Made by a program: the position numbers and the translations under genes. This document shows positions 1 through 64,000 of a stretch of 64,000 nucleotides of DNA, in pieces. The notes below the pieces were generated by a model. The model saw only the letters and a program-made list of their open reading frames with translations, ran no database searches and was not told the DNA's origin. Source of the stretch: Gilvimarinus polysaccharolyticus (GTDB lineage: Bacteria > Pseudomonadota > Gammaproteobacteria > Pseudomonadales > Cellvibrionaceae); assembly GCF_001187555.1 (NCBI RefSeq), contig NZ_LFIJ01000001.1, forward strand, positions 1,638,078 to 1,702,077, written 5' to 3'. How positions within the stretch are numbered: position 1 is the stretch's first letter; each line of letters begins with the position of its first letter.

Positions 1-971
1 CCCAAGCCGGCCACAAACAACTCAGAGAACATCAGCGCTAGCCCTAAAAACAGCAAGCATAAAAAACCCATATTAACAGGCAAAGCTTGAGTACCGACTA
101 ACCCCAAAATGACCGAGATAGAACCCAGAACCCCAGGAAAAGTTAAACCGGGGCTGAGAATTTCAATAAAAATAGCGAGCATCCCCAAAGAGATCAACAT
201 ATGCGCGATCTGTGGGTGGGCAATCAATGCTAATAAGCGGTCGATCATCCGCGGAGTAACCTCCACCACCGCACGACCGGCAAGCTTTAGCGTGTGCGGC
301 TCACCGTGAAACTGAATCTCACTACCATCAAGGCTCGACAACAGTAGGGATGGCTCGGCCACCACGCGATCAATAACCTGCGCCTGTAACGCCTCAGTGG
401 CCGTTACGCTCTGGGCCTCAGAGACAAAACGTTCTGCCAGCTCGACGTTGCGACCTCGGCTTTGTGCAATAGTACGCATCAGGGCGCGGGAATCGTTCAT
501 GACCTTTTTGGCCATAGTGCCTTTTATGTCATTGCCATCGCCAGCCACCGGCGAGGAGGCCCCTACGGTGGTGCCGTTATTCATCACAGCCACATGGGTG
601 GACAATAAAATAAACGCACCCGCCGAAGTAGCACCCGCCCCCGAAGGCCCGACATAACCGATCACCGGTACCTGCGATTCGCCAATAACACGAACCATAT
701 CCCGCGTGCTGCTTAGCAACCCACCAGGGGTATCGATACGCACCACCAACGCGGCGGCGCTGTTAAGCTCTGCCATGTTAATGGCGTGCTGTAACACCCC
801 AAAAGTGCCGGGGCCGATAACGCCCTGGATACTGACTTGGTAAACGGGTGCTTGGCGAGTAGCACCCTGCCCTAAAACCCAACCAGTAACGCCCATCAAC
901 ACCAACAGCAAAAATACCGCTAGACGGAACGGACGCAAACACCTGCGGTTATTGCTCTGGCGTAACAACAT
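1..971 (-). CDS. Long NfeD / ClpP-class membrane serine protease (3' end off window)
   Basis: Reading the minus strand from an ATG at 971 gives an open frame of at least 323 codons that leaves the window at base 1. It starts with a short basic stretch and a hydrophobic signal/anchor (about residues 13-25). A ClpP-like domain follows: the segment GPSGAGATSAGAF carries the probable nucleophile Ser116, and the Lys pair 155-156 in AKKVMND fits the catalytic Lys of the Ser/Lys dyad of the NfeD/1510-N family. Several membrane segments begin near residue 240, as in long NfeD proteins. The family is thought to work with SPFH partners in membrane quality control. The start overlaps the stop of the upstream SPFH gene by 23 bases, so translation is probably coupled. 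The C-terminal OB-fold would lie outside the window. Confidence 0.85.
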   Translation of the reverse strand, partial: MLLRQSNNRRCLRPFRLAVFLLLVLMGVTGWVLGQGATRQAPVYQVSIQGVIGPGTFGVLQHAINMAELNSAAALVVRIDTPGGLLSSTRDMVRVIGESQVPVIGYVGPSGAGATSAGAFILLSTHVAVMNNGTTVGASSPVAGDGNDIKGTMAKKVMNDSRALMRTIAQSRGRNVELAERFVSEAQSVTATEALQAQVIDRVVAEPSLLLSSLDGSEIQFHGEPHTLKLAGRAVVEVTPRMIDRLLALIAHPQIAHMLISLGMLAIFIEILSPGLTFPGVLGSISVILGLVGTQALPVNMGFLCLLFLGLALMFSELFVAGL

Positions 972-1920
972 TTGCAGAACTTCCGGTATCAATATGTAAA
1001 TCCAACGCTTGCAACAGCTGGCTCATATTGGTTAGGTCGGCCGGTAAGATCACCGACGTATGGGCATCGGCTAGGTGGCCGATATTGTCGATAAACTTCT
1101 CCGACATATTGAGCTTAATAGCCTCTTCACCGCCCGGTTGGACAATTGCGTGACCAATTTTTTCCAGTGAGCTGGCCGTGGCCATAGCAAGCGATAATAT
1201 TTCTGATGCACGCCCTTCTGCTTCGTTAACCAGTCGTTGACGCTCACCTTCAGAGAGGTTAATCAGCTCGCGCATAGTACCTTCAGAGGTATTGATGCGG
1301 CTCTGCTTGTCACCTTCGGCACGCGCTAAAATAGCTCGGCGTTCACGCTCTGCAGTTACCTGTTTTTCCATGGCATTTTGCACACTGTGCGGCGGTTTAA
1401 TGTTCTTAATCTCATAGCGGTGCACATGTACGCCCCAAGCTTCACCCGCTTTATTTAGAGTGTCCACCACCGCTTGGCTGATCATGTCCCGCTCTTCAAA
1501 GGTTTTGTCCAACTCTAGCGTACCAATTACCGAACGAGTCGTCGTCATCGCCAATTGCATTGCCGCAAAGCGATAGCTAGTTACGCCATAAGTCGCTTTA
1601 ACTGGGTCTGACACCGACATATAAATAACACCATCTACTTGCACTTGCACCTCATCGCGTGAGAAACACTCCTGCGGTGGTACATCAATGGTTTCTTCTC
1701 GTAAGTCTTGCAGCGCAATGACTTTATCGATAAACGGCGTTAAAACATGAAAGCCAGGCCCAAGGGTTGCTTTGTACTTACCCAAACGCTCAACAATCAA
1801 TGTGGTACGAGTCGATACAATACGTATAGAGCGAAACAGCTGCACTATAATGGTAAAAAAGATAATGCCCCATACGGCAAAATTAAACATATCTATGGGA
1901 TTCATTTGACCAGTGTTCAT
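949..1920 (-). CDS. SPFH/band 7 (stomatin-like) membrane protein
   Basis: A 323-residue protein with one N-terminal membrane anchor (about residues 12-31), a band 7 domain (ERLGKYKATLGPGFH through RYEIKNIKPP), and then a long charged Ala/Glu/Arg-rich coiled coil (EKQVTAERERRAI onward) ending in a conserved VILPADLTNMSQLL-type tail. This is the usual stomatin/QmcA/slipin layout; such proteins form membrane microdomain scaffolds and pair with NfeD proteins. The start at 1920 has GGAGAG five bases upstream and overlaps the stop of the preceding SPFH gene by four bases. It is a clear paralogue of that gene, so the operon carries two SPFH proteins, possibly hetero-oligomeric. The exact subfamily is inferred. 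Confidence 0.9.
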   Translation of the reverse strand: MNTGQMNPIDMFNFAVWGIIFFTIIVQLFRSIRIVSTRTTLIVERLGKYKATLGPGFHVLTPFIDKVIALQDLREETIDVPPQECFSRDEVQVQVDGVIYMSVSDPVKATYGVTSYRFAAMQLAMTTTRSVIGTLELDKTFEERDMISQAVVDTLNKAGEAWGVHVHRYEIKNIKPPHSVQNAMEKQVTAERERRAILARAEGDKQSRINTSEGTMRELINLSEGERQRLVNEAEGRASEILSLAMATASSLEKIGHAIVQPGGEEAIKLNMSEKFIDNIGHLADAHTSVILPADLTNMSQLLQALDLHIDTGSSANVVTPEQ

Positions 1921-2870
1921 TGAAACTCTCCTTTTAGTGCTGCGGTGCTTCCTGCAGAAACAGCGGCGCCGGTCCCAAGGTTTTTACCTAAGGCGGTTAG
2001 TATGCCTTTGATATGGGCCAAGTCGGCGGGCAGCACAGAGATATCCGCGCCTTGCATTACCTCACCCGTGCGCCCAATAAAATCTTCAACTAAACGCATT
2101 TTTACCGCGTAATCGCCACCGGGTTGTTTAATTGCCCGAGCCACACTTTGTAAACCTTCGGCCGAGGCTACCGCCAGAATTTCAATTTCGCTGGCGCGCC
2201 CTTTTGCTTCATTAATACGCTTTTGTTTCTCGCCCTCAGAAATATTGATCGCCTCTTGACGATAGCCTTCAGAAACCAGAATCTTAGATTCTTTGCCAGC
2301 CGTAGCTAAAGTAATATCGGCCCGTTTTTCACGCTCGGCTTCCATTTGTTTTTCTAAGGTATGAACGACCTGAGCCGACGGCTCGATATTTTTAATTTCA
2401 TAGCGCATGACTTTAATGCCCCAAGGATCCGACGCTTTGTCGATTTCCCGCACGATGGATTCATTCAACTTATCGCGTTCATAAAAGGTATCCCCCAAGG
2501 TGAGCTTGCCAATCTCCGAGCGCATGGTGGTTTGCGCCAAATTAACACTGGCCATTTGATAATCGCCAATTCCGTAGCTGGCTCTTTTGGCATCCATCAC
2601 CTTTAAATACACCAAGCCATCTACCGCGACTTGGATATTATCTCGGGTAATACAACTTTGGGCCGGAATATCAAACACTTGCTCACGAATCTCATGGCGA
2701 TAGGCGACTTTATCTAAAAAAGGCACCACCACATGAAAGCCCGGCTCTAGTACTCGCCGGAAGTTACCAAAGCGCTCCAGCACACAGGACTGACGCATGG
2801 GGACAATAATCATCAGGTTCCAGACAAAAATGCCGGCCACAATGACAAAAATGGTTAAGGCGGTAAACAT
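1917..2870 (-). CDS. SPFH/band 7 (stomatin-like) membrane protein
   Basis: A 317-residue protein (MFTALTIFVIVAGIF...) with an N-terminal transmembrane helix, a band 7 domain (VLERFGNFRRVLEPGFH to RYEIKNIEPS), a coiled coil (EKQMEAEREKRADIT) and the terminal ISVLPADLAHIKG motif. I chose the ATG at 2870 because AAGGAG stands seven bases before it; an upstream in-frame start at 2909 has no such site and would put a hydrophilic extension before the anchor. It lies in the same operon as the short NfeD (60 bases upstream) and overlaps the next SPFH gene by four bases. Role by family: scaffold in membrane quality control together with NfeD. Confidence 0.9.
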   Translation of the reverse strand: MFTALTIFVIVAGIFVWNLMIIVPMRQSCVLERFGNFRRVLEPGFHVVVPFLDKVAYRHEIREQVFDIPAQSCITRDNIQVAVDGLVYLKVMDAKRASYGIGDYQMASVNLAQTTMRSEIGKLTLGDTFYERDKLNESIVREIDKASDPWGIKVMRYEIKNIEPSAQVVHTLEKQMEAEREKRADITLATAGKESKILVSEGYRQEAINISEGEKQKRINEAKGRASEIEILAVASAEGLQSVARAIKQPGGDYAVKMRLVEDFIGRTGEVMQGADISVLPADLAHIKGILTALGKNLGTGAAVSAGSTAALKGEFQ

Positions 2871-2930
2871 GAGTTGCTCCTTGATTAAAAGTACCGGCGA
2901 AGGTTTCAACGCCGGCGATGATTATGGGTA

Positions 2931-3425
2931 TTACTCCATTGGTTTTTCGTTTTGGTTTTCGGGCGAATCGAGAGCCTCGACAGTCCACCGTAAATTATCA
3001 CGAAACACTACACGTACACGGGTTCCCGCCTCTAGCGCTTGATTTTGGTCTTGGTGATAATTCTTAGCGTTCCAAGTACTGCCACGGAACATAATGCGCC
3101 CCTCGCCACCGGGGGGAATGGTCTCGGCAACCTCTACAATCTGGTCGTAGGCGTCTAAATCCTCATCTGTTCCACCGCGCTCTACTTGGGCCGGAATAAG
3201 CTTTTGTACCACACCGCGCAAGCCGAACAGCAAAAGTAGCGATCCGACAAACCAAGCGGTAAACGCCTGTATCCAGCCGTCAATAAAGCCGGTAAAAAGC
3301 AACAGCGCAACCAGCGAAGCACCAAGGCCAAGAAAAAACACGATGCCACCAGGCAACAGAATTTCTAACACCATCAGTACAATACCGGCGATAAACCACA
3401 GGGTGGAGAGTTCGTATTCCTGCAT
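2931..3425 (-). CDS. Short NfeD-like membrane protein
   Basis: A 164-residue protein with two to three N-terminal hydrophobic segments (LWFIAGIVLMVLEILLPGG, IVFFLGLGASLVALLLF, AFTAWFVGSLLLLFGL) followed by a soluble β-rich domain (EGRIMFRGSTWNAKN ... VRVVFRDNLRWTVEAL), the OB-fold of short NfeD proteins. It is the first gene of the NfeD-SPFH-SPFH-NfeD operon; by family it partners SPFH proteins. The ATG at 3425 (MQEYEL) is preferred over a TTG twelve bases upstream; no strong ribosome site decides between them. Confidence 0.88.
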   Translation of the reverse strand: MQEYELSTLWFIAGIVLMVLEILLPGGIVFFLGLGASLVALLLFTGFIDGWIQAFTAWFVGSLLLLFGLRGVVQKLIPAQVERGGTDEDLDAYDQIVEVAETIPPGGEGRIMFRGSTWNAKNYHQDQNQALEAGTRVRVVFRDNLRWTVEALDSPENQNEKPME

Positions 3426-3697
3426 GCAAAAGCCCAAAGATCCATTGGTTATAGTTTATGTCACAAGTTAACCTGATTGAGCCGCCAAATTCCAGCAGAA
3501 ACTCTCATAACGCGGTAACTACTCTGACGACAAAGAATCTGCACCAGATATACGGCAACAAAAGACCAAAAGACACGTTACTTGCCGAAAGATCGATTTA
3601 GGTTGAAAATCACTCAGGTTCAAACGGCTAGATGCCCACCAGATCAAACCTAAGCGACCATTGTTAACCCCCTAAATGGCTATGGCTTCACTACAGG

Positions 3698-4105
3698 CTA
3701 TCGTGGTCGGCCAATCTCTCTCATTATGTCTCGCCAAGACAAGATGCCGATAGGCCTTTGAGCTTCATTAACAATTGGAATACACGATATTTTGTGTGAA
3801 TTGAAGATATCCACCGCCTCTCTTACCGTAGAATCTGCCGTTAACGATATAGGCTTGCGTGTCATTATTTGATGTGCTCGTTTGTTCAAAGAGGCTAAAT
3901 CTTTAGTAGTAGCGGCTATAGTGTCTATATTTGGGCTAATCGATTTGAGCAGATCTCGATCAGAAATAACACCAAACAAACGCTCATCCTCGACCACCAG
4001 CAGGTGATGAAAACCCGTCTGATCAAACAGCTCTTTAAGCCGACTAAGTCGATCGTCCATTTTTACAACAACTACGTTTTTGCTCATTATTTTACTAATT
4101 TTCAT
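3698..4105 (-). CDS. Twin CBS-domain protein
   Basis: A 135-residue stand-alone protein of two CBS motifs: residues about 4-60 (IMSKNVVVVKMDDRLS ... VVEDERLFGVISDRDLL) and 78-131 (IMTRKPISLTADSTVREA ... PIVNEAQRPIGILSWRDIM). Paired CBS domains form a Bateman module that binds adenine nucleotides and reports energy state. No effector domain is attached and the neighbours give no target. The start has AAGGGG about eight bases upstream. About 270 bases without any gene separate it from the NfeD operon. Confidence 0.9.
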   Translation of the reverse strand: MKISKIMSKNVVVVKMDDRLSRLKELFDQTGFHHLLVVEDERLFGVISDRDLLKSISPNIDTIAATTKDLASLNKRAHQIMTRKPISLTADSTVREAVDIFNSHKISCIPIVNEAQRPIGILSWRDIMREIGRPR

Positions 4106-4215
4106 TAACTGCCCCTTACAAATTCAGCATTAACGTCGGGTAATATGCATCGCCATAAAAACTCTTAATCTAGTCATACGTGAGCCTGACACCAATGATT
4201 TAGGTTTCTTCCGTT

Positions 4216-5088
4216 TCACTGTATCTGAAAATCATACCCTTGATGCCTTCGCTGCGACTCAGAGATTCGTGCCCCTCCTTCGCTAATTGCGGTTACATAA
4301 TAGGTATAAAAATACCCCGATGTTAAGTTTTCCGTAAAATCCTGTAAGACTAGACTAGCATCAGTAACCTCAGGCATATCGGCCCAAGCAAAAAGCGTGT
4401 CATTCCCTAAATAGTCATTAAGATTAGCTTTTTGCTGAACCTGAACTCGATAATATGAGGCTTCGGGATAAGGCTCCCAAGCGAGTACTATGGGCTCATC
4501 AAGCGTAACAAGTTTTGTTTTTACGCGTTTCACCACCGGCTTTACAAACTGTAAATCAAGCCCTTCGCCCGGCTCACCCTCCGCCACAAGAAAACGATCA
4601 GACCTGTGCTGATTCATCGGGCTAATAATCAAGCCAGGCAAAGCACCATCTGTCGTATCACTATCCAATTGAAACCCATTCACTTGGTACTCGCCAAAGG
4701 GGACCGCAATACGGTACTCACCGGCAGCGTCAGTCGTTGCCCACTGGCTATATACCGCACTATTTAAACCAAGGCGTAACCTCAACCCCTCTACCCGCTT
4801 ACCATCACCGACCACAACACCGCGGATCTCCCCAGCCCCGGCAGCAAGCACATTATTATCGATATCGGAGATATTACCCGAAGAAACACCGGTAGAGCCA
4901 AGGTAGCCCTCAACAATAGGCGGCGGCGTATTAATTTCATCACTGGCAAAGTCAGTTGAGGTAAAAGAACGACCAACGGCTTCATCAAAAAAGTAGGACA
5001 CAGCTAACATTTGCACAAAAACAAATGCAATACCAAAACCTAAGCCAAACATTAAACCTTGCAAGATTTTTTTGAAAAGTCCCTTCAT
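4216..5088 (-). CDS. Membrane-anchored protein with carboxypeptidase-regulatory-like domain
   Basis: I do not recognise this as a named protein. It is about 290 residues: a cytoplasmic basic start (MKGLFKK), one transmembrane helix (GLMFGLGFGIAFVFVQMLAV), then an extracytoplasmic part. Residues about 88-150 (GEIRGVVVGDGKRVEGLRL ... TTDAAGEYRIAVPFGEYQV) look like a carboxypeptidase regulatory-like Ig fold. A later β-rich segment (PIVLAWEPYPEASYYRVQVQ ... YYVTAISEGG) resembles a fibronectin-type domain. The start at 5088 is favoured by GGAG eleven bases upstream over an in-frame ATG at 5121. No enzyme motif is visible. Confidence 0.75.
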   Translation of the reverse strand: MKGLFKKILQGLMFGLGFGIAFVFVQMLAVSYFFDEAVGRSFTSTDFASDEINTPPPIVEGYLGSTGVSSGNISDIDNNVLAAGAGEIRGVVVGDGKRVEGLRLRLGLNSAVYSQWATTDAAGEYRIAVPFGEYQVNGFQLDSDTTDGALPGLIISPMNQHRSDRFLVAEGEPGEGLDLQFVKPVVKRVKTKLVTLDEPIVLAWEPYPEASYYRVQVQQKANLNDYLGNDTLFAWADMPEVTDASLVLQDFTENLTSGYFYTYYVTAISEGGARISESQRRHQGYDFQIQ

Positions 5089-5257
5089 ATTTTTACATAC
5101 TCCATTTATTGTTAACTGCAATAATTAACCGTATTTATAGATAATTTTTATTGGTCTATTAATTTAGGCCGTATACCTGAATGTGTGTATTGCTTAACCG
5201 AGAGTCACAATTCGCTTATAAATTTATAGCTAGAAACTTAAGTCCGCAATTTTTATA

Positions 5258-5905
5258 CTAAGCAGGAAAAATCACCGCGTTACTCCCCTCTTGCCACGGC
5301 TGGAACTTGGTCATACTTTGTACAAACAATGATTGCTGCAACCAATACTGCAGCCACTGCTGCAGGTTTGGGTAAGGTAGACGGTAAAATACCTCGCGAT
5401 CCACATGGGCAAATTGACGAACAAACGGCATAATGCCGATATCGGCAATACTCGCATTAGCCCCTAACAAAAAGCGGTTGCTAGCCAACAAGCCTTCCAA
5501 CACCTGTAAAAAGCCTTCGCCTTTTAAGCGATAATCAGCCTGGGGCATCTCGGGGTGACGATCGGCGTATTTGTAGCGATCCAGCCAGTACTTAAAATCG
5601 TTATCGTTTTGTTCGATCAAGGCGTTGGCCTGCGGCAAAATTTTTTCATCCAACAACTTTTGCGGATCTTGCTGCTCTAGCGCCCATACCATTATGTCGC
5701 GGCTCTGCTCTATTACCCTGCCACCCAGCATCTGCAACACGGGCACCGTGCCTTTCGGGCTAATGGCCAGCATCTGCGGTGGTTTGTTTTTTAATACAAC
5801 CTCTCGCAGTTCTACTTGTAAGCCGGCAAATAACAAGCCGAGACGAGCGCGCATAGCATAAGGGCAGCGACGAAAAGAGTACAAACAATGGTATTTTGCA
5901 GTCAT
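5258..5905 (-). CDS. Glutathione S-transferase family protein
   Basis: A 215-residue two-domain protein. The N-terminal thioredoxin-like domain carries RRCPYAMRARLGL (possible active Cys in CPYA), the cis-proline motif KGTVPVL and the glutathione-binding acidic/Ser motif EQSRDI. The rest is the α-helical GST C-terminal domain, with NASIADIGIMPFVRQF matching the conserved helix-capping region. Likely a cytoplasmic glutathione-dependent transferase or reductase; the substrate is unknown. Monocistronic, divergent from the DsbA-like gene. Confidence 0.9.
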   Translation of the reverse strand: MTAKYHCLYSFRRCPYAMRARLGLLFAGLQVELREVVLKNKPPQMLAISPKGTVPVLQMLGGRVIEQSRDIMVWALEQQDPQKLLDEKILPQANALIEQNDNDFKYWLDRYKYADRHPEMPQADYRLKGEGFLQVLEGLLASNRFLLGANASIADIGIMPFVRQFAHVDREVFYRLPYPNLQQWLQYWLQQSLFVQSMTKFQPWQEGSNAVIFPA

Positions 5906-6108
5906 GGGGTTTGGTAATGGGCTGATAATAGTTTATGGCGGTAAGAGTAGAGTCGCTGATGCCAAGCTCTGGGTCAAGTCATCCAAGTAAAAGACAAACA
6001 AAGAGATGAACGGAACAAAACCATCCGCACCCGATCAGAGCAAGCAACCCAAACCACGTGTTAAAGTGGCAACAAGTAAAACCTTTTTAGCAACTGACAG
6101 GATTCCCT

Positions 6109-6756
6109 ATGCACAAGATTCAGATCGATATCGTCTCTGACATCGCCTGCCCTTGGTGCGCGATCGGCTATGCGCGGTTAGAGCAAGCGATGCACAAGCT
6201 AGCACCTGGGTACGAGTTTAACGTGCAGTGGCACGCGTTTGAGCTAGACCCGGACCACAGCGGCGCGGGCGAGCCTATCCTGCCTGCCTTAGTGCGTAAA
6301 TACGGCAGCACCGAGGCCGACATGCGCGCCAATCAAGATCAGATGATGCAAATCGCCACTGACCTCGGCATCAACTTTGAAAAGCTGCAAGAGCGCTTTA
6401 CCTGCAATACTTTTGATGGTCACCGGCTGGTTAAATGGGCCGGCGAGCAAGGCCTACAAACACAAATGAAACAAGCGTTGTTTGATGCTTACTTTGGCAA
6501 AGCCGAAGACGTTTCCAAGCACGACGTTCTGTTGCATTGCGTTGCAAACCTTGGCCTTGATACCACGCAAGCGCGCGCAATCTTAGACTCCGACAAATAC
6601 GCCACTGCCGTACGGGATGACGAAACCACCTACCAGCAGGCCGGTGTTAGCGCCGTGCCGGCGTTTATCATCAACAATAAGTACCTGATTTCTGGTGCTC
6701 AAGAAGTCGATACATTGGTGCAAGCGTTTCAAGATATTAGTGCCGAGACCGAATGA
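6109..6756 (+). CDS. DsbA-family (FrnE-like) oxidoreductase
   Basis: A 215-residue protein without a signal peptide. A thioredoxin-fold active site CPWC sits at residues 14-17 (SDIACPWCAIG), a long helical insertion follows, and the cis-proline is in VSAVPAFIINNKYLISG. This is the FrnE/2-hydroxychromene isomerase-like branch of DsbA proteins, cytoplasmic disulfide oxidoreductases linked in other bacteria to oxidative-stress tolerance. A small DUF4112 gene follows almost without gap, so the two are probably co-transcribed. Confidence 0.9.
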   Translation: MHKIQIDIVSDIACPWCAIGYARLEQAMHKLAPGYEFNVQWHAFELDPDHSGAGEPILPALVRKYGSTEADMRANQDQMMQIATDLGINFEKLQERFTCNTFDGHRLVKWAGEQGLQTQMKQALFDAYFGKAEDVSKHDVLLHCVANLGLDTTQARAILDSDKYATAVRDDETTYQQAGVSAVPAFIINNKYLISGAQEVDTLVQAFQDISAETE

Positions 6757-6773
6757 GCGAGCGAGGATGCGCA

Positions 6774-7133
6774 ATGCCAAAAACTTCTAAAGCCGAGCAG
6801 CAAGCCATTTTGGCACGGCTGGATAAGTTCAGCCGGCTAACCGACAGCAGCATTGCGATTCCGTTTACCAACTTTCGGATTGGTGCCGAGGCCATTATAG
6901 GCTTGATACCCGTGGTGGGTGATTTAACCGGTCTGCTGCTATCGGGTTACGTCTTACTCGAGGCGCACCGCGCTGGCGCAAGCCGGTCAATAAAGCTGCG
7001 CATAATAGCTAACATGGGTATTGATTTTCTCGGCGGTTTGGTGCCTGTGGTAGGTGATGTGTTTGATGCACTTTTTAAAGCCAACACGCGCAACACACGT
7101 TTGTTAAGAAATTATTTAGAAAAACAACAGTAG
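6774..7133 (+). CDS. DUF4112 family membrane protein
   Basis: A 119-residue protein matching DUF4112: a short helical start (QQAILARLDKFSRLTDS), the conserved IPFTNFRIGAEAIIGLIPVVGD, and a second similar block (GIDFLGGLVPVVGDVFDALFKAN). The two PVVGD motifs flank hydrophobic segments. Function unknown. I place the start at 6774, where AGGA stands about seven bases upstream; an in-frame ATG at 6753 overlaps the stop of the preceding gene but lacks a ribosome site. Confidence 0.85.
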   Translation: MPKTSKAEQQAILARLDKFSRLTDSSIAIPFTNFRIGAEAIIGLIPVVGDLTGLLLSGYVLLEAHRAGASRSIKLRIIANMGIDFLGGLVPVVGDVFDALFKANTRNTRLLRNYLEKQQ

Positions 7134-7475
7134 CAATCGTGCAGTGATAGATGTTCGGCGGAGCAAAGACACACTTTGGATAACCCATTAAGCGATCAAA
7201 TACTGACTTAAATCCAAGTATCGATTTAAACCAAAGGCACAAACAAAGTACCTTTGGTTTAACGGCGTTGATTTAACAGCGTCGGCTTAAGACAGGATTA
7301 ATCGATTCAGAAGGGCTTTTGAATACCAAACTCAAAGCCGGCACTTTCATAATCATCGGCACCAAAGCATCCTGATCGTCATCCAAACGCGCCGCTGGGA
7401 GTTAACACTGTGTTGTCATAATTAATTTGTCCTGCCACTTTAACCGCCGCAAGCAAGCGCTGTGTATCAAACGCT
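7134..7475. other. Gene-free stretch with decayed coding debris
   Basis: No intact frame is present. On the minus strand around 7320-7440 a broken reading frame contains pieces such as VAGQINYDNTVLTPSGAFG and, after a stop, DYESAGFEFGIQKPF ending in Phe. The latter resembles the last β-strand of an outer-membrane barrel protein, but the stretch is too short to name. Best read as remnant DNA. Confidence 0.4.
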
Positions 7476-7952
7476 TCACGCGAAGCGCCTCGGAGACACC
7501 CGCAGCCCTGCAAATAGCATTAATGGTAGGGACGGTATCGACAACAAAACAAATTTCAATAAACTCGCTCGCCCTGCGAAAGGTGTGGTACGCACTCCCA
7601 TTGCGCCGGAACTAACACCCGCGCCTCTTGTAAAATTAAAGGTCACATAAGACGTCTGAGCGCCTGCAGGAACGTATAGATCATACTCGGTGCGCTCGGG
7701 TATAAAAAACATAGCGGCACCGTCATCACCGTCTAAATCAGAAAAACGTAAGCCTTGCTCGGGAGTGCTATAAGACAGGGCACAAAACCCCGGCGGAGTA
7801 ATGCCCAACTTATGCACAGAGGCCAACTGTGTCTCTTGTACCCCTCGCTCGCAACCTACAGCCGCCGTTTCCATCTGAGCCAATTGCTTGCCAGCGCCCA
7901 AGGCGGCACTCCATCGTAACCCAAGGCTGCAGCGCGGCCTGCGTAGCGGCAT
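7476..7952 (-). pseudogene. Remnant of an AraC-family regulator (N-terminal sensor domain)
   Basis: A minus-strand frame of 158 codons is open, but only its middle looks like real protein: GVQETQLASVHKLGITPPGF, ALSYSTPEQGLRFSDLDG, AAMFFIPERTEYDLYVPAG, which resembles the cupin-like N-terminal domain of AraC-type regulators. The first ~35 residues and the Pro/Leu-rich tail look like frame-shifted sequence, and no C-terminal helix-turn-helix pair is found downstream. I read it as a decayed gene. A frameshifted real gene or chance similarity cannot be excluded. Confidence 0.45.
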
Positions 7953-8458
7953 CCTCGATACATGTTGAGCGGTAGTTGCTTCTATTTTGGGCGGGTAAAC
8001 GTTCAGCCGTTATTAGGCACCATAATTTTAACTGCCGCTATCATACACTCAGCTTATCTTAAAGCGCTAATGTAAAATGAACGATACTGGGCTATCGCCA
8101 AGTCCTACACGTCGGTACCCGCTGACTTATAAAGCGGCTACTAATATAGAACCTAGCCTTACCCCTTCACGCCCGATAAAACCGATTCGAAATCCAAGCC
8201 TAACATGCAGTGCAGCCAGAACTTAGGACACACATAGGCATGCTTATGCAGAACAACAAACTGAAGCTAAAAAGTATTCACTAAATATAAGATTAATAAA
8301 GGCAGGCTCTTAAAGATAAAGCTCGATAGCCTTTAGCTACCTCTGTTGCTCGGTTGACTGAAGGCGCATCCAGTTGCATATTTTAAAAATACGAACCCTC
8401 ATTCCGTGCATATCTAGTGTCACTACGGTGAAGCACTGCCTCACATCACAATTTATTC
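7953..8458. other. Intergenic region upstream of the pilus operon
   Basis: About 500 bases with stops in all frames and no recognisable RNA gene or repeat. Base composition is more AT-rich than the flanking genes. It probably holds regulatory sequence for the pilus operon plus leftovers of the decayed AraC-like gene. Confidence 0.4.
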
Positions 8459-8486
8459 TTGACAGGAATCATAGCTTTACTACACT
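8459..8486 (+). promoter_or_regulatory. Candidate sigma-70 promoter of the pilus operon
   Basis: A perfect -35 box TTGACA (8459-8464) is followed after 16 bases by TACACT (8481-8486). Transcription would begin near 8493, about 40 bases before the first pilus gene. The -10 box is only moderate, so this is a prediction from sequence. Confidence 0.5.
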
Positions 8487-8532
8487 CAAAGAAAATAAAA
8501 CGGATATAACGGACATGGATAAGGTGAAAAAA

Positions 8533-9048
8533 ATGAAATATTTTAATCGTCGTATTTTTATTAACGTTATCATTAAGGCCTCTGTTCTTTGTTTTACCCC
8601 GTTAGTATTTGCCTCCTCCGAGACTGGCAACTTTGACGTTACCCTTACAATCACATCATCCTGCAGCATTAACACCGCCACCGACGGCAATGTAGCTTTT
8701 GGTAATCAAGCATCCTCGGCAACCAATATCCAAGTCAGCACGGCCTCTATAGAGGTTAGTTGCACACAAGGTACACCCTACACCCTAGCATTAAATAACG
8801 GAGCCAATGCAGATGCGACTTCGCGGCGCATGATAGGCCAAACAGTCGCTACTGATTTTGTCCCTTACGAACTCTACTTAGATACTTACACAACATTGTG
8901 GGGGGATGGCGTTACTTTTGGTGCGGTTAAAAGTGGCTTGACGGGGAATGGTACAACACAGAGCCACGCTATATATGCTCAAGTCCCTAGTGCCAACGCT
9001 TCCGCACAAGATTACAAGGACACTGTGACTGCTACAATAACGTGGTGA
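8533..9048 (+). CDS. Spore coat U domain pilin (CsuA/B-like major subunit)
   Basis: A 171-residue secreted protein: signal peptide MKYFNRRIFINVIIKASVLC...VFA, then one spore coat U (SCPU) domain starting FDVTLTITSSCSIN and ending in the β-strand YKDTVTATITW. Paired cysteines (SCSI and VSCTQ) fit the disulfide of this fold. The family forms subunits of archaic chaperone-usher pili such as Acinetobacter Csu. I use the ATG at 8533 because AAGGTG lies six bases before it and a proper signal peptide follows; longer upstream frames have none. It is the first of four overlapping genes, so likely the main structural pilin. Confidence 0.88.
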   Translation: MKYFNRRIFINVIIKASVLCFTPLVFASSETGNFDVTLTITSSCSINTATDGNVAFGNQASSATNIQVSTASIEVSCTQGTPYTLALNNGANADATSRRMIGQTVATDFVPYELYLDTYTTLWGDGVTFGAVKSGLTGNGTTQSHAIYAQVPSANASAQDYKDTVTATITW

Positions 9049-9845
9049 GCTATAATTTCACGACAATAAAGTTTCTTTTTGAAACTGCAGTGAGGCACTT
9101 GCTACAGAGGGTAACAATACTATCCCTTATGCTGACCGGTTCTATCTGCGAAGCTAATATGCAAGTATCTCCTACCCAAGTATTTGTTGTTGCAGAGCAC
9201 AGCGCCTCAGGCATAACACTGCTTAACACCGGGGGAGAAGATTTATATGCACAAGTTCGTGTCTTTGAATGGCAGCAACAAAACGGCGAAGAGAAACTAC
9301 TGCCCACTCGTGCAATCGTGGCGAGCCCTCCGATGCTGCAACTCGCCCCTGGCGTTAACCAACTTGTACGAATCGTACGAAATGGGGCGCCTCCCACGGA
9401 TATCGAAAGCAGTTTTCGAATCATTATCGATGAGCTACCAGTAAATCTCGAGAGAGCCAAGCAAGCCACTAATAATACCCTCAGCACCCCAACCAATGGC
9501 TTACAATTTCGGTTACGTTATTCTATTCCAGTCTTTTTAGAACCGCCTAAACAAATTGCCATGCAGCCGATACTGAGCACTCAATTAATAAAAGAAAAGG
9601 ACGGATATTTTTTACGCATCAGTAATGGTGGTAATAGTCATGCTCATATTACTGATCTTACCTGGAAGCAAGACCAACAGCGAATCAGTATAGCCTCGGG
9701 GCTTGCAGGTTATGTCTTGCCGGGGCAGCAACGACAATGGCGACTAGATGATAATCTAAGTTTGATTGGTGGTGGTGAATTTACAGCAAGGATAAACGGT
9801 GAGCTGCTCGATCGCACTCTTATCTCTATCACCGAGACAAATTAG
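9042..9845 (+). CDS. Periplasmic pilus chaperone (CsuC/FimC-like)
   Basis: A 267-residue protein with an N-terminal signal (TILSLMLTGSICEA) and the two Ig-like domains of pilus chaperones. Family landmarks are MQVSPTQVFVVAEHSASGITLLNTGG (first strands), PPMLQLAPGVNQLVRIVR (donor strand and subunit-binding Arg region) and FRIIIDELPV. It delivers pilins to the usher by donor-strand complementation. It starts at a GTG overlapping the stop of the upstream pilin; GTGs at 9045 or 9090 are alternatives. Its 3' end overlaps the usher gene by 47 bases, so translation is probably coupled. Confidence 0.88.
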   Translation: MVSYNFTTIKFLFETAVRHLLQRVTILSLMLTGSICEANMQVSPTQVFVVAEHSASGITLLNTGGEDLYAQVRVFEWQQQNGEEKLLPTRAIVASPPMLQLAPGVNQLVRIVRNGAPPTDIESSFRIIIDELPVNLERAKQATNNTLSTPTNGLQFRLRYSIPVFLEPPKQIAMQPILSTQLIKEKDGYFLRISNGGNSHAHITDLTWKQDQQRISIASGLAGYVLPGQQRQWRLDDNLSLIGGGEFTARINGELLDRTLISITETN

Positions 9846-12210
9846 TCTAACTGGAGGGATTTTTCTGGCATTGCTCACAGCTGATGTATTCGGCGAACAA
9901 TATTTAACCGACCTTGAAACTCACCATTTCTCTCACGATGTTTCAGACTATTCTTCTCAAGCCGATATTACCCTGTACCTTGAGGTGATCCTCAATCAAA
10001 CACGCTACCCTAGGCTGCTACCTATCATCCAACGAAACCACGAATTATTTGCCAAAGTCGGCGACCTACAACAATTAGGGTTTATCGTTAACGATGCTGT
10101 AGGCACTGACAACATCGCATTAAGCTCACTAGCCGGGCTTAAAGTAAATTATTTAGTTAGCACACAACAACTAAAGCTCACCGCCCCACTATCGTTATTA
10201 TCGCTACCCGTCACCACACTCTGGGCAGACTCATCGCAGAACGCCCCTAAAGCAACAGCATCACCCGGCGTTTTATTTAATTATGATCTTTACTTCAATC
10301 AAGATAATAAACATCGTTTAGCCTCTGCCGCCACTGAGTTTCGTATCTTTGGCTTTGGCAACGGCGTCTTTAGCCATACATCAACCACTCACGCCGAGCA
10401 AGCCGAAGACAGCTCTTGGGAAAGTAAAACAGTCGCTCTTGATACTTTTGGCGAATGGTCGTTCCCTGAAAATGCAACACGCTTAGTTATCGGCGATTCT
10501 ATCAGTGGCGGACTTAACTGGTCCCGCTCGCTTCGGTTTGGTGGTATTCAGTTTAGTCGCAGCTTTAAATTACAGCCTTATCGCACCACCTCACCACTGG
10601 CATCTTTTATCGGCAAGGCAACCTTACCCTCATCGGTCGAACTTTACATTGACGGCATCCGTCGATATCAATCTAATGTACCTACCGGACCATTTGAATT
10701 AAATTCCGCGCCCAAAATTACCGGCACAGGTCAAGCGCAAGTCGTAACCACCGACATTCTCGGACGCTCTACCACAATCGATATCCCTTTTTACAGTACG
10801 CAACAATTACTGGCTAAAGGTTTATCAGACTGGACGGTTAATGTTGGCGTTGCACATAAAGATTACGGTGTTCGCTCTTTCTCGTATGGTGATGAGCCGA
10901 GCGCCACAGGTAGCATTCGTTACGGATTGAACAACCAATTGACAATGGAAGGTCATGCTGAAACCGGAGGCCGCCTCATCAATGGTGGTATTGGCGCTGT
11001 TTGGCAGCCTGGCTTGGCGGGGGTTATCAGCCTTGCTCACACACATAGTGACGAGAACGGGAAGACTGGGCACCAAACAGCATGGCGTTATAGCTGGAAT
11101 AACTCACGCTTTAACTTCTCTGCAGCTAGCCAGCGCACTTTTGGCAATTATCGTGATTTGGCCACCCACTATGGTCCTTTACCCTCCCGGCTTAGCGAGC
11201 AGGTCTTAGCCAGTCTATATACACCTCACTTAGGTAATATTGGTATCAGCGCAACGCGCTTTGACTATAGCGATAGCAATGAGCCGCTATCACGCTATGC
11301 TGGGGTGTACTGGAGTCATAACATCGGCGGCAGGGTTTCTCTCAACTTATCCTATAATCAAAACCTCAATGACAGTAAAGACTGTAACCTGCAATTCGGT
11401 ATTAATGTCAGTTTTAACCGTGATTACCAACTCAGCACTACGGCACAGCGCCACGCTCAAAAAAATAATTATCAAGCCAGTCTACAGCGAACTTTACCCA
11501 GCGATGGCGGCTCTGGCTGGCGCCTGCAAACCGGTAAAAATAAAAACGCGACCAACGCCTCAGCCCAAGGTAACTGGCTGGGAAATTATGGCCGCATTGA
11601 TGCCGGTATAGCGCATACTGAGAAACACAATACTGGATATGCCCAAGCGAGCGGCAGTCTTGTATTGATGAACAATCAAGGTTTTGCGTCACGCCGCATC
11701 AATGATGGCTTTGCAGTGGTCTCTACAGATGGCATATCAAACATGCCGGTCAAACTAGAAAATCGTCTAATAGGTTACACAAACGATAGCGGTAATCTAT
11801 TAGTGTCACGGCTTAATACTTGGCAGCGTAACAGGCTGTCAGTTGATCCGATGGATTTACCTGCGGACAATACAATTACTATCATTGATAAAATCGTAAC
11901 ACCAAGTGATCGTGCCGGGACATTAGTGCAATTTTCGATAGAAAAAGTTCGAGCCGCCACTGTAATTTTAACCGACATTAACGGTCAGCCACTGCCCATT
12001 GCTAGCCAAGTTCAACAAACCGACGGCTCCGACAAGCTCATATTTGTTGGTTTTGATGGCCAAGCCTATATTCAAAAACTACAAGATCATAATCAACTGC
12101 GTGTGATCACGCCTAACGGCATCTGTCACGTCGAGTTTGATATTCCCAAAAACGAAAAACCAAGCAGTTACATCATTGGCCCTTTCAAATGCTTAGAGGC
12201 TGCACAATGA
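9799..12210 (+). CDS. Outer-membrane usher (CsuD/FimD-like)
   Basis: An 803-residue protein with the usher layout: signal peptide ending near TADVFG, N-terminal domain (YLEVILNQTRYPRLLPII), β-barrel with the plug-region signature (SRSLRFGGIQFSRSFKLQPY ... SVELYIDGIRRYQSNVPTGPFEL, TTDILGRST), and small C-terminal β-domains ending in a Cys-containing tail (GICHVEFD ... GPFKCLEAAQ). It forms the pore that assembles and secretes the pilus. The GTG start at 9799 lies inside the chaperone gene; GGAGGG near 9852 could serve an internal start at TTG 9871, so the first residues are uncertain. Confidence 0.9.
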   Translation: MSCSIALLSLSPRQISLTGGIFLALLTADVFGEQYLTDLETHHFSHDVSDYSSQADITLYLEVILNQTRYPRLLPIIQRNHELFAKVGDLQQLGFIVNDAVGTDNIALSSLAGLKVNYLVSTQQLKLTAPLSLLSLPVTTLWADSSQNAPKATASPGVLFNYDLYFNQDNKHRLASAATEFRIFGFGNGVFSHTSTTHAEQAEDSSWESKTVALDTFGEWSFPENATRLVIGDSISGGLNWSRSLRFGGIQFSRSFKLQPYRTTSPLASFIGKATLPSSVELYIDGIRRYQSNVPTGPFELNSAPKITGTGQAQVVTTDILGRSTTIDIPFYSTQQLLAKGLSDWTVNVGVAHKDYGVRSFSYGDEPSATGSIRYGLNNQLTMEGHAETGGRLINGGIGAVWQPGLAGVISLAHTHSDENGKTGHQTAWRYSWNNSRFNFSAASQRTFGNYRDLATHYGPLPSRLSEQVLASLYTPHLGNIGISATRFDYSDSNEPLSRYAGVYWSHNIGGRVSLNLSYNQNLNDSKDCNLQFGINVSFNRDYQLSTTAQRHAQKNNYQASLQRTLPSDGGSGWRLQTGKNKNATNASAQGNWLGNYGRIDAGIAHTEKHNTGYAQASGSLVLMNNQGFASRRINDGFAVVSTDGISNMPVKLENRLIGYTNDSGNLLVSRLNTWQRNRLSVDPMDLPADNTITIIDKIVTPSDRAGTLVQFSIEKVRAATVILTDINGQPLPIASQVQQTDGSDKLIFVGFDGQAYIQKLQDHNQLRVITPNGICHVEFDIPKNEKPSSYIIGPFKCLEAAQ

Positions 12211-13211
12211 AGCCATCAAAAAGCATCCTCTTAGGTCTAATTTTTAGCGGGTTATTGAGTTTAGCAAACAGCACATTAGCTACGACTAATTGTAACGCCA
12301 GTGCCAGTGATCTGGTTTTTGGCAACATCAGTATGGGCGCGACACAAAATAATACAGCAACGGTCAACATCGAGTGCAATACCTTTGGCCTGTCTTTACT
12401 GGCGACCGCTCGAGTACGGATGTGCCTAAATATTGATGCCGGTGTAGCCACTAACAGCACCGTAAACGCACGAACAATGAGCACCGCATCATTAGAGCAA
12501 GTACAGTTTCAAATTTATCGCGATGCAGGACGCTATCAAACTTGGAGCAATACTGTAGCAAGCGATGTCGATATTGACCTACAGTATTCCGTTCCTGTGC
12601 TAGGTGGTTCAGGTACAACTTCCGCCATCTTATATGGGCAAATACCTGCACAACTTGCCTTGGCAACAGGTAATCATCAGAACTCTTTCGTTGGTGCACA
12701 TACTCGCCTAGATTACCGTTATGCAGAACGCTTATTAGGCACACCCAGCTGGCCCACCAGCTGTACCTCTGGCGGAAATGGAGGTGGCAGCATTACCTTT
12801 CCCTTTAACGCTAATGCTACTGTTCCTGCTAGCTGTGTAATCGATGTTGTGAATAATCTTAATTTTGGCTCGACACCAGGATTAATCAGCAGCAACCAAG
12901 ATCAAACCACCAATTTCAGCTTTACTTGTACGAAAACGACACCGTGGAAAGTATCGCTTGATGACGGCCTGCATGCTGTGGGCGCAACACGCCACATGCG
13001 CCTTGGAACAACAGAAAACTATGTCGAATACGAACTCTACCGTGACAGCGGCCGGACATTACGCTGGGGCAACACACCGGATGTCGACACGGTTAACAAT
13101 GCCGGCACCGGAAGCAGCCAAAACCTGACCATTTATGGCCGCGTTCCCGCCCCGCAATCGCTCCCTAGTGGTAGCTATAGTGATACCGTGACCGTCACCA
13201 TCACCTATTGA
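12207..13211 (+). CDS. Two-domain spore coat U pilus tip subunit (CsuE-like)
   Basis: A 334-residue secreted protein with a signal peptide (SILLGLIFSGLLSLANSTLA) and two tandem SCPU domains: one from about residue 29 (CNASASDLVFGNISMG) and a second from about 205 (SCVIDVVNNLNFGSTPG) ending with SYSDTVTVTITY. Its end resembles the single-domain pilin at 8533. A two-domain last gene in an archaic pilus operon is the expected tip adhesin, like CsuE. The ATG at 12207 overlaps the usher stop (ATGA) and has AGAGG upstream. Confidence 0.85.
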   Translation: MKPSKSILLGLIFSGLLSLANSTLATTNCNASASDLVFGNISMGATQNNTATVNIECNTFGLSLLATARVRMCLNIDAGVATNSTVNARTMSTASLEQVQFQIYRDAGRYQTWSNTVASDVDIDLQYSVPVLGGSGTTSAILYGQIPAQLALATGNHQNSFVGAHTRLDYRYAERLLGTPSWPTSCTSGGNGGGSITFPFNANATVPASCVIDVVNNLNFGSTPGLISSNQDQTTNFSFTCTKTTPWKVSLDDGLHAVGATRHMRLGTTENYVEYELYRDSGRTLRWGNTPDVDTVNNAGTGSSQNLTIYGRVPAPQSLPSGSYSDTVTVTITY

Positions 13212-13439
13212 TCATCAAAACTTATGAGTGTAGATACCCTTAAGACAAGTGACCTCTCAGCCACATTAAACAGCTTCCATATTTTAAATTACTGGGACGG
13301 GCGACTAAAATTAGCTAAACGTATTTCCACACCAAACTCCCGCTAACAAATAGACTATATGTAAGTATTCATTCTCCTGTTATATGTCACTTTTTTTGAG
13401 GGGCGCATAATAAAATTATTATAAGAGGTTCATTTGGCC

Positions 13440-13742
13440 CTGTAATCCCTCCAATAATCCCCCCATTACTAGCGGCCATATAGACGACGGAAAAGTAGCG
13501 CATTACCAAGTGACTATGAAAATAGGCTTTCGAATTGAGAACAGCTAAGGATCTTTAGCGCCTGCTGGGCTGGGCCGGCGGCCAGTCTTGCATGTTATCG
13601 TCGATGAAAAACTCATAGGAACGCTATGATTATGGGAGACTAAGCTAAGCCATATATTAAAGATTTTATTCTGTCGCAGATTCAACACCTTCACGCCCAA
13701 GAATGCTTAATGCGCCATAAGTTTGATCTGACCCCATTTATT
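13440..13742 (+). repeat. Dispersed ~300-bp repeat, copy 1
   Basis: This segment is nearly identical, and in the same orientation, to 17399-17685. It begins CTGTAATCCC and ends GATCTGACCCCATTTATT. Copy 1 carries a 12-base insertion near its start relative to copy 2; other differences are a handful of substitutions and single-base indels. The end GGGGTCAGATC (minus strand) resembles the ends of elements associated with Y1/REP transposases, but no transposase frame is present. It abuts the CBM2 gene fragment starting at 13753. Confidence 0.85.
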
Positions 13743-13752
13743 GCCATTTATT

Positions 13753-13875
13753 GGTAGCGGCCCATATACCGCCAGCCGAAACAGCACCATTAACCCAGGG
13801 CAATCGGTAAGCTTTGGCTTTCAGGGCTCAGGCAGCGCCGAGACCGTTAACGTAACAGGGGACATTTGTCAGTAA
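13753..13875 (+). pseudogene. C-terminal fragment of a family 2 carbohydrate-binding module
   Basis: The plus strand reads GSGPYTASRNSTINPGQSVS, FGFQGSGSAETVNVTGDICQ, then stop. The NSTINPGQSVSFGFQGSG stretch and the terminal Cys match the last third of CBM2, the cellulose/xylan-binding domain often at the end of secreted glycoside hydrolases. Nothing upstream continues the frame because the repeat copy ends ten bases before it. A strong terminator hairpin follows, as expected at the end of a once-real gene. It is thus the truncated tail of a polysaccharide-degrading enzyme. Confidence 0.75.
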
Positions 13876-13894
13876 TGGCTCAATCGTTATAAAA

Positions 13895-13924
13895 AACCTC
13901 GCCGGTCTTCTGACCGGCGAGGTT
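13895..13924 (+). terminator. Rho-independent terminator of the lost CBM2 gene
   Basis: A perfect 13-bp stem (AACCTCGCCGGTC / GACCGGCGAGGTT) with loop TTCT, followed by a T-rich run. It sits 19 bases after the CBM2 fragment's stop codon. An A-run in front means it may also act on the opposite strand, where a lipoprotein gene ends at 14002. Confidence 0.85.
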
Positions 13925-14001
13925 TGGTTTTCTTTTTCCGTTCAGGCTAATTACATAAGTGGAGCCATATATTAATCTGGCCCACTTCTTTCGAGTTTTA
14001 T

Positions 14002-15261
14002 TTAATTCTCGAGCACTTCTTGCCAGCTACGACCGGCGTCTGGCGAAACAAAATCTGAACCCTGACGACAATTGAGCTTGATTACGTCTTGCTCAACGGC
14101 GATATCGCAATGCCTGTTAGGCAACTTAACCTCATCCCAATCATTATCTTTGCCGTTATAGCGAAACAGAAACGTCTGCTTTTTATTCAGGTTGACGGGG
14201 TCAAATACGTAGTCACCACCAACATTATAAAAGCGTGTTTTTTCAGTTACGTATTCTGACCAGCCAATCGTGTCAAACTCAGCCGTATTGACGTCAAAAA
14301 CCACACCCTTAGGGTTTGCGTCGGCCGCTCGATAATCGCGCGTCAGCGGCCCGACAAACAATTGATCTTGGTAAAAGGAAAAATGCGGAATCATATAAAC
14401 TTCACTGAGCAAAACGGGCACTGCAGACCAGCTCTCACCCCGATCTTTTGATGTTTTTAAACCACCAACCCCGTCTGCCGCAAGCATCATATTGCGCGAC
14501 ACAGCCAATGCCGACACGTATTGGCCTTCAGCATGACCGACAGGAACAACCTCCTCATCACAATAGCAAAACAGCTGCCCAAAGTTATCCAAGAAATAGT
14601 GCTCATCAACAGAGGAGTGCTGCTCGGCGGGCAATAACGTTGCCAAGGTTTCGGTGTCAACAAAGTGCCGCGTAGAACCTTCTTTTTTGGCAATGATACC
14701 CAACTCACCAAACTCAAGATCCCCTTGTCTCTTAAGCTTTATACTGTGGGCTCGGGCAAACGCTTGACGAAGCCCTGTTAAACTCTCAGCGGGGGAAAAT
14801 TTTATATCAGCGAAGCCGAAATCTTGCTCGGCCAAACTGCCATACAATTTAGGGTAGTATTGCTCTAAGTACCATTGGCCGGTTTTTTTATCCTCCAGCG
14901 CGACGATGGCCTGCTTGCCCCCTTGACGGAAAATTGCCAGTTTTCCTAGTGAAGTTACTTGGCCCGCCTTAATTGTGAAGGGGATGTGCATAGAAAGCGT
15001 AGACACATATTTCCCTTGATACCCTGAATGACGCTCGAACATAGTGAGCGCATACTGTCCAGGCGCCAAGCGAATAGCCGCTTGAGACTGCCTTAACCAC
15101 CCTCTATGCTCGCCGCTAATGTATACACCTCCATAATCCCATTCACCCGCAGTGGAAAAAAACAATATACCGTCATCTCCCACCGGCTTATCTTCTAGTG
15201 AGGGGACGGATGAACACCCAACGACCAACAATGCACACAAACAAAACAGATATTTCCACAT
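14002..15261 (-). CDS. Lipoprotein with Asp-box (BNR-like) repeats, function unknown
   Basis: A 419-residue protein beginning MWKYLFCLCALLVVGCSS: a lipoprotein signal with lipobox VVGC. The N-terminal third (FFSTAGEWDYGGVYISGEH, RLAPGQYALTMFERH) is β-rich and resembles the PEGA/DUF2846-like domain of some lipoproteins. The C-terminal half has two Asp-boxes, SKDRGESW and SPDAGRSW, typical of sialidase-like or photosynthesis-factor-like β-propellers. No catalytic set is visible. The start at 15261 is set by the signal peptide and GGGAG upstream; the frame is open to 15363. It lies between the two 300-bp repeats. Confidence 0.75.
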   Translation of the reverse strand: MWKYLFCLCALLVVGCSSVPSLEDKPVGDDGILFFSTAGEWDYGGVYISGEHRGWLRQSQAAIRLAPGQYALTMFERHSGYQGKYVSTLSMHIPFTIKAGQVTSLGKLAIFRQGGKQAIVALEDKKTGQWYLEQYYPKLYGSLAEQDFGFADIKFSPAESLTGLRQAFARAHSIKLKRQGDLEFGELGIIAKKEGSTRHFVDTETLATLLPAEQHSSVDEHYFLDNFGQLFCYCDEEVVPVGHAEGQYVSALAVSRNMMLAADGVGGLKTSKDRGESWSAVPVLLSEVYMIPHFSFYQDQLFVGPLTRDYRAADANPKGVVFDVNTAEFDTIGWSEYVTEKTRFYNVGGDYVFDPVNLNKKQTFLFRYNGKDNDWDEVKLPNRHCDIAVEQDVIKLNCRQGSDFVSPDAGRSWQEVLEN

Positions 15262-16037
15262 AATACTACTAGCTCCCAATGTAATTATTTTTTTCCTGCG
15301 AACACTTTCGGCAATAGCACACATTCTGTCAAGCCCAAAAAATTCATAGTACTTTGGGCTCAAGTATTGCTCTTCCCACGCAACAACCGAGCTACATACC
15401 AGCCGCTTATTGGCTATGCTAATGGTAAGGGCCTGGCTCGAATAGCGCTTCGAACGAATCAGCTACACTAGATGGTCAGCTATTCCAAATATCTACCCCA
15501 TAAACGGCTACCAAACACGTCCAGCGCCAATATTGTTTATACGACCTACGCCGAACTTTATAAGTATGGCAGAGGTTACCAGCATAGATGGGGCCATGAA
15601 AAACCTGCTTAACCATCTGTCAAAGCAGGATGTAACCGGCAATTATATAGACACAACATGGATGATTTACGCGATGCAATGAAGCCTATTAAAGCCAAAA
15701 TAATGCTTTTGAGCAGCGCCCAACGCTTCACCTACACCAGAGAAGCATGCCCTGCCCCACTGATGTGCTCCGCTCACCACCTAGGGTACTTGAGCCCAAG
15801 CAGCCCATACATCATCTGGAGCGCTGCTCTCACCGCGATACTGGCAGCACCGAAAAAAGGCAGACGGTGCCAAGCAGCCCCAAACACCGTGGTGCAAAGT
15901 GATTTGATGATCTATGCTTGAAATTCGATTGAAGTTAACTTATATATTAACTATAGTGTAGGCACCGTGACTGACGACGATATCCCAAACGATAGCTACT
16001 CTGGCAGCAAATACAGCGGCTGGCCGATGGGCACCGG
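15262..16037. other. Decayed accessory DNA without an intact gene
   Basis: Only short interrupted frames are present. On the plus strand, 15471-15600 reads MVSYSKYLPHKRLP ... YAELYKYGRGYQHRWGHE before a stop, and another frame gives TSIDGAMKNLLNHLSKQD. On the minus strand, 15780-15910 reads AAWHRLPFFGAASIAVRAAL before a stop. They look protein-like but cannot be named. Directly before 16038 the toxin frame continues upstream as QRLADGHR back to a TAG near 15993, hinting that the toxin gene has lost its original start. Confidence 0.5.
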
Positions 16038-16283
16038 ATGTCAAAAGAGAGCTTCCCGCCAGAGGGTGATTTACCTAAATCTGTGGGAGGGCAAAGCGCG
16101 GGAAAGTTTAACGCTCTAAAGCGAATACCTTTACGGGGTTATTGCTGGCGGTCGAACACCCAAGCAAACACATATTTTATCAGCCACTACGTTTATAAAG
16201 ACTACCAAAAACTCAAAAAGAAAGACTCGGACATAGTGGCCCACAACTGGAAAAGAATAGAGGAAAATGGCGATGAGCGCTAA
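16038..16283 (+). CDS. Putative toxin of a toxin-antitoxin-chaperone module (RelE/HigB-like)
   Basis: An 81-residue basic protein: PPEGDLPKSVGG, FNALKRIPLRGYCWRS, TYFISHYVYKDYQKLKKKD, NWKRIEENG. The sequence and its place directly before a helix-turn-helix antitoxin resemble RelE-fold mRNA interferases of the HigB type, though I cannot identify the subfamily with certainty. It overlaps the antitoxin start by 11 bases. The protein is short and the ATG lacks a good ribosome site; toxin-like codons continue about 14 residues upstream to a TAG, so the N-terminus may be truncated and the toxin weakened or dead. Confidence 0.6.
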   Translation: MSKESFPPEGDLPKSVGGQSAGKFNALKRIPLRGYCWRSNTQANTYFISHYVYKDYQKLKKKDSDIVAHNWKRIEENGDER

Positions 16284-16692
16284 AGAGCTGTTTTATCCAC
16301 CAAACAAACAATTCTCAAAAGCAGAAGACAAAGCCTACGCACGAGAAGAGCTGATTTATAACGTCACAGAAGACCTATTAGTGATATTGGAAGACCACGC
16401 CATTAGCAAAGCCGAACTGGCAAAAAAACTGGGTAAGTCCAAGTCGTTTGTAACGCAGCTACTCAGCGGCTCACGCAATATGACGCTTGGCACCCTGTCT
16501 GATATTTGCTTTGCACTGGGCTTTGCGCCCAAAGTATTGCTGCCGATCGCAGAGGCCCCTTTGGCAGAAGCACGCAATTTTGAGTGGAAAGCCGTGACAC
16601 CAAAGGCCAAAGCCACAGCCCCTTCTCGGACAAAGCTTACCGAGAGAAAAATTATCGGCTGTAGTCATCTACCTCAATGGCACGCGGCATGA
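16273..16692 (+). CDS. XRE/HigA-like antitoxin with C-terminal extension
   Basis: A 139-residue protein. Residues about 27-95 are a Cro/C1-type helix-turn-helix: DLLVILEDHAISKAELAKKL, GKSKSFVTQLLSGSRNMTLG, TLSDICFALGF. After the DNA-binding domain comes a ~45-residue tail (NFEWKAVTPKAKATAPSRTK, CSHLPQWHAA) that is basic and ends in aromatic residues. In TAC systems such a tail is the chaperone-addiction region that makes the antitoxin depend on the SecB-like partner; here that role is inferred. I use the ATG at 16273, eight bases after AGGA, rather than 16267. Such antitoxins usually repress their own operon. Confidence 0.82.
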   Translation: MSAKELFYPPNKQFSKAEDKAYAREELIYNVTEDLLVILEDHAISKAELAKKLGKSKSFVTQLLSGSRNMTLGTLSDICFALGFAPKVLLPIAEAPLAEARNFEWKAVTPKAKATAPSRTKLTERKIIGCSHLPQWHAA

Positions 16693-17174
16693 ACGACCTA
16701 TTAATATCAGCACAAGATGCTTTAAAGATTCAGTCAATCGACTTGCGTGGAACGCAAGTCTCGTTGCGAGAGGACTTTGAGCCGGCGACTTTGGGTGCTC
16801 ATGATTACGTCACCCAAGAGTTTCATGGCGTGTCACAAGTCAAAGAAGCCGTTTTTACGAATGACAACAGCGACACGGTGCATGAGTATCGCTTTAACCA
16901 TACCAGTGGTATTCGCGCCATTGCGCAAGGCGACCAAGAAGCCGCTATGGACGACGACTATCAACCTTTTGTGGTTATTGTCGTCACCTTTGAAGCCAAA
17001 TATATCGCCACCCAAGAACTAAGCGAAGACGAAGTGGCGGCTTTTTCAGAGAATAACGTGAGTTTTCATGTGCGCCCCTATTGGCGCGAGTACGTGCAAT
17101 CTACTTGCGCCAGAATCGGCTTAAATCCCCTGTTAGAAATTCCGATACATCGTAGTGATCAACGTGGGGGTTAA
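16689..17174 (+). CDS. SecB-like chaperone of a toxin-antitoxin-chaperone module
   Basis: A 161-residue protein whose start overlaps the antitoxin stop (ATGA). Its N-terminal part starts from alternating strands (IQSIDLRGTQVSLREDF), then FVVIVVTFEAKYIATQELS, and the C-terminal part NNVSFHVRPYWREYVQSTCA, IGLNPLLEIPIH follows the SecB signature (a conserved PY/F-R-E, helix, then a Leu/Pro-rich strand). Size is close to SecB (~155 residues). As the third gene after a toxin and a tailed HTH antitoxin, it fits the dedicated chaperone of TAC modules such as Mycobacterium Rv1955-1957, which folds or protects the antitoxin. An ATG at 16677 is an alternative start. Confidence 0.78.
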   Translation: MNDLLISAQDALKIQSIDLRGTQVSLREDFEPATLGAHDYVTQEFHGVSQVKEAVFTNDNSDTVHEYRFNHTSGIRAIAQGDQEAAMDDDYQPFVVIVVTFEAKYIATQELSEDEVAAFSENNVSFHVRPYWREYVQSTCARIGLNPLLEIPIHRSDQRGG

Positions 17175-17276
17175 TGCGCTGTGAGTTTTACCTGACTCCA
17201 CTTATCGCATTGTATTTTTTTCCGCGCCGCCTCATATACCATACTCGAATCACACATTTTTCTAACGGAGTATTTT

Positions 17277-17399
17277 ATGTCCAATCACCACACCCACAAA
17301 AAGATTGAAATGTTCTGATCCTCGACCAAAAGTATTGAAGATGCTATTAATAATGCCATTGTCGAGTGCCATAAAGCCATCAAAAATCTAAAGTGATTC
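17277..17399 (+). pseudogene. Dodecin pseudogene (two TGA stops, truncated by repeat)
   Basis: A good ribosome site (ACGGAG, six bases) precedes ATG and MSNHHTHKKIEMF, then TGA, then SSTKSIEDAINNAIVECHKA and IKNLK, then TGA TTC. Dodecins, small flavin-binding dodecamers of ~70 residues, read KKIE-x-x-GSS-x-SIEDAI-x-NAI and later NL-x-WFEV, so the first TGA sits where Gly is expected and the second where Trp is expected. Homology stops exactly where repeat copy 2 begins, leaving only two thirds of the gene. Clearly non-functional. Confidence 0.85.
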
Positions 17400-17685
17400 T
17401 GTAATCCCCCCATTACTAGCGGCCATATAAACGACGGAAAAGTAGCGCATTACCAAGTGACTATGAAAATAGGCTTTCGAATTGAGAACAGCTAAGGATC
17501 TTTAGCGCCTACTGGGCTGGGCCGGCGGCCAGTCTTGCATGTTATCGTCGATGAAAAAACTCATAAGAGCGCTATGATTATGGGAGACTAAGCCATAAAT
17601 TAAAGATTTTATTCTGTCGCAGATTCAACACCTCCACACCCAAGAATGCTTAATGCGCCATAAGTTTGATCTGACCCCATTTATT
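17399..17685 (+). repeat. Dispersed ~300-bp repeat, copy 2
   Basis: Direct-orientation copy of 13440-13742, from CTGTAATCC to CCCCATTTATT. It joins the truncated dodecin gene on its left side. On the minus strand both copies include a short frame related to FFIDDNMQDWPPAQPSRR followed by a stop. This could be the tail of a lost gene carried by the element, or chance. Confidence 0.85.
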
Positions 17686-17805
17686 CAGTACGGTTTAATA
17701 CACTGACAGAATCTGAGAAATTGTCATATTAGATCATGGAGGTCACATCAATTAAGATTTAAGGTCTAGCTTTATTATACGTGTAAAATATCAGAGCGCT
17801 TATAC

Positions 17806-17851
17806 AAAAAAGGGCTCGCTGCTCTCGTATTAAAGAAGCAAATCAAGCCCT
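17806..17851 (-). terminator. Likely terminator of the PEP-CTERM-like gene
   Basis: On the minus strand AGGGCT at 17851-17846 pairs with AGCCCT at 17816-17811, with further pairing inside (TTGCT with AGCAG), and a run of six T follows. It lies 45 bases after the stop at 17896. Confidence 0.6.
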
Positions 17852-17895
17852 ATTCAAAGGTCAGCAATCAAGCATGCATTGCCTTTAATATTTTC

Positions 17896-18633
17896 CTAAG
17901 CGCGTAAACGAGAAGAATACCGACGAGCGACAAGCCCCATCAGTGCCACTAGTAAAACCAACCCCGGTATATTAAAAATAGGTAAAGGCGCCGGTGGCCG
18001 TGGAACCATCATCAAGGGAGAGACAACGTACAAACCTAAACTTGCCCCGGCGCATCCATTCCCACCAGTTAAAACACTAGCGGCCCATCTATTATCAGTC
18101 TCAGCGGCATTGCCAGCCAAGCAGCCATCACTAAGTGCATCATTCCCCCCTAGAGAGTCATCACCAATACCCGTGCTTCCACCCGTAAAGTTAAAGCCAG
18201 TCCAAATATTATTGGCATTTGGATTGCCTTGCTCATCAAAACCGATAGCTACATCTTGACTGTTGCTAAATAATTCAGCACGGTTATCGGCTACTTTATC
18301 ACCGTTTCGATTATAAATTGGGGCGTTCGTGTCACTAAAAGCAGAGGTGGTTACCAATGACGAATCATCATGACCATACAGCGTTGTCCAGCCGGCAATT
18401 AGGTCAGTAGCAGGATCATTTGCTTTTACCGTTGCAGCATAATTAACATAGGCCGCTGCTGTTTGTGCGCCGTTAATGGTATCACTACCGGCGAATATGA
18501 TGTAGAAGGTATCACCCGGCCCTAAACCAGGAGGCGTTAATATGCTCGGTGCCGTCACTTGACCTTGCGCACTCACTCCCACACCACACAATGCCAATAT
18601 TACAGCTAATGAAACCCAAAACCGCTTACTCAT
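17896..18633 (-). CDS. Exported protein with PEP-CTERM-like sorting tail
   Basis: A 245-residue protein: signal peptide (FWVSLAVILALCGVGVSAQG), a low-complexity Gly/Asn/Asp-rich body, and a C-terminal tail PRPPAPLPIFNIPGLVLL, VALMGLVARRYSSRLRA, i.e. a Pro-rich stretch, one transmembrane helix and an Arg cluster. This matches the layout of PEP-CTERM/IPTL-type exosortase substrates, though the PEP triad itself is not seen. The body speaks of no enzyme; it has two Cys pairs. The ATG at 18633 follows AAGGGG; upstream in-frame codons to 18684 are probably untranslated. No exosortase gene is in the window. Confidence 0.7.
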   Translation of the reverse strand: MSKRFWVSLAVILALCGVGVSAQGQVTAPSILTPPGLGPGDTFYIIFAGSDTINGAQTAAAYVNYAATVKANDPATDLIAGWTTLYGHDDSSLVTTSAFSDTNAPIYNRNGDKVADNRAELFSNSQDVAIGFDEQGNPNANNIWTGFNFTGGSTGIGDDSLGGNDALSDGCLAGNAAETDNRWAASVLTGGNGCAGASLGLYVVSPLMMVPRPPAPLPIFNIPGLVLLVALMGLVARRYSSRLRA

Positions 18634-18829
18634 GAGATACCCCTTATTATCAATGAACACTACCTGCTCCAAAATACCGCACATATTAAAATATTCGTGA
18701 GCAATAATAGCGCCAAATGTTGCCCCTCGCTAGTTTCTATATCTACCTGACTCTAGGACAACCAGAAATTTGACAATAACCGCCCACGCAACCAACTCTA
18801 GACATTCACTTAGCGCCTAGACTGTTGGC

Positions 18830-18992
18830 TGCATTCGCCGTATAAATTCATTCCTCGCAAATTTGTGGGCGCTTCTGCGAATCCATGCGCCCGCGGCAAA
18901 ACTGGCCCCGCAACCAAATGAAGTGTAATGGGGCTTAGTGAATCCATTCACGTCAACCGGTGCTAAACCTGACTCTCGCTGAACTTTCAGCG
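18830..18992 (-). repeat. Hairpin-rich repeat, diverged copy A
   Basis: It shares with copy B (19042-19227) the order: GCATTCGCCGT-like start, GCGCCCGCG core, ACGTCAACCGG, then TCGCTGAACTTTCAGCGA and an ACAAACAAAAA tail. It is the most diverged of three copies. No protein is encoded; open frames here are chance. Confidence 0.6.
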
Positions 18993-19041
18993 AAACAAAC
19001 AAAAACCTGCTTATCCAAGAAATAGGACTTCGTGTTCAGCC

Positions 19042-19227
19042 ATCGGCCTAGCAGGATGCATGGGGCACGTCCTTGTGCCCCACCCTGCGGGCAGCATCCG
19101 CTGTGCAAAATGGCTGTCCTGCCATTTTTAGGTCGCTCCTGCGCTCCATGCGCCCGCGACATTCGTGCATCCATGCACATCAACCGGAGCTAAGCCTCGC
19201 TCTCGCTGAGCTTTCAGCGAGAGCGAG
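19042..19227 (-). repeat. Hairpin-rich repeat, copy B, with perfect 14-bp hairpin
   Basis: It contains GCCTAGCAGGATGCATGG at the left and GTGCATCCATGCACATCAAC at the right, a core AAAATGGCTGTCCTGCCATTTT (stem-loop), then a perfect hairpin at 19196-19227 (CTCGCTCTCGCTGA / TCAGCGAGAGCGAG, loop GCTT). The core and flanks recur almost unchanged in copy C at 19557-19686. It lies just downstream of the intact tRNA-Ala and its terminator. Confidence 0.75.
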
Positions 19228-19233
19228 ACAAAC

Positions 19234-19271
19234 AAAAAACCCCCGTACTCTCGCGAGTACGGGGGTTTTTT
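19234..19271 (-). terminator. Terminator of tRNA-Ala
   Basis: A strong stem CCCCCGTACTC / GAGTACGGGGG with loop TCGC, flanked by six A on one side and six T on the other, so it can work in both directions. It starts eight bases downstream of the tRNA 3' end on the minus strand. Confidence 0.85.
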
Positions 19272-19278
19272 GTTTGTT

Positions 19279-19354
19279 TGGTGGAGCCTAGCGGGATCGA
19301 ACCGCTGACCTCAACACTGCCAGTGTTGCGCTCTCCCAGCTGAGCTAAGGCCCC
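19279..19354 (-). tRNA. tRNA-Ala (anticodon GGC)
   Basis: A 76-nt cloverleaf with encoded CCA. The acceptor stem GGGGCCT pairs with AGGCTCC (one G-T pair), the D-arm is GCTC..GAGC, the anticodon arm CAACA-CTGGCAG-TGTTG carries anticodon GGC (reads GCC/GCU, Ala), and the T-arm is AGCGG-TTCGATC-CCGCT. A strong promoter lies upstream and a terminator directly downstream, so it is a single-gene unit. Confidence 0.96.
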
Positions 19355-19367
19355 GAAAGAGGTGCGC

Positions 19368-19396
19368 ATAATAGGCGTGAGACGAAAAACTGTCAA
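19368..19396 (-). promoter_or_regulatory. Sigma-70 promoter of tRNA-Ala
   Basis: On the minus strand TTGACA (19396-19391), 17 bases, then TATTAT (19373-19368), about 13 bases before the tRNA 5' end. The GC-containing discriminator (GCGCACC) is typical of stable-RNA promoters. The same promoter, with a -10 of TATTAA, stands before the broken tRNA copy at 19741 (boxes 19756-19761 and 19779-19784). Confidence 0.85.
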
Positions 19397-19556
19397 GGCC
19401 TCAACCCAATAAATTTATGGGTTTTTGCGCCTATGGCTATCACTCAATCAATCTGTTTGATTTTCCAGCGCCTGACATACGCACTGTCTATGCTCTGTGG
19501 CTAATTTAAAGCACTAGCTCGGACTTCGATAAAAGTTAGGCACTGATAGAACCGTC

Positions 19557-19741
19557 GCCTAGCGGGATGCACTCGGGCCATCCATGGCCCTACGGGCGGC
19601 ATTCGCCGTGCAAAATGGCTATCCTGCCATTTTTAGGTCGCTCCTGCGCTCCATGCGCCCGCGACATTCGTGCATCCATGCACATCAACCGCTGATATCA
19701 ACTCTGCCAGAGTTGCGTTCTCCCAGCTGAGCTAAGGCCCC
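19557..19741 (-). pseudogene. Second tRNA-Ala(GGC) copy split in the T-arm by repeat copy C
   Basis: The 5' part, 19741-19687, reproduces tRNA-Ala: GGGGCCTTAGCTCAGCTGGG, anticodon arm CAACT-CTGGCAG-AGTTG, and AGCGGTT of the T-arm. Then about 118 bases of the repeat seen at 19042-19227 intervene, and the T-arm/acceptor resumes as ATCCCGCTAGGC at 19568-19557, after which similarity is lost. A functional tRNA cannot form. A duplicated promoter is still present upstream. Confidence 0.78.
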
Positions 19742-19869
19742 GAAAGAGGTGCGTTTTAATAGGCGTGAGAGGAAAAACTGTCAAGGCCTTCGATCAAGAA
19801 ATTCACCCCTTTTTGCCCCGACGATTACCTCTTACTCAATCTGTTTAATTTTCCCACACCTAAAGCTGC

Positions 19870-20290
19870 TCTGAGCGTAATCATGGACAGGAAAGACCCA
19901 ACAACCGGAATCTGGCACCCCACGGGGCCCCTGCGACTGAGCCGAGCGGAGGCCTATTTTTGTGGGTAAGCACGCATGGACGCGTGCGCAAGTATCGTCG
20001 CGCCAGGGAGGGCGCGTCGATACGGCCTACAAAAATCGGCCGGAGCGAGGGAACCCGAATCGCTACATGGATGTAGCTGAATAGAGCAACACAGGAGCAG
20101 TTGCCGAGGGCCAGACGCCGGGGTGGGCTTTCTTTTCGTTAGTTTTCTTTGCCCAAACAAAGAAAAGTGACTCGCCCGCCCGGCGACAAAGGGCGAGAAT
20201 TATAAAAAATCTAATTAAGAACAAAATGAGACAATTGGGAGCCAACCAGAACGCAGCCCCCAAAGAAGGATGCTCAGGCACATCCCTGTG
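19870..20290. repeat. Hairpin-rich intergenic repeat cluster downstream of gltX
   Basis: GC-rich non-coding DNA with several stem-loops: CCTATTTTTGTGGG against CCTACAAAAATCGG, CACGC-ATGGAC-GCGTG, CTACATGGATGTAG, and TTTTCTTTG-CCCAAA-CAAAGAAAA at 20143-20166, next to GACTCGCCCGCCCGGCGAC. This set closely resembles a long REP-like intergenic repeat widespread in gammaproteobacterial genomes. The open frames in it have no protein character. It may also end gltX transcription. Confidence 0.65.
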
Positions 20291-20303
20291 CCCACAAAAA
20301 ACA

Positions 20304-21800
20304 TTAATCCGCAGGATTACTTCCCAAAGCCGTATAGGCTTTCTCCAACTTTTTAAGCTGCTTCTTGCCCACTTCTCCCCAGATGTTAATCGCCTGGCGC
20401 AGTCTGGCGCGGCTCATATCTGGGCCTAATAGGGTCATAGAGTCCATAACCGAGAAGGACGCGGTGGTACCGGCGATAGCGATAAAGATAGGGGCCAAAA
20501 AGTCTTTAAGCTTGATGTCCATCTGCCCGGCCAAGGTTTTAAGGGCGTTGAAGATTTCATCGCGCTCCCATACTCGCAACGCCTCTAACCGCCATAGGGC
20601 GAATTGCAGCAGTTGTTTTTGCTCGTCCATGGTCAGGCGGTTTTCGGCAAAATGGGCTTCGCTAAGCGGCAGCTGGCCCGAGGCTAAAAAGGCCACTAGG
20701 GGCATAAAGTCGCCTAGGGTTTCCATGCGCGACTGGGCGTGGGGCAATACTTTTAACAGGTTGTCGCGGTTAAGCGCCCACTCACTTAGGCGGTCGGCCA
20801 GTTGCTCGGTGGTTAGGTCTTCGCGAATCCATAAACCGTTGAGCCAGCTGAGTTTTTCTACATCAAAGATGGGGCCACCAAGGCTCACGCGGCTGATATC
20901 GAAGTGCGCTTGCATGTCGGCAAGGGTGAATTTCTCACGCTCGTCGGGCATAGACCAGCCCATACGGCCTAGGTAGTTAAGCACCGCCTCGGGTAAAAAG
21001 CCGGCGCGTTGGTAGTACAGAATACTGGTGGGGTTTTTGCGTTTGCTGAGTTTGGATTTGTCGGTGTTGCGCAGCAGAGGCAAATGGCATAGCACGGGCG
21101 CTTGCCAGCCAAAATATTCGTACAGCTTTAAATGCTTAGGGGCCGAGTTGATCCACTCTTCGCCGCGAATCACATGGGTGATTCCCATCAGGTGGTCGTC
21201 CACCACGTTGGCCAAGTGATAGGTGGGCATACCGTCGGCTTTGAGCAGCACCTGCATATCCACTTGCGACCATTCGATGTCGATGTTGCCACGCAACATA
21301 TCGTCAATAACACAAACACCCTGTTCCGGGATTTTCATGCGCACCACGTAGGGCTCACCGGCGGCGAGTTTGGCCTGCACTTCTGCGTCGCTAAGCTTTA
21401 AACCGCGACCATCGTATTTAGGCGTCTCGCCGCGGGCTTGTTGTTCGCGGCGCATTTCGTCTAGCTCTTCAGAGCTGGCAAAGCAGTAAAAAGCGTGACC
21501 TTTTTCAATCAGCTCGTCGGCGTACTGTTTGTAAATACCCATGCGCTCGCTCTGACGGTAAGGGCCGTGCTCGCCACCGACGTCCGGGCCTTCGTCCCAC
21601 TCGATTCCCAACCAACGCAGACTGTCTAAAATCGCTTGCTCGGACTCTGGCGTGCTGCGGGTTTGATCGGTGTCTTCAATGCGCAGAATAAATTGGCCGC
21701 CGTGCTGGCGAGCAAAACATTGGTTAAACAACGCAATATAGGCGGTGCCGACGTGGGGGTCACCGGTGGGTGACGGCGCGATACGGGTGCGAACAGTCAT
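20304..21800 (-). CDS. gltX: Glutamate-tRNA ligase
   Basis: A 498-residue class I aminoacyl-tRNA synthetase that charges tRNA-Glu. The HIGH-type motif is [19 protein letters not shown] at residues 8-26, the glutamate-binding [18 protein letters not shown] region follows, and the KMSKS-type motif is [10 protein letters not shown]. The C-terminal α-helical anticodon-binding part is complete, and the length equals that of typical GltX. The ATG at 21800 is the only sensible start. Followed downstream by non-coding repeats; waaC lies upstream in the same direction with 29 bases between. Confidence 0.97.
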
Positions 21801-21829
21801 AACAGTCTCTCGATTGAGTCAATTCAAAA

Positions 21830-22870
21830 TCATTTAATGGGGCGCTGGGCAATAAGCAATTGCCACAAAGCATCGGCACTCATGGCCTGTAAACACTGCG
21901 CTTGCGGGCCGCGATACTCGCGGTAGTGACACTCGCGTTTATAACATGGGGCGCAAGTAAAATCAGGCGTACCTTGTGCGGCTAGATGCACCGAACGCGG
22001 CCCGGTAGCGGCAATTAAATTTGGATCGGTGGGGCCGTAAGCGGTAACGCAGGGGCGACCTAAAGCGGCGGCGATATGCGCCAGGCCTGTGTCGTTGCAC
22101 AAAGCGCCTTCGGCGCGGTTTAACAAACCGGCTAATTCGGTTAAAGCTAAGCGCGGTAAAACGATGGCGTTATCTAGCCCTGCGGCAATTTGTTCGGCGC
22201 GTTCGCGCTCGGCCGGTGCGCCCCAAGGCAACAGTACATCTAAGCCCTGCCCGGCGGCTTTAACAATCAGCTCGCGCCATACGTTATCGGGCAAGCATTT
22301 GGTTTGCCAGCTGGCGTTGGTCACGGCTATTAAATAAGGCCGCGCAGTGACCGTTAGTGCTGGCCAAACAGCCTGTGTTAAACCAAAGTCGGGCGGCGTA
22401 TTGGGCAGCTCATAGCCAAGACCACGCGCAAACAGTAAACGCCAGCGATCAATCGCGTGAATGTCTTGGCTCACGGGTACTTGCCGACCATAAGCCCAGT
22501 GGGCGCCGTACTCGCGTACCGAGTGTTTATCGGGGCCCACTTTAGGGCCGCGTGCCATACGCGTTACCACGGCACTTTTAATACTGGTTTGGGCATCTAA
22601 CACTAAGTCGTAAGGTTCGGCGCGCAGCTCGCGCCAAAAGGCTTTTAGCTCACCGGCGCGCCAGCTTTGCCGCAGGTTGCGCTTCCAGCGCCGGTGGGCC
22701 GAACGAATCACCCGCTTGACCGCTGGGTGCCAGCTAGGCACATCGGCAAAGGCCTCATCGACTACCCAGTCAAACTCAATACCGGGAATAGCGCGCACTG
22801 CATCGCTAATAGCGGGCAGTGTTTGCACCAAATCGCCCATAGAACTGAGTTTTACCAAAAGTACGCGCAT
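21830..22870 (-). CDS. waaC: Lipopolysaccharide heptosyltransferase I
   Basis: A 346-residue GT9 glycosyltransferase that adds the first heptose to Kdo2-lipid A in inner-core LPS. The N-terminal MRVLLVKLSSMGDLVQTLPA and EFDWVVDEAFADV are characteristic of WaaC, and the nucleotide-sugar site is NDTGLAHIAAALGRPCVTAYGPTDP in the C-terminal Rossmann domain. A C-terminal Cys cluster (FTCAPCYKRECHYREY) is also typical of many WaaC proteins. The ATG at 22870 has AGG upstream and gives the canonical N-terminus; the frame is open 27 codons further. Confidence 0.92.
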   Translation of the reverse strand: MRVLLVKLSSMGDLVQTLPAISDAVRAIPGIEFDWVVDEAFADVPSWHPAVKRVIRSAHRRWKRNLRQSWRAGELKAFWRELRAEPYDLVLDAQTSIKSAVVTRMARGPKVGPDKHSVREYGAHWAYGRQVPVSQDIHAIDRWRLLFARGLGYELPNTPPDFGLTQAVWPALTVTARPYLIAVTNASWQTKCLPDNVWRELIVKAAGQGLDVLLPWGAPAERERAEQIAAGLDNAIVLPRLALTELAGLLNRAEGALCNDTGLAHIAAALGRPCVTAYGPTDPNLIAATGPRSVHLAAQGTPDFTCAPCYKRECHYREYRGPQAQCLQAMSADALWQLLIAQRPIK

Positions 22871-23042
22871 GACAACCTGTCGTTTAAAGCTGTTACTAAA
22901 TTTAAGTCTGGCACCCATACACCAGCGAATAAAGGCGGCATTGTACCGCAACTGCCGGCTGCTGGCGCGCCATAAGCGAGCGCTTTAACCCTAGCCTTTT
23001 AGTTATTCGCGATTGCCATTAAACAATATTTATATATTAGGC

Positions 23043-23072
23043 TTTACTAATTTAGAAAACTCTAATATAGTA
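23043..23072 (+). promoter_or_regulatory. Promoter and BigR-like operator of the sulfur operon
   Basis: A 12-bp inverted repeat, TACTAATTTAGA-AAAC-TCTAATATAGTA (23045-23072, 10 of 12 pairs), covers a sigma-70 promoter TTTACT (23043-23048) - 17 bases - TATAGT (23066-23071). Such AT-rich dyads are the operators of BigR/SqrR repressors. A bound repressor would block RNA polymerase directly, so autoregulation by the first gene is the natural reading. Confidence 0.7.
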
Positions 23073-23093
23073 ATCTCAAATAGGAGCAAATAC

Positions 23094-23399
23094 ATGCAAC
23101 AACAAATGTCACCAGAGCAACTCCAAGCCAACGCCGCTCAGGCCGCTGCGATGCTAAAAATGCTAAGTAATGAAAAACGCTTAATGATTTTATGCGCACT
23201 GCAAGCACAAGAGTTAAGTGTAAGCGAGCTGAACGCTCAGGTGCCTTTAAGTCAGTCGGCTCTTTCGCAACATTTAGCCGCACTGCGCGAGGCGGCTTTA
23301 GTAGATACCCGCAAAGACGGACAAAAAGTGTATTACCGCTTAAAAGGTAATGCCGCAAGCAAGATTATTGATGTACTGCAAACAATTTACTGCCCTTAA
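23094..23399 (+). CDS. ArsR-family persulfide-sensing repressor (BigR/SqrR-like)
   Basis: A 101-residue winged-helix ArsR protein: MLKMLSNEKRLMILCALQAQ, then recognition helix SQSALSQHLAALREAALV and wing TRKDGQKVYYRL. Two cysteines, Cys34 (MILCAL) and Cys100 (TIYCP), are placed like the pair that forms a di/tetrasulfide in BigR and SqrR. It would repress its own operon until persulfides modify these thiols. AGGAG is seven bases before ATG 23094. The downstream genes (rhodanese, TauE, persulfide dioxygenase) agree with the role. Confidence 0.88.
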   Translation: MQQQMSPEQLQANAAQAAAMLKMLSNEKRLMILCALQAQELSVSELNAQVPLSQSALSQHLAALREAALVDTRKDGQKVYYRLKGNAASKIIDVLQTIYCP

Positions 23400-23426
23400 T
23401 AGCAACGCAAATTTTGGAGATACGCC

Positions 23427-23978
23427 ATGAACACAGACAACAACTCAAGCAACACCACCCAGCGTCATTCGGCACAGCAAGTAGCCGAGCAACACAACAA
23501 CTGCTGCGTTATTGATGTGCGCAGTGGCGCCGAAGTGAACGAGTTGCATCTGCCCGGTAGTATTCATATTCCGGTCAACGAGATCCCCCCCGAGCGGGTT
23601 CGCCTTGCCCTGCATGAGGCTGGTAAAGCTGGCCAACCGGTTTACTTACTGTGCCAAAGTGGCAAACGCGCCGATATAGCCGCGAACACTCTGGCGGGTA
23701 AAATCGATGAGACGCTGATTATCGCCGAAGGGGGTGTAAACGCACTAAAAGACACTAACGCCCCGCTCGTAAGTGGCAACACAAACGTTATCTCGCTAGA
23801 GCGCCAAGTGCGTATTGGCGCCGGTGCACTGGTGTTTGTGGGGGTATTGGCCGGTTATTTTATTAACCCTGTATTTTTTGCTTTATCGGGCTTTGTTGGC
23901 GCCGGCTTAATGTTTGCCGGTATTAGCGGCACCTGCGCCATGGGTCTGCTAATCGCCAAAATGCCGTGGAATAAATAA
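23427..23978 (+). CDS. Membrane rhodanese (YgaP-like, rhodanese + DUF2892)
   Basis: A 183-residue protein. Residues about 13-115 are a rhodanese domain (CCVIDVRSGAEVNELHLPGS ... VYLLCQSGKRAD) with catalytic Cys76 in the CQSGKR loop. Residues about 122-175 are two transmembrane helices of the DUF2892 type (VRIGAGALVFVGVLAGYFI, GFVGAGLMFAGISGTCAMGL). This is the architecture of the sulfurtransferase YgaP. It likely moves sulfane sulfur between persulfides and acceptors at the inner membrane. Second gene of the operon, five bases before the exporter. Confidence 0.9.
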   Translation: MNTDNNSSNTTQRHSAQQVAEQHNNCCVIDVRSGAEVNELHLPGSIHIPVNEIPPERVRLALHEAGKAGQPVYLLCQSGKRADIAANTLAGKIDETLIIAEGGVNALKDTNAPLVSGNTNVISLERQVRIGAGALVFVGVLAGYFINPVFFALSGFVGAGLMFAGISGTCAMGLLIAKMPWNK

Positions 23979-23982
23979 GCTG

Positions 23983-24792
23983 ATGTTAAGTCTAATCATC
24001 GGCCTAACGATTGGCTTAGTGCTGGGCTTAACCGGCGCTGGCGGCTCAGTTTTTGCGGTGCCATTGCTGTTGTTATTTGCTGGGCTGCCGATGGGCGACG
24101 CCAGTGGTATAGCCTTAGGGGCGGTAGCGGCCAGTGCTTTTTACGGCAGTATTAACAATATACGAGGCAAGCAAGTGCTGTGGTTGCCGGCGTTATTACT
24201 GGGTGCGGGCGGTGTACTAAGCGCCCCGTTGGGCCAATATTTAACTACTGTAATACCCGAGCTATGGTTATTAGTGGGCTTTAACTTACTGGCACTAACC
24301 ATTGCCTTGCGAATGTACCTGCAAGCACAGCGCAGCCCACAACAAGCGGCGATTGTTAGGGCCAACCCACAACCCGATGCAGAAACCAGCCAAGCTTTGT
24401 GCCGACTAAGCCCCAGCGGCCGCCTACAGTTGCGCCTACCTTGCATTATTAGCCTTGGGGTTAGCGGCCTTGCGGTAGGCGTACTGTCGGGCTTATTTGG
24501 GGTAGGTGGTGGCTTTTTAATTGTGCCGTTATTGCTGGGTTTAAGTCAGTTAAAAATGGGCCAAGCGGTGGCGACCTCACTGGTTATTATCGCTGCTATT
24601 AGCTCGGCGGGGTTTGTCGGTTATTGGCACCGCAGCGTCACGCTCGACTGGGCATTGCTTGGGCTAATTGCCGCCGGCGGCATACTGGGAATGATTTTAG
24701 GCCAATACATTAGCCGCAAAATTGATAACGCCTTAGCGCAAAAGATTTTTGCCGTAGCGTTAATCGGCGTTTCATTGGCGAGCTTGTTGTAG
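23983..24792 (+). CDS. TauE/SafE-family sulfite/sulfur anion exporter
   Basis: A 269-residue integral membrane protein with about eight helices and the duplicated TauE/SafE glycine-rich motifs LGLTGAGGSVFAVPLLLLFA near the N-terminus and GVLSGLFGVGGGFLIVPLLL in the second half. In BigR operons this protein exports sulfite produced by persulfide oxidation. It lies between rhodanese and persulfide dioxygenase genes with minimal gaps, which supports that substrate here. Confidence 0.9.
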   Translation: MLSLIIGLTIGLVLGLTGAGGSVFAVPLLLLFAGLPMGDASGIALGAVAASAFYGSINNIRGKQVLWLPALLLGAGGVLSAPLGQYLTTVIPELWLLVGFNLLALTIALRMYLQAQRSPQQAAIVRANPQPDAETSQALCRLSPSGRLQLRLPCIISLGVSGLAVGVLSGLFGVGGGFLIVPLLLGLSQLKMGQAVATSLVIIAAISSAGFVGYWHRSVTLDWALLGLIAAGGILGMILGQYISRKIDNALAQKIFAVALIGVSLASLL

Positions 24793-24828
24793 CTTTATTA
24801 ACTCCGAACGTTTAGCGAGGTACACACA

Positions 24829-25524
24829 ATGATTTTTAGACAGTTGTTTGACAAAGAATCAAGCACTTATACTTACTTAATCGCCGATAAAAACACCCGC
24901 GAGGCGATGCTTATCGACCCAGTTATTGAACAACTTGATGGTTATTTAAGATTGCTTAACGAGCTTGAGTTACAACTAATATTAGCGGTTGATACCCACA
25001 CCCATGCCGACCACATTACCGCTTTAGGTAAATTGCGTGACGCTACCGGTTGCGCTGCTTATGTGGGTGCACAATCGCAGGCGAGCTGTGCCAGCGGGAC
25101 TTTTTCTGACGGTCAAATTTTAAGTGTTGGCGCACTGCGCATCACCGCACTTTATACCCCAGGGCACACCGATGATTCGTACAGCTTTTTATTGCAGCAC
25201 AACAATCAGCAATACGTGTTTACCGGCGACACGCTACTGATACGTGGCTCGGGCCGTACAGACTTTCAAAACGGTAGTGCCCGCGATCAATACCACAGCT
25301 TGTTTAACAAACTGTTAACGCTTGACGACAATACTTGGGTGTACCCAGGGCACGATTATAAAGGCTGGATGAAAAGTACTATCAGCGAGGAACGTGACAA
25401 CAACCCACGCTTGCAAGTGCGCGATATAAACGAGTACAGCGAGCTGATGGGGTCACTCAACTTACCTAACCCCAAAATGATGGACGTTGCTGTGCCGGCA
25501 AACAAAGCCTGCGGCAATCATTAA
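24829..25524 (+). CDS. Persulfide dioxygenase (ETHE1/Blh-like, MBL fold)
   Basis: A 231-residue metallo-β-lactamase-fold enzyme. The metal motif is THTHADH, with further ligands in PGHTDDSYSF, FTGDTLLIRGSGRTDFQ and PGHDYKGW; GRTDFQ-GS is characteristic of ETHE1-type persulfide dioxygenases. It oxidises glutathione persulfide to sulfite and glutathione using one non-haem iron. It is last in the BigR operon; the exporter encoded just upstream would remove the sulfite. TauE and rhodanese partners make hydroxyacylglutathione hydrolase an unlikely alternative. Confidence 0.92.
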   Translation: MIFRQLFDKESSTYTYLIADKNTREAMLIDPVIEQLDGYLRLLNELELQLILAVDTHTHADHITALGKLRDATGCAAYVGAQSQASCASGTFSDGQILSVGALRITALYTPGHTDDSYSFLLQHNNQQYVFTGDTLLIRGSGRTDFQNGSARDQYHSLFNKLLTLDDNTWVYPGHDYKGWMKSTISEERDNNPRLQVRDINEYSELMGSLNLPNPKMMDVAVPANKACGNH

Positions 25525-25596
25525 AACGGCCTTAACTTACTAAGCGCACCGTCATGCAGCAACTAATGGGGCAACTGTAGTACTAAAACTAAAAGA

Positions 25597-25626
25597 CTCG
25601 AGCCCAGTCAAAGTGAGTGGCTCGAG
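25597..25626 (-). terminator. Possible terminator between convergent operons
   Basis: CTCGAGCC (25597-25604) and GGCTCGAG (25619-25626) form a stem with a 14-base loop; on the minus strand TTTTAGTTTT follows. It would end the small lipoprotein gene at 25646 and perhaps also the sulfur operon from the other side. Confidence 0.45.
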
Positions 25627-25645
25627 CCTTTGAAATTAGCGCAGC

Positions 25646-25870
25646 TTACTGCAATAAGCCTTTTATCATATTGTTGAGCATTTGCTTTTGTGCCTCGACT
25701 GCGTTTTTACACTCATCGGTATCAACGCCTTTGCCTTGAACCATTTTTGTACTGCACTCTTGCAACACTTCAGCAAGCAGCTCGGGATCGTCGATAAGAT
25801 CTTCCACCGATGGAGTACCGCAAGCGGTTAGCAACCCCGACAGCAATACCAGCATTACTATTTTTTTCAT
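25646..25870 (-). CDS. Small lipoprotein (EexN-like)
   Basis: A 74-residue protein with a lipoprotein signal MKKIVMLVLLSGLLTACG (lipobox LTAC) and an acidic helical body SVEDLIDDPELLAEVLQECS, DTDECKNAVEAQKQML. The two further cysteines and the 'DPELL..VL.EC...EC.NA' pattern resemble EexN-type lipoproteins, but no conjugation genes are near. A good ribosome site (GGGAGATTAAA) stands before the ATG. Function unknown. Confidence 0.75.
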   Translation of the reverse strand: MKKIVMLVLLSGLLTACGTPSVEDLIDDPELLAEVLQECSTKMVQGKGVDTDECKNAVEAQKQMLNNMIKGLLQ

Positions 25871-25937
25871 TTTAATCTCCCTGCCCTAAAAATTTAGGCT
25901 GTTACGGTTGGGCAAAACTATAAACAGCTTAATTGTA

Positions 25938-26954
25938 TCAACGGCCCGCCTCTCCGGTAGACTCTCGCTCCAATATCCGACAGCTCATAATCGCCGCCGG
26001 TATTTGCACCGACTTACCTTTCAGTTGTTTTAACAACAGATCTACCGCCTTTGCCGCCATCTCGGCAATGGGCTGGCGTACCGTGGTAAGTGATGGGTAA
26101 ATTTGATGGGCAACCGGTGTATCGTCAAATCCAGCAACCGATAATTCGGCGGGCATTGTGATACTGCGATGGTGCGCCTCGATAATAACACCGGCGGCCA
26201 TATCGTCATTACTGGCAAAAATAGCACTGGGCGGGGTAGCGCTAGAGAGCAGCTCGCGGGCACATTCGCGGCCAGAATCGAAAGAGTTATAGCCTTGCAC
26301 GACCAAACTTTTATCCAGCACTAGATCGTTTTCTTTAAGCGCTGCCACATAACCTGTGTAGCGCTGAGTAACCGCACGGTGATCTGGGTGGCCAACAATA
26401 AAACCAATGCGCCGATGACCCAACTCAATCAACCGGCAAGTCATATCGTAAGCGGCTTCTTGATCGTTAGTTTGCACGTAGGGGCAAGCGTCTTTGTACT
26501 CGGTGGGAGACAGCCGAACAAAAGGTATACCCGCGCTTACCAGTGTCTGCACCAGCTCGGTCATATCCGATAGTGGCGGCGTGAGTATTAAGCCATCGAC
26601 CCGCCCTTGGCGCACCAACGCTAACACCTCCGTTAACAATTCGACAGTATCGCGCTTACAAGGGTGGATAAGTAGATCGTAGCCCGCGCGGCGGCAACTG
26701 GCCAAAGCGCCATCTTGAACATCAATGACATAGCTGGCACTGGGGTTGTCGTACAGCAGACCTAAAACGTAAGAGCGATTGGCCGCCAGCGAGCGGGCCG
26801 ACTGGCTTGGGCGGTAAGCCAACTCATCGATAGCGGCTTGGACCTTATCGCGGGTACTGGCCCGCACATTGGGCTCTTTATTCACCACCCGCGAGACGGT
26901 TTTCATAGAGACTCCAGCAAGCGCCGCGACGTCATCAATAGTTGCTTTAACCAA
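25938..26954 (-). CDS. LacI-family transcriptional repressor
   Basis: A 338-residue regulator: N-terminal helix-turn-helix ATIDDVAALAGVSMKTVSRV and hinge RPSQSARSLAANRSY, then the periplasmic-binding-protein-like sensor (DGLILTPPLS, VAGFDDTPVAHQIYPSLTTV). It is divergent from a GluP/NagP-type sugar transporter, and a perfect palindrome, TGACAGCGCTGTCA at 27056-27069, lies in the shared intergenic region, so it very probably represses that transporter. The likely inducer is a hexose or N-acetylglucosamine derivative; which one cannot be told from sequence alone. Confidence 0.92.
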   Translation of the reverse strand: MVKATIDDVAALAGVSMKTVSRVVNKEPNVRASTRDKVQAAIDELAYRPSQSARSLAANRSYVLGLLYDNPSASYVIDVQDGALASCRRAGYDLLIHPCKRDTVELLTEVLALVRQGRVDGLILTPPLSDMTELVQTLVSAGIPFVRLSPTEYKDACPYVQTNDQEAAYDMTCRLIELGHRRIGFIVGHPDHRAVTQRYTGYVAALKENDLVLDKSLVVQGYNSFDSGRECARELLSSATPPSAIFASNDDMAAGVIIEAHHRSITMPAELSVAGFDDTPVAHQIYPSLTTVRQPIAEMAAKAVDLLLKQLKGKSVQIPAAIMSCRILERESTGEAGR

Positions 26955-27054
26955 GAACTAGCCTCCCGATAAAAACTGCATTCTACCCCATTGCCGATAT
27001 TCTGCCCTATAAGACGTATTTTGCGCTATTAGTGATGCTTGGCAATGAAACGGG

Positions 27055-27083
27055 CTGACAGCGCTGTCACTTTGTTTTATAGT
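27055..27083 (+). promoter_or_regulatory. Promoter of the sugar transporter overlapped by a LacI-type operator
   Basis: The perfect 14-bp palindrome TGACAGCGCTGTCA (27056-27069) includes the -35 box CTGACA (27055-27060); after 17 bases comes TATAGT (27078-27083). It fits the pattern TGACARCGYTGTCA that I recall for NagR-type LacI regulators of Xanthomonas. Binding would occlude the -35. The predicted leader is about 160 bases. Confidence 0.75.
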
Positions 27084-27249
27084 GATCGCGCCTGATAACG
27101 GTAACGGCTCGCTTATGGCGTACCTCCGCTGCCAAAAAGATAAACACAATAAAGGCACACCTGACGCAAATAACTAGGGCCTGCCCTCCCTATACAACAG
27201 TAACTGCGTCCCTAAACTTAATAACAACGACTTCCTTCGAGGTGTATTT

Positions 27250-28566
27250 ATGGCAAGTGCCCCACAGAGTGTCGGTGCCCAAACGGCCACCCACGATACC
27301 AATAAAAATTATACCGGTCCGCTGGTTATCATCACTATCTTGTTCTTTATGTGGGGTTTGCTCACGGCAATGAACGATGTGCTGATCCCACATTTAAAGA
27401 ATGTTTATACCCTAACTTACACCCAAGCGATGATGGTGCAGTTTTGCTTCTTTTTTGCTTATGCGGTGGTTTCTTTACCCGCGGGCGCACTCATTCGTAA
27501 AATTGGCTATCAAAACGGTGCAGTTACTGGCCTTGTGATTGCAGGCTTTGGTTGTTTTTTGTTTTACCCCGCCTCTACCAGCACTTACACGGTATTTTTG
27601 ATCGCATTTTTTATTCTGGCCGCAGGTATTACCGTACTACAAGTAGCCGCCAACCCTTACGTAACCGTACTTGGGCCAGCGCGTACGGCCTCTAGCCGTC
27701 TTAACTTAACCCAAGCGTTTAACTCTTTGGGCACCACTATTGCCCCCGCTCTGGGTGGCCTGTTGATTTTAGCCGCCGCCGGTGAAGTGCTAGATCCATC
27801 TAGCTTGTCGGAGATGGAATCGGCCGCAATGAAAGCAAAAGAAGCCGCTGCGGTACAGATGCCTTACTTGGTATTGGCCGGCTCGCTGATTGCTTTGGCG
27901 ATTTTCTTTAAACTAGCTAAGCTGCCAAAAATCTCTCATGACGATGAGCCAGCCAATATAGCCGATGCCGCAGAAGCGCTAAAACACCCCACCACTAAAG
28001 ACTCTATTTTTAGCAAAACCCACTTAATGCTGGGTGCTCTTGGTCTGTTTATGTACGTCGGTGGTGAAGTTGCTATTGGTAGCTTTTTGGTCAACTTTTT
28101 AGGCGAGGGCAATATTGCCGGTCTAAAAGAGCATGAAGCCGCAAAATACGTGAGCTTTTATTGGGGCGGTGCGATGATCGGCCGGTTTATCGGCTTTGTG
28201 GTTATGCGCCACGTACAGCCCGGTAAAGTGTTGGCCTTTAACTGTATTGCCGCGATCAGCTTGGTGTTGGTTGCCGTGTTCTTTGATGGCAAGATCGCCA
28301 TGTGGTCGATCTTAGCTGTAGGTCTGTGTAACTCAATTATGTTCCCCACCATCTTCAGTATGGCGTTGTACCGTTTAGGCAAGTTCACCAGTCAAGGCTC
28401 TGGCCTGTTGTGTGTGGCCATTGTCGGCGGTGCGTTTATACCTTTACTACAAGGTGTACTGGCCGATAACATTGGCATCCAGATGTCGTTCTTACTACCA
28501 GCGTTATGCTACGTGTATATTCTGTTTTTTGGCTTTAAGTACGCCAACCTGTACAACGACAAATAA
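27250..28566 (+). CDS. Sugar MFS transporter (FucP/GluP/NagP family)
   Basis: A 438-residue integral membrane protein with twelve predicted helices. FFMWGLLTAMNDVLIPHLKN in helix 1, VLQVAANPYVTVLGP and SSRLNLTQAFNSLGTTIAP are the signatures of the fucose/glucose-galactose:H+ symporter (FucP/GGP) family. GAGGTG is six bases before the ATG. The divergent LacI regulator and its operator suggest substrate-inducible uptake of glucose, galactose or N-acetylglucosamine. No sugar kinase or deaminase lies next to it to decide between gluP and nagP. Confidence 0.92.
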   Translation: MASAPQSVGAQTATHDTNKNYTGPLVIITILFFMWGLLTAMNDVLIPHLKNVYTLTYTQAMMVQFCFFFAYAVVSLPAGALIRKIGYQNGAVTGLVIAGFGCFLFYPASTSTYTVFLIAFFILAAGITVLQVAANPYVTVLGPARTASSRLNLTQAFNSLGTTIAPALGGLLILAAAGEVLDPSSLSEMESAAMKAKEAAAVQMPYLVLAGSLIALAIFFKLAKLPKISHDDEPANIADAAEALKHPTTKDSIFSKTHLMLGALGLFMYVGGEVAIGSFLVNFLGEGNIAGLKEHEAAKYVSFYWGGAMIGRFIGFVVMRHVQPGKVLAFNCIAAISLVLVAVFFDGKIAMWSILAVGLCNSIMFPTIFSMALYRLGKFTSQGSGLLCVAIVGGAFIPLLQGVLADNIGIQMSFLLPALCYVYILFFGFKYANLYNDK

Positions 28567-28589
28567 GCACAAAAAGCGGGGCGACTCGC

Positions 28590-28629
28590 GCATAAAAAAG
28601 CCCGGTATATTTACCGGGCTTTTTTATGC
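28590..28629 (+). terminator. Terminator of the sugar transporter gene
   Basis: An 18-bp perfect stem GCATAAAAAAGCCCGGTA / TACCGGGCTTTTTTATGC with loop TATT. The A and T runs make it bidirectional; the L,D-transpeptidase gene ends at 28696 on the other strand. Confidence 0.92.
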
Positions 28630-28695
28630 CTATATGGTGTAGCGCCTAAGTAAAGTGGCCGCCTTAACCGGCAGCAATAGCCCCTTGCGACATAG

Positions 28696-29169
28696 CTACC
28701 AATTTATTTGAATCGGCGTGCCGACTTTCACCAAACTCATAAATTCGTCCATTTCTTTATTTTTTAAAGCAATACAACCGTTCGTCCAATTAAACTGCTG
28801 AGTGATCGGGGCGAGCCAGCCTAATCCGTTACGTTGCCCATGCACCATAATAAACCCGCCGGGCGAAACCCCTACTTTCTTTGCGTTCTCTCGATCTTGT
28901 TTATTTGGATATGAGATATGCATAGCACGATAGAAAGCAGAATCTTCTTTTTTGTAATCGAGGCTGTAAATACCCTCTGGAGTCTTTTCATCTCCCTCTT
29001 GCTGTTTGTGACCTTTAGGGTTTGCACCAAATGCAACATGATATTCTTGCACAAGCCGCTCCCCATCCAGCAAGCGCATTTTGCCAATAGATTTCTCTAC
29101 CGTCACCAAATCAACTTCAGCAAAACTAACATGTGCCAAAACGACCATAAGCAATGCACTGTATCTCAC
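28696..29169 (-). CDS. Periplasmic L,D-transpeptidase family protein (YkuD domain)
   Basis: A 157-residue secreted protein: signal peptide MRYSALLMVVLAHVSFA, then one YkuD domain with the catalytic motif His110 (FIMVHGQRNG) and Cys132 (NWTNGCIALKN). EGDEKTPEGIYSL matches the conserved 'TP.G.Y' strand. Short stand-alone members resemble ErfK-like peptidoglycan cross-linking or lipoprotein-attaching enzymes or DpaA-type amidases; which activity applies is open. It ends the run of minus-strand genes after the DUF4380 lipoprotein. Confidence 0.9.
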   Translation of the reverse strand: MRYSALLMVVLAHVSFAEVDLVTVEKSIGKMRLLDGERLVQEYHVAFGANPKGHKQQEGDEKTPEGIYSLDYKKEDSAFYRAMHISYPNKQDRENAKKVGVSPGGFIMVHGQRNGLGWLAPITQQFNWTNGCIALKNKEMDEFMSLVKVGTPIQINW

Positions 29170-29184
29170 GGCGTATCCCTGCGC

Positions 29185-30144
29185 TTATAAAGTACGGGCA
29201 CGACCGGCCAAAGTGCGAGCACGCTTAATAAGCGCCTCGCGCGTTGCGTTGGGGGCTGCGCGATCACACAGCCAAATCACTTGCCACTGTAACGTTTGGC
29301 CCGGCATTAAGGTGGTTAAAAAACCCTGCTGCTCAAGCTCGATATAAGTGTTTTCACCATTGGCATACACCTCTATCTCACCTTCACCCGGCGCCATTAA
29401 TTGCGCGGGCACGTTACTAAACGCCTTAACCAACAGCCAATCATTATTGTGATACGCCAGCCAACCCTCTTCACCATCGGTCATCAACTTATGATTGTCA
29501 GGGCCAATGCCAGCAACGGGATAATCAAACCAACTGACATTATCAATGGCAGTTAATGGTAAGGGCGCAAACTGCCCTTTGATGGGTGGCGTTTCGCCGG
29601 TAGGGAAAAACACAGAACCCGCGGCTGGCAAGCGGGTAATCTCCCACGGTGCCAAGGTAATAGGCTGATCGGCATGGCTAGTAATACGGTAGTTAACAAC
29701 AAGGGTGTTGCTAATATCACCCAAGCGATAATGCTTAGAAAATGACACTTGTAAGTCAGGGTCTACTGCACTGGTTAAGCGCACCCCAGCATCGGTCACG
29801 CTCAGCTGATACGGATCAGAATCCAGTGTTGCCGGCGGTGGCCAACCCCAATTTTTCTGCGGGCTAGGCCACAGTACACTGCCCCAGTTATTACCCTCGG
29901 TATCGCGCTCGGTGATTAAACGCTCTTTGCCGGCAAAACGCAGCGAGCTAATACGCCCGCCTTTACTGGGAACAATATTAAGCGCTAAATCACCGCGGCG
30001 AAATTTAATATTATCGGGACTTAAGGTGATGTAATCAGGCAGAGTTACGGCGCTTTCTGTAACGCGCTCGGTGGCCGAAGAGGACGGTGCCGGGCCACAA
30101 CCAGCGGCGAACAAAATGGCAGCAAGCAGTGAACACAAACGCAT
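29185..30144 (-). CDS. DUF4380 lipoprotein
   Basis: A 319-residue lipoprotein (MRLCSLLAAILFAAGCGP, lipobox FAAGC) whose body fits DUF4380: GGRISSLRFAGKERLI, NWGSVLWPSPQKNWGWPPP, PWEITRLPAAGSVFFPTG. The fold resembles aldose-epimerase-like β-sandwiches, suggesting carbohydrate binding, but no catalytic residues are assigned. The C-terminus carries a short duplication, RARTLAGRARTL. The ATG at 30144 follows AAGGGTG. The gene lies ten bases downstream of cnoX. Confidence 0.82.
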   Translation of the reverse strand: MRLCSLLAAILFAAGCGPAPSSSATERVTESAVTLPDYITLSPDNIKFRRGDLALNIVPSKGGRISSLRFAGKERLITERDTEGNNWGSVLWPSPQKNWGWPPPATLDSDPYQLSVTDAGVRLTSAVDPDLQVSFSKHYRLGDISNTLVVNYRITSHADQPITLAPWEITRLPAAGSVFFPTGETPPIKGQFAPLPLTAIDNVSWFDYPVAGIGPDNHKLMTDGEEGWLAYHNNDWLLVKAFSNVPAQLMAPGEGEIEVYANGENTYIELEQQGFLTTLMPGQTLQWQVIWLCDRAAPNATREALIKRARTLAGRARTL

Positions 30145-30154
30145 AGTCACACCC

Positions 30155-31003
30155 TTAATACAATAAGGTAAATAATTTACGCTGGTACTCAACAGCTAAC
30201 GGGTCGCCTTTGCCCAACGTGGCAAGAATATCGGTCAATGCTTTACGTGCAGCACCGTCATTAAAAGTGCGATCGCGCTTAAAAATATCAAGCAATAATT
30301 CCAGCGCTTGGCGATGTTGTGCCTCGGCATTGAGCTGTAGCGCCAAAGCGTAAGCGATTGTTAAATCATCGGGGTTTTGCTCGTAATCGGCGGCGAGCTT
30401 TTCCAGCTCGGGGGAGCCTGCCGATTGTTTTTTAAGCTCTACCAAGGCAACCGCCTGCTCATAGATACCGTCTTGCTCGGCCAGCTTAATATTAACCAAT
30501 AAAGCTTCAGCTTCTTCTAGGCGGTTTAATTCGGCGTAACACAGAGCCGTTAGCGCGGCGATGTGAGGCAACTGATTAGATTCCTCTAGCGCTTGGCGCA
30601 GTAGTGGTAGCGCATCGGCATAACTTGCTTCATCTAAGTACGCGCGCGCTTGGCCCAGCGTTGCCTCCCAAGCTTTAGGCAAATACTTATCTAGCATCTC
30701 GCGTATTTGCGGCTCGGGTTGGGCGCCAGCAAAGCCATCTACCGGTTGCCCATCTTTAATAAGCATTACCGTAGGCACACTGCGCACACCAAATTGCGAG
30801 GCGAGCATTTGTTGCTCATCGGCGTTAATTTTAGCCAGCACTAAATCACTTGGATACTCACTGGCAATTTTTTCCAGTAACGGTACCAGTGTTTTACAGG
30901 GCTCACTCCAATCGGCCCAAAAATCGACCATAACCAATGTGTTAAATGATGCATCGATAATATGTTGCTGAGCGTTTTCTGCGGTAACGTTGACGATATT
31001 CAT
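30155..31003 (-). CDS. cnoX: Thioredoxin-like chaperone-holdase CnoX (YbbN)
   Basis: A 282-residue protein: thioredoxin domain (residues 1-110, NTLVMVDFWADWSEPCKTLV, RSVPTVMLIKDGQPV) followed by TPR-like helices (ALPLLRQALEESNQLPHIAA, LALQLNAEAQHRQALELLLD). The active-site motif is S33-E-P-C36, so the first cysteine of CxxC is lost, as in E. coli CnoX, which acts as a chlorine-activated holdase and not as an oxidoreductase. The ATG at 31003 gives the usual N-terminus MNIVNVTAEN. Confidence 0.9.
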   Translation of the reverse strand: MNIVNVTAENAQQHIIDASFNTLVMVDFWADWSEPCKTLVPLLEKIASEYPSDLVLAKINADEQQMLASQFGVRSVPTVMLIKDGQPVDGFAGAQPEPQIREMLDKYLPKAWEATLGQARAYLDEASYADALPLLRQALEESNQLPHIAALTALCYAELNRLEEAEALLVNIKLAEQDGIYEQAVALVELKKQSAGSPELEKLAADYEQNPDDLTIAYALALQLNAEAQHRQALELLLDIFKRDRTFNDGAARKALTDILATLGKGDPLAVEYQRKLFTLLY

Positions 31004-31031
31004 AGCCGTGTTCTTTGGTTGCGTTGAGGTT

Positions 31032-31568
31032 TTAGGGCAGCTCGCTAAGTGGTGCGATATTAACCGACTGCGTGGCACTGCTAAAAAAGGCGCTGCCCTC
31101 AGAAATACACACCGACAATGTCATATTTTTTTCTGCAAGCCTTGCAAGCTCTGCTACTTCTGTCTCTTTTAAATGGCGCACGGTTAAGTTTTGAAACTTA
31201 GCAAACTCACTCGCATTGGCCTGCCACCAATGATCGCGACCGCGACCACTGGTGTAGATTTTTTGCGCACCCGAGCGCGAGCGACCTTTTTTAACCCGAT
31301 CGATACTCGGTTGGCCAACCTCGATCCACTGATGAATCACACCAGCTGGGTCAACTTCCCACAAGTCGGGTTCGTCGTCGGTCGATAGACCTTTACCAAA
31401 AATTAAATCGTCCGAGGCATCAAAGCAATACGCCAGTAGGCGAATCATCATGCGCTCTTCGGTCTCGGACGGATGGCGCGCCAGAGTCAATTTAGTGTCG
31501 CTATAAACATGCCGATCAGTATCCGACAAGTTTAAATTCACTTTATACACACTGGCGCCTAGAGCCAT
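31032..31568 (-). CDS. YaeQ family protein
   Basis: A 178-residue protein matching YaeQ throughout: MALGASVYKVNLNLSDTDRH, RMMIRLLAYCFDASDDLIFG, DLWEVDPAGVIHQWIEVGQP, DHWWQANASEFAKFQNLTV. The structure resembles PD-(D/E)XK nucleases; the cellular role is not settled (it was once proposed to replace RfaH). It starts three bases after lysS ends, so it is probably co-transcribed with it. Confidence 0.92.
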   Translation of the reverse strand: MALGASVYKVNLNLSDTDRHVYSDTKLTLARHPSETEERMMIRLLAYCFDASDDLIFGKGLSTDDEPDLWEVDPAGVIHQWIEVGQPSIDRVKKGRSRSGAQKIYTSGRGRDHWWQANASEFAKFQNLTVRHLKETEVAELARLAEKNMTLSVCISEGSAFFSSATQSVNIAPLSELP

Positions 31569-31571
31569 ACG

Positions 31572-33062
31572 TTACTCCGGACGCATGTGCGGAAACAACA
31601 ACACGTCGCGAATGGTAGAGGCGTTTGCAAACAGCATAACCAAACGGTCGATACCAATGCCCTGCCCTGCGGTTGGCGGCAAGCCGTACTCTAGCGCCCG
31701 AACGTAATCGGCATCGTAGTGCATCGCCTCAATATCGCCGGCGTCCTTCTCGGCCACTTGCGCTTTAAAACGCTCGGCTTGATCTTCGGCATCGTTCAGC
31801 TCGCTAAAGCCGTTAGCGAGTTCACGTCCGCCGATAAAAAACTCAAACCGTTCGGTAACAAAATCATCATCGTCTGAGCGACGCGCCAATGGCGATACTT
31901 CGGTAGGGTACTGGGTAATAAAGGTTGGCTGATCCAGCAGATGCTCGACGGTCGCCTCAAAGATTTCGATTTGTACTTTACCCAAGCCGTAACCGTCTTT
32001 TAGCGGGATGTTAAGCTTTTTAGCCACGCCGCGGGCAGAATCTAAATCGCTGATATCAGCAGCGGTTAAATCTGGGTTGTACTTTAAGATCGAATCAAAC
32101 ACGCTTAAGCGTGCAAACGGCTTGGCAAAATCGTATTCGCTGTCTTGATACACTACGGTAGTGGTGCCCATAAGCGACTCACACAGTTTGCGCAGCATGT
32201 CTTCCGTTAAATCCATCAGGTCGTTGTAATCAGCGTAGGCCTGATAAAACTCCAACATGGTGAACTCGGGGTTATGCCGAGTTGATACACCTTCGTTACG
32301 GAAGTTACGGTTAATTTCATACACGCGCTCAAAGCCACCTACCACTAATCGCTTAAGGTACAGCTCGGGTGCAATTCGCAGATACATGTCGATATCCAGC
32401 GCATTGTGATGGGTCACAAACGGCCGCGCGGTAGCACCACCGGGAATCACTTGCAGCATAGGGGTTTCGACTTCCATAAAGTCTTTACCGTCTAGGTAGC
32501 TGCGAATAAAGCTTACGCACTTAGAGCGCAGACGAAAAGTATCGCGCACTTCGGGGTTCATTATTAAATCTACGTAGCGCTGACGATACCGTGTTTCTTG
32601 ATCAGCCAAGCCGTGGTATTTTTCGGGCAGTGGGCGCAACGATTTAGTCAGCAGCGTCCACTCGGTTAAGTTAACGTATAGGTCACCTTTACCCGATTTA
32701 TGAATCGGGCCGGTGCCGCCAACAATATCGCCCACATCCCATTGGCCATCGCTTTCTTTAATGTCTTTTTGCACGCTTTTATGGGCGTAAAACTGAATCG
32801 AGCCCACGGCGTCTTGTATCAGCATAAACGGCCCGCGCTTGGCCATAATACGGCCGGCTACGGTGACGTGATGATCCAGCTCTTCTAGCTCTTCTTTGCC
32901 TTTTTCACCAAACTCGGCCTGAAGTTCGGCGCTGGTATTAGTGCGTCGAAATTTATTAGGGAACGGGTTGCCACGCTCACGAATGGCGGCCAGCTTAGCG
33001 CGGCGCTCGGTGATTAATTTGTTTTCATCTGGAACATTGCTTGGGGTGTTATCGTTGCTCAT
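31572..33062 (-). CDS. lysS: Lysine-tRNA ligase
   Basis: A 496-residue class II synthetase. An OB-fold anticodon domain ([20 protein letters not shown]) is followed by class II motifs: motif 2 [20 protein letters not shown] with [12 protein letters not shown], and motif 3 [18 protein letters not shown]. The N-terminal [20 protein letters not shown] is typical of LysS. I use ATG 33062 ([10 protein letters not shown]) rather than a GTG nine bases upstream. It follows prfB closely (27 bases), the classical prfB-lysS arrangement. Confidence 0.96.
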
Positions 33063-33089
33063 AAAAGTCACTTAATGGTGTGAGTTCGA

Positions 33090-34185
33090 TTAAAGTCCAG
33101 CCTTCAGGCTCGCTTCAATAAATTGATCCAGCGAGCCATCTAATACATTTTGGCAATTGCTGGTTTGCACGCCGGTGCGCAAGTCTTTAATGCGTTGATC
33201 ATCTAACACATAGGAGCGAATTTGACTGCCCCAGCCGATATCCGACTTAGTGTCTTCCAGCGCTTGTTTATCGGCGTTGCGTTTCTGGATTTCTAGTTCG
33301 TACAATTTTGCACGCAGCATCTTCCAAGCTTTATCGCGGTTAGCGTGCTGCGAGCGCTCGCTTTGGCACTGCACGACAACATTTGTTGGCTCGTGAGTTA
33401 AACGCACCGCCGAATCGGTTTTGTTAATGTGCTGACCACCCGCACCCGAAGCGCGGTAGGTATCGGTGCGAACATCAGAGGGGTTGATATCGATTTCGAT
33501 ATCGTCATCGATCTCGGGGGAGACAAACACCGAGCAAAACGAGGTATGGCGACGGTTGCCTGAGTCGAACGGCGATTTACGCACTAAGCGGTGTACACCG
33601 GTTTCGGTGCGCAACCAACCAAAAGCGTATTCACCCTCAAAGCGGACAGTCGCACTTTTAATACCTGCTACATCGCCGGCCGATGCTTCTTCTAGCGAGA
33701 CTTTAAAGCCTTTCGCCTCGCCCCAACGCAGGTACATGCGCAGCACGATTTCGGCCCAGTCTTGGGCCTCGGTGCCACCAGAGCCTGACTGAATGTCCAA
33801 ATAGGCGCTATTGGCGTCCATCTCGCCCGAGAACATACGCCGAAACTCTAGCTTTTGCAGCTGCTGATCGAGCGCTTCAATCTCGTCGATGACCTCGCTC
33901 AGGCTGTCCTCATCGCCCTCTTCTTTGGCCATTTCCAACAGTTCTGTACCGTCGGCAACACCTGCGTCTAAATCGTCGATAGTTTTTACGACATCTTCAA
34001 GTGAAGATCGCTCTTTACCCAACGTTTGGGCCCGCTCGGGGTCGTTCCAAACGTCGGGTTCACCAAGCTCTAGCTCAACTTCAGTTAAGCGCTCTTTTTT
34101 GGTGTCGTAGTCAAAGATACCCCCTAAGCACGTTGGTGCGCGCTTTAAGGTCTTTTAATGCGGTGAGGTGCGGATTAATTTCCAT
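33090..34185 (-). CDS. prfB: Peptide chain release factor 2 with programmed +1 frameshift
   Basis: The gene starts at ATG 34185 ([20 protein letters not shown]) and after 24 codons meets an in-frame TGA at 34113-34111. Ribosomes shift +1 at CTT TGA and continue in the frame from DYDTKKERL to the stop at 33090, giving about 364 residues. The product carries the RF2 stop-codon motif SPFDSG and the GGQ catalytic loop ([14 protein letters not shown]), and recognises UGA and UAA. The frameshift lets RF2 regulate its own synthesis. Confidence 0.97.
34111..34125 (-). promoter_or_regulatory. prfB programmed frameshift site
   Basis: On the minus strand the sequence is AGGGGGTATCTTTGAC: an internal Shine-Dalgarno (AGGGGG) three bases before the slippery CTT, then TGA and C. 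This is the classical autoregulatory element of bacterial prfB, where low RF2 favours the +1 shift. Confidence 0.96.
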
Positions 34186-34256
34186 GGTTACCACTGTTTA
34201 ATATTGCCGTCTAAAAGGCGCGCATTCTACCCTAAAAACGGCGCGCACACTATCAT

Positions 34257-35342
34257 CTACGCCCCGCCCCAGACGTTCATAATCACCGCCACCAACAACA
34301 CTTGCGGCAACACTACTAAGGGCAAAAACAGTGCTGTTTTCCATGACTTCATAGTGTCTTTGATCACCATAATCTCGGTGTAATCCGTAGCCACACCGGC
34401 CATTAAAAACATAAAGCTATTGCCCGGTGCGCGAGCGCGGTTCATAAGATCGGCGGCGATTGGGGTTGAGCCTTCTGAACACACCTCGATAATAGTTGCC
34501 GCCACCATAGTAAACAGCAACCCTATAACCGATGGGCCAAACCACTGCTGAAACACCTCTACCGAGACAAATGCCCGAATTGCTGCGGCCAACAACACGC
34601 CAAATAACAACCAGCGCAGCACCATACGCGAGCCTTTCAAACCCTCACTTACAACCCCACCCCAAGCACTAGGGCGCCAACTAATATTGCCCCACAACGT
34701 ACGCAATTGTGGCTTTAATGGAGCAACCGGGTGATCGGCCTCAAGTGTGGCGGGGTTATCTTCTAAGCGGCGACGTTTGACCAAATTGTCAAAAATCAAA
34801 CCCGCGGCAATACCAATCACCATTGAGACGACAATAAACAATAATGTCCAACCCACACCTATTAACGCAAACATAATGATTGTCAGCGATAGCGAGTTCC
34901 ATGGGCTGGCGATCAAAAAGGCCATAACTTGACCTAGGCTCGCACCTTTTTGATAGAGCTTCATGCCCACCATCAAGATGCCGTGACTGCATAAATCGAG
35001 CAGCACACCAGCGGCAGTAGCGCGCACGATACCGCTAAATGTGCCGCCGCGCCCGAGCAACGACACCACTAGCTGCTGCGGCACAAAGTGCAGCAGGCCG
35101 ACAAATACAATGCCCACCAGCACCCCCCACCACATGGTATTTAACAACTCAAAGACACCGTGGCTAAAGTGCTTAAACCACTCGGGGCCGCCAAAGCCCA
35201 AGGCGTAGGCACCATAAAACAATACGCACAAGGTGAGCGAACCCCACAGTAAATAATCTACCTTGCGCTTTGCCGAGCTGGCGCAGTGGTTGCTGGTATT
35301 GTTATCGTCTTTTGTCGGTTGTGGTTCGCAACAACTACTCAT
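34257..35342 (-). CDS. SO_0444-type Cu/Zn efflux permease
   Basis: A 361-residue membrane protein of the DUF318/ArsP-like permease family with about ten helices. The N-terminal cytoplasmic stretch is Cys-rich (MSSCCEPQ, SNHCASS), suggesting metal binding; conserved segments include LLDLCSHGILMVGMKLYQKG, LIASPWNSLSLTIIMF and EVCSEGSTPIAADLMNRARA with APGNSFMFLMAGVATDYTE. Its ATG overlaps the end of the upstream MerR gene by eight bases, so the regulator and permease form one operon for metal resistance. Shewanella SO_0443/SO_0444 has the same layout. Confidence 0.85.
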   Translation of the reverse strand: MSSCCEPQPTKDDNNTSNHCASSAKRKVDYLLWGSLTLCVLFYGAYALGFGGPEWFKHFSHGVFELLNTMWWGVLVGIVFVGLLHFVPQQLVVSLLGRGGTFSGIVRATAAGVLLDLCSHGILMVGMKLYQKGASLGQVMAFLIASPWNSLSLTIIMFALIGVGWTLLFIVVSMVIGIAAGLIFDNLVKRRRLEDNPATLEADHPVAPLKPQLRTLWGNISWRPSAWGGVVSEGLKGSRMVLRWLLFGVLLAAAIRAFVSVEVFQQWFGPSVIGLLFTMVAATIIEVCSEGSTPIAADLMNRARAPGNSFMFLMAGVATDYTEIMVIKDTMKSWKTALFLPLVVLPQVLLVAVIMNVWGGA

Positions 35343-35784
35343 TAGGCTGCTCCAACTGGTTGTGGGAATCATCTAGCAAGGTGAAAGTCATGGGACGTTC
35401 GCCTTCGGTTAGGTCATTCAAAATTGCACACTGTGATTGTTCATCGCCATTACAACGCTCGGCCAGCTCTATTAAGGTATTGCGCATACGGGTCAGATTC
35501 TCAAGCTGAGTGTCCAGCTGAGCAATTTTATCGTGCACCGTGCGCTTTACATTTTTACTTTGCCGCTGACCGTCATTTAACAATGCCAATAGCTCAGCGC
35601 ATTCATCCAACGAAAAACCCACACGACGAGCTCGAGCCAGTAGCGTCAAACGCTTAATACTGGCCGGATCATAATGGCGATAACCGTTATCTTGGCGCTG
35701 CGCTTGCAGCAATCCTTGTGACTCGTAATAACGAATGGATTTGGCCGATAAACCAGTCGTTTTTGCCGCTTGCCCTATGTTCAT
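35335..35784 (-). CDS. MerR-family metal regulator (CueR-like)
   Basis: A 149-residue regulator: MNIGQAAKTTGLSAKSIRYY winged HTH, dimerisation coiled coil (VKRTVHDKIAQLDTQLENLT) and a metal loop with two Cys eight positions apart (AERCNGDEQSQCAIL) as in CueR. The residue before VKR is Ser-Lys-Asn with Ser at the CueR Ser77 position, which fits a sensor of monovalent Cu/Ag rather than Zn. ATG 35784 follows GGGAGG. Its promoter has the 19-bp spacer typical of MerR control. Confidence 0.88.
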   Translation of the reverse strand: MNIGQAAKTTGLSAKSIRYYESQGLLQAQRQDNGYRHYDPASIKRLTLLARARRVGFSLDECAELLALLNDGQRQSKNVKRTVHDKIAQLDTQLENLTRMRNTLIELAERCNGDEQSQCAILNDLTEGERPMTFTLLDDSHNQLEQPNE

Positions 35785-35819
35785 CTGCACCTCCCATAGC
35801 GGGGTTAAGTGATTCAAAC

Positions 35820-35850
35820 ATGATAAACCTTACCCCAAGGTTAAGGTCAA
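35820..35850 (-). promoter_or_regulatory. MerR-type promoter with 19-bp spacer and operator dyad
   Basis: Minus strand: -35 TTGACC (35850-35845), 19 bases, -10 TATCAT (35825-35820). The spacer carries the dyad ACCTTAACC-TTG-GGGTAAGGT (35847-35827). The over-long spacer is the hallmark of promoters untwisted by MerR-family activators, so the regulator-permease operon is self-controlled by metal. Confidence 0.88.
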
Positions 35851-36063
35851 CTGGGGTATCTTACCGGTTTTGCGGGTGACTCGTCAGAATTGCCGCTTAA
35901 ATGGGTATAGACTGCCCAACCTAAGTGCTAGACAAGAGTATATTAGGCCCTCAAAGAGAAACAAATATTATTTAATTTCAAGGACTTAAGAGACACTCTT
36001 GACAACAAACCTAAAATATTGACAATGAAACCTGTAATAATGACAAAAAACTGGGAAGAATCG

Positions 36064-36291
36064 ATGGAATACTTGGACGTCTCCCACCCAGAATGGGGGA
36101 GAATGTGGGACGAACTGGCATACTACCCCATGAATGACGGCGATCATCTGTGCATTAATGGCAGCGATTGCTGGGAATATATGGGCTCTAGTGCCGATCA
36201 CCATCATCTGCGCCACGCCAACCACCCGGCGACTAACAGTGCCGAGTACTTCTACATCGAGCGCGCACGGGCCGCCGTCGGCTGGGCTTAG
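36064..36291 (+). CDS. Small conserved-looking protein of unknown function
   Basis: A 75-residue acidic protein rich in Trp, Tyr and His: MEYLDVSHPEWGRMWDELAY, HLCINGSDCWEYMGSSADHH, HLRHANHPATNSAEYFYIER. The two Cys and the HHHLRHANH cluster could bind a metal, but I know no family for it. The start at 36064 has GGGAAG six bases upstream; in-frame ATGs at 36040, 36025 and 36019 are possible. It stands alone between two opposite-strand genes. Confidence 0.6.
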   Translation: MEYLDVSHPEWGRMWDELAYYPMNDGDHLCINGSDCWEYMGSSADHHHLRHANHPATNSAEYFYIERARAAVGWA

Positions 36292-36336
36292 TACAAAACT
36301 ACCTGCGGCTTAACCTAAACGCCGCAGTATCGATAT

Positions 36337-36603
36337 TTACACACCCATATTTTTTAATGCATTAACAATTTGGCTTAATACCGCAGACACTTGCGGGTGC
36401 TCTTCTTCGTATTCTCCCAACATCGCCTCTAATGTTTCAATCGGACGTGGGTCTGCCACATCATCGCTATCACTTGCGTGCATGTGACGATCTAACTCGC
36501 TCATTAGACGTTTTTGCGCATCACTTTCACGCTCATCGGCAAATAACTCATGTAATCGGCCAATAAGCTGGTCGAGCTGTTGGTCTGATTGTGCTTGCGC
36601 CAT
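36337..36603 (-). CDS. DUF4404 family protein
   Basis: An 88-residue, highly acidic, all-helical protein: QQLDQLIGRLHELFADERES, PIETLEAMLGEYEEEHPQVS, AVLSQIVNALKNMGV. The 'EEHP.....L.QI...L..MGI' end is characteristic of DUF4404. Function unknown. GAGGTG precedes the start. Monocistronic. Confidence 0.85.
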   Translation of the reverse strand: MAQAQSDQQLDQLIGRLHELFADERESDAQKRLMSELDRHMHASDSDDVADPRPIETLEAMLGEYEEEHPQVSAVLSQIVNALKNMGV

Positions 36604-36807
36604 ACATCACCTCTTGTTAAAAATTAAACACCACAGTTACATTTAGCTGCAAAGTATGGTGTAAACTGCCTGCCTAATATAACTGCCACCGATGCAATGC
36701 GTCCAGAGTGCCTTGCAAGAATCAGCAACAAGCAGAAGAAATCGCTGTAAAGTCACCGAAAGCCGCACTTTTAATATCGCTTCGCCGGCATATTTTAGGA
36801 GAGTTAG

Positions 36808-37233
36808 GTGGAAACACCTGAAAGTTCAGCAACAACACTTGCCAGCCTGGGTCAATTGCGCCAGCTGTTAAAATCGCAATTTGGCCGCTTTGCCTTGGTG
36901 GGCGCTACCGCCACTGGTTTTCAGTATCTACTGCTAATTTGTCTCGCCGAGCTGACGCCACTTAATACCGTCGCTTGCTCGGCACTGGCGTTTGGCATTT
37001 CGGCACTGTTTAATTATCTGGCCAACTATTACATAACGTTTAAATCTGACAAGCGTCACGCCGAAACATTAAGCCGATTTACAGTGGTCGCAGCAATCGG
37101 CTTGGCAATTAATACCTTAGTATTTTATGTGGCAGAATTCGCTCTACCACACTATTTGTTGTCGCAAGGTGTAGCGACAATTATCACGTTAATAAGCAAT
37201 TTTTTGCTGCACAAATATTGGATCTATAAGTAA
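36808..37233 (+). CDS. GtrA family membrane protein
   Basis: A 141-residue protein with four transmembrane helices; FGRFALVGATATGFQYLLL at the first helix and ISNFLLHKYWIYK at the end are GtrA/DPMS signatures. GtrA proteins are thought to flip polyprenyl-linked sugars. It starts at GTG with AGGAG upstream and lies five bases before a GtrB-like glycosyltransferase, so the two likely act together in decorating a cell-surface polysaccharide. Confidence 0.92.
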   Translation: METPESSATTLASLGQLRQLLKSQFGRFALVGATATGFQYLLLICLAELTPLNTVACSALAFGISALFNYLANYYITFKSDKRHAETLSRFTVVAAIGLAINTLVFYVAEFALPHYLLSQGVATIITLISNFLLHKYWIYK

Positions 37234-37237
37234 CCTT

Positions 37238-38215
37238 ATGTCTGACAAAACGCTTGCCATAGTCGCGCCTTGTTATAACGAGCAAGAAATGCTGCCCACC
37301 TGCATTCCTGCGTTACTGCACACACTAGATAACCTTATTGCCGCCGAAAAAATCAACCCCGCCTCGCGCTTGTACTTTGTTGATGACGGCAGCCGCGACA
37401 ACACTTGGCAACAATTAGCTGAAGCAAGTAAAACTTACCCTGGGCGCATTGTCGCGATTCGTTTGTCACGCAACAAAGGCCACCAAAATGCACTACTGGC
37501 GGGCCTTGAGGGCACATCGGAGGATATGGTCGTCAGTATCGATGCCGACTTACAAGACGACCCAGCCAACATAGAAAGAATGGTCGACGCGTACCATGGC
37601 GGTAGCGAGGTGGTTTATGGTGTACGCGCCGCACGTGATACCGATACCAAATTTAAACGTATAACGGCCGAAGGCTACTACCATGTTATGCGCAAACTCG
37701 GAGTCGACTTAGTGTTCAACCACGCCGACTTCCGCCTAATGAGCCGCCGCGCTTTAAACGCGTTGCTAGAGTACCCCGAGAGTCAACTTTTTTTACGAGG
37801 TATGGTTCGCGAAGTTGGCTTTGCATCTTCTATTGTCGAATCCGACCGCCAAAGCCGCGCCGCTGGCGAAAGCAAGTATCCCTTACGCAAAATGTTGTCT
37901 CTCGCCTGGCACGGTATTTCTAGTTTTTCAACCGCACCTTTACGGGCCATTACTTTGCTCGGCATTACCGCCAGCGCCCTATCGTTGTTAACATTATTGT
38001 GGGTGCTTGCCACTCGCTTATTAACCGATAACGCTGTTCCCGGCTGGACCTCTATTCTTTTACCATTACTGTTTATTGGCAGTGTACAGTTACTCAGCCT
38101 TGGCGTCATCGGTGAATATTTAGCCAAACTTTATACCGAGATAAAAAAACGGCCGCGCTACCATATTAGTGAGCGCTTAGCAGAAAAAGCAACCAGCCCA
38201 AAAGACGGACAATAG
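37238..38215 (+). CDS. Family 2 glycosyltransferase (GtrB/dolichyl-phosphate mannosyltransferase-like)
   Basis: A 325-residue protein. The GT-A domain has APCYNEQEMLP, VDDGSRDNTWQ, SRNKGHQNALLAGLE and the DXD-type DADLQDDP; two C-terminal transmembrane helices (ITLLGITASALSLLTLLWVL, ILLPLLFIGSVQLLSLGVIG) precede GEYLAKLYTEIKKRPRY, as in GtrB. It would load a sugar from a nucleotide donor onto undecaprenyl phosphate, with GtrA as flippase. The third gene that would transfer the sugar is not adjacent. Confidence 0.93.
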   Translation: MSDKTLAIVAPCYNEQEMLPTCIPALLHTLDNLIAAEKINPASRLYFVDDGSRDNTWQQLAEASKTYPGRIVAIRLSRNKGHQNALLAGLEGTSEDMVVSIDADLQDDPANIERMVDAYHGGSEVVYGVRAARDTDTKFKRITAEGYYHVMRKLGVDLVFNHADFRLMSRRALNALLEYPESQLFLRGMVREVGFASSIVESDRQSRAAGESKYPLRKMLSLAWHGISSFSTAPLRAITLLGITASALSLLTLLWVLATRLLTDNAVPGWTSILLPLLFIGSVQLLSLGVIGEYLAKLYTEIKKRPRYHISERLAEKATSPKDGQ

Positions 38216-38299
38216 CGCACTTACGCTTACAAGAGTTTATTGGTGTGAACAAAAAGGCTCGTGCGCGGGCCGGCCCAACCAACATGGAGTAATTATATT

Positions 38300-39736
38300 A
38301 TGGCAAAATTGGAATGTCAGTTTTTTCCCGGTTCTCCCGCCCTATGGACCTGCCCCGAATGTGACACGCTATACGGTGAGCGCTGTATTCCCGCCGGTCA
38401 CAGCCAGCACTGGGGGCGCAACGATCCCGCCTGCATTCGCTGTACCAAACAACTTAGCTACTTAGGCAACGCCACCGATGCCAAACCTTTTTGGCAACAG
38501 TTACATCATTTTTTTGCTTATCCGCTGCAAAATCAGCCGCTGATCGTCGCTGGACTTTTAACCCTCATTAACCTCTTTATTGACGGCAGTCTTATAAGCT
38601 TAGCTCTGTATTGGTTTAGCATGGCGGTATTAATTAAATACGGTTTTGCCATTATTACCGAACGCGGCCAAGGTAATCGCATCGCCCACACACTAAGCCA
38701 AGTATTGAGTAACGATCCCGATCATTTATTTTTGCGTCAAACAGTGATGATGATAGCCATGGGGGCTGTCGTGTATTTTGCCAGCGATGTCAATCAAACC
38801 CTTGGTTTATTAGTGATGGGTTTTATCACTTTAGCGTTGCCCGCCAGCATTATGGTGTTGGCGGTCGAGAAATCGGTACGTTGTGCGCTCAACCCAATGG
38901 CACTTATATCGTTTATGATGATTATTGGCTGGCCTTATTTACTGCTTTGGTTTTGCTCACAAGCCATCACCGTCGGCCCCTACATTTTATCCGATTTTTT
39001 TATTGGTAGCGGTAAAGATCAAGCGCCACCAGGGATATTTACATTAATCGCGCTCAACTTTCTTATGTTCTATTTTAGTATCGTGCTCTACACCATGCTC
39101 GGGTACGTTTTATTTGAATATCAACACGAGCTAGGTTACAACACAGTAATAGACGATGATAACGACCTAAATGAAAAAGATTTTATTAAAGCCCGTGCAC
39201 TGGGTGAAGTTGCGGTGTTTATCAGTGATCAAAAATACCCTGAGGCGCGCCAATGCTTGCGTCAAGCACTCGATGCGGTACATAACGACATAGAACTGCA
39301 CAGCCGTTACCACAAGCTGCTAATGCTGCTTGACGATACTGAGGCACTGGCCAATCATGCCGAATATTTAGTGAGTGTATTAATGGCAGAACAACAAGTG
39401 GCACGAGCGGTAGGTGTGGTGTTGGATGCTCAGAGCCGGCTTGCGACATTTAAAATTAGCAAAACCGACACAGCCGTAGCCATTGCGCAATTAATGGTAG
39501 AGCAAGGACATTATCGCAACGTAGTTCGATTGTTCCACAATTTTCATAAACACCAGCCAAACGACCCACTGTTACCGGCTGCTTACTTGTTGGTCGCAAA
39601 AACCTTAATAGAGCATTTAGGCGACGACAAAACCGGTAACGCAATTGCCCGCTACACCTTAACTAAGAACCCCAATTATAAAGAACGTGCAGAGCTAGAA
39701 AAACTGATTGCTTTTAGCGTCAAAACCAAGACATAA
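38300..39736 (+). CDS. B-box-like zinc-finger membrane protein
   Basis: A 478-residue protein in three parts. Residues 1-50 hold a Cys/His-rich finger (LECQFFPGSPALWTCPECDT, YGERCIPAGH, DPACIRCTK) resembling the short prokaryotic B-box zinc fingers. Residues about 60-280 contain six or more membrane helices of a DUF4013/Yip1-like kind. The C-terminal ~190 residues are helical, TPR-like (EARQCLRQALDAVHNDIELH, RNVVRLFHNFHKHQP). No enzyme motif is seen. It converges with a rhomboid protease gene 13 bases away; prokaryotic B-box fingers are reported fused to or near rhomboids, which supports a joint role in membrane proteolysis. Confidence 0.72.
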   Translation: MAKLECQFFPGSPALWTCPECDTLYGERCIPAGHSQHWGRNDPACIRCTKQLSYLGNATDAKPFWQQLHHFFAYPLQNQPLIVAGLLTLINLFIDGSLISLALYWFSMAVLIKYGFAIITERGQGNRIAHTLSQVLSNDPDHLFLRQTVMMIAMGAVVYFASDVNQTLGLLVMGFITLALPASIMVLAVEKSVRCALNPMALISFMMIIGWPYLLLWFCSQAITVGPYILSDFFIGSGKDQAPPGIFTLIALNFLMFYFSIVLYTMLGYVLFEYQHELGYNTVIDDDNDLNEKDFIKARALGEVAVFISDQKYPEARQCLRQALDAVHNDIELHSRYHKLLMLLDDTEALANHAEYLVSVLMAEQQVARAVGVVLDAQSRLATFKISKTDTAVAIAQLMVEQGHYRNVVRLFHNFHKHQPNDPLLPAAYLLVAKTLIEHLGDDKTGNAIARYTLTKNPNYKERAELEKLIAFSVKTKT

Positions 39737-39748
39737 CCTATCAACACA

Positions 39749-41098
39749 CTAAGTATTGAGGGCAGCCAAAGCCGTGGTTGGCGCCACGCCCTTTTGTTGC
39801 GCCCAAGCGCTATAGCTGGCGGCCTGGCGTTTTTTATTAAGCTGTAAAAAACGCTGCGCTAACGCCAGTGCAAGCTTACCGGTCAGTGCCGGCGCTTTGG
39901 GTGCTAAGCTGCGGTACTCCTGCACGATTTCTTCAATGCTATCGGCCCAAACCGTGTTGGGCCTAGGCAACTGCACAAATTGCTTAAGTACAGTAAATGT
40001 CACCTCATGAAAAGCTCGCTCAGAAGGTTGATTTTTATAAAGATTAAACTGTAATCGCCACGGACGTGGATCATCGCCATACTGCTCGCACAACACCCGA
40101 ATCCGTGAGCGTGCACGATTGAAATCTAAGTTGGCGGCCAACGCTTGTACCTGTAAAAGCTGCTCATCCAAACGCGTAATTTGTTCGCTCTGCTGCTCTG
40201 TTTTGGCAAATTCACGCCGACTAACCGGCAGCGCCAGCATAATGGCACAGCCCGCCAGCAGCCCACCAATATGCGCCCAATACGCGGTGTTAGAATCGAC
40301 AAAAAAATGGCCGTATAACTCTTTCGCGATCCACACCGGAAACACCCACAAGGCCGGTGCGACAAACTCACCAAAGTAAAATAGCACACTGTAAAAGAAG
40401 CGAATTTTACGCAATCGATATAAGGCTAAGTACATTCCCATTAAACCCGATATCGCACCCGAGGCACCCACCAACGGCACTAAAGAGTCAGGGGTAATCA
40501 CAATAAACAGTGCGCCGGCCGCAATACCGCTAAGCAGGTAGCCGACAAGGAATCGCCCAGCCCCTAGAGCGCGCTCTAGAGTGAAACCAAATAGAAACAA
40601 AAACACCATATTGCCCAGCAAGTGGCCCCAACCGCCATGCAAAAACATACTGGTCATAAAAGTAAAGGGGCGCGACTCGGCGGGAATCAAACCTGCCTGA
40701 AAACTACTGATGGAATTACGTTGTTGCTCAAAGGCACGGCGGCTATCACGCCATTCGCTAAGGTTTTTAATTTTTAGACTTTGATCAACCCAAACCTCGC
40801 GCAAGTGCTGCTCAAACTCAAAGTCAAACATAGCGTGTATTAAAGGCGAGCCGTTACTATGCTGTGCATCCCAGTGGGAAACATCATCAGGATAATATTC
40901 TTGTAGGTAATCGCGGTAGTAGGGGCGCTCAATATCATCAAGCTGGTGATTGTGGTAAATATCCGCCGCCAACTCTAACTTAACGTCGTCATTACTTTGG
41001 TAAAACAAAAAAACTAAAATATTTAATACTATCAGGGCCAAAGTGATCAGCGGCGGACGCGACCAATCGGGCTTATCCTGTATCGGAATAATTAACAT
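39749..41098 (-). CDS. Rhomboid-family intramembrane serine protease
   Basis: A 449-residue protein. Transmembrane helix 1 (PPLITLALIVLNILVFLFY) is followed by a ~120-residue insertion, then the rhomboid core: HGGWGHLLGNMVFLFLFGFT, the nucleophile Ser213 in VGASGAISGLMG, and His276 in YWAHIGGLLAG. The last ~130 residues are helical and cytoplasmic. It therefore has the full catalytic dyad. It lies 71 bases downstream of a giant GlyGly-CTERM protein on the same strand and converges with the B-box protein. The large L1 insertion and tail set it apart from the small rhombosortases. Confidence 0.92.
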   Translation of the reverse strand: MLIIPIQDKPDWSRPPLITLALIVLNILVFLFYQSNDDVKLELAADIYHNHQLDDIERPYYRDYLQEYYPDDVSHWDAQHSNGSPLIHAMFDFEFEQHLREVWVDQSLKIKNLSEWRDSRRAFEQQRNSISSFQAGLIPAESRPFTFMTSMFLHGGWGHLLGNMVFLFLFGFTLERALGAGRFLVGYLLSGIAAGALFIVITPDSLVPLVGASGAISGLMGMYLALYRLRKIRFFYSVLFYFGEFVAPALWVFPVWIAKELYGHFFVDSNTAYWAHIGGLLAGCAIMLALPVSRREFAKTEQQSEQITRLDEQLLQVQALAANLDFNRARSRIRVLCEQYGDDPRPWRLQFNLYKNQPSERAFHEVTFTVLKQFVQLPRPNTVWADSIEEIVQEYRSLAPKAPALTGKLALALAQRFLQLNKKRQAASYSAWAQQKGVAPTTALAALNT

Positions 41099-41169
41099 AC
41101 AACATCCCTGTTAACTTGCCGGCTTATTAGGGCCGGCAAGTGTAAGGTAAACATTAAAGGTCTGCTCGG

Positions 41170-44100
41170 TTAAACGGTGCGGCGCAGCCGACAACGTGTG
41201 GTCAGTGCGATCAGCAACATCAACAGCAAAGCCCAAGGGCCGCTGGCACCGCCGCCGCCATGGTCGCCGCCATTATTGATAGGCGGAGTCGGGGGAGTCG
41301 GCTCGCCGCCGTCACCAGTATCAACCACTGGCGTAGTAACACCACCGGGGTCAGCAACCGAGCCATTGATCACACCGTCATCATCGTTAGGACCACCATC
41401 TTCAAGGGTAAGTTGAACACACCAATGGCCTTCGATCAATCCGCTTTGCCATTCAACACTGCCTGGAGGTGGGCAATAACCTTCTGCACCGGCGCTGGAG
41501 TAAATCGCGTTGTTGGCATCCTCAGTGAAACTCATCCACTGCCCCTGCTGAAACTTGCGGTACACGGCATCTGAGGGGATAGCCTGCACCTGCGGAATAA
41601 CTACTTGAAATAATCCACCCGACGTCGGCAAGCCTGCAATTTCAAAGTCGAAGATACCACCTATGTTCTCAAATAGACTATCAGCAGGGAGTCTGTCTTC
41701 TTCTAACCAGACACCCCCATTACCTGCTTGAGCAGCTTCGCCGCCCAACAAGAGACGCGTCCCAGGCTCAGTTTCCATCAGGAAACTAATAGCGTTATCA
41801 ACCGTGCTGGTCATCACATTACTCACCGAGTGCGCATCTAAATAATCCGGTAGACCATCAAGATCGGTGTCGGTGTAACCTTCATCAAGATCGTTAATGC
41901 CATCGTCATCTTGATCGCTGTCGGCGGTTAATACCGGCAGTGAATCGACCACTAAAAATAGCTTGTTGGCCTGAGTGATACTACCAGCACTATCTTCGAC
42001 ACTGAGCATCACTCGATAAAGCCCTGCGGATAACAAATTGGCATTAAAGCTCAGCGCTTCAGTGCCCGTTGCAAAAACGTCTTCAAGCTCGGCAATACCC
42101 GACCAGCTAAGCTGGTAGGACTGACCTTCGGGGTCACTAACTCCAGCACTCAGCAACACTTCACCGCCATCGCGTGCCAGTACAGAGCGCGTTTCATCGT
42201 CTTGACTTAGTAATACGCTTGCCACAGCGGGCACATTGCTCTCGGTAATGGTAAGACGATGTTCGGCTTTAGTGCCCACATTAAAGCTATACAAGCTATC
42301 GGCCTCTTCGCCCGCACGATAATCAAGCCGAATGATCAGAGTCTCATCTGGCTCAGCCTCGTTGTCTTGGACTGTAACGATTGTAATGACCGCATCGGTC
42401 GCGCCTTCATCAAAACTCACCACACCATCTGGCTCGGTGTAATCCGCGGTGGTTGCAGTACTGGCGTTGTCGATCACGTAGGGCACGCTAAACGGATATA
42501 CCGGAGCATTACCGTTTAAAAGCACTCGTACACTGGCGGCACTGCCTTCGGCAACGGTTTGGTCGCGGCCAACAGACACCAGTGGAGCAATATCGATTTG
42601 CTGCGACTCGCGCACTGTGTTGCCTTTGCGGTCTTCGGCCCACCACTCCAGCATATGACGACCGGGCGCTAGATAGAGCTCGCCATTTTCCATGCCTTTG
42701 ACTGACACCGCGCAACACTCAGCATCAATCCGATCGCTGGCCAATACTTGCAGCGCATTAGCGAGCTGGGCGGCATCAGCCTCGACATCTAACCCCAACA
42801 ACTGACGCAAACTAATCCGGGTGTACAAACCCATGGCGTTAAAAGCGCCCGCCTCTGGTGGCGTTAAGATCGGCGGCATTAGATCAAGATAATCGTTCGG
42901 GTCGTTGGCGTCGGTACCATCAAGCCCTTCTTGATAATCACTTACACCATCACCATCAGTGTCTTGAGCGGCCACAACAGTAATCGTAAAGGGCGCAAGT
43001 GATACGCTTTGCGCGCCGTCGCTCACACTCACCACAATATTGCTGTAACTGCCTTCGTCAGCATCACCAGGTATACCGCTCAGTACGCCAGTGGCACTGT
43101 CGAGCAATAACCAACTGGGAGCACCACTGATACTAAATGTTAAGGTGTCGCCGTCGGCATCTGTGGCGCTAACGACAAAGCGATACAGCTCGCCCACCAT
43201 CACTTGAGTCGGTGCCGTGCCACTAATCACCGGCGCTTTATTCCCAGCACTCACCACAAGGTTAAACGGTGTTAACGCGGCACCGGCCAAACCATCGCTC
43301 ACGCTAATACCAATATTGGTATAGCTGCCAGTATCACCATTGTTGGGGGTACCGCTAAGTTGACCGGTACTGGTGTTAAAGCTGGCCCAAGTAGGCTTGT
43401 TGCTAATGCTATAGCTGAGGGTATCGCCGTCTGGGTCTATCGTGCTGGGGGTAAAACTAAAGCTGTTGCCCGCTTGCACATTTGTTGTGGGGCTACCGCT
43501 GAGAGCCGGGGGAGTATTGACTCGCACCGTAAAGCTGGCGCTGCCGGTATTTCCCGCCAGATCATCGCTGTCGAGCGTAATGGTACTCGCGCCCATAGCG
43601 GCACCCGTGACCGTAATAGTGCGACTGCCAGCGGTATCTACCAACACAACATTCGCGCTGGGAACAACCGTTAAATTAGAGCTGGTGGCGGTAAAGCTCA
43701 GATCGGCGGCCACAGTGACACTGTCCGCTAATGTAACGGCCAATGGCCCGGCAGTGGCCCCATTAACGATACGCTGATTGGTTATCGCCGTTAATGTTGG
43801 CGCTTCGGTATCAATCACAACCGATAACACCGCCGATGCGATACTAGGGTTGCCCGCCGCATCAGTTGCTTTAGCAGTTAACGAATGGCTGCCATCCGAT
43901 AATGTATCGGTAACCAGGCTCCAATCACCACTAGCATCAGTAGTGACCGTACCTACTTCGCCGTCTAGATCGCTGGTAAGGGTAACGGTCGAACCTGCCT
44001 CGGCCGTACCATTAATGGTGGGTGTGGCTATATTGGTGGTATTGTCAGTATCGCTGTTACCGGTATCACTGGCAGTGGCCAAATCGAGTGCTAATGGGGC

Positions 44101-47100
44101 GTCGGGAGCGGTAGAGTCCTGAGTAATCGTAGGCACATCAATCACGCCCGAAACATTCCCTGCCGCATCTTCTGCCGCAACGACATAATTGTTGTCGGCA
44201 TTTGTACTAAGCAGCTGGGAAATCGACCAACTACCACCGGCAACCGCACTACTCGCCAACTCGGTAGCGCTATCGGCCACGCCATCGTTATCAACATCTG
44301 CGTAAAGTTTGATGAGAACAGCGTTTTCGGTATGACTACCGCTAATGTCATAGCTGGCAGCATTACTGGCCAACGTCACAGTGGGGTTGGTGACAACTGG
44401 AGCGACTGGGGCAGTAGTATCCACCCGAGCGTTAGCATTGCTTACGCTATTAAACGTTAAGTCAGCGTTGTTGTTGCCCGCATCGCGGATGGTATCGCCA
44501 TTTAGGATTATGCTGCTGGCCAACACAATCACACCATTAGCATCCGTGTTTTCAGCCGCTGGCACAGTATAACCGTAACTTAAAATACCGTTGTTTTCGC
44601 TGCTGAAAGTCGCTTGACGAATAACGCTATTAATCTCAATGTCCACGGTACTGTTAGTACCGCTAACAGTGACGTCATCGTTTAACGTAACAGTGACATA
44701 GAGTACGTCTCCGGCAGCATAATCGCCATCAGCCACTCCTACAGTACTAACCGAAGGGGCCAGTGAATCTTTTGCCACTGTATCGGTCACCGCGCTTCCA
44801 GTATTACCTACATCATCCGTCAGAGTAACAGAGAAGGTTAACGTCCCATCATTTAGCCCGGACACATTCAGGCCACTGATAATTTGACTGGCAGTAGTGA
44901 TCGTAACGGAGCCGGTGACATTGCTGCCGCCGCCAGAGCTGCTAATAGTATAGCTGGCTGTCGCACCTACCTCGGCGCCCGCCAACGTCATACTGGCTGC
45001 TGTTTCGTTACTGTTATCAATAGATGCTTGGTCAACACTCACGCTGGTAATGGTAGGTAATACAGTATCGACCGAGGCATTAGTGCTGTCCGAGGTGGCG
45101 GTGGAATTACCTGCGTTATCTACTGCAGTTACGGCCACGTTAGCATTGTTGCTATCAATCGCTCCAGCAACCAGAGCGTAGCTGGCCGACCAGGTGCCAC
45201 TGCTATTAATTGCGGCTACGGCAGCGCCGCCACCAAAGGCGGTAAAATCTACATTTGCACTGCTGATGGTATCGCTATTGTTGTCGCCACCGACGCTGTT
45301 ATTCCAAGAGGCGGTAACGGTATCGCCGACTTTATAAGTGCCACCCGTACCCGATGCACCACTAATACTGATGTTGCCATCAGTCACTGTGGGAACCACG
45401 TTATCCACGGTAGCGTTGCTAGAATCGGCTCTAATCGTGGTATTGCCGGCGTTGTCTGTGGCCGTGAGCGAGACATTAAGATTGGCGCCGTCAATAGCAC
45501 CGCTGGTAATGGTATAAGTAGCGCTCCAGTTGCCCGCACTATTATTTGCCGCTACCGCGGCGCCACCTCCAAAAGCGGTAAAGTTTGCCGTAACGCCACC
45601 TACCGTATCCGCATTATTATCGCCGCTCGCGGTATTATTCCAAGTCGCTGTAACGGTATCGCCAATTTTAAAAGCACCACCGGTACCCGAGGCACCGCTC
45701 AGGCTAATATTGCCGTCGGTAACCGTAAGGACCGCACTATCGACTGTGGCGTTGGTTGTGTCGGCTACCGTATTGGAACCACTCAAGTTAGTGGCTGTGA
45801 TGCTTACATTGCTATTAATAGCATCAATTACACCAGCAATAATCGTATAGGTCGCGCTCCATGTCTCGCTACTATTGGTAGCCACTACTGCCGCACCGCC
45901 ACCAAACTGACTAAAGTCAACCGTAACGCCGATGACCGCACTATTATTATCGCCGCCGGCGGTATTATTCCAAGTGGCGGTGACAGTATCGCCAATTTTA
46001 TAAGAACCAGCGGTGCCTGACGCACCGCTAATGCTAATATTTCCGGCACTCACCCAAGGCACTGGCATCGACGTTAGTTGTGCACTACTGGCAGCTGTTA
46101 ACCCGCCAGACGTTGCCTCTAAGTTGAACGTTTCTGAGGATGCACCACTGTTTGCGTACGTGATTTGCATACCGGTAAAGGTGGCACTGCCACTGCTTGG
46201 GGTTAACGTTACGGTACTACTGCTGCCATCTGAATCGCCAGTGCCCGATAACAATGCACTGCCCGCGCCATTGATTTCGGCCAAGCTAATGCCGGTACTG
46301 TAACCTGTATCGAAAATACCATTGGCGTCTTGCGCACTGACTACCGGCACGATACTAAACACGGTGGCAGAACCCGAGATAACACTTAAAGGCGCCGGAT
46401 TAGTTGTAAACACAAGCTGTGTCGCAACAACATCAGAGGTAACAGCGTTAGCGTCAACCGTTGGAAGGTTAGGCGCCACGCCATCCTGATCATTGGCGGT
46501 TAAGGTAAAACTTTGTTGGTCTGCGGTCGCGGTATAAGTCACCGCCGTAAAGGTCGCAACGCCGGCCGATGCCGCAACACTTCCCCCCGTGAGTGATCCG
46601 GCGCTGGCTTCGGCTAAAGTAATTGTTTCGCTAAAATCGACATCGGTATTGCCAAAAGCATCTTGCGCGGTCACAACCGGCTGGGTGGTTAATACCGCGC
46701 CCGACACACTACCCGCAGGCTGGATGGTAAAGACTAGCGCACTGGCACTCACATCAATGGTGCCGCCTGCGCCATTGGTCACAGCAGTAGTAGCCCCCAT
46801 TTGGGTGCCCGAGCCGCCAAGGGTTAAATCAGTATCGCCATCAACGCTAAGAATAAAGGTGTGATCTTCAATCAAGCCTGTATTGTCGTTGTAATAGGCG
46901 TTAATGGTGTAGGTTTCACTGCTGCCATGAGCAACCGATATTGGCAAACCAGAGAACGTAATAGTATCTGATCCGCTATCGTAGGTACCCACGTTATTGG
47001 CGACATCATTGCCATTTAAACGCCACGTAATCTGAGCGCGCTCGGCATCGGTCGATGTGCCACTGACGTTAACCCTAACCTCACTCACGGTCATCGCTAA

Positions 47101-47805
47101 GCCATCGTTACCACCACCATCGGTTAACGTAAAATCAAATATATTAACAGCTTCGCCAACAGTATCCACGGTGGCATTCAGGCCGACCGGCTCGGTTACT
47201 CCTGCTGCCGCTGTTAACACACCATCGCTATTAGCCGTTGTTGTGTCTCCAACGAACGAGTCAAGATTGATACTGACGAAGTCGGTCGATGAGACTCGAA
47301 CTTCATCAACGACGATACCACCAAAGTTAAGAGTTGCTTGAGTGCCAGTAGCTACCGTTTGAGTACTACCGACCAAAGCATTGTTGAGATAACCACCAAC
47401 GGTAATAAGTTCTGCAGCTGTATTATTTATAAAGAGACTGGTAAAGATGAAGTCAGCCGTATCAGTACGAGCAAGCGTAAACAACTCCGTAGCACCTAAG
47501 TTAACACCTCCTGACTGCAAATTAATTGAGGCGCTCCCCCCCTCTCCATATTGATTTTGCCATACCATATCCCCACCGTCGCCTTGCGCAGTAAAGGTAT
47601 ACGTAAACGAAACGCCAGCCAATGAGCGGGAGAAACTTGTAGTGAGGCCCGTATCTGCATCAAAGCTGTCGTTAAAGGCAACAGCCCAAGTTTTCTGAGC
47701 CGACAAAACCATCATCGCCAAAAAGAGTAATTTTCCGAACAGCCTCCAGATATAAGTGATTAGATTTTTGGAAGAGTTGGTTTTTATGACATCAATTGGC
47801 GACAT
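41170..47805 (-). CDS. Giant Ig-like/cadherin-like repeat surface protein with GlyGly-CTERM tail
   Basis: A 2211-residue secreted protein. Residues 1-41 are a long signal peptide ending KTWA. The body is Thr/Ser/Asn/Asp-rich β-sandwich repeats: three ~110-residue copies from about 585 to 915 (each with NISISGASGT, GDTVTATWNN, FGGGAAV), two He_PIG-type cadherin-like domains near 1430 and 1527 (DPDGDTLSYSIS, DADGDTLTFSIS), a thrombospondin-3-like calcium stretch near 1613 (DTDGDGVSDYQEG), a Calx-β domain near 1750-1850, and another DxDxDG stretch near 1960-1990. The end NNGGDHGGGGASGP, one helix, RCRLRR is a GlyGly-CTERM sorting signal. Probably a Ca-binding adhesin; GGAG precedes the ATG. Confidence 0.88.
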   Translation of the reverse strand: MSPIDVIKTNSSKNLITYIWRLFGKLLFLAMMVLSAQKTWAVAFNDSFDADTGLTTSFSRSLAGVSFTYTFTAQGDGGDMVWQNQYGEGGSASINLQSGGVNLGATELFTLARTDTADFIFTSLFINNTAAELITVGGYLNNALVGSTQTVATGTQATLNFGGIVVDEVRVSSTDFVSINLDSFVGDTTTANSDGVLTAAAGVTEPVGLNATVDTVGEAVNIFDFTLTDGGGNDGLAMTVSEVRVNVSGTSTDAERAQITWRLNGNDVANNVGTYDSGSDTITFSGLPISVAHGSSETYTINAYYNDNTGLIEDHTFILSVDGDTDLTLGGSGTQMGATTAVTNGAGGTIDVSASALVFTIQPAGSVSGAVLTTQPVVTAQDAFGNTDVDFSETITLAEASAGSLTGGSVAASAGVATFTAVTYTATADQQSFTLTANDQDGVAPNLPTVDANAVTSDVVATQLVFTTNPAPLSVISGSATVFSIVPVVSAQDANGIFDTGYSTGISLAEINGAGSALLSGTGDSDGSSSTVTLTPSSGSATFTGMQITYANSGASSETFNLEATSGGLTAASSAQLTSMPVPWVSAGNISISGASGTAGSYKIGDTVTATWNNTAGGDNNSAVIGVTVDFSQFGGGAAVVATNSSETWSATYTIIAGVIDAINSNVSITATNLSGSNTVADTTNATVDSAVLTVTDGNISLSGASGTGGAFKIGDTVTATWNNTASGDNNADTVGGVTANFTAFGGGAAVAANNSAGNWSATYTITSGAIDGANLNVSLTATDNAGNTTIRADSSNATVDNVVPTVTDGNISISGASGTGGTYKVGDTVTASWNNSVGGDNNSDTISSANVDFTAFGGGAAVAAINSSGTWSASYALVAGAIDSNNANVAVTAVDNAGNSTATSDSTNASVDTVLPTITSVSVDQASIDNSNETAASMTLAGAEVGATASYTISSSGGGSNVTGSVTITTASQIISGLNVSGLNDGTLTFSVTLTDDVGNTGSAVTDTVAKDSLAPSVSTVGVADGDYAAGDVLYVTVTLNDDVTVSGTNSTVDIEINSVIRQATFSSENNGILSYGYTVPAAENTDANGVIVLASSIILNGDTIRDAGNNNADLTFNSVSNANARVDTTAPVAPVVTNPTVTLASNAASYDISGSHTENAVLIKLYADVDNDGVADSATELASSAVAGGSWSISQLLSTNADNNYVVAAEDAAGNVSGVIDVPTITQDSTAPDAPLALDLATASDTGNSDTDNTTNIATPTINGTAEAGSTVTLTSDLDGEVGTVTTDASGDWSLVTDTLSDGSHSLTAKATDAAGNPSIASAVLSVVIDTEAPTLTAITNQRIVNGATAGPLAVTLADSVTVAADLSFTATSSNLTVVPSANVVLVDTAGSRTITVTGAAMGASTITLDSDDLAGNTGSASFTVRVNTPPALSGSPTTNVQAGNSFSFTPSTIDPDGDTLSYSISNKPTWASFNTSTGQLSGTPNNGDTGSYTNIGISVSDGLAGAALTPFNLVVSAGNKAPVISGTAPTQVMVGELYRFVVSATDADGDTLTFSISGAPSWLLLDSATGVLSGIPGDADEGSYSNIVVSVSDGAQSVSLAPFTITVVAAQDTDGDGVSDYQEGLDGTDANDPNDYLDLMPPILTPPEAGAFNAMGLYTRISLRQLLGLDVEADAAQLANALQVLASDRIDAECCAVSVKGMENGELYLAPGRHMLEWWAEDRKGNTVRESQQIDIAPLVSVGRDQTVAEGSAASVRVLLNGNAPVYPFSVPYVIDNASTATTADYTEPDGVVSFDEGATDAVITIVTVQDNEAEPDETLIIRLDYRAGEEADSLYSFNVGTKAEHRLTITESNVPAVASVLLSQDDETRSVLARDGGEVLLSAGVSDPEGQSYQLSWSGIAELEDVFATGTEALSFNANLLSAGLYRVMLSVEDSAGSITQANKLFLVVDSLPVLTADSDQDDDGINDLDEGYTDTDLDGLPDYLDAHSVSNVMTSTVDNAISFLMETEPGTRLLLGGEAAQAGNGGVWLEEDRLPADSLFENIGGIFDFEIAGLPTSGGLFQVVIPQVQAIPSDAVYRKFQQGQWMSFTEDANNAIYSSAGAEGYCPPPGSVEWQSGLIEGHWCVQLTLEDGGPNDDDGVINGSVADPGGVTTPVVDTGDGGEPTPPTPPINNGGDHGGGGASGPWALLLMLLIALTTRCRLRRTV
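45052..46050 (-). repeat. Three tandem Ig-like coding repeats of ~330 bp
   Basis: Inside the giant surface gene, units of about 330-339 bp begin near 46050, 45720 and 45381 (minus strand), each starting with a GGCAATATTAGC-like sequence. Protein-level motifs (TATWNN, AFGGGAAV, TIDS/GAID) are shared. The DNA is similar enough to recombine or slip, so copy number may vary between strains. Confidence 0.75.
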
Positions 47806-47941
47806 GATCTTTCTCCATAATCGCTGCGCATATTTTTAAAGTAATTTAAGTAGCTTGTTTAAGCGTATAAACGCGCGCGCCCAAGCGCGAAAAAACGGAC
47901 TTGGGCGTTGTATTACTACCTGCACTAAACACAAAGAAACA

Positions 47942-48523
47942 TCAACTTCTTGAAGGGAATATTCCTTCCAGAGCAATAATAAAATTAGTACCCAAAAAAG
48001 GATTACGAATCGGCAAGGGCTGACCACCACCGGACATATCTGTCTGGCCAGTAACATGAGCATCAAACGGTCTTAATGTGACATCAGACGTATCGGTACT
48101 GTAAATAGCGCCGGCACGATCGCTCGCAGTCACTGGACCTAGAATACTGTTCACAGAAGGCGTACCCGAAACACTGGTGCTTGAGGTTACCCCCGGAATG
48201 GCAACCGCGGCCTTAAGCTGCGATGCAGTATGGGTATGCGCGGGCAGATTCGAAGTGGTCATATTCACATACTCCAAGCCCGATTTTTCACCCTGTGTTA
48301 TGACGGACAATCCCGGCCCGTGCCCAATACCGACAGGACTACGCGAGCGATAATCTGGCAAGCCAAATGAGTTGACCCCATCACCGCCATATCTAGTGCC
48401 AAGTAATGAAAATAACGCTGTATTAGAGGAAATAGCTATCAATGAGCCATCACAACGCGCCCATCCTCGCGGAACGAAGTCAAAACCTACCATGCGAATT
48501 TCACCTATATACACTTCAATCAT
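47942..48523 (-). CDS. Phage tail collar-domain protein (MdpB/microcystin-dependent-protein-like)
   Basis: A 193-residue protein. The N-terminus EVYIGEIRMVGFDFVPRGWA, CDGSLIAISSNTALFSLLGT, YGGDGVNSFGLPDYRSRSPVG is the phage collar domain; PAHTHTA and NPFLGTNFIIALEGIFPSR are the usual continuation of the 'microcystin-dependent protein' family found outside phages in many environmental bacteria. No phage genes surround it. It lies upstream of the giant surface protein in the same direction with 136 bases between, but a common role is unproven. Confidence 0.9.
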   Translation of the reverse strand: MIEVYIGEIRMVGFDFVPRGWARCDGSLIAISSNTALFSLLGTRYGGDGVNSFGLPDYRSRSPVGIGHGPGLSVITQGEKSGLEYVNMTTSNLPAHTHTASQLKAAVAIPGVTSSTSVSGTPSVNSILGPVTASDRAGAIYSTDTSDVTLRPFDAHVTGQTDMSGGGQPLPIRNPFLGTNFIIALEGIFPSRS

Positions 48524-49021
48524 GCTGCTCTCCTTAACAAACGTGATTTACAACTCGATTAACCGAAAGAATTTTAATTATTAGATTCTCTCAAGCCAGC
48601 TTTACTGGTTCCGGTGTGCCTTGCCAACAATATTACAAATAGAATACGCGATGGAATTACAGCCAAGCGACCACTACTCACGCTGATGAGAGGTCGCTTT
48701 TATTAATTCAGATCAATACTTCGGAAGATTAGCCATAACATTCGCGACTAACGACGTTGGGCCACAAGAGCAATAAGATGCGCAGAGAGAATGGGGTGAT
48801 ACTATCCATGACATATCCGTTTATCCTTGCTCACATGGTGAGCCAACGTATCCATTAATCAAATGAAAAGTTTTACTTATAGCAATATAATACGCAGCGG
48901 CGATGCCTTGCATACGCCCTGCTTAAGAGCCACATCTGAATAGACAGCAACTCTTAACAAAGAATAGCCCTAATAGAGCTTAATCGTCAATAAAAAATAT
49001 ATAATTCATAAAGCCGTATCG
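48524..49021. other. Gene-free intergenic region
   Basis: About 500 AT-rich bases without a credible frame. AAGCGACC (48665-48672) and GGTCGCTT (48692-48699) form a stem with a T-rich tail on the plus strand; it could be a terminator-like or structured element, though no plus-strand gene ends there. The promoter of the collar-domain gene should lie at the left end. Confidence 0.4.
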
Positions 49022-51496
49022 CTACTGCGCTTCACGCAGAATAATGGCCGGCGGTGTCACTACCGCTCGTCGACAACTAAAGGCCCCGAGTAAACCAACC
49101 AACACAGCACCTGCCAACGGCGAGCCCAACCAGTACCAATAATGCGGCTGCACCGGCACATCAAATACAAACACTTGTAGGCCTAGCAATAACACCTCGG
49201 AGGCGAGCACGGCAATTAGCCCCGACGCTAAACCAAGCAAACCAAACTCAACCAATACACTGCCCAGCATTAAACGCCGGCTGGCGCCCAAGGTACGCAA
49301 CAAACCGACCTCTTGCTTACGGCTCTCAAGGCTGCCACTAACGGCCGCCATCAACACCAAACAGCCGCCAAGCAAAACCATTATCAGCACCATCTGTACG
49401 CCATCACTGACTTGTGCAATGATGGTTCTAATCTGATTGATAATACGGTCTAACTCAACCACGACTATTGTCGGGTAGCGTGTTAGCAAGGCATTAATAA
49501 AACGTTTTTTCTCGGGGGCCAAATAGACACTGGTCATATACATGGGCGAGTAATCATCTAATGCGCCCGGCTCAAATATAAAGTAAAAATTGGGCTGTAA
49601 AGATTCCCACTGCAACGATCGCAAGCTTGCCACTTGCGCCTCGGCCACCAACCCACCAATAGAAAACGTCAACTTATCGCCCAGCTTAATACCCAACCGT
49701 TCGGCGACTTCTACCTCGACTGAAACACCGGGTAACTCAATCTCCGTTCTTTGCCATGCGTCCCACCACTGCCCCTCTACTAACTCATTGTTAGCTGCTA
49801 ATGTTTGGCTCCAGGTAAGTTGCGCTTCGCGGTTAAGGGCATCTTGTGACTTAGGTTGGCCATTGATCTGGGTCAGTCGGCCTCGTACCATCGGGTAAAG
49901 CTGTTCGATTGTTAATTGATTTTCGTTTAACAGCTGGCCAAAGGCGTCTACTTCTGCAGGAGCAATATTAAGTAAAAAATGATTCGGGGCGTTGTCGGGT
50001 ACCTTGACTTGCCACTCATCAATTAAAGAAGTACGCACCACCGTTAACGTTAAAAGTAACATCATGGCGGTGGCAAATACCACAACCTGTAAAACACTAG
50101 CTGCGCGTCGACGTTGAATACTTGCCCACGCTAAACGCCAATAGCTGCCCGCTTGCGAGCCTAATTTACGCCCACTGAGCAACAGTCCGTAGGCCAACCC
50201 CACGGCCAACAACGCAACCACGGCAAGTGCGGCAATAACCGTTAATGCCAGCGTCAGGTTACGACTAAACACCGCAATCAAAACCACCAGCACAACACTG
50301 GCCGCCAACACTTGCCAAACAACCGCACTGGTTTTAACCACCAATTCTGAGCGCAATACTTTTACCGGCGGTACGGTCGGTAAAAACCACAGTGCCGGTA
50401 AAGCAAACCCCAGCAGCGCTAACGGGCCACTAACAAAACTCAACACATAACTACTAACACTGGCAGGCGCCATCACCACTTGATACAAACGCACCACCGC
50501 CTCGGCGACCAGTGTTTGCAGAACACCGCCCAACAACAAACCAACTAACGAGGCCGCAAATGCCAACATCACCAATTGTGCAATATATAAATAACGTATT
50601 TGTTTGGTCGATGAGCCCAAGCTTTTTAGTAAAGCCACCGGTGCAATGTGCCGCTCGGCAAACTGCCGCGCCGCTAAGGCAATAGCCACACCGGCCAACA
50701 GTACACCCATAATAGCCGCTAACACCAAAAAGCGACGACCGGTTTGCAACGTGCCCTGCAAACGGCGTTGAGCATTCTCGATGTCCATCACCTCCTCGTG
50801 TTCGGACAACTCAGGCTCAAGCCATGCCATAAAATCGGTCAATAGGGCCGGCTCGGCGGCCAGTAACCATTGATATTCGACCCGACTGCCCGGCTGAATT
50901 ACATCAGTGCTGACAAGGTCTGCCCAGTTCATCATTACCCGAGCCCCCATAACACTAAAGGGGCCGCTACCGTCGGGCTCATCAATAATCACTCGCGTCG
51001 TTTTTAGCGACCGCTCACCCACTTGCAGCTCATCGCCCAACTCGATATTCAGTAATGGCAACAAACGCGAATCGACCCAAACCTCGCCTTCTGCTGGCAC
51101 ACCACTGGCTCGCTCTATCTGGGCATTATCAATCGCGAACGCGGTTTGACTTAAATCAATGTACCCACGCAACGGGTAATTAGCCTCCACCGCTTTAACT
51201 GCAGCCAAGTGCATTTCATCACCGGCAAACACCATAGATGCAAAATAAGCCACGCGGCTTTGCTCGATGCCCTCGGTCGCTGCCTGTGTTTGCCACGCGG
51301 GCTCGGGCAAACGATTACTAGCGACAAGCTTATCGGCCCCCAACAATGAGTTACTTTGCTCAAGTAAAGTCGACTCTAAACGATCGGTAAAAACTGCGAT
51401 GGTGCTGACTACCGCCACCGACAACATAATGGCCGTTGCCAATAATTTGATTTCACCCGCGCGACAATTGCGCCATAACAATCGCAGTGCTAGCAC
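49022..51496 (-). CDS. ybbP: FtsX-like ABC transporter permease (YbbP)
   Basis: An 824-residue protein with ten or so helices in the MacB/FtsX layout: helix 1 (LLATAIMLSVAVVSTIAVFT), a large periplasmic domain, three helices near 260-370, four in the middle (LNLTL/ALTVIAALAVVALLAVGLA), a second periplasmic domain, and a final three-helix FtsX block (RTIIAQVSDGVQMVLIMVLL, GSLESRKQEVGLLRTLGASR). It pairs with the ATPase gene it overlaps by seven bases. YbbAP-type exporters are thought to remove hydrophobic molecules from the inner membrane. Confidence 0.93.
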   Translation of the reverse strand: MLALRLLWRNCRAGEIKLLATAIMLSVAVVSTIAVFTDRLESTLLEQSNSLLGADKLVASNRLPEPAWQTQAATEGIEQSRVAYFASMVFAGDEMHLAAVKAVEANYPLRGYIDLSQTAFAIDNAQIERASGVPAEGEVWVDSRLLPLLNIELGDELQVGERSLKTTRVIIDEPDGSGPFSVMGARVMMNWADLVSTDVIQPGSRVEYQWLLAAEPALLTDFMAWLEPELSEHEEVMDIENAQRRLQGTLQTGRRFLVLAAIMGVLLAGVAIALAARQFAERHIAPVALLKSLGSSTKQIRYLYIAQLVMLAFAASLVGLLLGGVLQTLVAEAVVRLYQVVMAPASVSSYVLSFVSGPLALLGFALPALWFLPTVPPVKVLRSELVVKTSAVVWQVLAASVVLVVLIAVFSRNLTLALTVIAALAVVALLAVGLAYGLLLSGRKLGSQAGSYWRLAWASIQRRRAASVLQVVVFATAMMLLLTLTVVRTSLIDEWQVKVPDNAPNHFLLNIAPAEVDAFGQLLNENQLTIEQLYPMVRGRLTQINGQPKSQDALNREAQLTWSQTLAANNELVEGQWWDAWQRTEIELPGVSVEVEVAERLGIKLGDKLTFSIGGLVAEAQVASLRSLQWESLQPNFYFIFEPGALDDYSPMYMTSVYLAPEKKRFINALLTRYPTIVVVELDRIINQIRTIIAQVSDGVQMVLIMVLLGGCLVLMAAVSGSLESRKQEVGLLRTLGASRRLMLGSVLVEFGLLGLASGLIAVLASEVLLLGLQVFVFDVPVQPHYWYWLGSPLAGAVLVGLLGAFSCRRAVVTPPAIILREAQ

Positions 51497-52185
51497 GATG
51501 CCACCTCTATATCCGCACCCTTAATAAGTTCACCGCCAGCCATTTGGATGTGACGCTGGCAGCGCTCGGCCAGACGTTGTTCATGGGTAATTAATATCAA
51601 GGTGGTGCCGGCGTCGGCGTTTAAACCAAACAATAAATCGTTGATGGTTTGACCTGTAGCGCTATCGAGATTACCAGTAGGCTCATCGGCAAATAATATT
51701 TCGGGCTCACACGCAAAAGCCCGAGCAATAGCCACTCGCTGTTGCTCACCACCGGACAACTGGGGCGGGGAATGTCCAACCCGCTCAGCTAAGCCAACTC
51801 GGCTGAGATACTCTTTAGCAGCCGCTTCTGCCCCCTTTTGGCCGCGCAACTCCAGTGGCAACATGACGTTTTCAAGCGCGGTTAATCCTGGTAACAATTG
51901 AAACGACTGAAACACAAAGCCCACATGACGCGCTCGTAACGCCGCCCGCCCCTCTTCATCCAGCGCCGTCAAATCATTACCCGCCAAAGTGACCAACCCA
52001 GCACTCGGCACATCCAGCCCCGCCAGCAAGCCAAGTAAAGTAGACTTACCCGAGCCCGAGGCACCAGTAATTGCCAGCGACTCACCAGGGGCTACTGCGA
52101 GGGAAATATCTTTTAAAATAGTCAACTCGCCGGCCGCAGTGGTCACGGTTTTGGTTAGCCCTTGAGCGCTGATAATATCTTGCAT
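51490..52185 (-). CDS. ybbA: ABC transporter ATP-binding protein (YbbA)
   Basis: A 231-residue LolD/MacB-like ATPase: Walker [11 protein letters not shown]-loop [16 protein letters not shown], signature [16 protein letters not shown], Walker [13 protein letters not shown] and switch His in ILITHEQ. It drives the overlapping YbbP permease. The gene tesA lies divergently upstream, the same trio (tesA, ybbA, ybbP) as in E. coli, supporting the names. Confidence 0.95.
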
Positions 52186-52393
52186 AGCGGTTCTCTTAAT
52201 AAAATTTAATCAAATTGTTGCGCGCAGGCCAATACATTCCCGTTGTGATTATTAACAGCATAACCTGCAGACAAAGCGAGCTCAGTAGCAAAGAATACAC
52301 GACTCACGTCCACTTGTGACCGGCTGCGCGAATGATTGCCCGCAAGGTGCCACTGCGGTAGGCTAACAGACTCACTATTTAGGCCATCTATTT

Positions 52394-53032
52394 ATGCATT
52401 CCACTGTTATCTTTTGTCTCTTACGCCGCTTGTTAGGCATAATATTACTGCTAACCATTGCATTAAATACTCGAGCGCAAACACCTACAATTATTGTTTT
52501 AGGTGACAGCTTAAGTGCCGGTTATGGTTTTGATTTAAATGAGGGCTGGGTACAACTGCTGCGTGAGCGAGTAACCCAAAATGAGGCAACCGCACACTAT
52601 CAGGTGATTAACGCCAGTGTCAGTGGCGAAACCACTCGCGGTGGCTTAGCGCGGTTGGATAAACTGTTAAAAGCGCATCAGCCCGAGATTGTGATTGTCG
52701 AGCTTGGCGGTAACGATGGTTTACGCGGCCAACCAATCAAGCTAATGCGACAAAATCTAGCCAATATCATCCAAAAAACGCAAGCCGCTAGCGCCACAGT
52801 GCTATTAGTAGGCATGCAAATTCCTCCTAATTACGGTGCACGCTATACCCAAACATTTTCCGCCATGTACCCTGAACTGGCCGAGCGCTTTAAGGTGGCA
52901 CTGGTACCTTTTTTACTGCAAGGAATTGCGCTTGATTCCGAGCTGATGCAAAACGACGGCATTCATGCAAATGCTTCGGCACAACCCAAACTGTTGGATA
53001 ATGTCTGGCCCTTGTTAGAGCCGCTGCTTTAA
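52394..53032 (+). CDS. tesA: GDSL arylesterase / thioesterase I (TesA-like)
   Basis: A 212-residue periplasmic SGNH hydrolase. After a signal peptide (LLGIILLLTIALNTRA) come block I VLGDSLSAGYGF (nucleophile Ser39), block II ASVSGETTRGG, block III ELGGNDGLRG and block V DGIHANASAQ. It hydrolyses fatty acyl esters and lysophospholipids (TesA/ApeA/PldC). Divergent from ybbAP, as in related genomes. Confidence 0.95.
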   Translation: MHSTVIFCLLRRLLGIILLLTIALNTRAQTPTIIVLGDSLSAGYGFDLNEGWVQLLRERVTQNEATAHYQVINASVSGETTRGGLARLDKLLKAHQPEIVIVELGGNDGLRGQPIKLMRQNLANIIQKTQAASATVLLVGMQIPPNYGARYTQTFSAMYPELAERFKVALVPFLLQGIALDSELMQNDGIHANASAQPKLLDNVWPLLEPLL

Positions 53033-53042
53033 ATCTACGGTC

Positions 53043-54794
53043 TTAATCCAACGGCTCGATATAATCTAACAACAACTGCAGCGACTGCCGGCCGCGGTAT
53101 TCATTGACGTCTAACTTAAACGCGGCCCGCACTCGAGTCGTTGTTGAGCTAGGCCAAACATCTAAATCGACATTAAAGGCAATCGCGTCGATCACCGTTT
53201 GATCGTTAGCTTGGTGCGCTAACACCAGCTTTAAATGCTTCTCTCCCACAATACGCTGCTGCACTAACTTAAACTCGCCGTCAAACAAGGGTTCGGGGAA
53301 ATGTTGCCCCCAAGGCCCTGCCGCACGTAATTGCTGTGCTAACGGCAAGCTAAATTCGGCCTCGCTTAACGCACCGTCACTAAGCACCACTGCCTGTAAA
53401 TCGTCGTTGCTAAGTTGACGGCGAACCTCGGCATCAAAGGCGCTGGCAAACGCGTTAAAGTCATCTTTAGCAAGGCTCATACCCGCGGCCATAGCGTGAC
53501 CACCAAACTTATGCAGCAGGTCTGGGTGCTGCGCCGCCACAGCATCTAGAGCATCGCGAATATGCAGTCCCGGTATCGAGCGCGCCGAACCTTTAATGCT
53601 GAGACCGTCATCAGCATCGGCAAACACAATCACCGGGCGGTGATGACGATCTTTAATGCGCGAGGCGAGAATGCCAATCACGCCTTGGTGCCAGCGACCA
53701 TCGTACAAGCACAGCCCCCAGGGTAGCTCCCCGTCCGCCTCGACATTCAAACCCTCAAGCATCTGTAATGCTTCGCGCTGCATTCCGCTCTCAATGGCTT
53801 TGCGGTCACGATTAAAATCGTCTAACGCAACTGCCAACTCCCGTGCGGCTAAAAAGTCGTCACTTAATAAACACTGAATGCCAATGCTCATATCATCTAG
53901 CCGACCGGCTGCATTTAAGCGCGGCCCTATGGCAAAACCTAAGTCAGCCGCCACCAAACTCTCGCAACTACGTCCAGCCACCTCTAACAGCGCCATGATC
54001 CCCGGCCGGGCAACTCCAGCGCGGATACGCAGTAACCCCTGCTCTACCAAAATACGATTATTGTGATCGAGCGGCACTACATCGGCAACGGTACCCAGTG
54101 CTACCAAATCAAGAAACTGTGCCATGTTAGGCTCTGTAATACCCGCTTCAACAAACCAGCCAATATTGCCCAGCTCGCGGCGCAAGGCATTTAAGACATA
54201 GAAAATAACGCCCACACCCGCTAGATTTTTACTGGGAAATCCACAACCCGGTTGATTGGGGTTAACAATCGCATCGGCATTGGGTAATTGCGCACCAGGC
54301 AAATGGTGATCGGTTACCAGTACCGCAATGCCCAACGCTTGTGCCGCCGCGACGCCCTCAATGCTGGAGATGCCGTTATCAACCGTGACAATTAAATCCG
54401 GTTCACGCTCGGCCGCTACTGCGACGATCTCTGGCGTTAAGCCGTAACCATACTCGAACCGATTAGGCACTAAAAAATCAATGTGGTGGGCACCCATCGC
54501 TGTTAATGCCAACACTGCCAAAGCCGAACTGGTTGCACCATCGGCATCAAAATCGCCCACAATTAAAATTCGAGCATCGGCTACTACCGCATCGGCCAAG
54601 AGGCTGGCGGCCTCTGGTAAGCCTTTCATGTTGGGCTTTAATAATTCGTTCAGCGTTAACCGCAACTGGCACTCATCAGTTACGCCGCGGGCACTGTAGA
54701 TACGAGTCAGTAACGGCGCTATATTGGCACTACTAAATTCGGCGGCAGGCGGGCGGCGTTTTATCAATTTATTCACGTAAGGTTCGGCTCCCAT
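53043..54794 (-). CDS. recJ: Single-stranded-DNA-specific exonuclease RecJ
   Basis: A 583-residue DHH phosphoesterase. The conserved motifs are GDFDADGATSSALA, TVDNGISSIEG, VTDHHLPG, and DHHA1 KFGGHAMAAGMSL; GPRLNAAGRLDDMSIGI is characteristic of RecJ. It degrades single-stranded DNA 5' to 3' in recombinational and mismatch repair. The start is as in homologues (MGAEPYVNKLIKRRPP). Convergent with tesA with 10 bases between. Confidence 0.96.
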   Translation of the reverse strand: MGAEPYVNKLIKRRPPAAEFSSANIAPLLTRIYSARGVTDECQLRLTLNELLKPNMKGLPEAASLLADAVVADARILIVGDFDADGATSSALAVLALTAMGAHHIDFLVPNRFEYGYGLTPEIVAVAAEREPDLIVTVDNGISSIEGVAAAQALGIAVLVTDHHLPGAQLPNADAIVNPNQPGCGFPSKNLAGVGVIFYVLNALRRELGNIGWFVEAGITEPNMAQFLDLVALGTVADVVPLDHNNRILVEQGLLRIRAGVARPGIMALLEVAGRSCESLVAADLGFAIGPRLNAAGRLDDMSIGIQCLLSDDFLAARELAVALDDFNRDRKAIESGMQREALQMLEGLNVEADGELPWGLCLYDGRWHQGVIGILASRIKDRHHRPVIVFADADDGLSIKGSARSIPGLHIRDALDAVAAQHPDLLHKFGGHAMAAGMSLAKDDFNAFASAFDAEVRRQLSNDDLQAVVLSDGALSEAEFSLPLAQQLRAAGPWGQHFPEPLFDGEFKLVQQRIVGEKHLKLVLAHQANDQTVIDAIAFNVDLDVWPSSTTTRVRAAFKLDVNEYRGRQSLQLLLDYIEPLD

Positions 54795-54872
54795 ACTGTT
54801 ATTGGCCGCATCATTATATACGGCGCTGGGTCGTGTTATCGAACACGCTTTTGTTTTTAGTAAGGTACTGCG

Positions 54873-54912
54873 ACATACAAAAAAGGGAGCCGAAGCTCCC
54901 TTTTTTGTATGT
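54873..54912 (-). terminator. Terminator downstream of thrC
   Basis: An 18-bp perfect stem ACATACAAAAAAGGGAGC / GCTCCCTTTTTTGTATGT with loop CGAA, twelve bases after the thrC stop. A and T runs on both sides. Confidence 0.95.
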
Positions 54913-54923
54913 GCTTATGCTTA

Positions 54924-56321
54924 TTAGCAGGCCAAGTGCCCTGCCATAAATTTATGCACTGTCTCAGTATCGTTGGGTAATACTTCGTAGCGCTCTTCGC
55001 GCTCAAACAAGTCGGCCATGTGATGCGGCAAGGCGGGATCTTCGGTTTGACCAGCCTTTTGCACGGCTTCAGGAAATTTAGCCGGATGAGCTGTAGCCAA
55101 ACACACCATTGGTACGTTTTGATCGCGACGCGTTACTCGGGCCGCTTCTACACCAATAGCGGTGTGCGGATCGAGCAGATACTCAGTACTTTCAAACACG
55201 TCACGAATCACTTCCAGCATGCGTTCGTCATCAACTCTGTGGCTGGCAAACAATCCACGGGCGCGCTCTAGAGCTTTCTCATCAAGGTGCATTTCACCAG
55301 ATTTAAAATCTTCCATCATTTGCGCAATGGTCGCACCGTCGCGATCGTACAAATCAAACAGCATACGCTCAAAATTGCTCGATACCATGATGTCCATACT
55401 GGGTGACAAGGTGTGCTGCAATTGTTGCTTGCTAAGGTCATTAGCGCTGATCGCCCGATGTAAGATATCGTTGCTATTGGTAGCAATCACCAGCTGATCG
55501 ATAGGCAAGCCCATACGCTTAGCGAGATAACCGGCAAAAATATCGCCAAAGTTACCCGTAGGCACGGCAAACGAAATCGGACGTGCGGGACCACCTAACG
55601 CCAAAGAGGCATAAAAGTAGTAGACGATCTGGGCCATGATACGCGCCCAGTTAATAGAGTTTACCGCCACTAACTGTCGGCCGTCCGGTAAAAACGATTG
55701 ATCGGCAAAACTGGCCTTTACCATGTTCTGACAATCATCAAAGTTGCCGTCTAAAGCAATATTGTGAACATTGTCTTCTAGTACCGTCGTCATTTGGCGG
55801 CGCTGCACATTGGACACACGATTATGCGGATGCAAAATAAAAATATCGACATTATCGCAATGCCGACAACCTTCGATCGCAGCAGAACCGGTATCTCCAG
55901 ATGTAGCCCCCATCACAACCACTTTTTGATTACGTTTTTTTAGAATGTAATCCAGTAAGTTGCCCAAAAACTGTAATGCGAAATCTTTAAAGGCCAAGGT
56001 CGGGCCTTGGAACAACTCTAAAATCCACTCGTTATGGCCGGTTTGAATCAGCGGCGCAATGGCCGAATGACGAAACGTTGCGTAAGAGTCGGCAATAATT
56101 TTTTTCAGATCGGCATCAGGTACCGCGCCATCAACAAACGGCGATACCACTTTAAACGCAAGCTCTTGATAAGATAAGCCTGCCCAGCTGGCGATCTCTT
56201 CGGCGCTAAATTCGGGCAATGTTTCGGGCACGTACAGGCCGCCATCGGGGGCTAAGCCTGTAAGCACGACTTCTTCGAATGACAATGCGGGCGCTTGGCC
56301 GCGGGTGCTGATATATTTCAC
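54924..56321 (-). CDS. thrC: Threonine synthase
   Basis: A 465-residue fold type II PLP enzyme converting O-phosphohomoserine to threonine. MKYISTRGQAPALSFEEVVL at the start, the PLP lysine in GPTLAFKDFALQFLG, the phosphate-binding VMGATSGDTGSAAIEG and the late segment VCLATAHPAKFPEAV are characteristic of the long proteobacterial class. It is 52 bases downstream of hom in the same direction, so both form the threonine operon. Confidence 0.97.
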   Translation of the reverse strand: MKYISTRGQAPALSFEEVVLTGLAPDGGLYVPETLPEFSAEEIASWAGLSYQELAFKVVSPFVDGAVPDADLKKIIADSYATFRHSAIAPLIQTGHNEWILELFQGPTLAFKDFALQFLGNLLDYILKKRNQKVVVMGATSGDTGSAAIEGCRHCDNVDIFILHPHNRVSNVQRRQMTTVLEDNVHNIALDGNFDDCQNMVKASFADQSFLPDGRQLVAVNSINWARIMAQIVYYFYASLALGGPARPISFAVPTGNFGDIFAGYLAKRMGLPIDQLVIATNSNDILHRAISANDLSKQQLQHTLSPSMDIMVSSNFERMLFDLYDRDGATIAQMMEDFKSGEMHLDEKALERARGLFASHRVDDERMLEVIRDVFESTEYLLDPHTAIGVEAARVTRRDQNVPMVCLATAHPAKFPEAVQKAGQTEDPALPHHMADLFEREERYEVLPNDTETVHKFMAGHLAC

Positions 56322-56373
56322 GCGAGTAACCTGATTAAAATGTCCAGTAAAAAAGGCGAACAGTGCCGCCCGT

Positions 56374-57684
56374 TTATTTTAACGGCTCCAGTCGGATACG
56401 GGTAATAGAACCGGTGATTGAGCTGAGTGCTTCAATTTTACTAATAGCGGTCGCTAAGTTTTTCTCGACAGCACGGTTGGTTAGCAAAATTAGCGGTACA
56501 ATTTCTTCATCATCAGGCGCTTCTTTTTGAATCAAAGCCTCAATACTGATACCAGAATCACTCAAGATAGTCGCTACCTGCGATAAAACACCAGGCTTAT
56601 CAAGTGCTGACATACGCAAGTAGTAGGCGGTTTCAATATCTTCAATAGGTAAGATTTTATCTTCACCTAAGCTGCTTTGATGAAAGCCCAAGTGTGGCAC
56701 TCGATGCTCTGGGTTGGCGGTCAAGGTGCGAGCAACATCGACAATATCGGCAATCACTGATGATGCGGTCGGCTCGGCGCCGGCGCCAGCACCGTAATAC
56801 ATGGTCGGCCCTACGGCATCGCCTTTCACCATAATAGCGTTCATCACACCATCGACATTGGCCAGCTGCTGCTTAGCGGGTATCAAGGTTGGATGCACAC
56901 GCAGTTCGATGCCATCGGCCGTACGACGAGCAATACCTAAATGCTTAATACGGTAACCAAGCTCATCGGCGTAGGCGACATCTACTGGCTCAATTTTACT
57001 AATGCCTTCGGTAAACACTTTCTCAAACTGTAGTGGAATACCAAACGACATAGAAGCCAAAATGACCAATTTATGTGCAGCATCAATACCTTCGACATCA
57101 AAGGTTGGATCAGCTTCAGCGTAACCTAGCTCTTGAGCCTCGGCCAATACATCGGCAAATTCACGACCCTTATCACGCATCTCGGTCAAGATGAAATTAC
57201 CGGTACCGTTGATAATGCCTGCCAACCATTCGATACGGTTAGCGGCTAAGCCTTCACGAATCGATTTAATAATAGGGATACCACCCGCTACCGCTGCTTC
57301 AAAAGCAACCGTGACACCTTTTTTATCGGCGGCGGCAAAGATCTCGTTACCGTGTTCGGCAATTAGCGCTTTATTGGCGGTAACCACGTGTTTGCCATTC
57401 TCAATCGCGGTTAAAATTAAGTCCCGAGCAACAGTTACACCGCCCATCAGTTCGACTACGACATCCACATTGGGGTTAGTTGCCACATCAAACACATCGC
57501 GGGTAACGTTTAGAGTAGTCATATCGCAGTGCGGATTATCTCGTCGCGCACCCACCTGCTCGACAATAATATCGCTACCGGCGCGGGCATTAATAACGCG
57601 CTGATTACGCGCCAATACATTTACAGTGCCACTGCCTACGGTCCCTAGACCGCAGATACCTAATCTGACCGGTTTCAATATCAA
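56374..57684 (-). CDS. hom: Homoserine dehydrogenase
   Basis: A 436-residue enzyme reducing aspartate semialdehyde to homoserine with NAD(P)H. Rossmann motif GICGLGTVGSGTVN, catalytic region AAVAGGIPIIKSIREGLAAN and NGTGNFILTEM, and a C-terminal ACT domain (LDKPGVLSQVATILSDSGIS) for feedback by threonine. It precedes thrC and follows dsbC, the usual gammaproteobacterial order xerD-dsbC-hom-thrC. Confidence 0.97.
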   Translation of the reverse strand: MILKPVRLGICGLGTVGSGTVNVLARNQRVINARAGSDIIVEQVGARRDNPHCDMTTLNVTRDVFDVATNPNVDVVVELMGGVTVARDLILTAIENGKHVVTANKALIAEHGNEIFAAADKKGVTVAFEAAVAGGIPIIKSIREGLAANRIEWLAGIINGTGNFILTEMRDKGREFADVLAEAQELGYAEADPTFDVEGIDAAHKLVILASMSFGIPLQFEKVFTEGISKIEPVDVAYADELGYRIKHLGIARRTADGIELRVHPTLIPAKQQLANVDGVMNAIMVKGDAVGPTMYYGAGAGAEPTASSVIADIVDVARTLTANPEHRVPHLGFHQSSLGEDKILPIEDIETAYYLRMSALDKPGVLSQVATILSDSGISIEALIQKEAPDDEEIVPLILLTNRAVEKNLATAISKIEALSSITGSITRIRLEPLK

Positions 57685-57718
57685 CTCCTCTTAATCATGA
57701 TGTTCTATACCAACAAAA

Positions 57719-57752
57719 GACGGCAACCTTACTCAGAGCGAAGGTTGCTGTC
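57719..57752 (-). terminator. Likely terminator of dsbC
   Basis: On the minus strand GACAGCAACCTT pairs with AAGGTTGCCGTC (one mismatch) around a 10-base loop, followed by TTTTGTT. It lies between dsbC and hom. Confidence 0.65.
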
Positions 57753-57808
57753 AATTGCTGGACAAGGGGGTACTGGCGGGATATTAACCCGCCAACAAGA
57801 AAGGATAG

Positions 57809-58600
57809 CTATTTACTCTTGATAGTTTGCAACAGTTGCTCAGGTGGCTGATAGCCAACAAACAAACGGCCATCGGGCAACAAAATTGCCGGAGTACCTG
57901 TTACTCCCATCTCGCCACCTTTAAGATATTGTTTTTCTACTGGACTGGCCTCGCAAGTAGCCGCAGACACCGTTTCAAGGTTTTTTAATTTATCTAGAGC
58001 GGCGGGCTGGTCATCTGCACACCAGGCACTTTCAAGCTTAGCCGCCGACGGGCTGTTAGCCCCTGCTCGCGGGTAGGCCAAATAGCGAATTTCGATACCT
58101 AAATCATTATAGCCAGGTTTATTAACGCCCATCTCGTTGTAGCTGTGCATTTGGCTGTGCAAACGCCGACAATAGCCACAATCGACATCCGTAAACACAT
58201 AGGCTACATGCTTTGTCTCACCGTCTGGGGCAAACTTAATACTCTCTTTTTCACCCAAACTTGCGACAAACTCACGCCGGCTATTAAGCAGGTATGGATC
58301 CTGTACTGGAGCCAGCCCCGAGTCAGTCACATCAAAAACTTCACCCATAATAACGTGCTTACCGTCAGCCGAGATAATCACCGCCGGCCCGCCAATAATT
58401 TGAACGTTATACAGACCGTCGATGACAGACGGGCGAATTTCACCCAACTGAGCACCGCTGGTGAGCTTCTCAAGACTCGCCTTAATAGCCGCCTCTGGGT
58501 TTGCAGACTCTGATGTGTTGGGCTCTTGGGCGTACACACCGGTTGCTAGGGTCGCGGACAAACCCAGCGCCAAACCGTATTTAGTCACTTTTGAAATCAT
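57809..58600 (-). CDS. dsbC: Thiol:disulfide interchange protein DsbC
   Basis: A 263-residue periplasmic disulfide isomerase. Signal peptide YGLALGLSATLATGVYA, N-terminal dimerisation domain (GEIRPSVIDGLYNVQIIGG), then a thioredoxin domain with active site CGYC in DVDCGYCRRLHSQM, a second structural Cys pair (AWCADDQ, AATCEAS) and the cis-proline GVTGTPAILLPDG. Reduced by DsbD, it corrects wrong disulfides in exported proteins. Its place after xerD is conserved in gammaproteobacteria. Confidence 0.95.
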   Translation of the reverse strand: MISKVTKYGLALGLSATLATGVYAQEPNTSESANPEAAIKASLEKLTSGAQLGEIRPSVIDGLYNVQIIGGPAVIISADGKHVIMGEVFDVTDSGLAPVQDPYLLNSRREFVASLGEKESIKFAPDGETKHVAYVFTDVDCGYCRRLHSQMHSYNEMGVNKPGYNDLGIEIRYLAYPRAGANSPSAAKLESAWCADDQPAALDKLKNLETVSAATCEASPVEKQYLKGGEMGVTGTPAILLPDGRLFVGYQPPEQLLQTIKSK

Positions 58601-58673
58601 AAACTCTACTCGCTAGGGTGTTGGCCCAGTTACTTTACTGGAACCAGTTTATCATACAAATACCACCCTGGGC

Positions 58674-59588
58674 TTAGCCTCGAGGGTGGTGTTTTTGATG
58701 CAGCTCTTGCATGCGAGCTTGAGCCACATGGGTATATATCTGGGTAGTGGAGAGATCGCTGTGCCCCAGCAACAATTGCACTACCCTTAAATCGGCGCCA
58801 TGATTTAACAAATGCGTCGCAAAGGCATGGCGCAGGGTATGCGGTGATAACGGCTTGTCGATACCCGCCACCTGGGCCCAGTATTTAATTCGATGCCAAA
58901 ATGTCTGACGTGTCATCATTTGTTTTCGGCTGCTCGGAAACAATACCTCTGAGGATTGATCCGCCAGCAATAATGGTCGCGCCTCGTGCATATAACGCGT
59001 CAGCCAGAAACTCGCCTCTTCACCCAAGGGTACCAAGCGCTCTTTACTGCCCTTCCCCATCACCTTAACGACACCTTGACGCAGATTCAACAAGGTTAAA
59101 GTCAGACCGATCAGCTCAGATACCCGCAACCCGCAAGCGTAGAGCACCTCAAGCATGGCCCGGTCGCGCAAGCCTATCGGGTCACCTACATCCGGAGCAT
59201 TGAGCAGCGCTTCGACATCAAGCTCGGTTAAAAGTTTAGGCAACGACTTGGGCAGCTTAGGACTTTCGATCCCCACCAACGGGTCGAGCTCTTGCAACCC
59301 CTCGCGCACTTGATCGCGATAAAAGCCTCGCAAACAAGATAACAGCCTAGCAGTAGAGCGACTGCTGTATTTTTTCGCGTGGCGCCACGCGAGGTATGCC
59401 AACACCTGCTGGCCAGTCAAAGGTGCCGCTAGAGTGCTTTGGGCGGCGGCGAGGTATCGAGCAAAGCCCTGCAAGTCGCGACGATAACTTGCTAGCGAAT
59501 TTTCAGACAAGCCTTTTTCCAGCCAGACGCGATCGAGATAAGCATCAATCACTGCCGTATCGGCAGCCGACAAAGGCTGAGATGTCAT
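58674..59588 (-). CDS. xerD: Site-specific tyrosine recombinase XerD
   Basis: A 304-residue recombinase that with XerC resolves chromosome dimers at dif. N-terminal SAM-like domain (VWLEKGLSENSLASYRRDLQ), then catalytic residues: Arg in YACGLRVSELIGL, Lys in VMGKGSKERLVPL, HTLRHAFATHLLNHGADLRV, LGHSDLSTTQIYTHV with the Tyr nucleophile. The PLVGIESPKLPKSLPKLL linker is typical of XerD. Stand-alone next to dsbC, as usual, so not a mobile-element integrase. Confidence 0.96.
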   Translation of the reverse strand: MTSQPLSAADTAVIDAYLDRVWLEKGLSENSLASYRRDLQGFARYLAAAQSTLAAPLTGQQVLAYLAWRHAKKYSSRSTARLLSCLRGFYRDQVREGLQELDPLVGIESPKLPKSLPKLLTELDVEALLNAPDVGDPIGLRDRAMLEVLYACGLRVSELIGLTLTLLNLRQGVVKVMGKGSKERLVPLGEEASFWLTRYMHEARPLLLADQSSEVLFPSSRKQMMTRQTFWHRIKYWAQVAGIDKPLSPHTLRHAFATHLLNHGADLRVVQLLLGHSDLSTTQIYTHVAQARMQELHQKHHPRG

Positions 59589-59658
59589 AATTGTTACATT
59601 CCCATTTAAGCGAACAAAGGAGGCCGTTAAGACGATAGGTTATCAGCAATATAGCGCC

Positions 59659-59700
59659 ATAAAAAAAGCCGATGTAGTTTCCCACATCGGCTTTTTTTAT
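59659..59700 (-). terminator. Terminator of the rpsP-rimM-trmD-rplS operon
   Basis: Stem GCCGATGT / ACATCGGC extended by seven A-T pairs on each side, 8-base loop; it stands 44 bases after the rplS stop. Bidirectional T runs. Confidence 0.95.
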
Positions 59701-59743
59701 ACAAAACGCACGTAGCAAACCGTGCGCTTTATGTATCGAACGC

Positions 59744-60103
59744 TTATGCGCCCAACTTTTCTTTAATACGTGCGGCACGACCGGTAAGATCACGCAAGTA
59801 GTAAAGCTTAGCTTGACGCACATCACCGCGGCGTTTAACAGCAATGCTGTCAATCTGACGGCTGTGAGTCTGGAAGGTACGCTCAACACCAACGCCGTGA
59901 GATATTTTACGCACGGTGAAAGCAGAGTGCAGGCCACGGCTACGGATAGCAATAACAACACCTTCGTATGCCTGCAGACGCTCGCGAGTGCCTTCAGTCA
60001 CTTTAACCTGAACAACAACGGTATCACCTGGCGAAAAGCTAGGGATATCTTGTTTGAGCTGTTCGTTTTCGAGCTCTTGAATGATTTTGTTAGTCATTTC
60101 CAT
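59744..60103 (-). CDS. rplS: 50S ribosomal protein L19
   Basis: A 119-residue protein with the L19 signatures [60 protein letters not shown] and [20 protein letters not shown]. It sits at the 30S-50S interface. Last gene of the rpsP-rimM-trmD-rplS operon; AGGAGAATGGAA stands before the start. Confidence 0.98.
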
Positions 60104-60136
60104 TCTCCTAAAGAGTTTGTAGCTTCACAGCTAGAA

Positions 60137-60901
60137 TCAATCGTTATCAAGGTCTCGACGAAAGTCCGTCAACAGCGCCTGCTGTTCCTCAGTTAAGTTT
60201 TTGTTTTGCAACAAATCTGGCCGTCTTTGCCAGGTTCGCCCCAGCGCTTGTTGTAAGCGCCAACGCCGAATTTTTTCATGGTCACCGGACAACAATATAG
60301 CCGGTACCGTCACGCCATCGAGCACCTCGGGGCGCGTATAATGCGGATGATCCAACAACCCTGCGCTGAATGAATCCTCCACCGCTGACTGCGCATCACC
60401 CAACACACCGGGTAACAACCGAGTGACTGCATCAATCAACACCATCGCTGGCAGCTCACCGCCAGACAACACGTAATCGCCGATAGACCACTCTTCATCA
60501 ACCACCGCCTGAATAAGGCGCTCGTCAATTCCTTCGTAACGCCCAGCAATCAGTATTAAATTGCCGCTTTGCGCCATCTGGCTTGCCGCCGCCTGATTAA
60601 ACACCTGCCCCTGAGGCGAGAGGTAAACCACGCGGGCATCGCCCGTCCATTGTTTCGCCGCATCAACCGCATCGTGCAGCGGTTGAACTTTCATCAACAT
60701 ACCGGGGCCGCCACCGTAAGGGCGATCATCCACTGTATTATGACGATCAGCGGTAAAGTCGCGCGGGTTCCAGCACTGCACTTCCACTTGGCCTCGCGTT
60801 ACCGCGCGACCGGTAATGCCATGGTCGCGTACGGCGGCCAGCATCTCGGGAAATAACGTTACTACTGCAACTTTCACAACTTGTCTGTCTGGCTCAAGCA
60901 C
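60137..60901 (-). CDS. trmD: tRNA (guanine-N1)-methyltransferase
   Basis: A 254-residue SPOUT methyltransferase making m1G37 in tRNAs. [20 protein letters not shown] at the start, [20 protein letters not shown], the trefoil-knot AdoMet loop [20 protein letters not shown] and [20 protein letters not shown] are diagnostic. The GTG at 60901 is supported by GGAG six bases upstream; a second GTG at 60877 would give a shorter N-terminus closer to E. coli. Confidence 0.97.
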
Positions 60902-60924
60902 CTTGGGCTCCCACTGTGTCGGCC

Positions 60925-61464
60925 CTAGAAAGCTGGATCCCAGTCCACCTCTATGGTGTTTGTCGCCTCGTCGATGTGGGTAACAAACTGATCCGGTATA
61001 TAGGGGATCAGCCGTTCGCGATCATCGATACTATTAGCATCGGGTGCGACTACCAGCACATCGTTAGCACCTGTTTCAATAAGCTTCTTAACGGTTCCAA
61101 GGCGGCTCTCGCCTCCTTCAAAACAGCTAATAACAGCCATATCTTGCAGCTGGTGCCAATAAAATTCGCCAGCGTCCAAAGACGGCAGCAAGTCACGCTC
61201 TACCGCAATCACACAGTTGGTGTACTGCGCCGCAAGGTCGCGATCATCCACATCTTTGATGTGAGCCACAAAACCTTTACCGTGTGCGCGATACTCATCT
61301 ATCTCAAAGGTTTTAACGCCATGGGCGGTTTTAAGCCACCAAGGCGAATAGTCAAAAAGGTTCGTCGCGGGCTCGGTGAACGAGCGGATTTTTATCCACC
61401 CTTTAACACCAAACACGCCGGTTACCTGCCCGACATTAACCAGATTAGAAGTAACTGCTGACAC
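60925..61464 (-). CDS. rimM: Ribosome maturation factor RimM
   Basis: A 179-residue 16S processing protein: [20 protein letters not shown] at the start, then the PRC-barrel half ([49 protein letters not shown]). It binds S19 and helps mature the 30S head. Eleven bases after rpsP, 23 before trmD. Confidence 0.97.
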
Positions 61465-61475
61465 CGGAGGAGTGA

Positions 61476-61715
61476 TCAGGCGGCTTCTTTAACCAGCTTG
61501 GCAACGCGATCGCTCAGCTGAGCACCTTGGCCAATCCAGTGAGCGACACGCTCCTGATCAACACGCAGACGCTCTTCTTGGCCACGGGCGATAGGGTTAA
61601 AGAAACCTACACGCTCAATAAAACGACCATTACGGGCACTGCGACTGTTGGTTACGGTCAAGTGGTAAAAAGGACGCTTCTTAGAGCCACCACGTGACAG
61701 ACGAATAGTTACCAT
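61476..61715 (-). CDS. rpsP: 30S ribosomal protein S16
   Basis: A 79-residue protein: [39 protein letters not shown] and the [16 protein letters not shown] tail are universal in S16. First gene of the operon; AGGAAAGCTAGA precedes the start. Confidence 0.98.
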
Positions 61716-61812
61716 TCTAGCTTTCCTGTAGTTTCATTGGCGTAAGCCTAGCTCACGCACGGTTTAAAAATTAGGTTCAACAGCGGATCAAGTCCACCGC
61801 GAAAGGCGCCGT

Positions 61813-61841
61813 ATTCTAAGGGAAACGATTGCCATTGTATA
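61813..61841 (-). promoter_or_regulatory. Candidate promoter of the rpsP operon
   Basis: Minus strand TATACA (61841-61836), 17 bases, TAGAAT (61818-61813), then a GC-rich discriminator ACGGCGCC. The -10 and discriminator look like a growth-rate-controlled ribosomal promoter; the -35 is weak. Predicted leader about 90 bases. Confidence 0.5.
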
Positions 61842-61937
61842 GGGCTATTGTGCAGCTTTTACGCAACCCGAGCAGATCGGCGTTAACTCACGCAAAAAAA
61901 TGTTTTTACAGCGTACCGATAGATCCTTAACGACCGC

Positions 61938-63836
61938 CTAAACCATATCCTCGAAGCGGTTAGCAATATCTAACGATACCGGCCTATCAAAGCCCGGCAG
62001 GTGCACACCGCTGGCATCAAAAGCCACCTTCGACTCATCGATCATACCCTCACCAAAACGATAAATCGTGGCAAAGTCGCCACGTAAGGCGGCATCATCG
62101 TAAGCTTGGGCGTTGGCGCGCACGGTTACCCTACGCGCCTTATACTCGGCAAATGTCTCCGTGCCATAGCGCTTGGCCAGCATTCGCTCAACCACACGCG
62201 GTGCCAATACGCTTGCGGTTGCGTTATTGCCGCCAAAACCCTTGGAGTTTAAAAAGGCAACATCAATACCCTGCTCGGGAGTAAAATCCGCCAGCGGGAT
62301 ATGCAAACGATCGCCATACACATCATCCGCTACGGCATCAATGGTTTTAACACCGGGGATAACCCCATACTTAAAAGTACCCAGGCAAGCCATCATTTGA
62401 TCGGCACTGGCCGGTGAGAGCGAATGCCCTACATAAGCTTTAACCGCGGCTACAGGCCAATTCTGGATACCAAAATGTGCAGCCACTTGATCGAAAATTT
62501 GCGACTCTGTGACGCGATTTTGCGGGGTGCTTGAGCCGTGCGCATGCACCATAGAGCGCTCTCGTACCGCCTCATCGCCCACTATCGCGCGGGCCGCCGC
62601 CACGGCTTTGGCAAAAGTAATATGGTTGCCTGGTCCTGGGGCGGTAATAGACTTCTTGAAGCCGTCGGCATTAATAAAGACATCACTTACCGCACCGTGA
62701 ATATCTGCACCGAGGGTTAATGCCAGCTCATCGTCCATCAAGACAATGTACTGCCCAGACTCTGCAATGGTAAACCCGCAGTTGTCGCCAAATGGACGAC
62801 TTGAACGGCGCAGATCGGTGACGCTATCACCATCCAACTTTTGTAGCTTATCTTCGCTTGCCAATGCACCCATTGTCGCGTAACCGTCGATAACCTCTGG
62901 CAATATGGGCGCCTCGGCATTACCGACCACGGCTACGCGGCAACGGCCACTGGTAATATCTTCAACGGCTGAGCGCAGATTGTATAAAAAAGAAGCACAA
63001 GCGCCGGCATTGGCACTCGTATGACCAACGCTGCCTAAAATATAAGCATTTACAAAGTCGGCCACCATGCTATTGAGCCCCAACGGGCACTGCTTGGTAC
63101 TCACCCGGCCACCGCGTAAACGCGATTGCAGCAACCCGCCAAAACCGTCCTCATCTAGCTGACTCATAACGTTACTGGCGTATACACCCACTTGATCGGG
63201 GTTAATCTGGGCAACAATATCCGCCCAATCAATACCGATAGAACGCACTGCATCAGAGGCGGAGATTACCGCCAATTGCAGCGCGCGAGGATGAAACCGA
63301 GCATTGTATAAATCTGCAGGTTTAAATCCTTGCGGTAATTGTCCCGCCGACTTAACCGGGCAATCGCGATAACTGTCGATCTTAACGTCAACCGCGCCCG
63401 TTACCTCTACAGTCACTCGCCGCGCATCCAGCTCTGTCACCTGCCAATTAAGCGGCAAGGGCTCGGGCAACTCACGCGCCCTTATGACAAAACGCTGATT
63501 ATTATTCTCGGGATTTAGGCTGACAGCCTTTTGCCAATGCACACTATCAACATCAAAAAACGCTGGATCGATACGGCGAATTAAACTGCCAGCTAAGACA
63601 TCCGGACCAAATCTTGTTTCAATTTCGGCTCGTGTCAACGACTGACCGTCAAGGTCTTGCCATTTACCGGCGACAAAACGCACAAAGCCCATCATCACCG
63701 CCAAACCCGCCAAAGTCTCTTGGCGCATATCGTCGTTTAAGCTCTCAATGATCATTCGCTTAAAAGCGTGATGACCTGAGCTGCGTCCAGCGGCGTTAAA
63801 TCCACCAAACCCAACAATAACCGGCAAGCGCGACAT
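61938..63836 (-). CDS. fabY: Beta-ketoacyl-ACP synthase FabY
   Basis: A 632-residue protein beginning MSRLPVIVGFGGFNAAGRSS, the size and start of Pseudomonas aeruginosa FabY, which condenses acetyl-CoA with malonyl-ACP and replaces FabH. A ~200-residue N-terminal region precedes the thiolase-like core: nucleophile Cys in TSANAGACASFLYNL, then His in MVHAHGSSTPQNR and His in VKAYVGHSLSPASAD, the Cys-His-His triad of KAS I/II enzymes. The FGGNNATASVLAP glycine motif is close to the end. ATG 63836 follows GGAGAA. About 160 bases of promoter region remain before the window ends. Confidence 0.93.
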   Translation of the reverse strand: MSRLPVIVGFGGFNAAGRSSGHHAFKRMIIESLNDDMRQETLAGLAVMMGFVRFVAGKWQDLDGQSLTRAEIETRFGPDVLAGSLIRRIDPAFFDVDSVHWQKAVSLNPENNNQRFVIRARELPEPLPLNWQVTELDARRVTVEVTGAVDVKIDSYRDCPVKSAGQLPQGFKPADLYNARFHPRALQLAVISASDAVRSIGIDWADIVAQINPDQVGVYASNVMSQLDEDGFGGLLQSRLRGGRVSTKQCPLGLNSMVADFVNAYILGSVGHTSANAGACASFLYNLRSAVEDITSGRCRVAVVGNAEAPILPEVIDGYATMGALASEDKLQKLDGDSVTDLRRSSRPFGDNCGFTIAESGQYIVLMDDELALTLGADIHGAVSDVFINADGFKKSITAPGPGNHITFAKAVAAARAIVGDEAVRERSMVHAHGSSTPQNRVTESQIFDQVAAHFGIQNWPVAAVKAYVGHSLSPASADQMMACLGTFKYGVIPGVKTIDAVADDVYGDRLHIPLADFTPEQGIDVAFLNSKGFGGNNATASVLAPRVVERMLAKRYGTETFAEYKARRVTVRANAQAYDDAALRGDFATIYRFGEGMIDESKVAFDASGVHLPGFDRPVSLDIANRFEDMV

Positions 63837-64000
63837 AGCGTTCTCCAAAACCATTTACAAGAAAGATATTACGAAGCGCGGAGTGTAGAAGTAATGCATA
63901 ACGACGGTCACAGTCATACCGGCCAAATATTATGGTATTCTAGCCAAACTGTCGTTATTGCACCGCTAAACTTTAAATCACACTATTTGGCCTACCCATG

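Follow-up and report, generated by a model that had tools for sequence, protein, structure and literature searches.

A toxin–antitoxin–chaperone remnant of a HigBA-type lineage with a split toxin gene in Gilvimarinus polysaccharolyticus

The three-gene module and its control site

The window, i.e., the whole analyzed stretch of 64,000 nucleotides from contig NZ_LFIJ01000001.1 of Gilvimarinus polysaccharolyticus, carries the remains of a toxin–antitoxin–chaperone (TAC) module on its plus strand. The genes, their upstream control site, and the flanking repeats are arranged as follows.

13455..13742: left one of two direct repeats of ~285 bp, 96% identical to the right one
15929–15957: weak promoter-like site (9 of 12 positions), overlapping the operator
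15934..15951: copy, with one mismatch, of the conserved palindromic operator GTTWAYATATATRTWAAC, to which the HTH antitoxin presumably binds, identified as a motif in relatives
15967–17174, plus strand: split toxin gene, HTH antitoxin gene, and SecB-like gene, in that order
15967..16014, plus strand: N-terminal toxin remnant starting at GTG, in another frame than the C-terminal one, identified by comparison of toxin N termini
16005..16283, plus strand: C-terminal toxin remnant, found with the toxin profile in a frame-by-frame search; its 81-residue ORF from ATG 16038 is the toxin of the first-pass annotation
16273..16692, plus strand: HTH antitoxin (PF13443/PF01381), 139 residues, with a two-Trp tail ending in Ala-Ala
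16689..17174, plus strand: SecB-like chaperone, 161 residues, with a predicted SecB fold
17402..17685: right copy of the direct repeat of ~285 bp, 96% identical to the left copy

The toxin remnant ORF overlaps the antitoxin gene by 11 bases, and the antitoxin gene overlaps the SecB-like gene by 4 bases. Relatives keep the same start positions as 16273 and 16689. The first-pass annotation had read the three overlapping genes as one unit, and both overlaps are confirmed.

The operator palindrome was written down from 25 upstream stretches that belong to the set later used for counting it. This set comprises 46 nonidentical toxin loci including the window, after L043 was dropped for too little upstream DNA. 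Allowing up to two mismatches, the palindrome is present in 42 of them (32 exact copies, 8 with one mismatch, and 2 with two) and missing from L009, L063, L085, and L090. All 42 sites beat every one of 200 shuffled controls of their own locus, with shuffles that keep base composition only. In the relatives, the palindrome lies 18 to 46 nt upstream of the called toxin start; the copy in the window deviates at one position. The promoter-like site that overlaps it is of a kind of which three were found and 2.4 are expected by chance. Throughout the 3.74-Mb genome, only the window matches the slightly wider pattern GTTWAYWTATATRTWAAC without mismatch. This pattern gives nine matches, two of which are the window site counted once per strand, and the reversed-pattern control gives four. 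An orphan antitoxin with a regulon was considered and rejected, as all other sites in the genome have two mismatches. Since HigA and HigBA complexes bind palindromes in their own promoter, as stated in PMC11980606, autoregulation by the antitoxin at the palindrome is the natural reading by analogy.

Toxin, antitoxin, and chaperone

Over 15967 to 16283, the toxin reading frame is split. The window matches a profile built from intact toxins at positions 43 to 137 of 137 (E = 1.5e-43), and the match runs into a stop at its 5' end; the 81-residue ORF only starts at the equivalent of toxin residue 58. The 16-residue piece from GTG 15967 is too short to be detected by the whole-length profile frame by frame, and it outscores 1000 of 1000 shuffles against toxin N termini, with L020 as its best match. 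This GTG sits 33 nt past the start of the operator, a spacing within the range of the relatives, which supports 15967 as the original toxin start. Both frames overlap at the junction, and according to the alignment, no frame of the DNA still encodes about residues 15 to 46. In the structure model, the missing part corresponds to a strand (15–18), a helix (22–30), and part of a further helix (35–53). Lacking the N-terminal strands and both N-terminal helices, the 81-residue remnant is most likely inert. At E values up to 1, the window is the sole match of the intact-toxin profile in the genome, which thus yielded no second toxin copy; intact copies are present in other species. None of 29 conserved positions deviates in the toxin remnant and none of 35 in the antitoxin (27 loci picked from 33). 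Because the conserved positions of both are undamaged, the break looks recent, judging from the sequence. A locus at the end of a metagenome contig (L035:1–330) matches the toxin only from position 78 and is preceded by unrelated DNA; it may be a second toxin-broken locus, or may be an assembly artifact, which is also possible at a contig end.

For the intact toxin of the relative L015, a RelE/ParE (BECR), HigB-like fold is predicted from its structure model, with weak Foldseek matches (best E 0.02). The first-pass annotation had proposed a comparison with the RelE, ParE, and HigB families, and this gave no curated profile match: the window toxin has none in Pfam or NCBIfam, and no RelE/ParE/HigB family is found among the Pfam matches of 32 toxin members. 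Three members have no match in NCBIfam and chance-level matches only in PADLOC, as do two members in PHROGs. PDB sequence searches with the L003 toxin and the toxin profile gave only chance matches, and tblastn searches of plasmids gave nothing, whether the query was the toxin piece of the window or the toxin of L003. Hence, the toxin is placed in the HigB/RelE superfamily by predicted fold, not by a curated sequence profile.

The HTH part of the antitoxin is followed by a tail of about 56 residues, starting at about 16522, where the first-pass annotation had seen one of ~45. The best PADLOC match of the antitoxin, PDC-M64B (E = 7.9e-10), covers the HTH part only. The tail was compared among 33 nonidentical antitoxins encoded beside a SecB-type chaperone, of which 31 tails could be parsed and two could not. 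All 31 contain Trp, and 26 end in [AVS]A. At least two Trp residues occur within the last 50 residues in 27 of the 33 antitoxins, with a first-to-last spacing of 24 to 35, and the last one is mostly the fourth to seventh residue counted from the C-terminal end. Two MqsA tails beside the same chaperone type (L080 and L088) resemble these tails; the resemblance is weaker for the remaining MqsA and HicB tails. According to PMC6377645, the tail of Mycobacterium tuberculosis HigA1 binds its chaperone via W108, and a second similar motif lies at W137. In PMC11618068, the TAC antitoxin CmdA is described to end in LAA, a ClpXP signal, and antitoxins of other TACs likewise. The extra C-terminal tail of the window antitoxin appears ChAD-like in sequence. 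The first-pass annotation had called it unlike the mycobacterial one, yet two Trp residues about 28 residues apart are a common feature.

The predicted monomer of the third protein consists of a four-stranded sheet and two C-terminal helices, as in SecB and Rv1957. A profile links it to Rv1957 at E = 7.8e-5, and the profile of its family matches canonical SecB at p = 6.6e-4 (probability 27%), compared with 0.36 for reversed SecB. It belongs to none of the Pfam families (0 matches), the cut-off of the SecB family PF02556 being missed, and four of 24 members of the chaperone alignment have SecB matches in Pfam, the best at E 0.06. It is therefore SecB-like by predicted fold and not PF02556 by the Pfam cut-off. 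Herein, the SecB-like third gene of the first-pass annotation holds by fold, and the profile comparison that it had proposed gave no match above the family cut-off. Both the toxin and the SecB assignment draw on predicted folds and one modest profile match. Of the three matches (E ≤ 0.001) of the SecB-like model in a Foldseek search of BFVD, one carries the name SecB, but none could be traced to the family of the phage third protein (A4) described below. Since PF02556 matches the genome only once, at the canonical secB located on contig 2, export is probably not the task of the SecB-like gene in the window. Its product deviates at two of 26 conserved positions, W133R and Y158H, and by sequence may be starting to decay; with rank 8 of 27 members, it is no outlier in this respect.

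By analogy with published TACs, the parts would act together as follows. The antitoxin would bind the palindrome and repress the operon, and the SecB-like protein would bind the antitoxin tail at its Trp sites, which would keep the antitoxin soluble and shielded from proteolysis. In intact relatives, loss of the chaperone, e.g., by capture by a phage protein, would free the toxin, which would cut mRNA.

Distribution and relatives with another third gene

The toxin query found 21 genome loci, including L015 and L033 from which the query was derived. In all 21, antitoxin and SecB-like genes lie downstream, and 20 have a full toxin ORF. The trio thus occurs together in other genomes, as the first-pass annotation had expected. 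With the toxin in four of 369 genomes of the class, its own included, the module is rare; all three genes are present in all four. The chaperone is found in 11 of 293 genomes of the order, its own included, at 13 places. Five of these have the window-type toxin–antitoxin (window included), and the other eight, read by eye, appear to carry components of MqsRA or HicAB modules. The chaperone query also picked up 19 viral loci, of which nine have the window-type toxin–antitoxin, one has the antitoxin only, and nine have neither. Plasmid relatives of the chaperone from Vibrio and Shewanella, 26 to 29% identical, adjoin annotated MqsA antitoxins. Pairwise identities of the three proteins correlate across 33 loci with r of 0.75 to 0.87 (0 of 999 permutations), from 0.87 for toxin and antitoxin to 0.75 for toxin and chaperone, as expected if they are inherited together. 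One contig (G218, with L003 and L014) carries two different TACs ~6 kb apart, one of the MqsRA type and one of the window lineage.

Compared with known systems, the module resembles M. tuberculosis HigB1–HigA1–SecBTA (Rv1955–Rv1957) in design. However, HigB1 is only 6% identical to the lineage toxin in the structural alignment, the PDB search with the toxin profile revealed no sequence link between them, the chaperones are linked only at E = 7.8e-5, and the window toxin is broken. The SecBTA chaperones of MqsRA and HicAB modules, for which PMC5105189 names V. cholerae RC385 and M. methanica MC09, have a counterpart in those relatives of the window chaperone, on plasmids and in genomes, that lie behind MqsA or HicB. 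These two modules are likened to them by antitoxin type, not by sequence, and differ from the window in that its toxin–antitoxin is HigBA-like. E. coli HigBAC and CmdTAC share the three-part design with a SecB-like chaperone. According to PMC11980606 and PMC11618068, a phage structural protein disturbs the antitoxin–chaperone pair in both. CmdT differs in being an ADP-ribosyltransferase, and both systems are anti-phage, whereas the window lineage is known here from sequence and predicted folds. The separate TAC lineage suggested by the first-pass annotation therefore stands for the toxin, the antitoxin, and the operator, but not for the chaperone, which has relatives behind MqsRA and HicAB. 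The toxin lineage is uncatalogued, and the module adds it to the known TAC modules. Several of these are now known as phage-sensing defense systems. The new lineage brings a DNA signature, the operator, with which it can be searched.

Among 22 viral loci found with the toxin query, a redundant set, 18 have a different third gene. In phage HK639, the trio (L058:4007–5209) lies between a CI-like repressor gene and a putative pL promoter; in mEp237 (L059:3998–5239), it occupies the corresponding place between the HTH regulator genes and kil. This place we take to correspond to that of rex in lambda. Both trios are preceded by the window-type operator, with one exact site each and none in 200 dinucleotide-preserving shuffles, and are annotated as hypothetical proteins flanking an HTH regulator. 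For the HK639 toxin, the annotation uses an internal start codon, and the conserved one is the TTG at 4007. Neither the window chaperone family nor canonical SecB gives a profile–profile signal above reversed controls with the phage third protein (A4), and a PDB search with it gave chance matches. It is homologous to the "HicC chaperone" of phage mEp506 at 42 bits, the best of 2000 shuffles reaching 7.9. According to the annotation of the depositor (PV340542), mEp506 HicABC (L136:2227–3357) has HicC between cI and an antitermination gene. This TAC-like trio, which has cI on one side and the left operon on the other, differs from the window in its HicAB toxin–antitoxin, and its HicC belongs to the same family as the third proteins of HK639 and mEp237. 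HicC matches neither SecB in Pfam nor the window chaperone profile, and its 6.3-kb stretch contains no window-type operator. The HicC-type phage family thus accompanies two unrelated toxin–antitoxin types, one in mEp506 and one in HK639 and mEp237. Among the matches in open-licence full texts, no paper on the HK639, mEp237, or mEp506 HicABC trios was found, and the HK639 trio had no megablast match in the E. coli genome collection.

Antitoxin tails paired with the HK639-type third gene contain Trp in six of 14 and end in [AVS]A in two of 14, which are near-identical. A possible reading, which we hold at slightly below even chance, is that a HigBA-like toxin–antitoxin with one operator was joined to two unrelated chaperone families, the SecB type in gamma-proteobacteria and the HicC type in lambdoid phages, with the tail refitted each time. 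If so, tails and chaperones would be exchangeable cassettes, the phage members at the lambda rex place would be prophage-borne exclusion systems, and the window would illustrate the toxin-first decay of such a module. The most interesting lead is that the third gene changes from one branch to the other. Because one toxin–antitoxin is naturally paired with either type of third gene, the origin of the antitoxin's chaperone addiction becomes testable by comparison of tails.

State of the module and its surroundings

By its genes and predicted folds, the module belongs to the TAC lineage. As in its relatives, a type II toxin gene takes first place in the operon. We consider it highly probable that the window holds a chromosomal TAC of a HigBA-type lineage whose toxin gene was broken by an internal out-of-frame deletion of ~30 to 37 codons. 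Because the toxin is broken, the locus is filed as a TAC remnant of antitoxin and chaperone, neither complete nor working. The TAC module of the first-pass annotation is hence right for the lineage and not for this genome, and its suggestion that perhaps the antitoxin–chaperone half alone still works is backed by the broken toxin. Antitoxin, SecB-like chaperone, and control site look intact, and what remains would be a self-repressing antitoxin–chaperone pair that is probably still expressed. This pair is most likely a recent relic, and the window an example of toxin-first decay with antitoxin and chaperone left over.

It is rather unlikely that selection has instead maintained the pair since the toxin was lost, be it for repression or for protection from incoming modules of the same family by anti-addiction or cross-neutralization. 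The intact operator, antitoxin, and chaperone and the untouched conserved positions of the antitoxin would fit such a role, and toxin-less loci are in print as "TAC or AC" in PMC4257090. However, with 0 of 29 positions changed, the toxin remnant is just as well preserved, so the break looks too recent to reveal selection, and no regulon is visible because the genome has no other exact operator. L035 may be a parallel case, but its position at a contig end leaves room for an assembly artifact.

The chance that the TAC is complete, with the 81-residue piece acting as a shortened toxin or with frameshifting yielding the full product, appears very small. The remnant is an undamaged ORF that retains conserved C-terminal residues, and a shift is conceivable, since both frames overlap at the junction; yet frameshifting cannot provide the about 30 residues that are absent in every frame, and the genome has no further toxin copy. 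Hardly credible is an unrelated operon of a DNA-binding regulator and two hypothetical proteins that resembles a TAC by chance, for which the missing named Pfam or NCBIfam toxin or SecB match of the window proteins might speak. It is already contradicted by the profile link between the chaperone and Rv1957 and by the toxin and chaperone fold matches, two independent ones that include TAC parts; the conserved three-gene order further argues against it, as does the finding that relatives of this chaperone are linked to MqsRA and HicAB modules.

The two direct repeats are 3.9 kb apart and are the only long copies in the genome. Besides the TAC remnant, they enclose a minus-strand gene of 453 residues (BNR repeat, E = 0.009, below the cut-off). 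Recombination between the repeats could remove this segment together with the TAC remnant. A chaperone–usher cluster (SCPU, PapD-like chaperone, usher, SCPU; 8374–13211) directly precedes the left repeat. A tRNA-Ala (GGC) gene at 19279–19354 lies within imperfect tandem repeats (19083–19861), and the same region contains a partial tRNA-like copy at 19687–19753.
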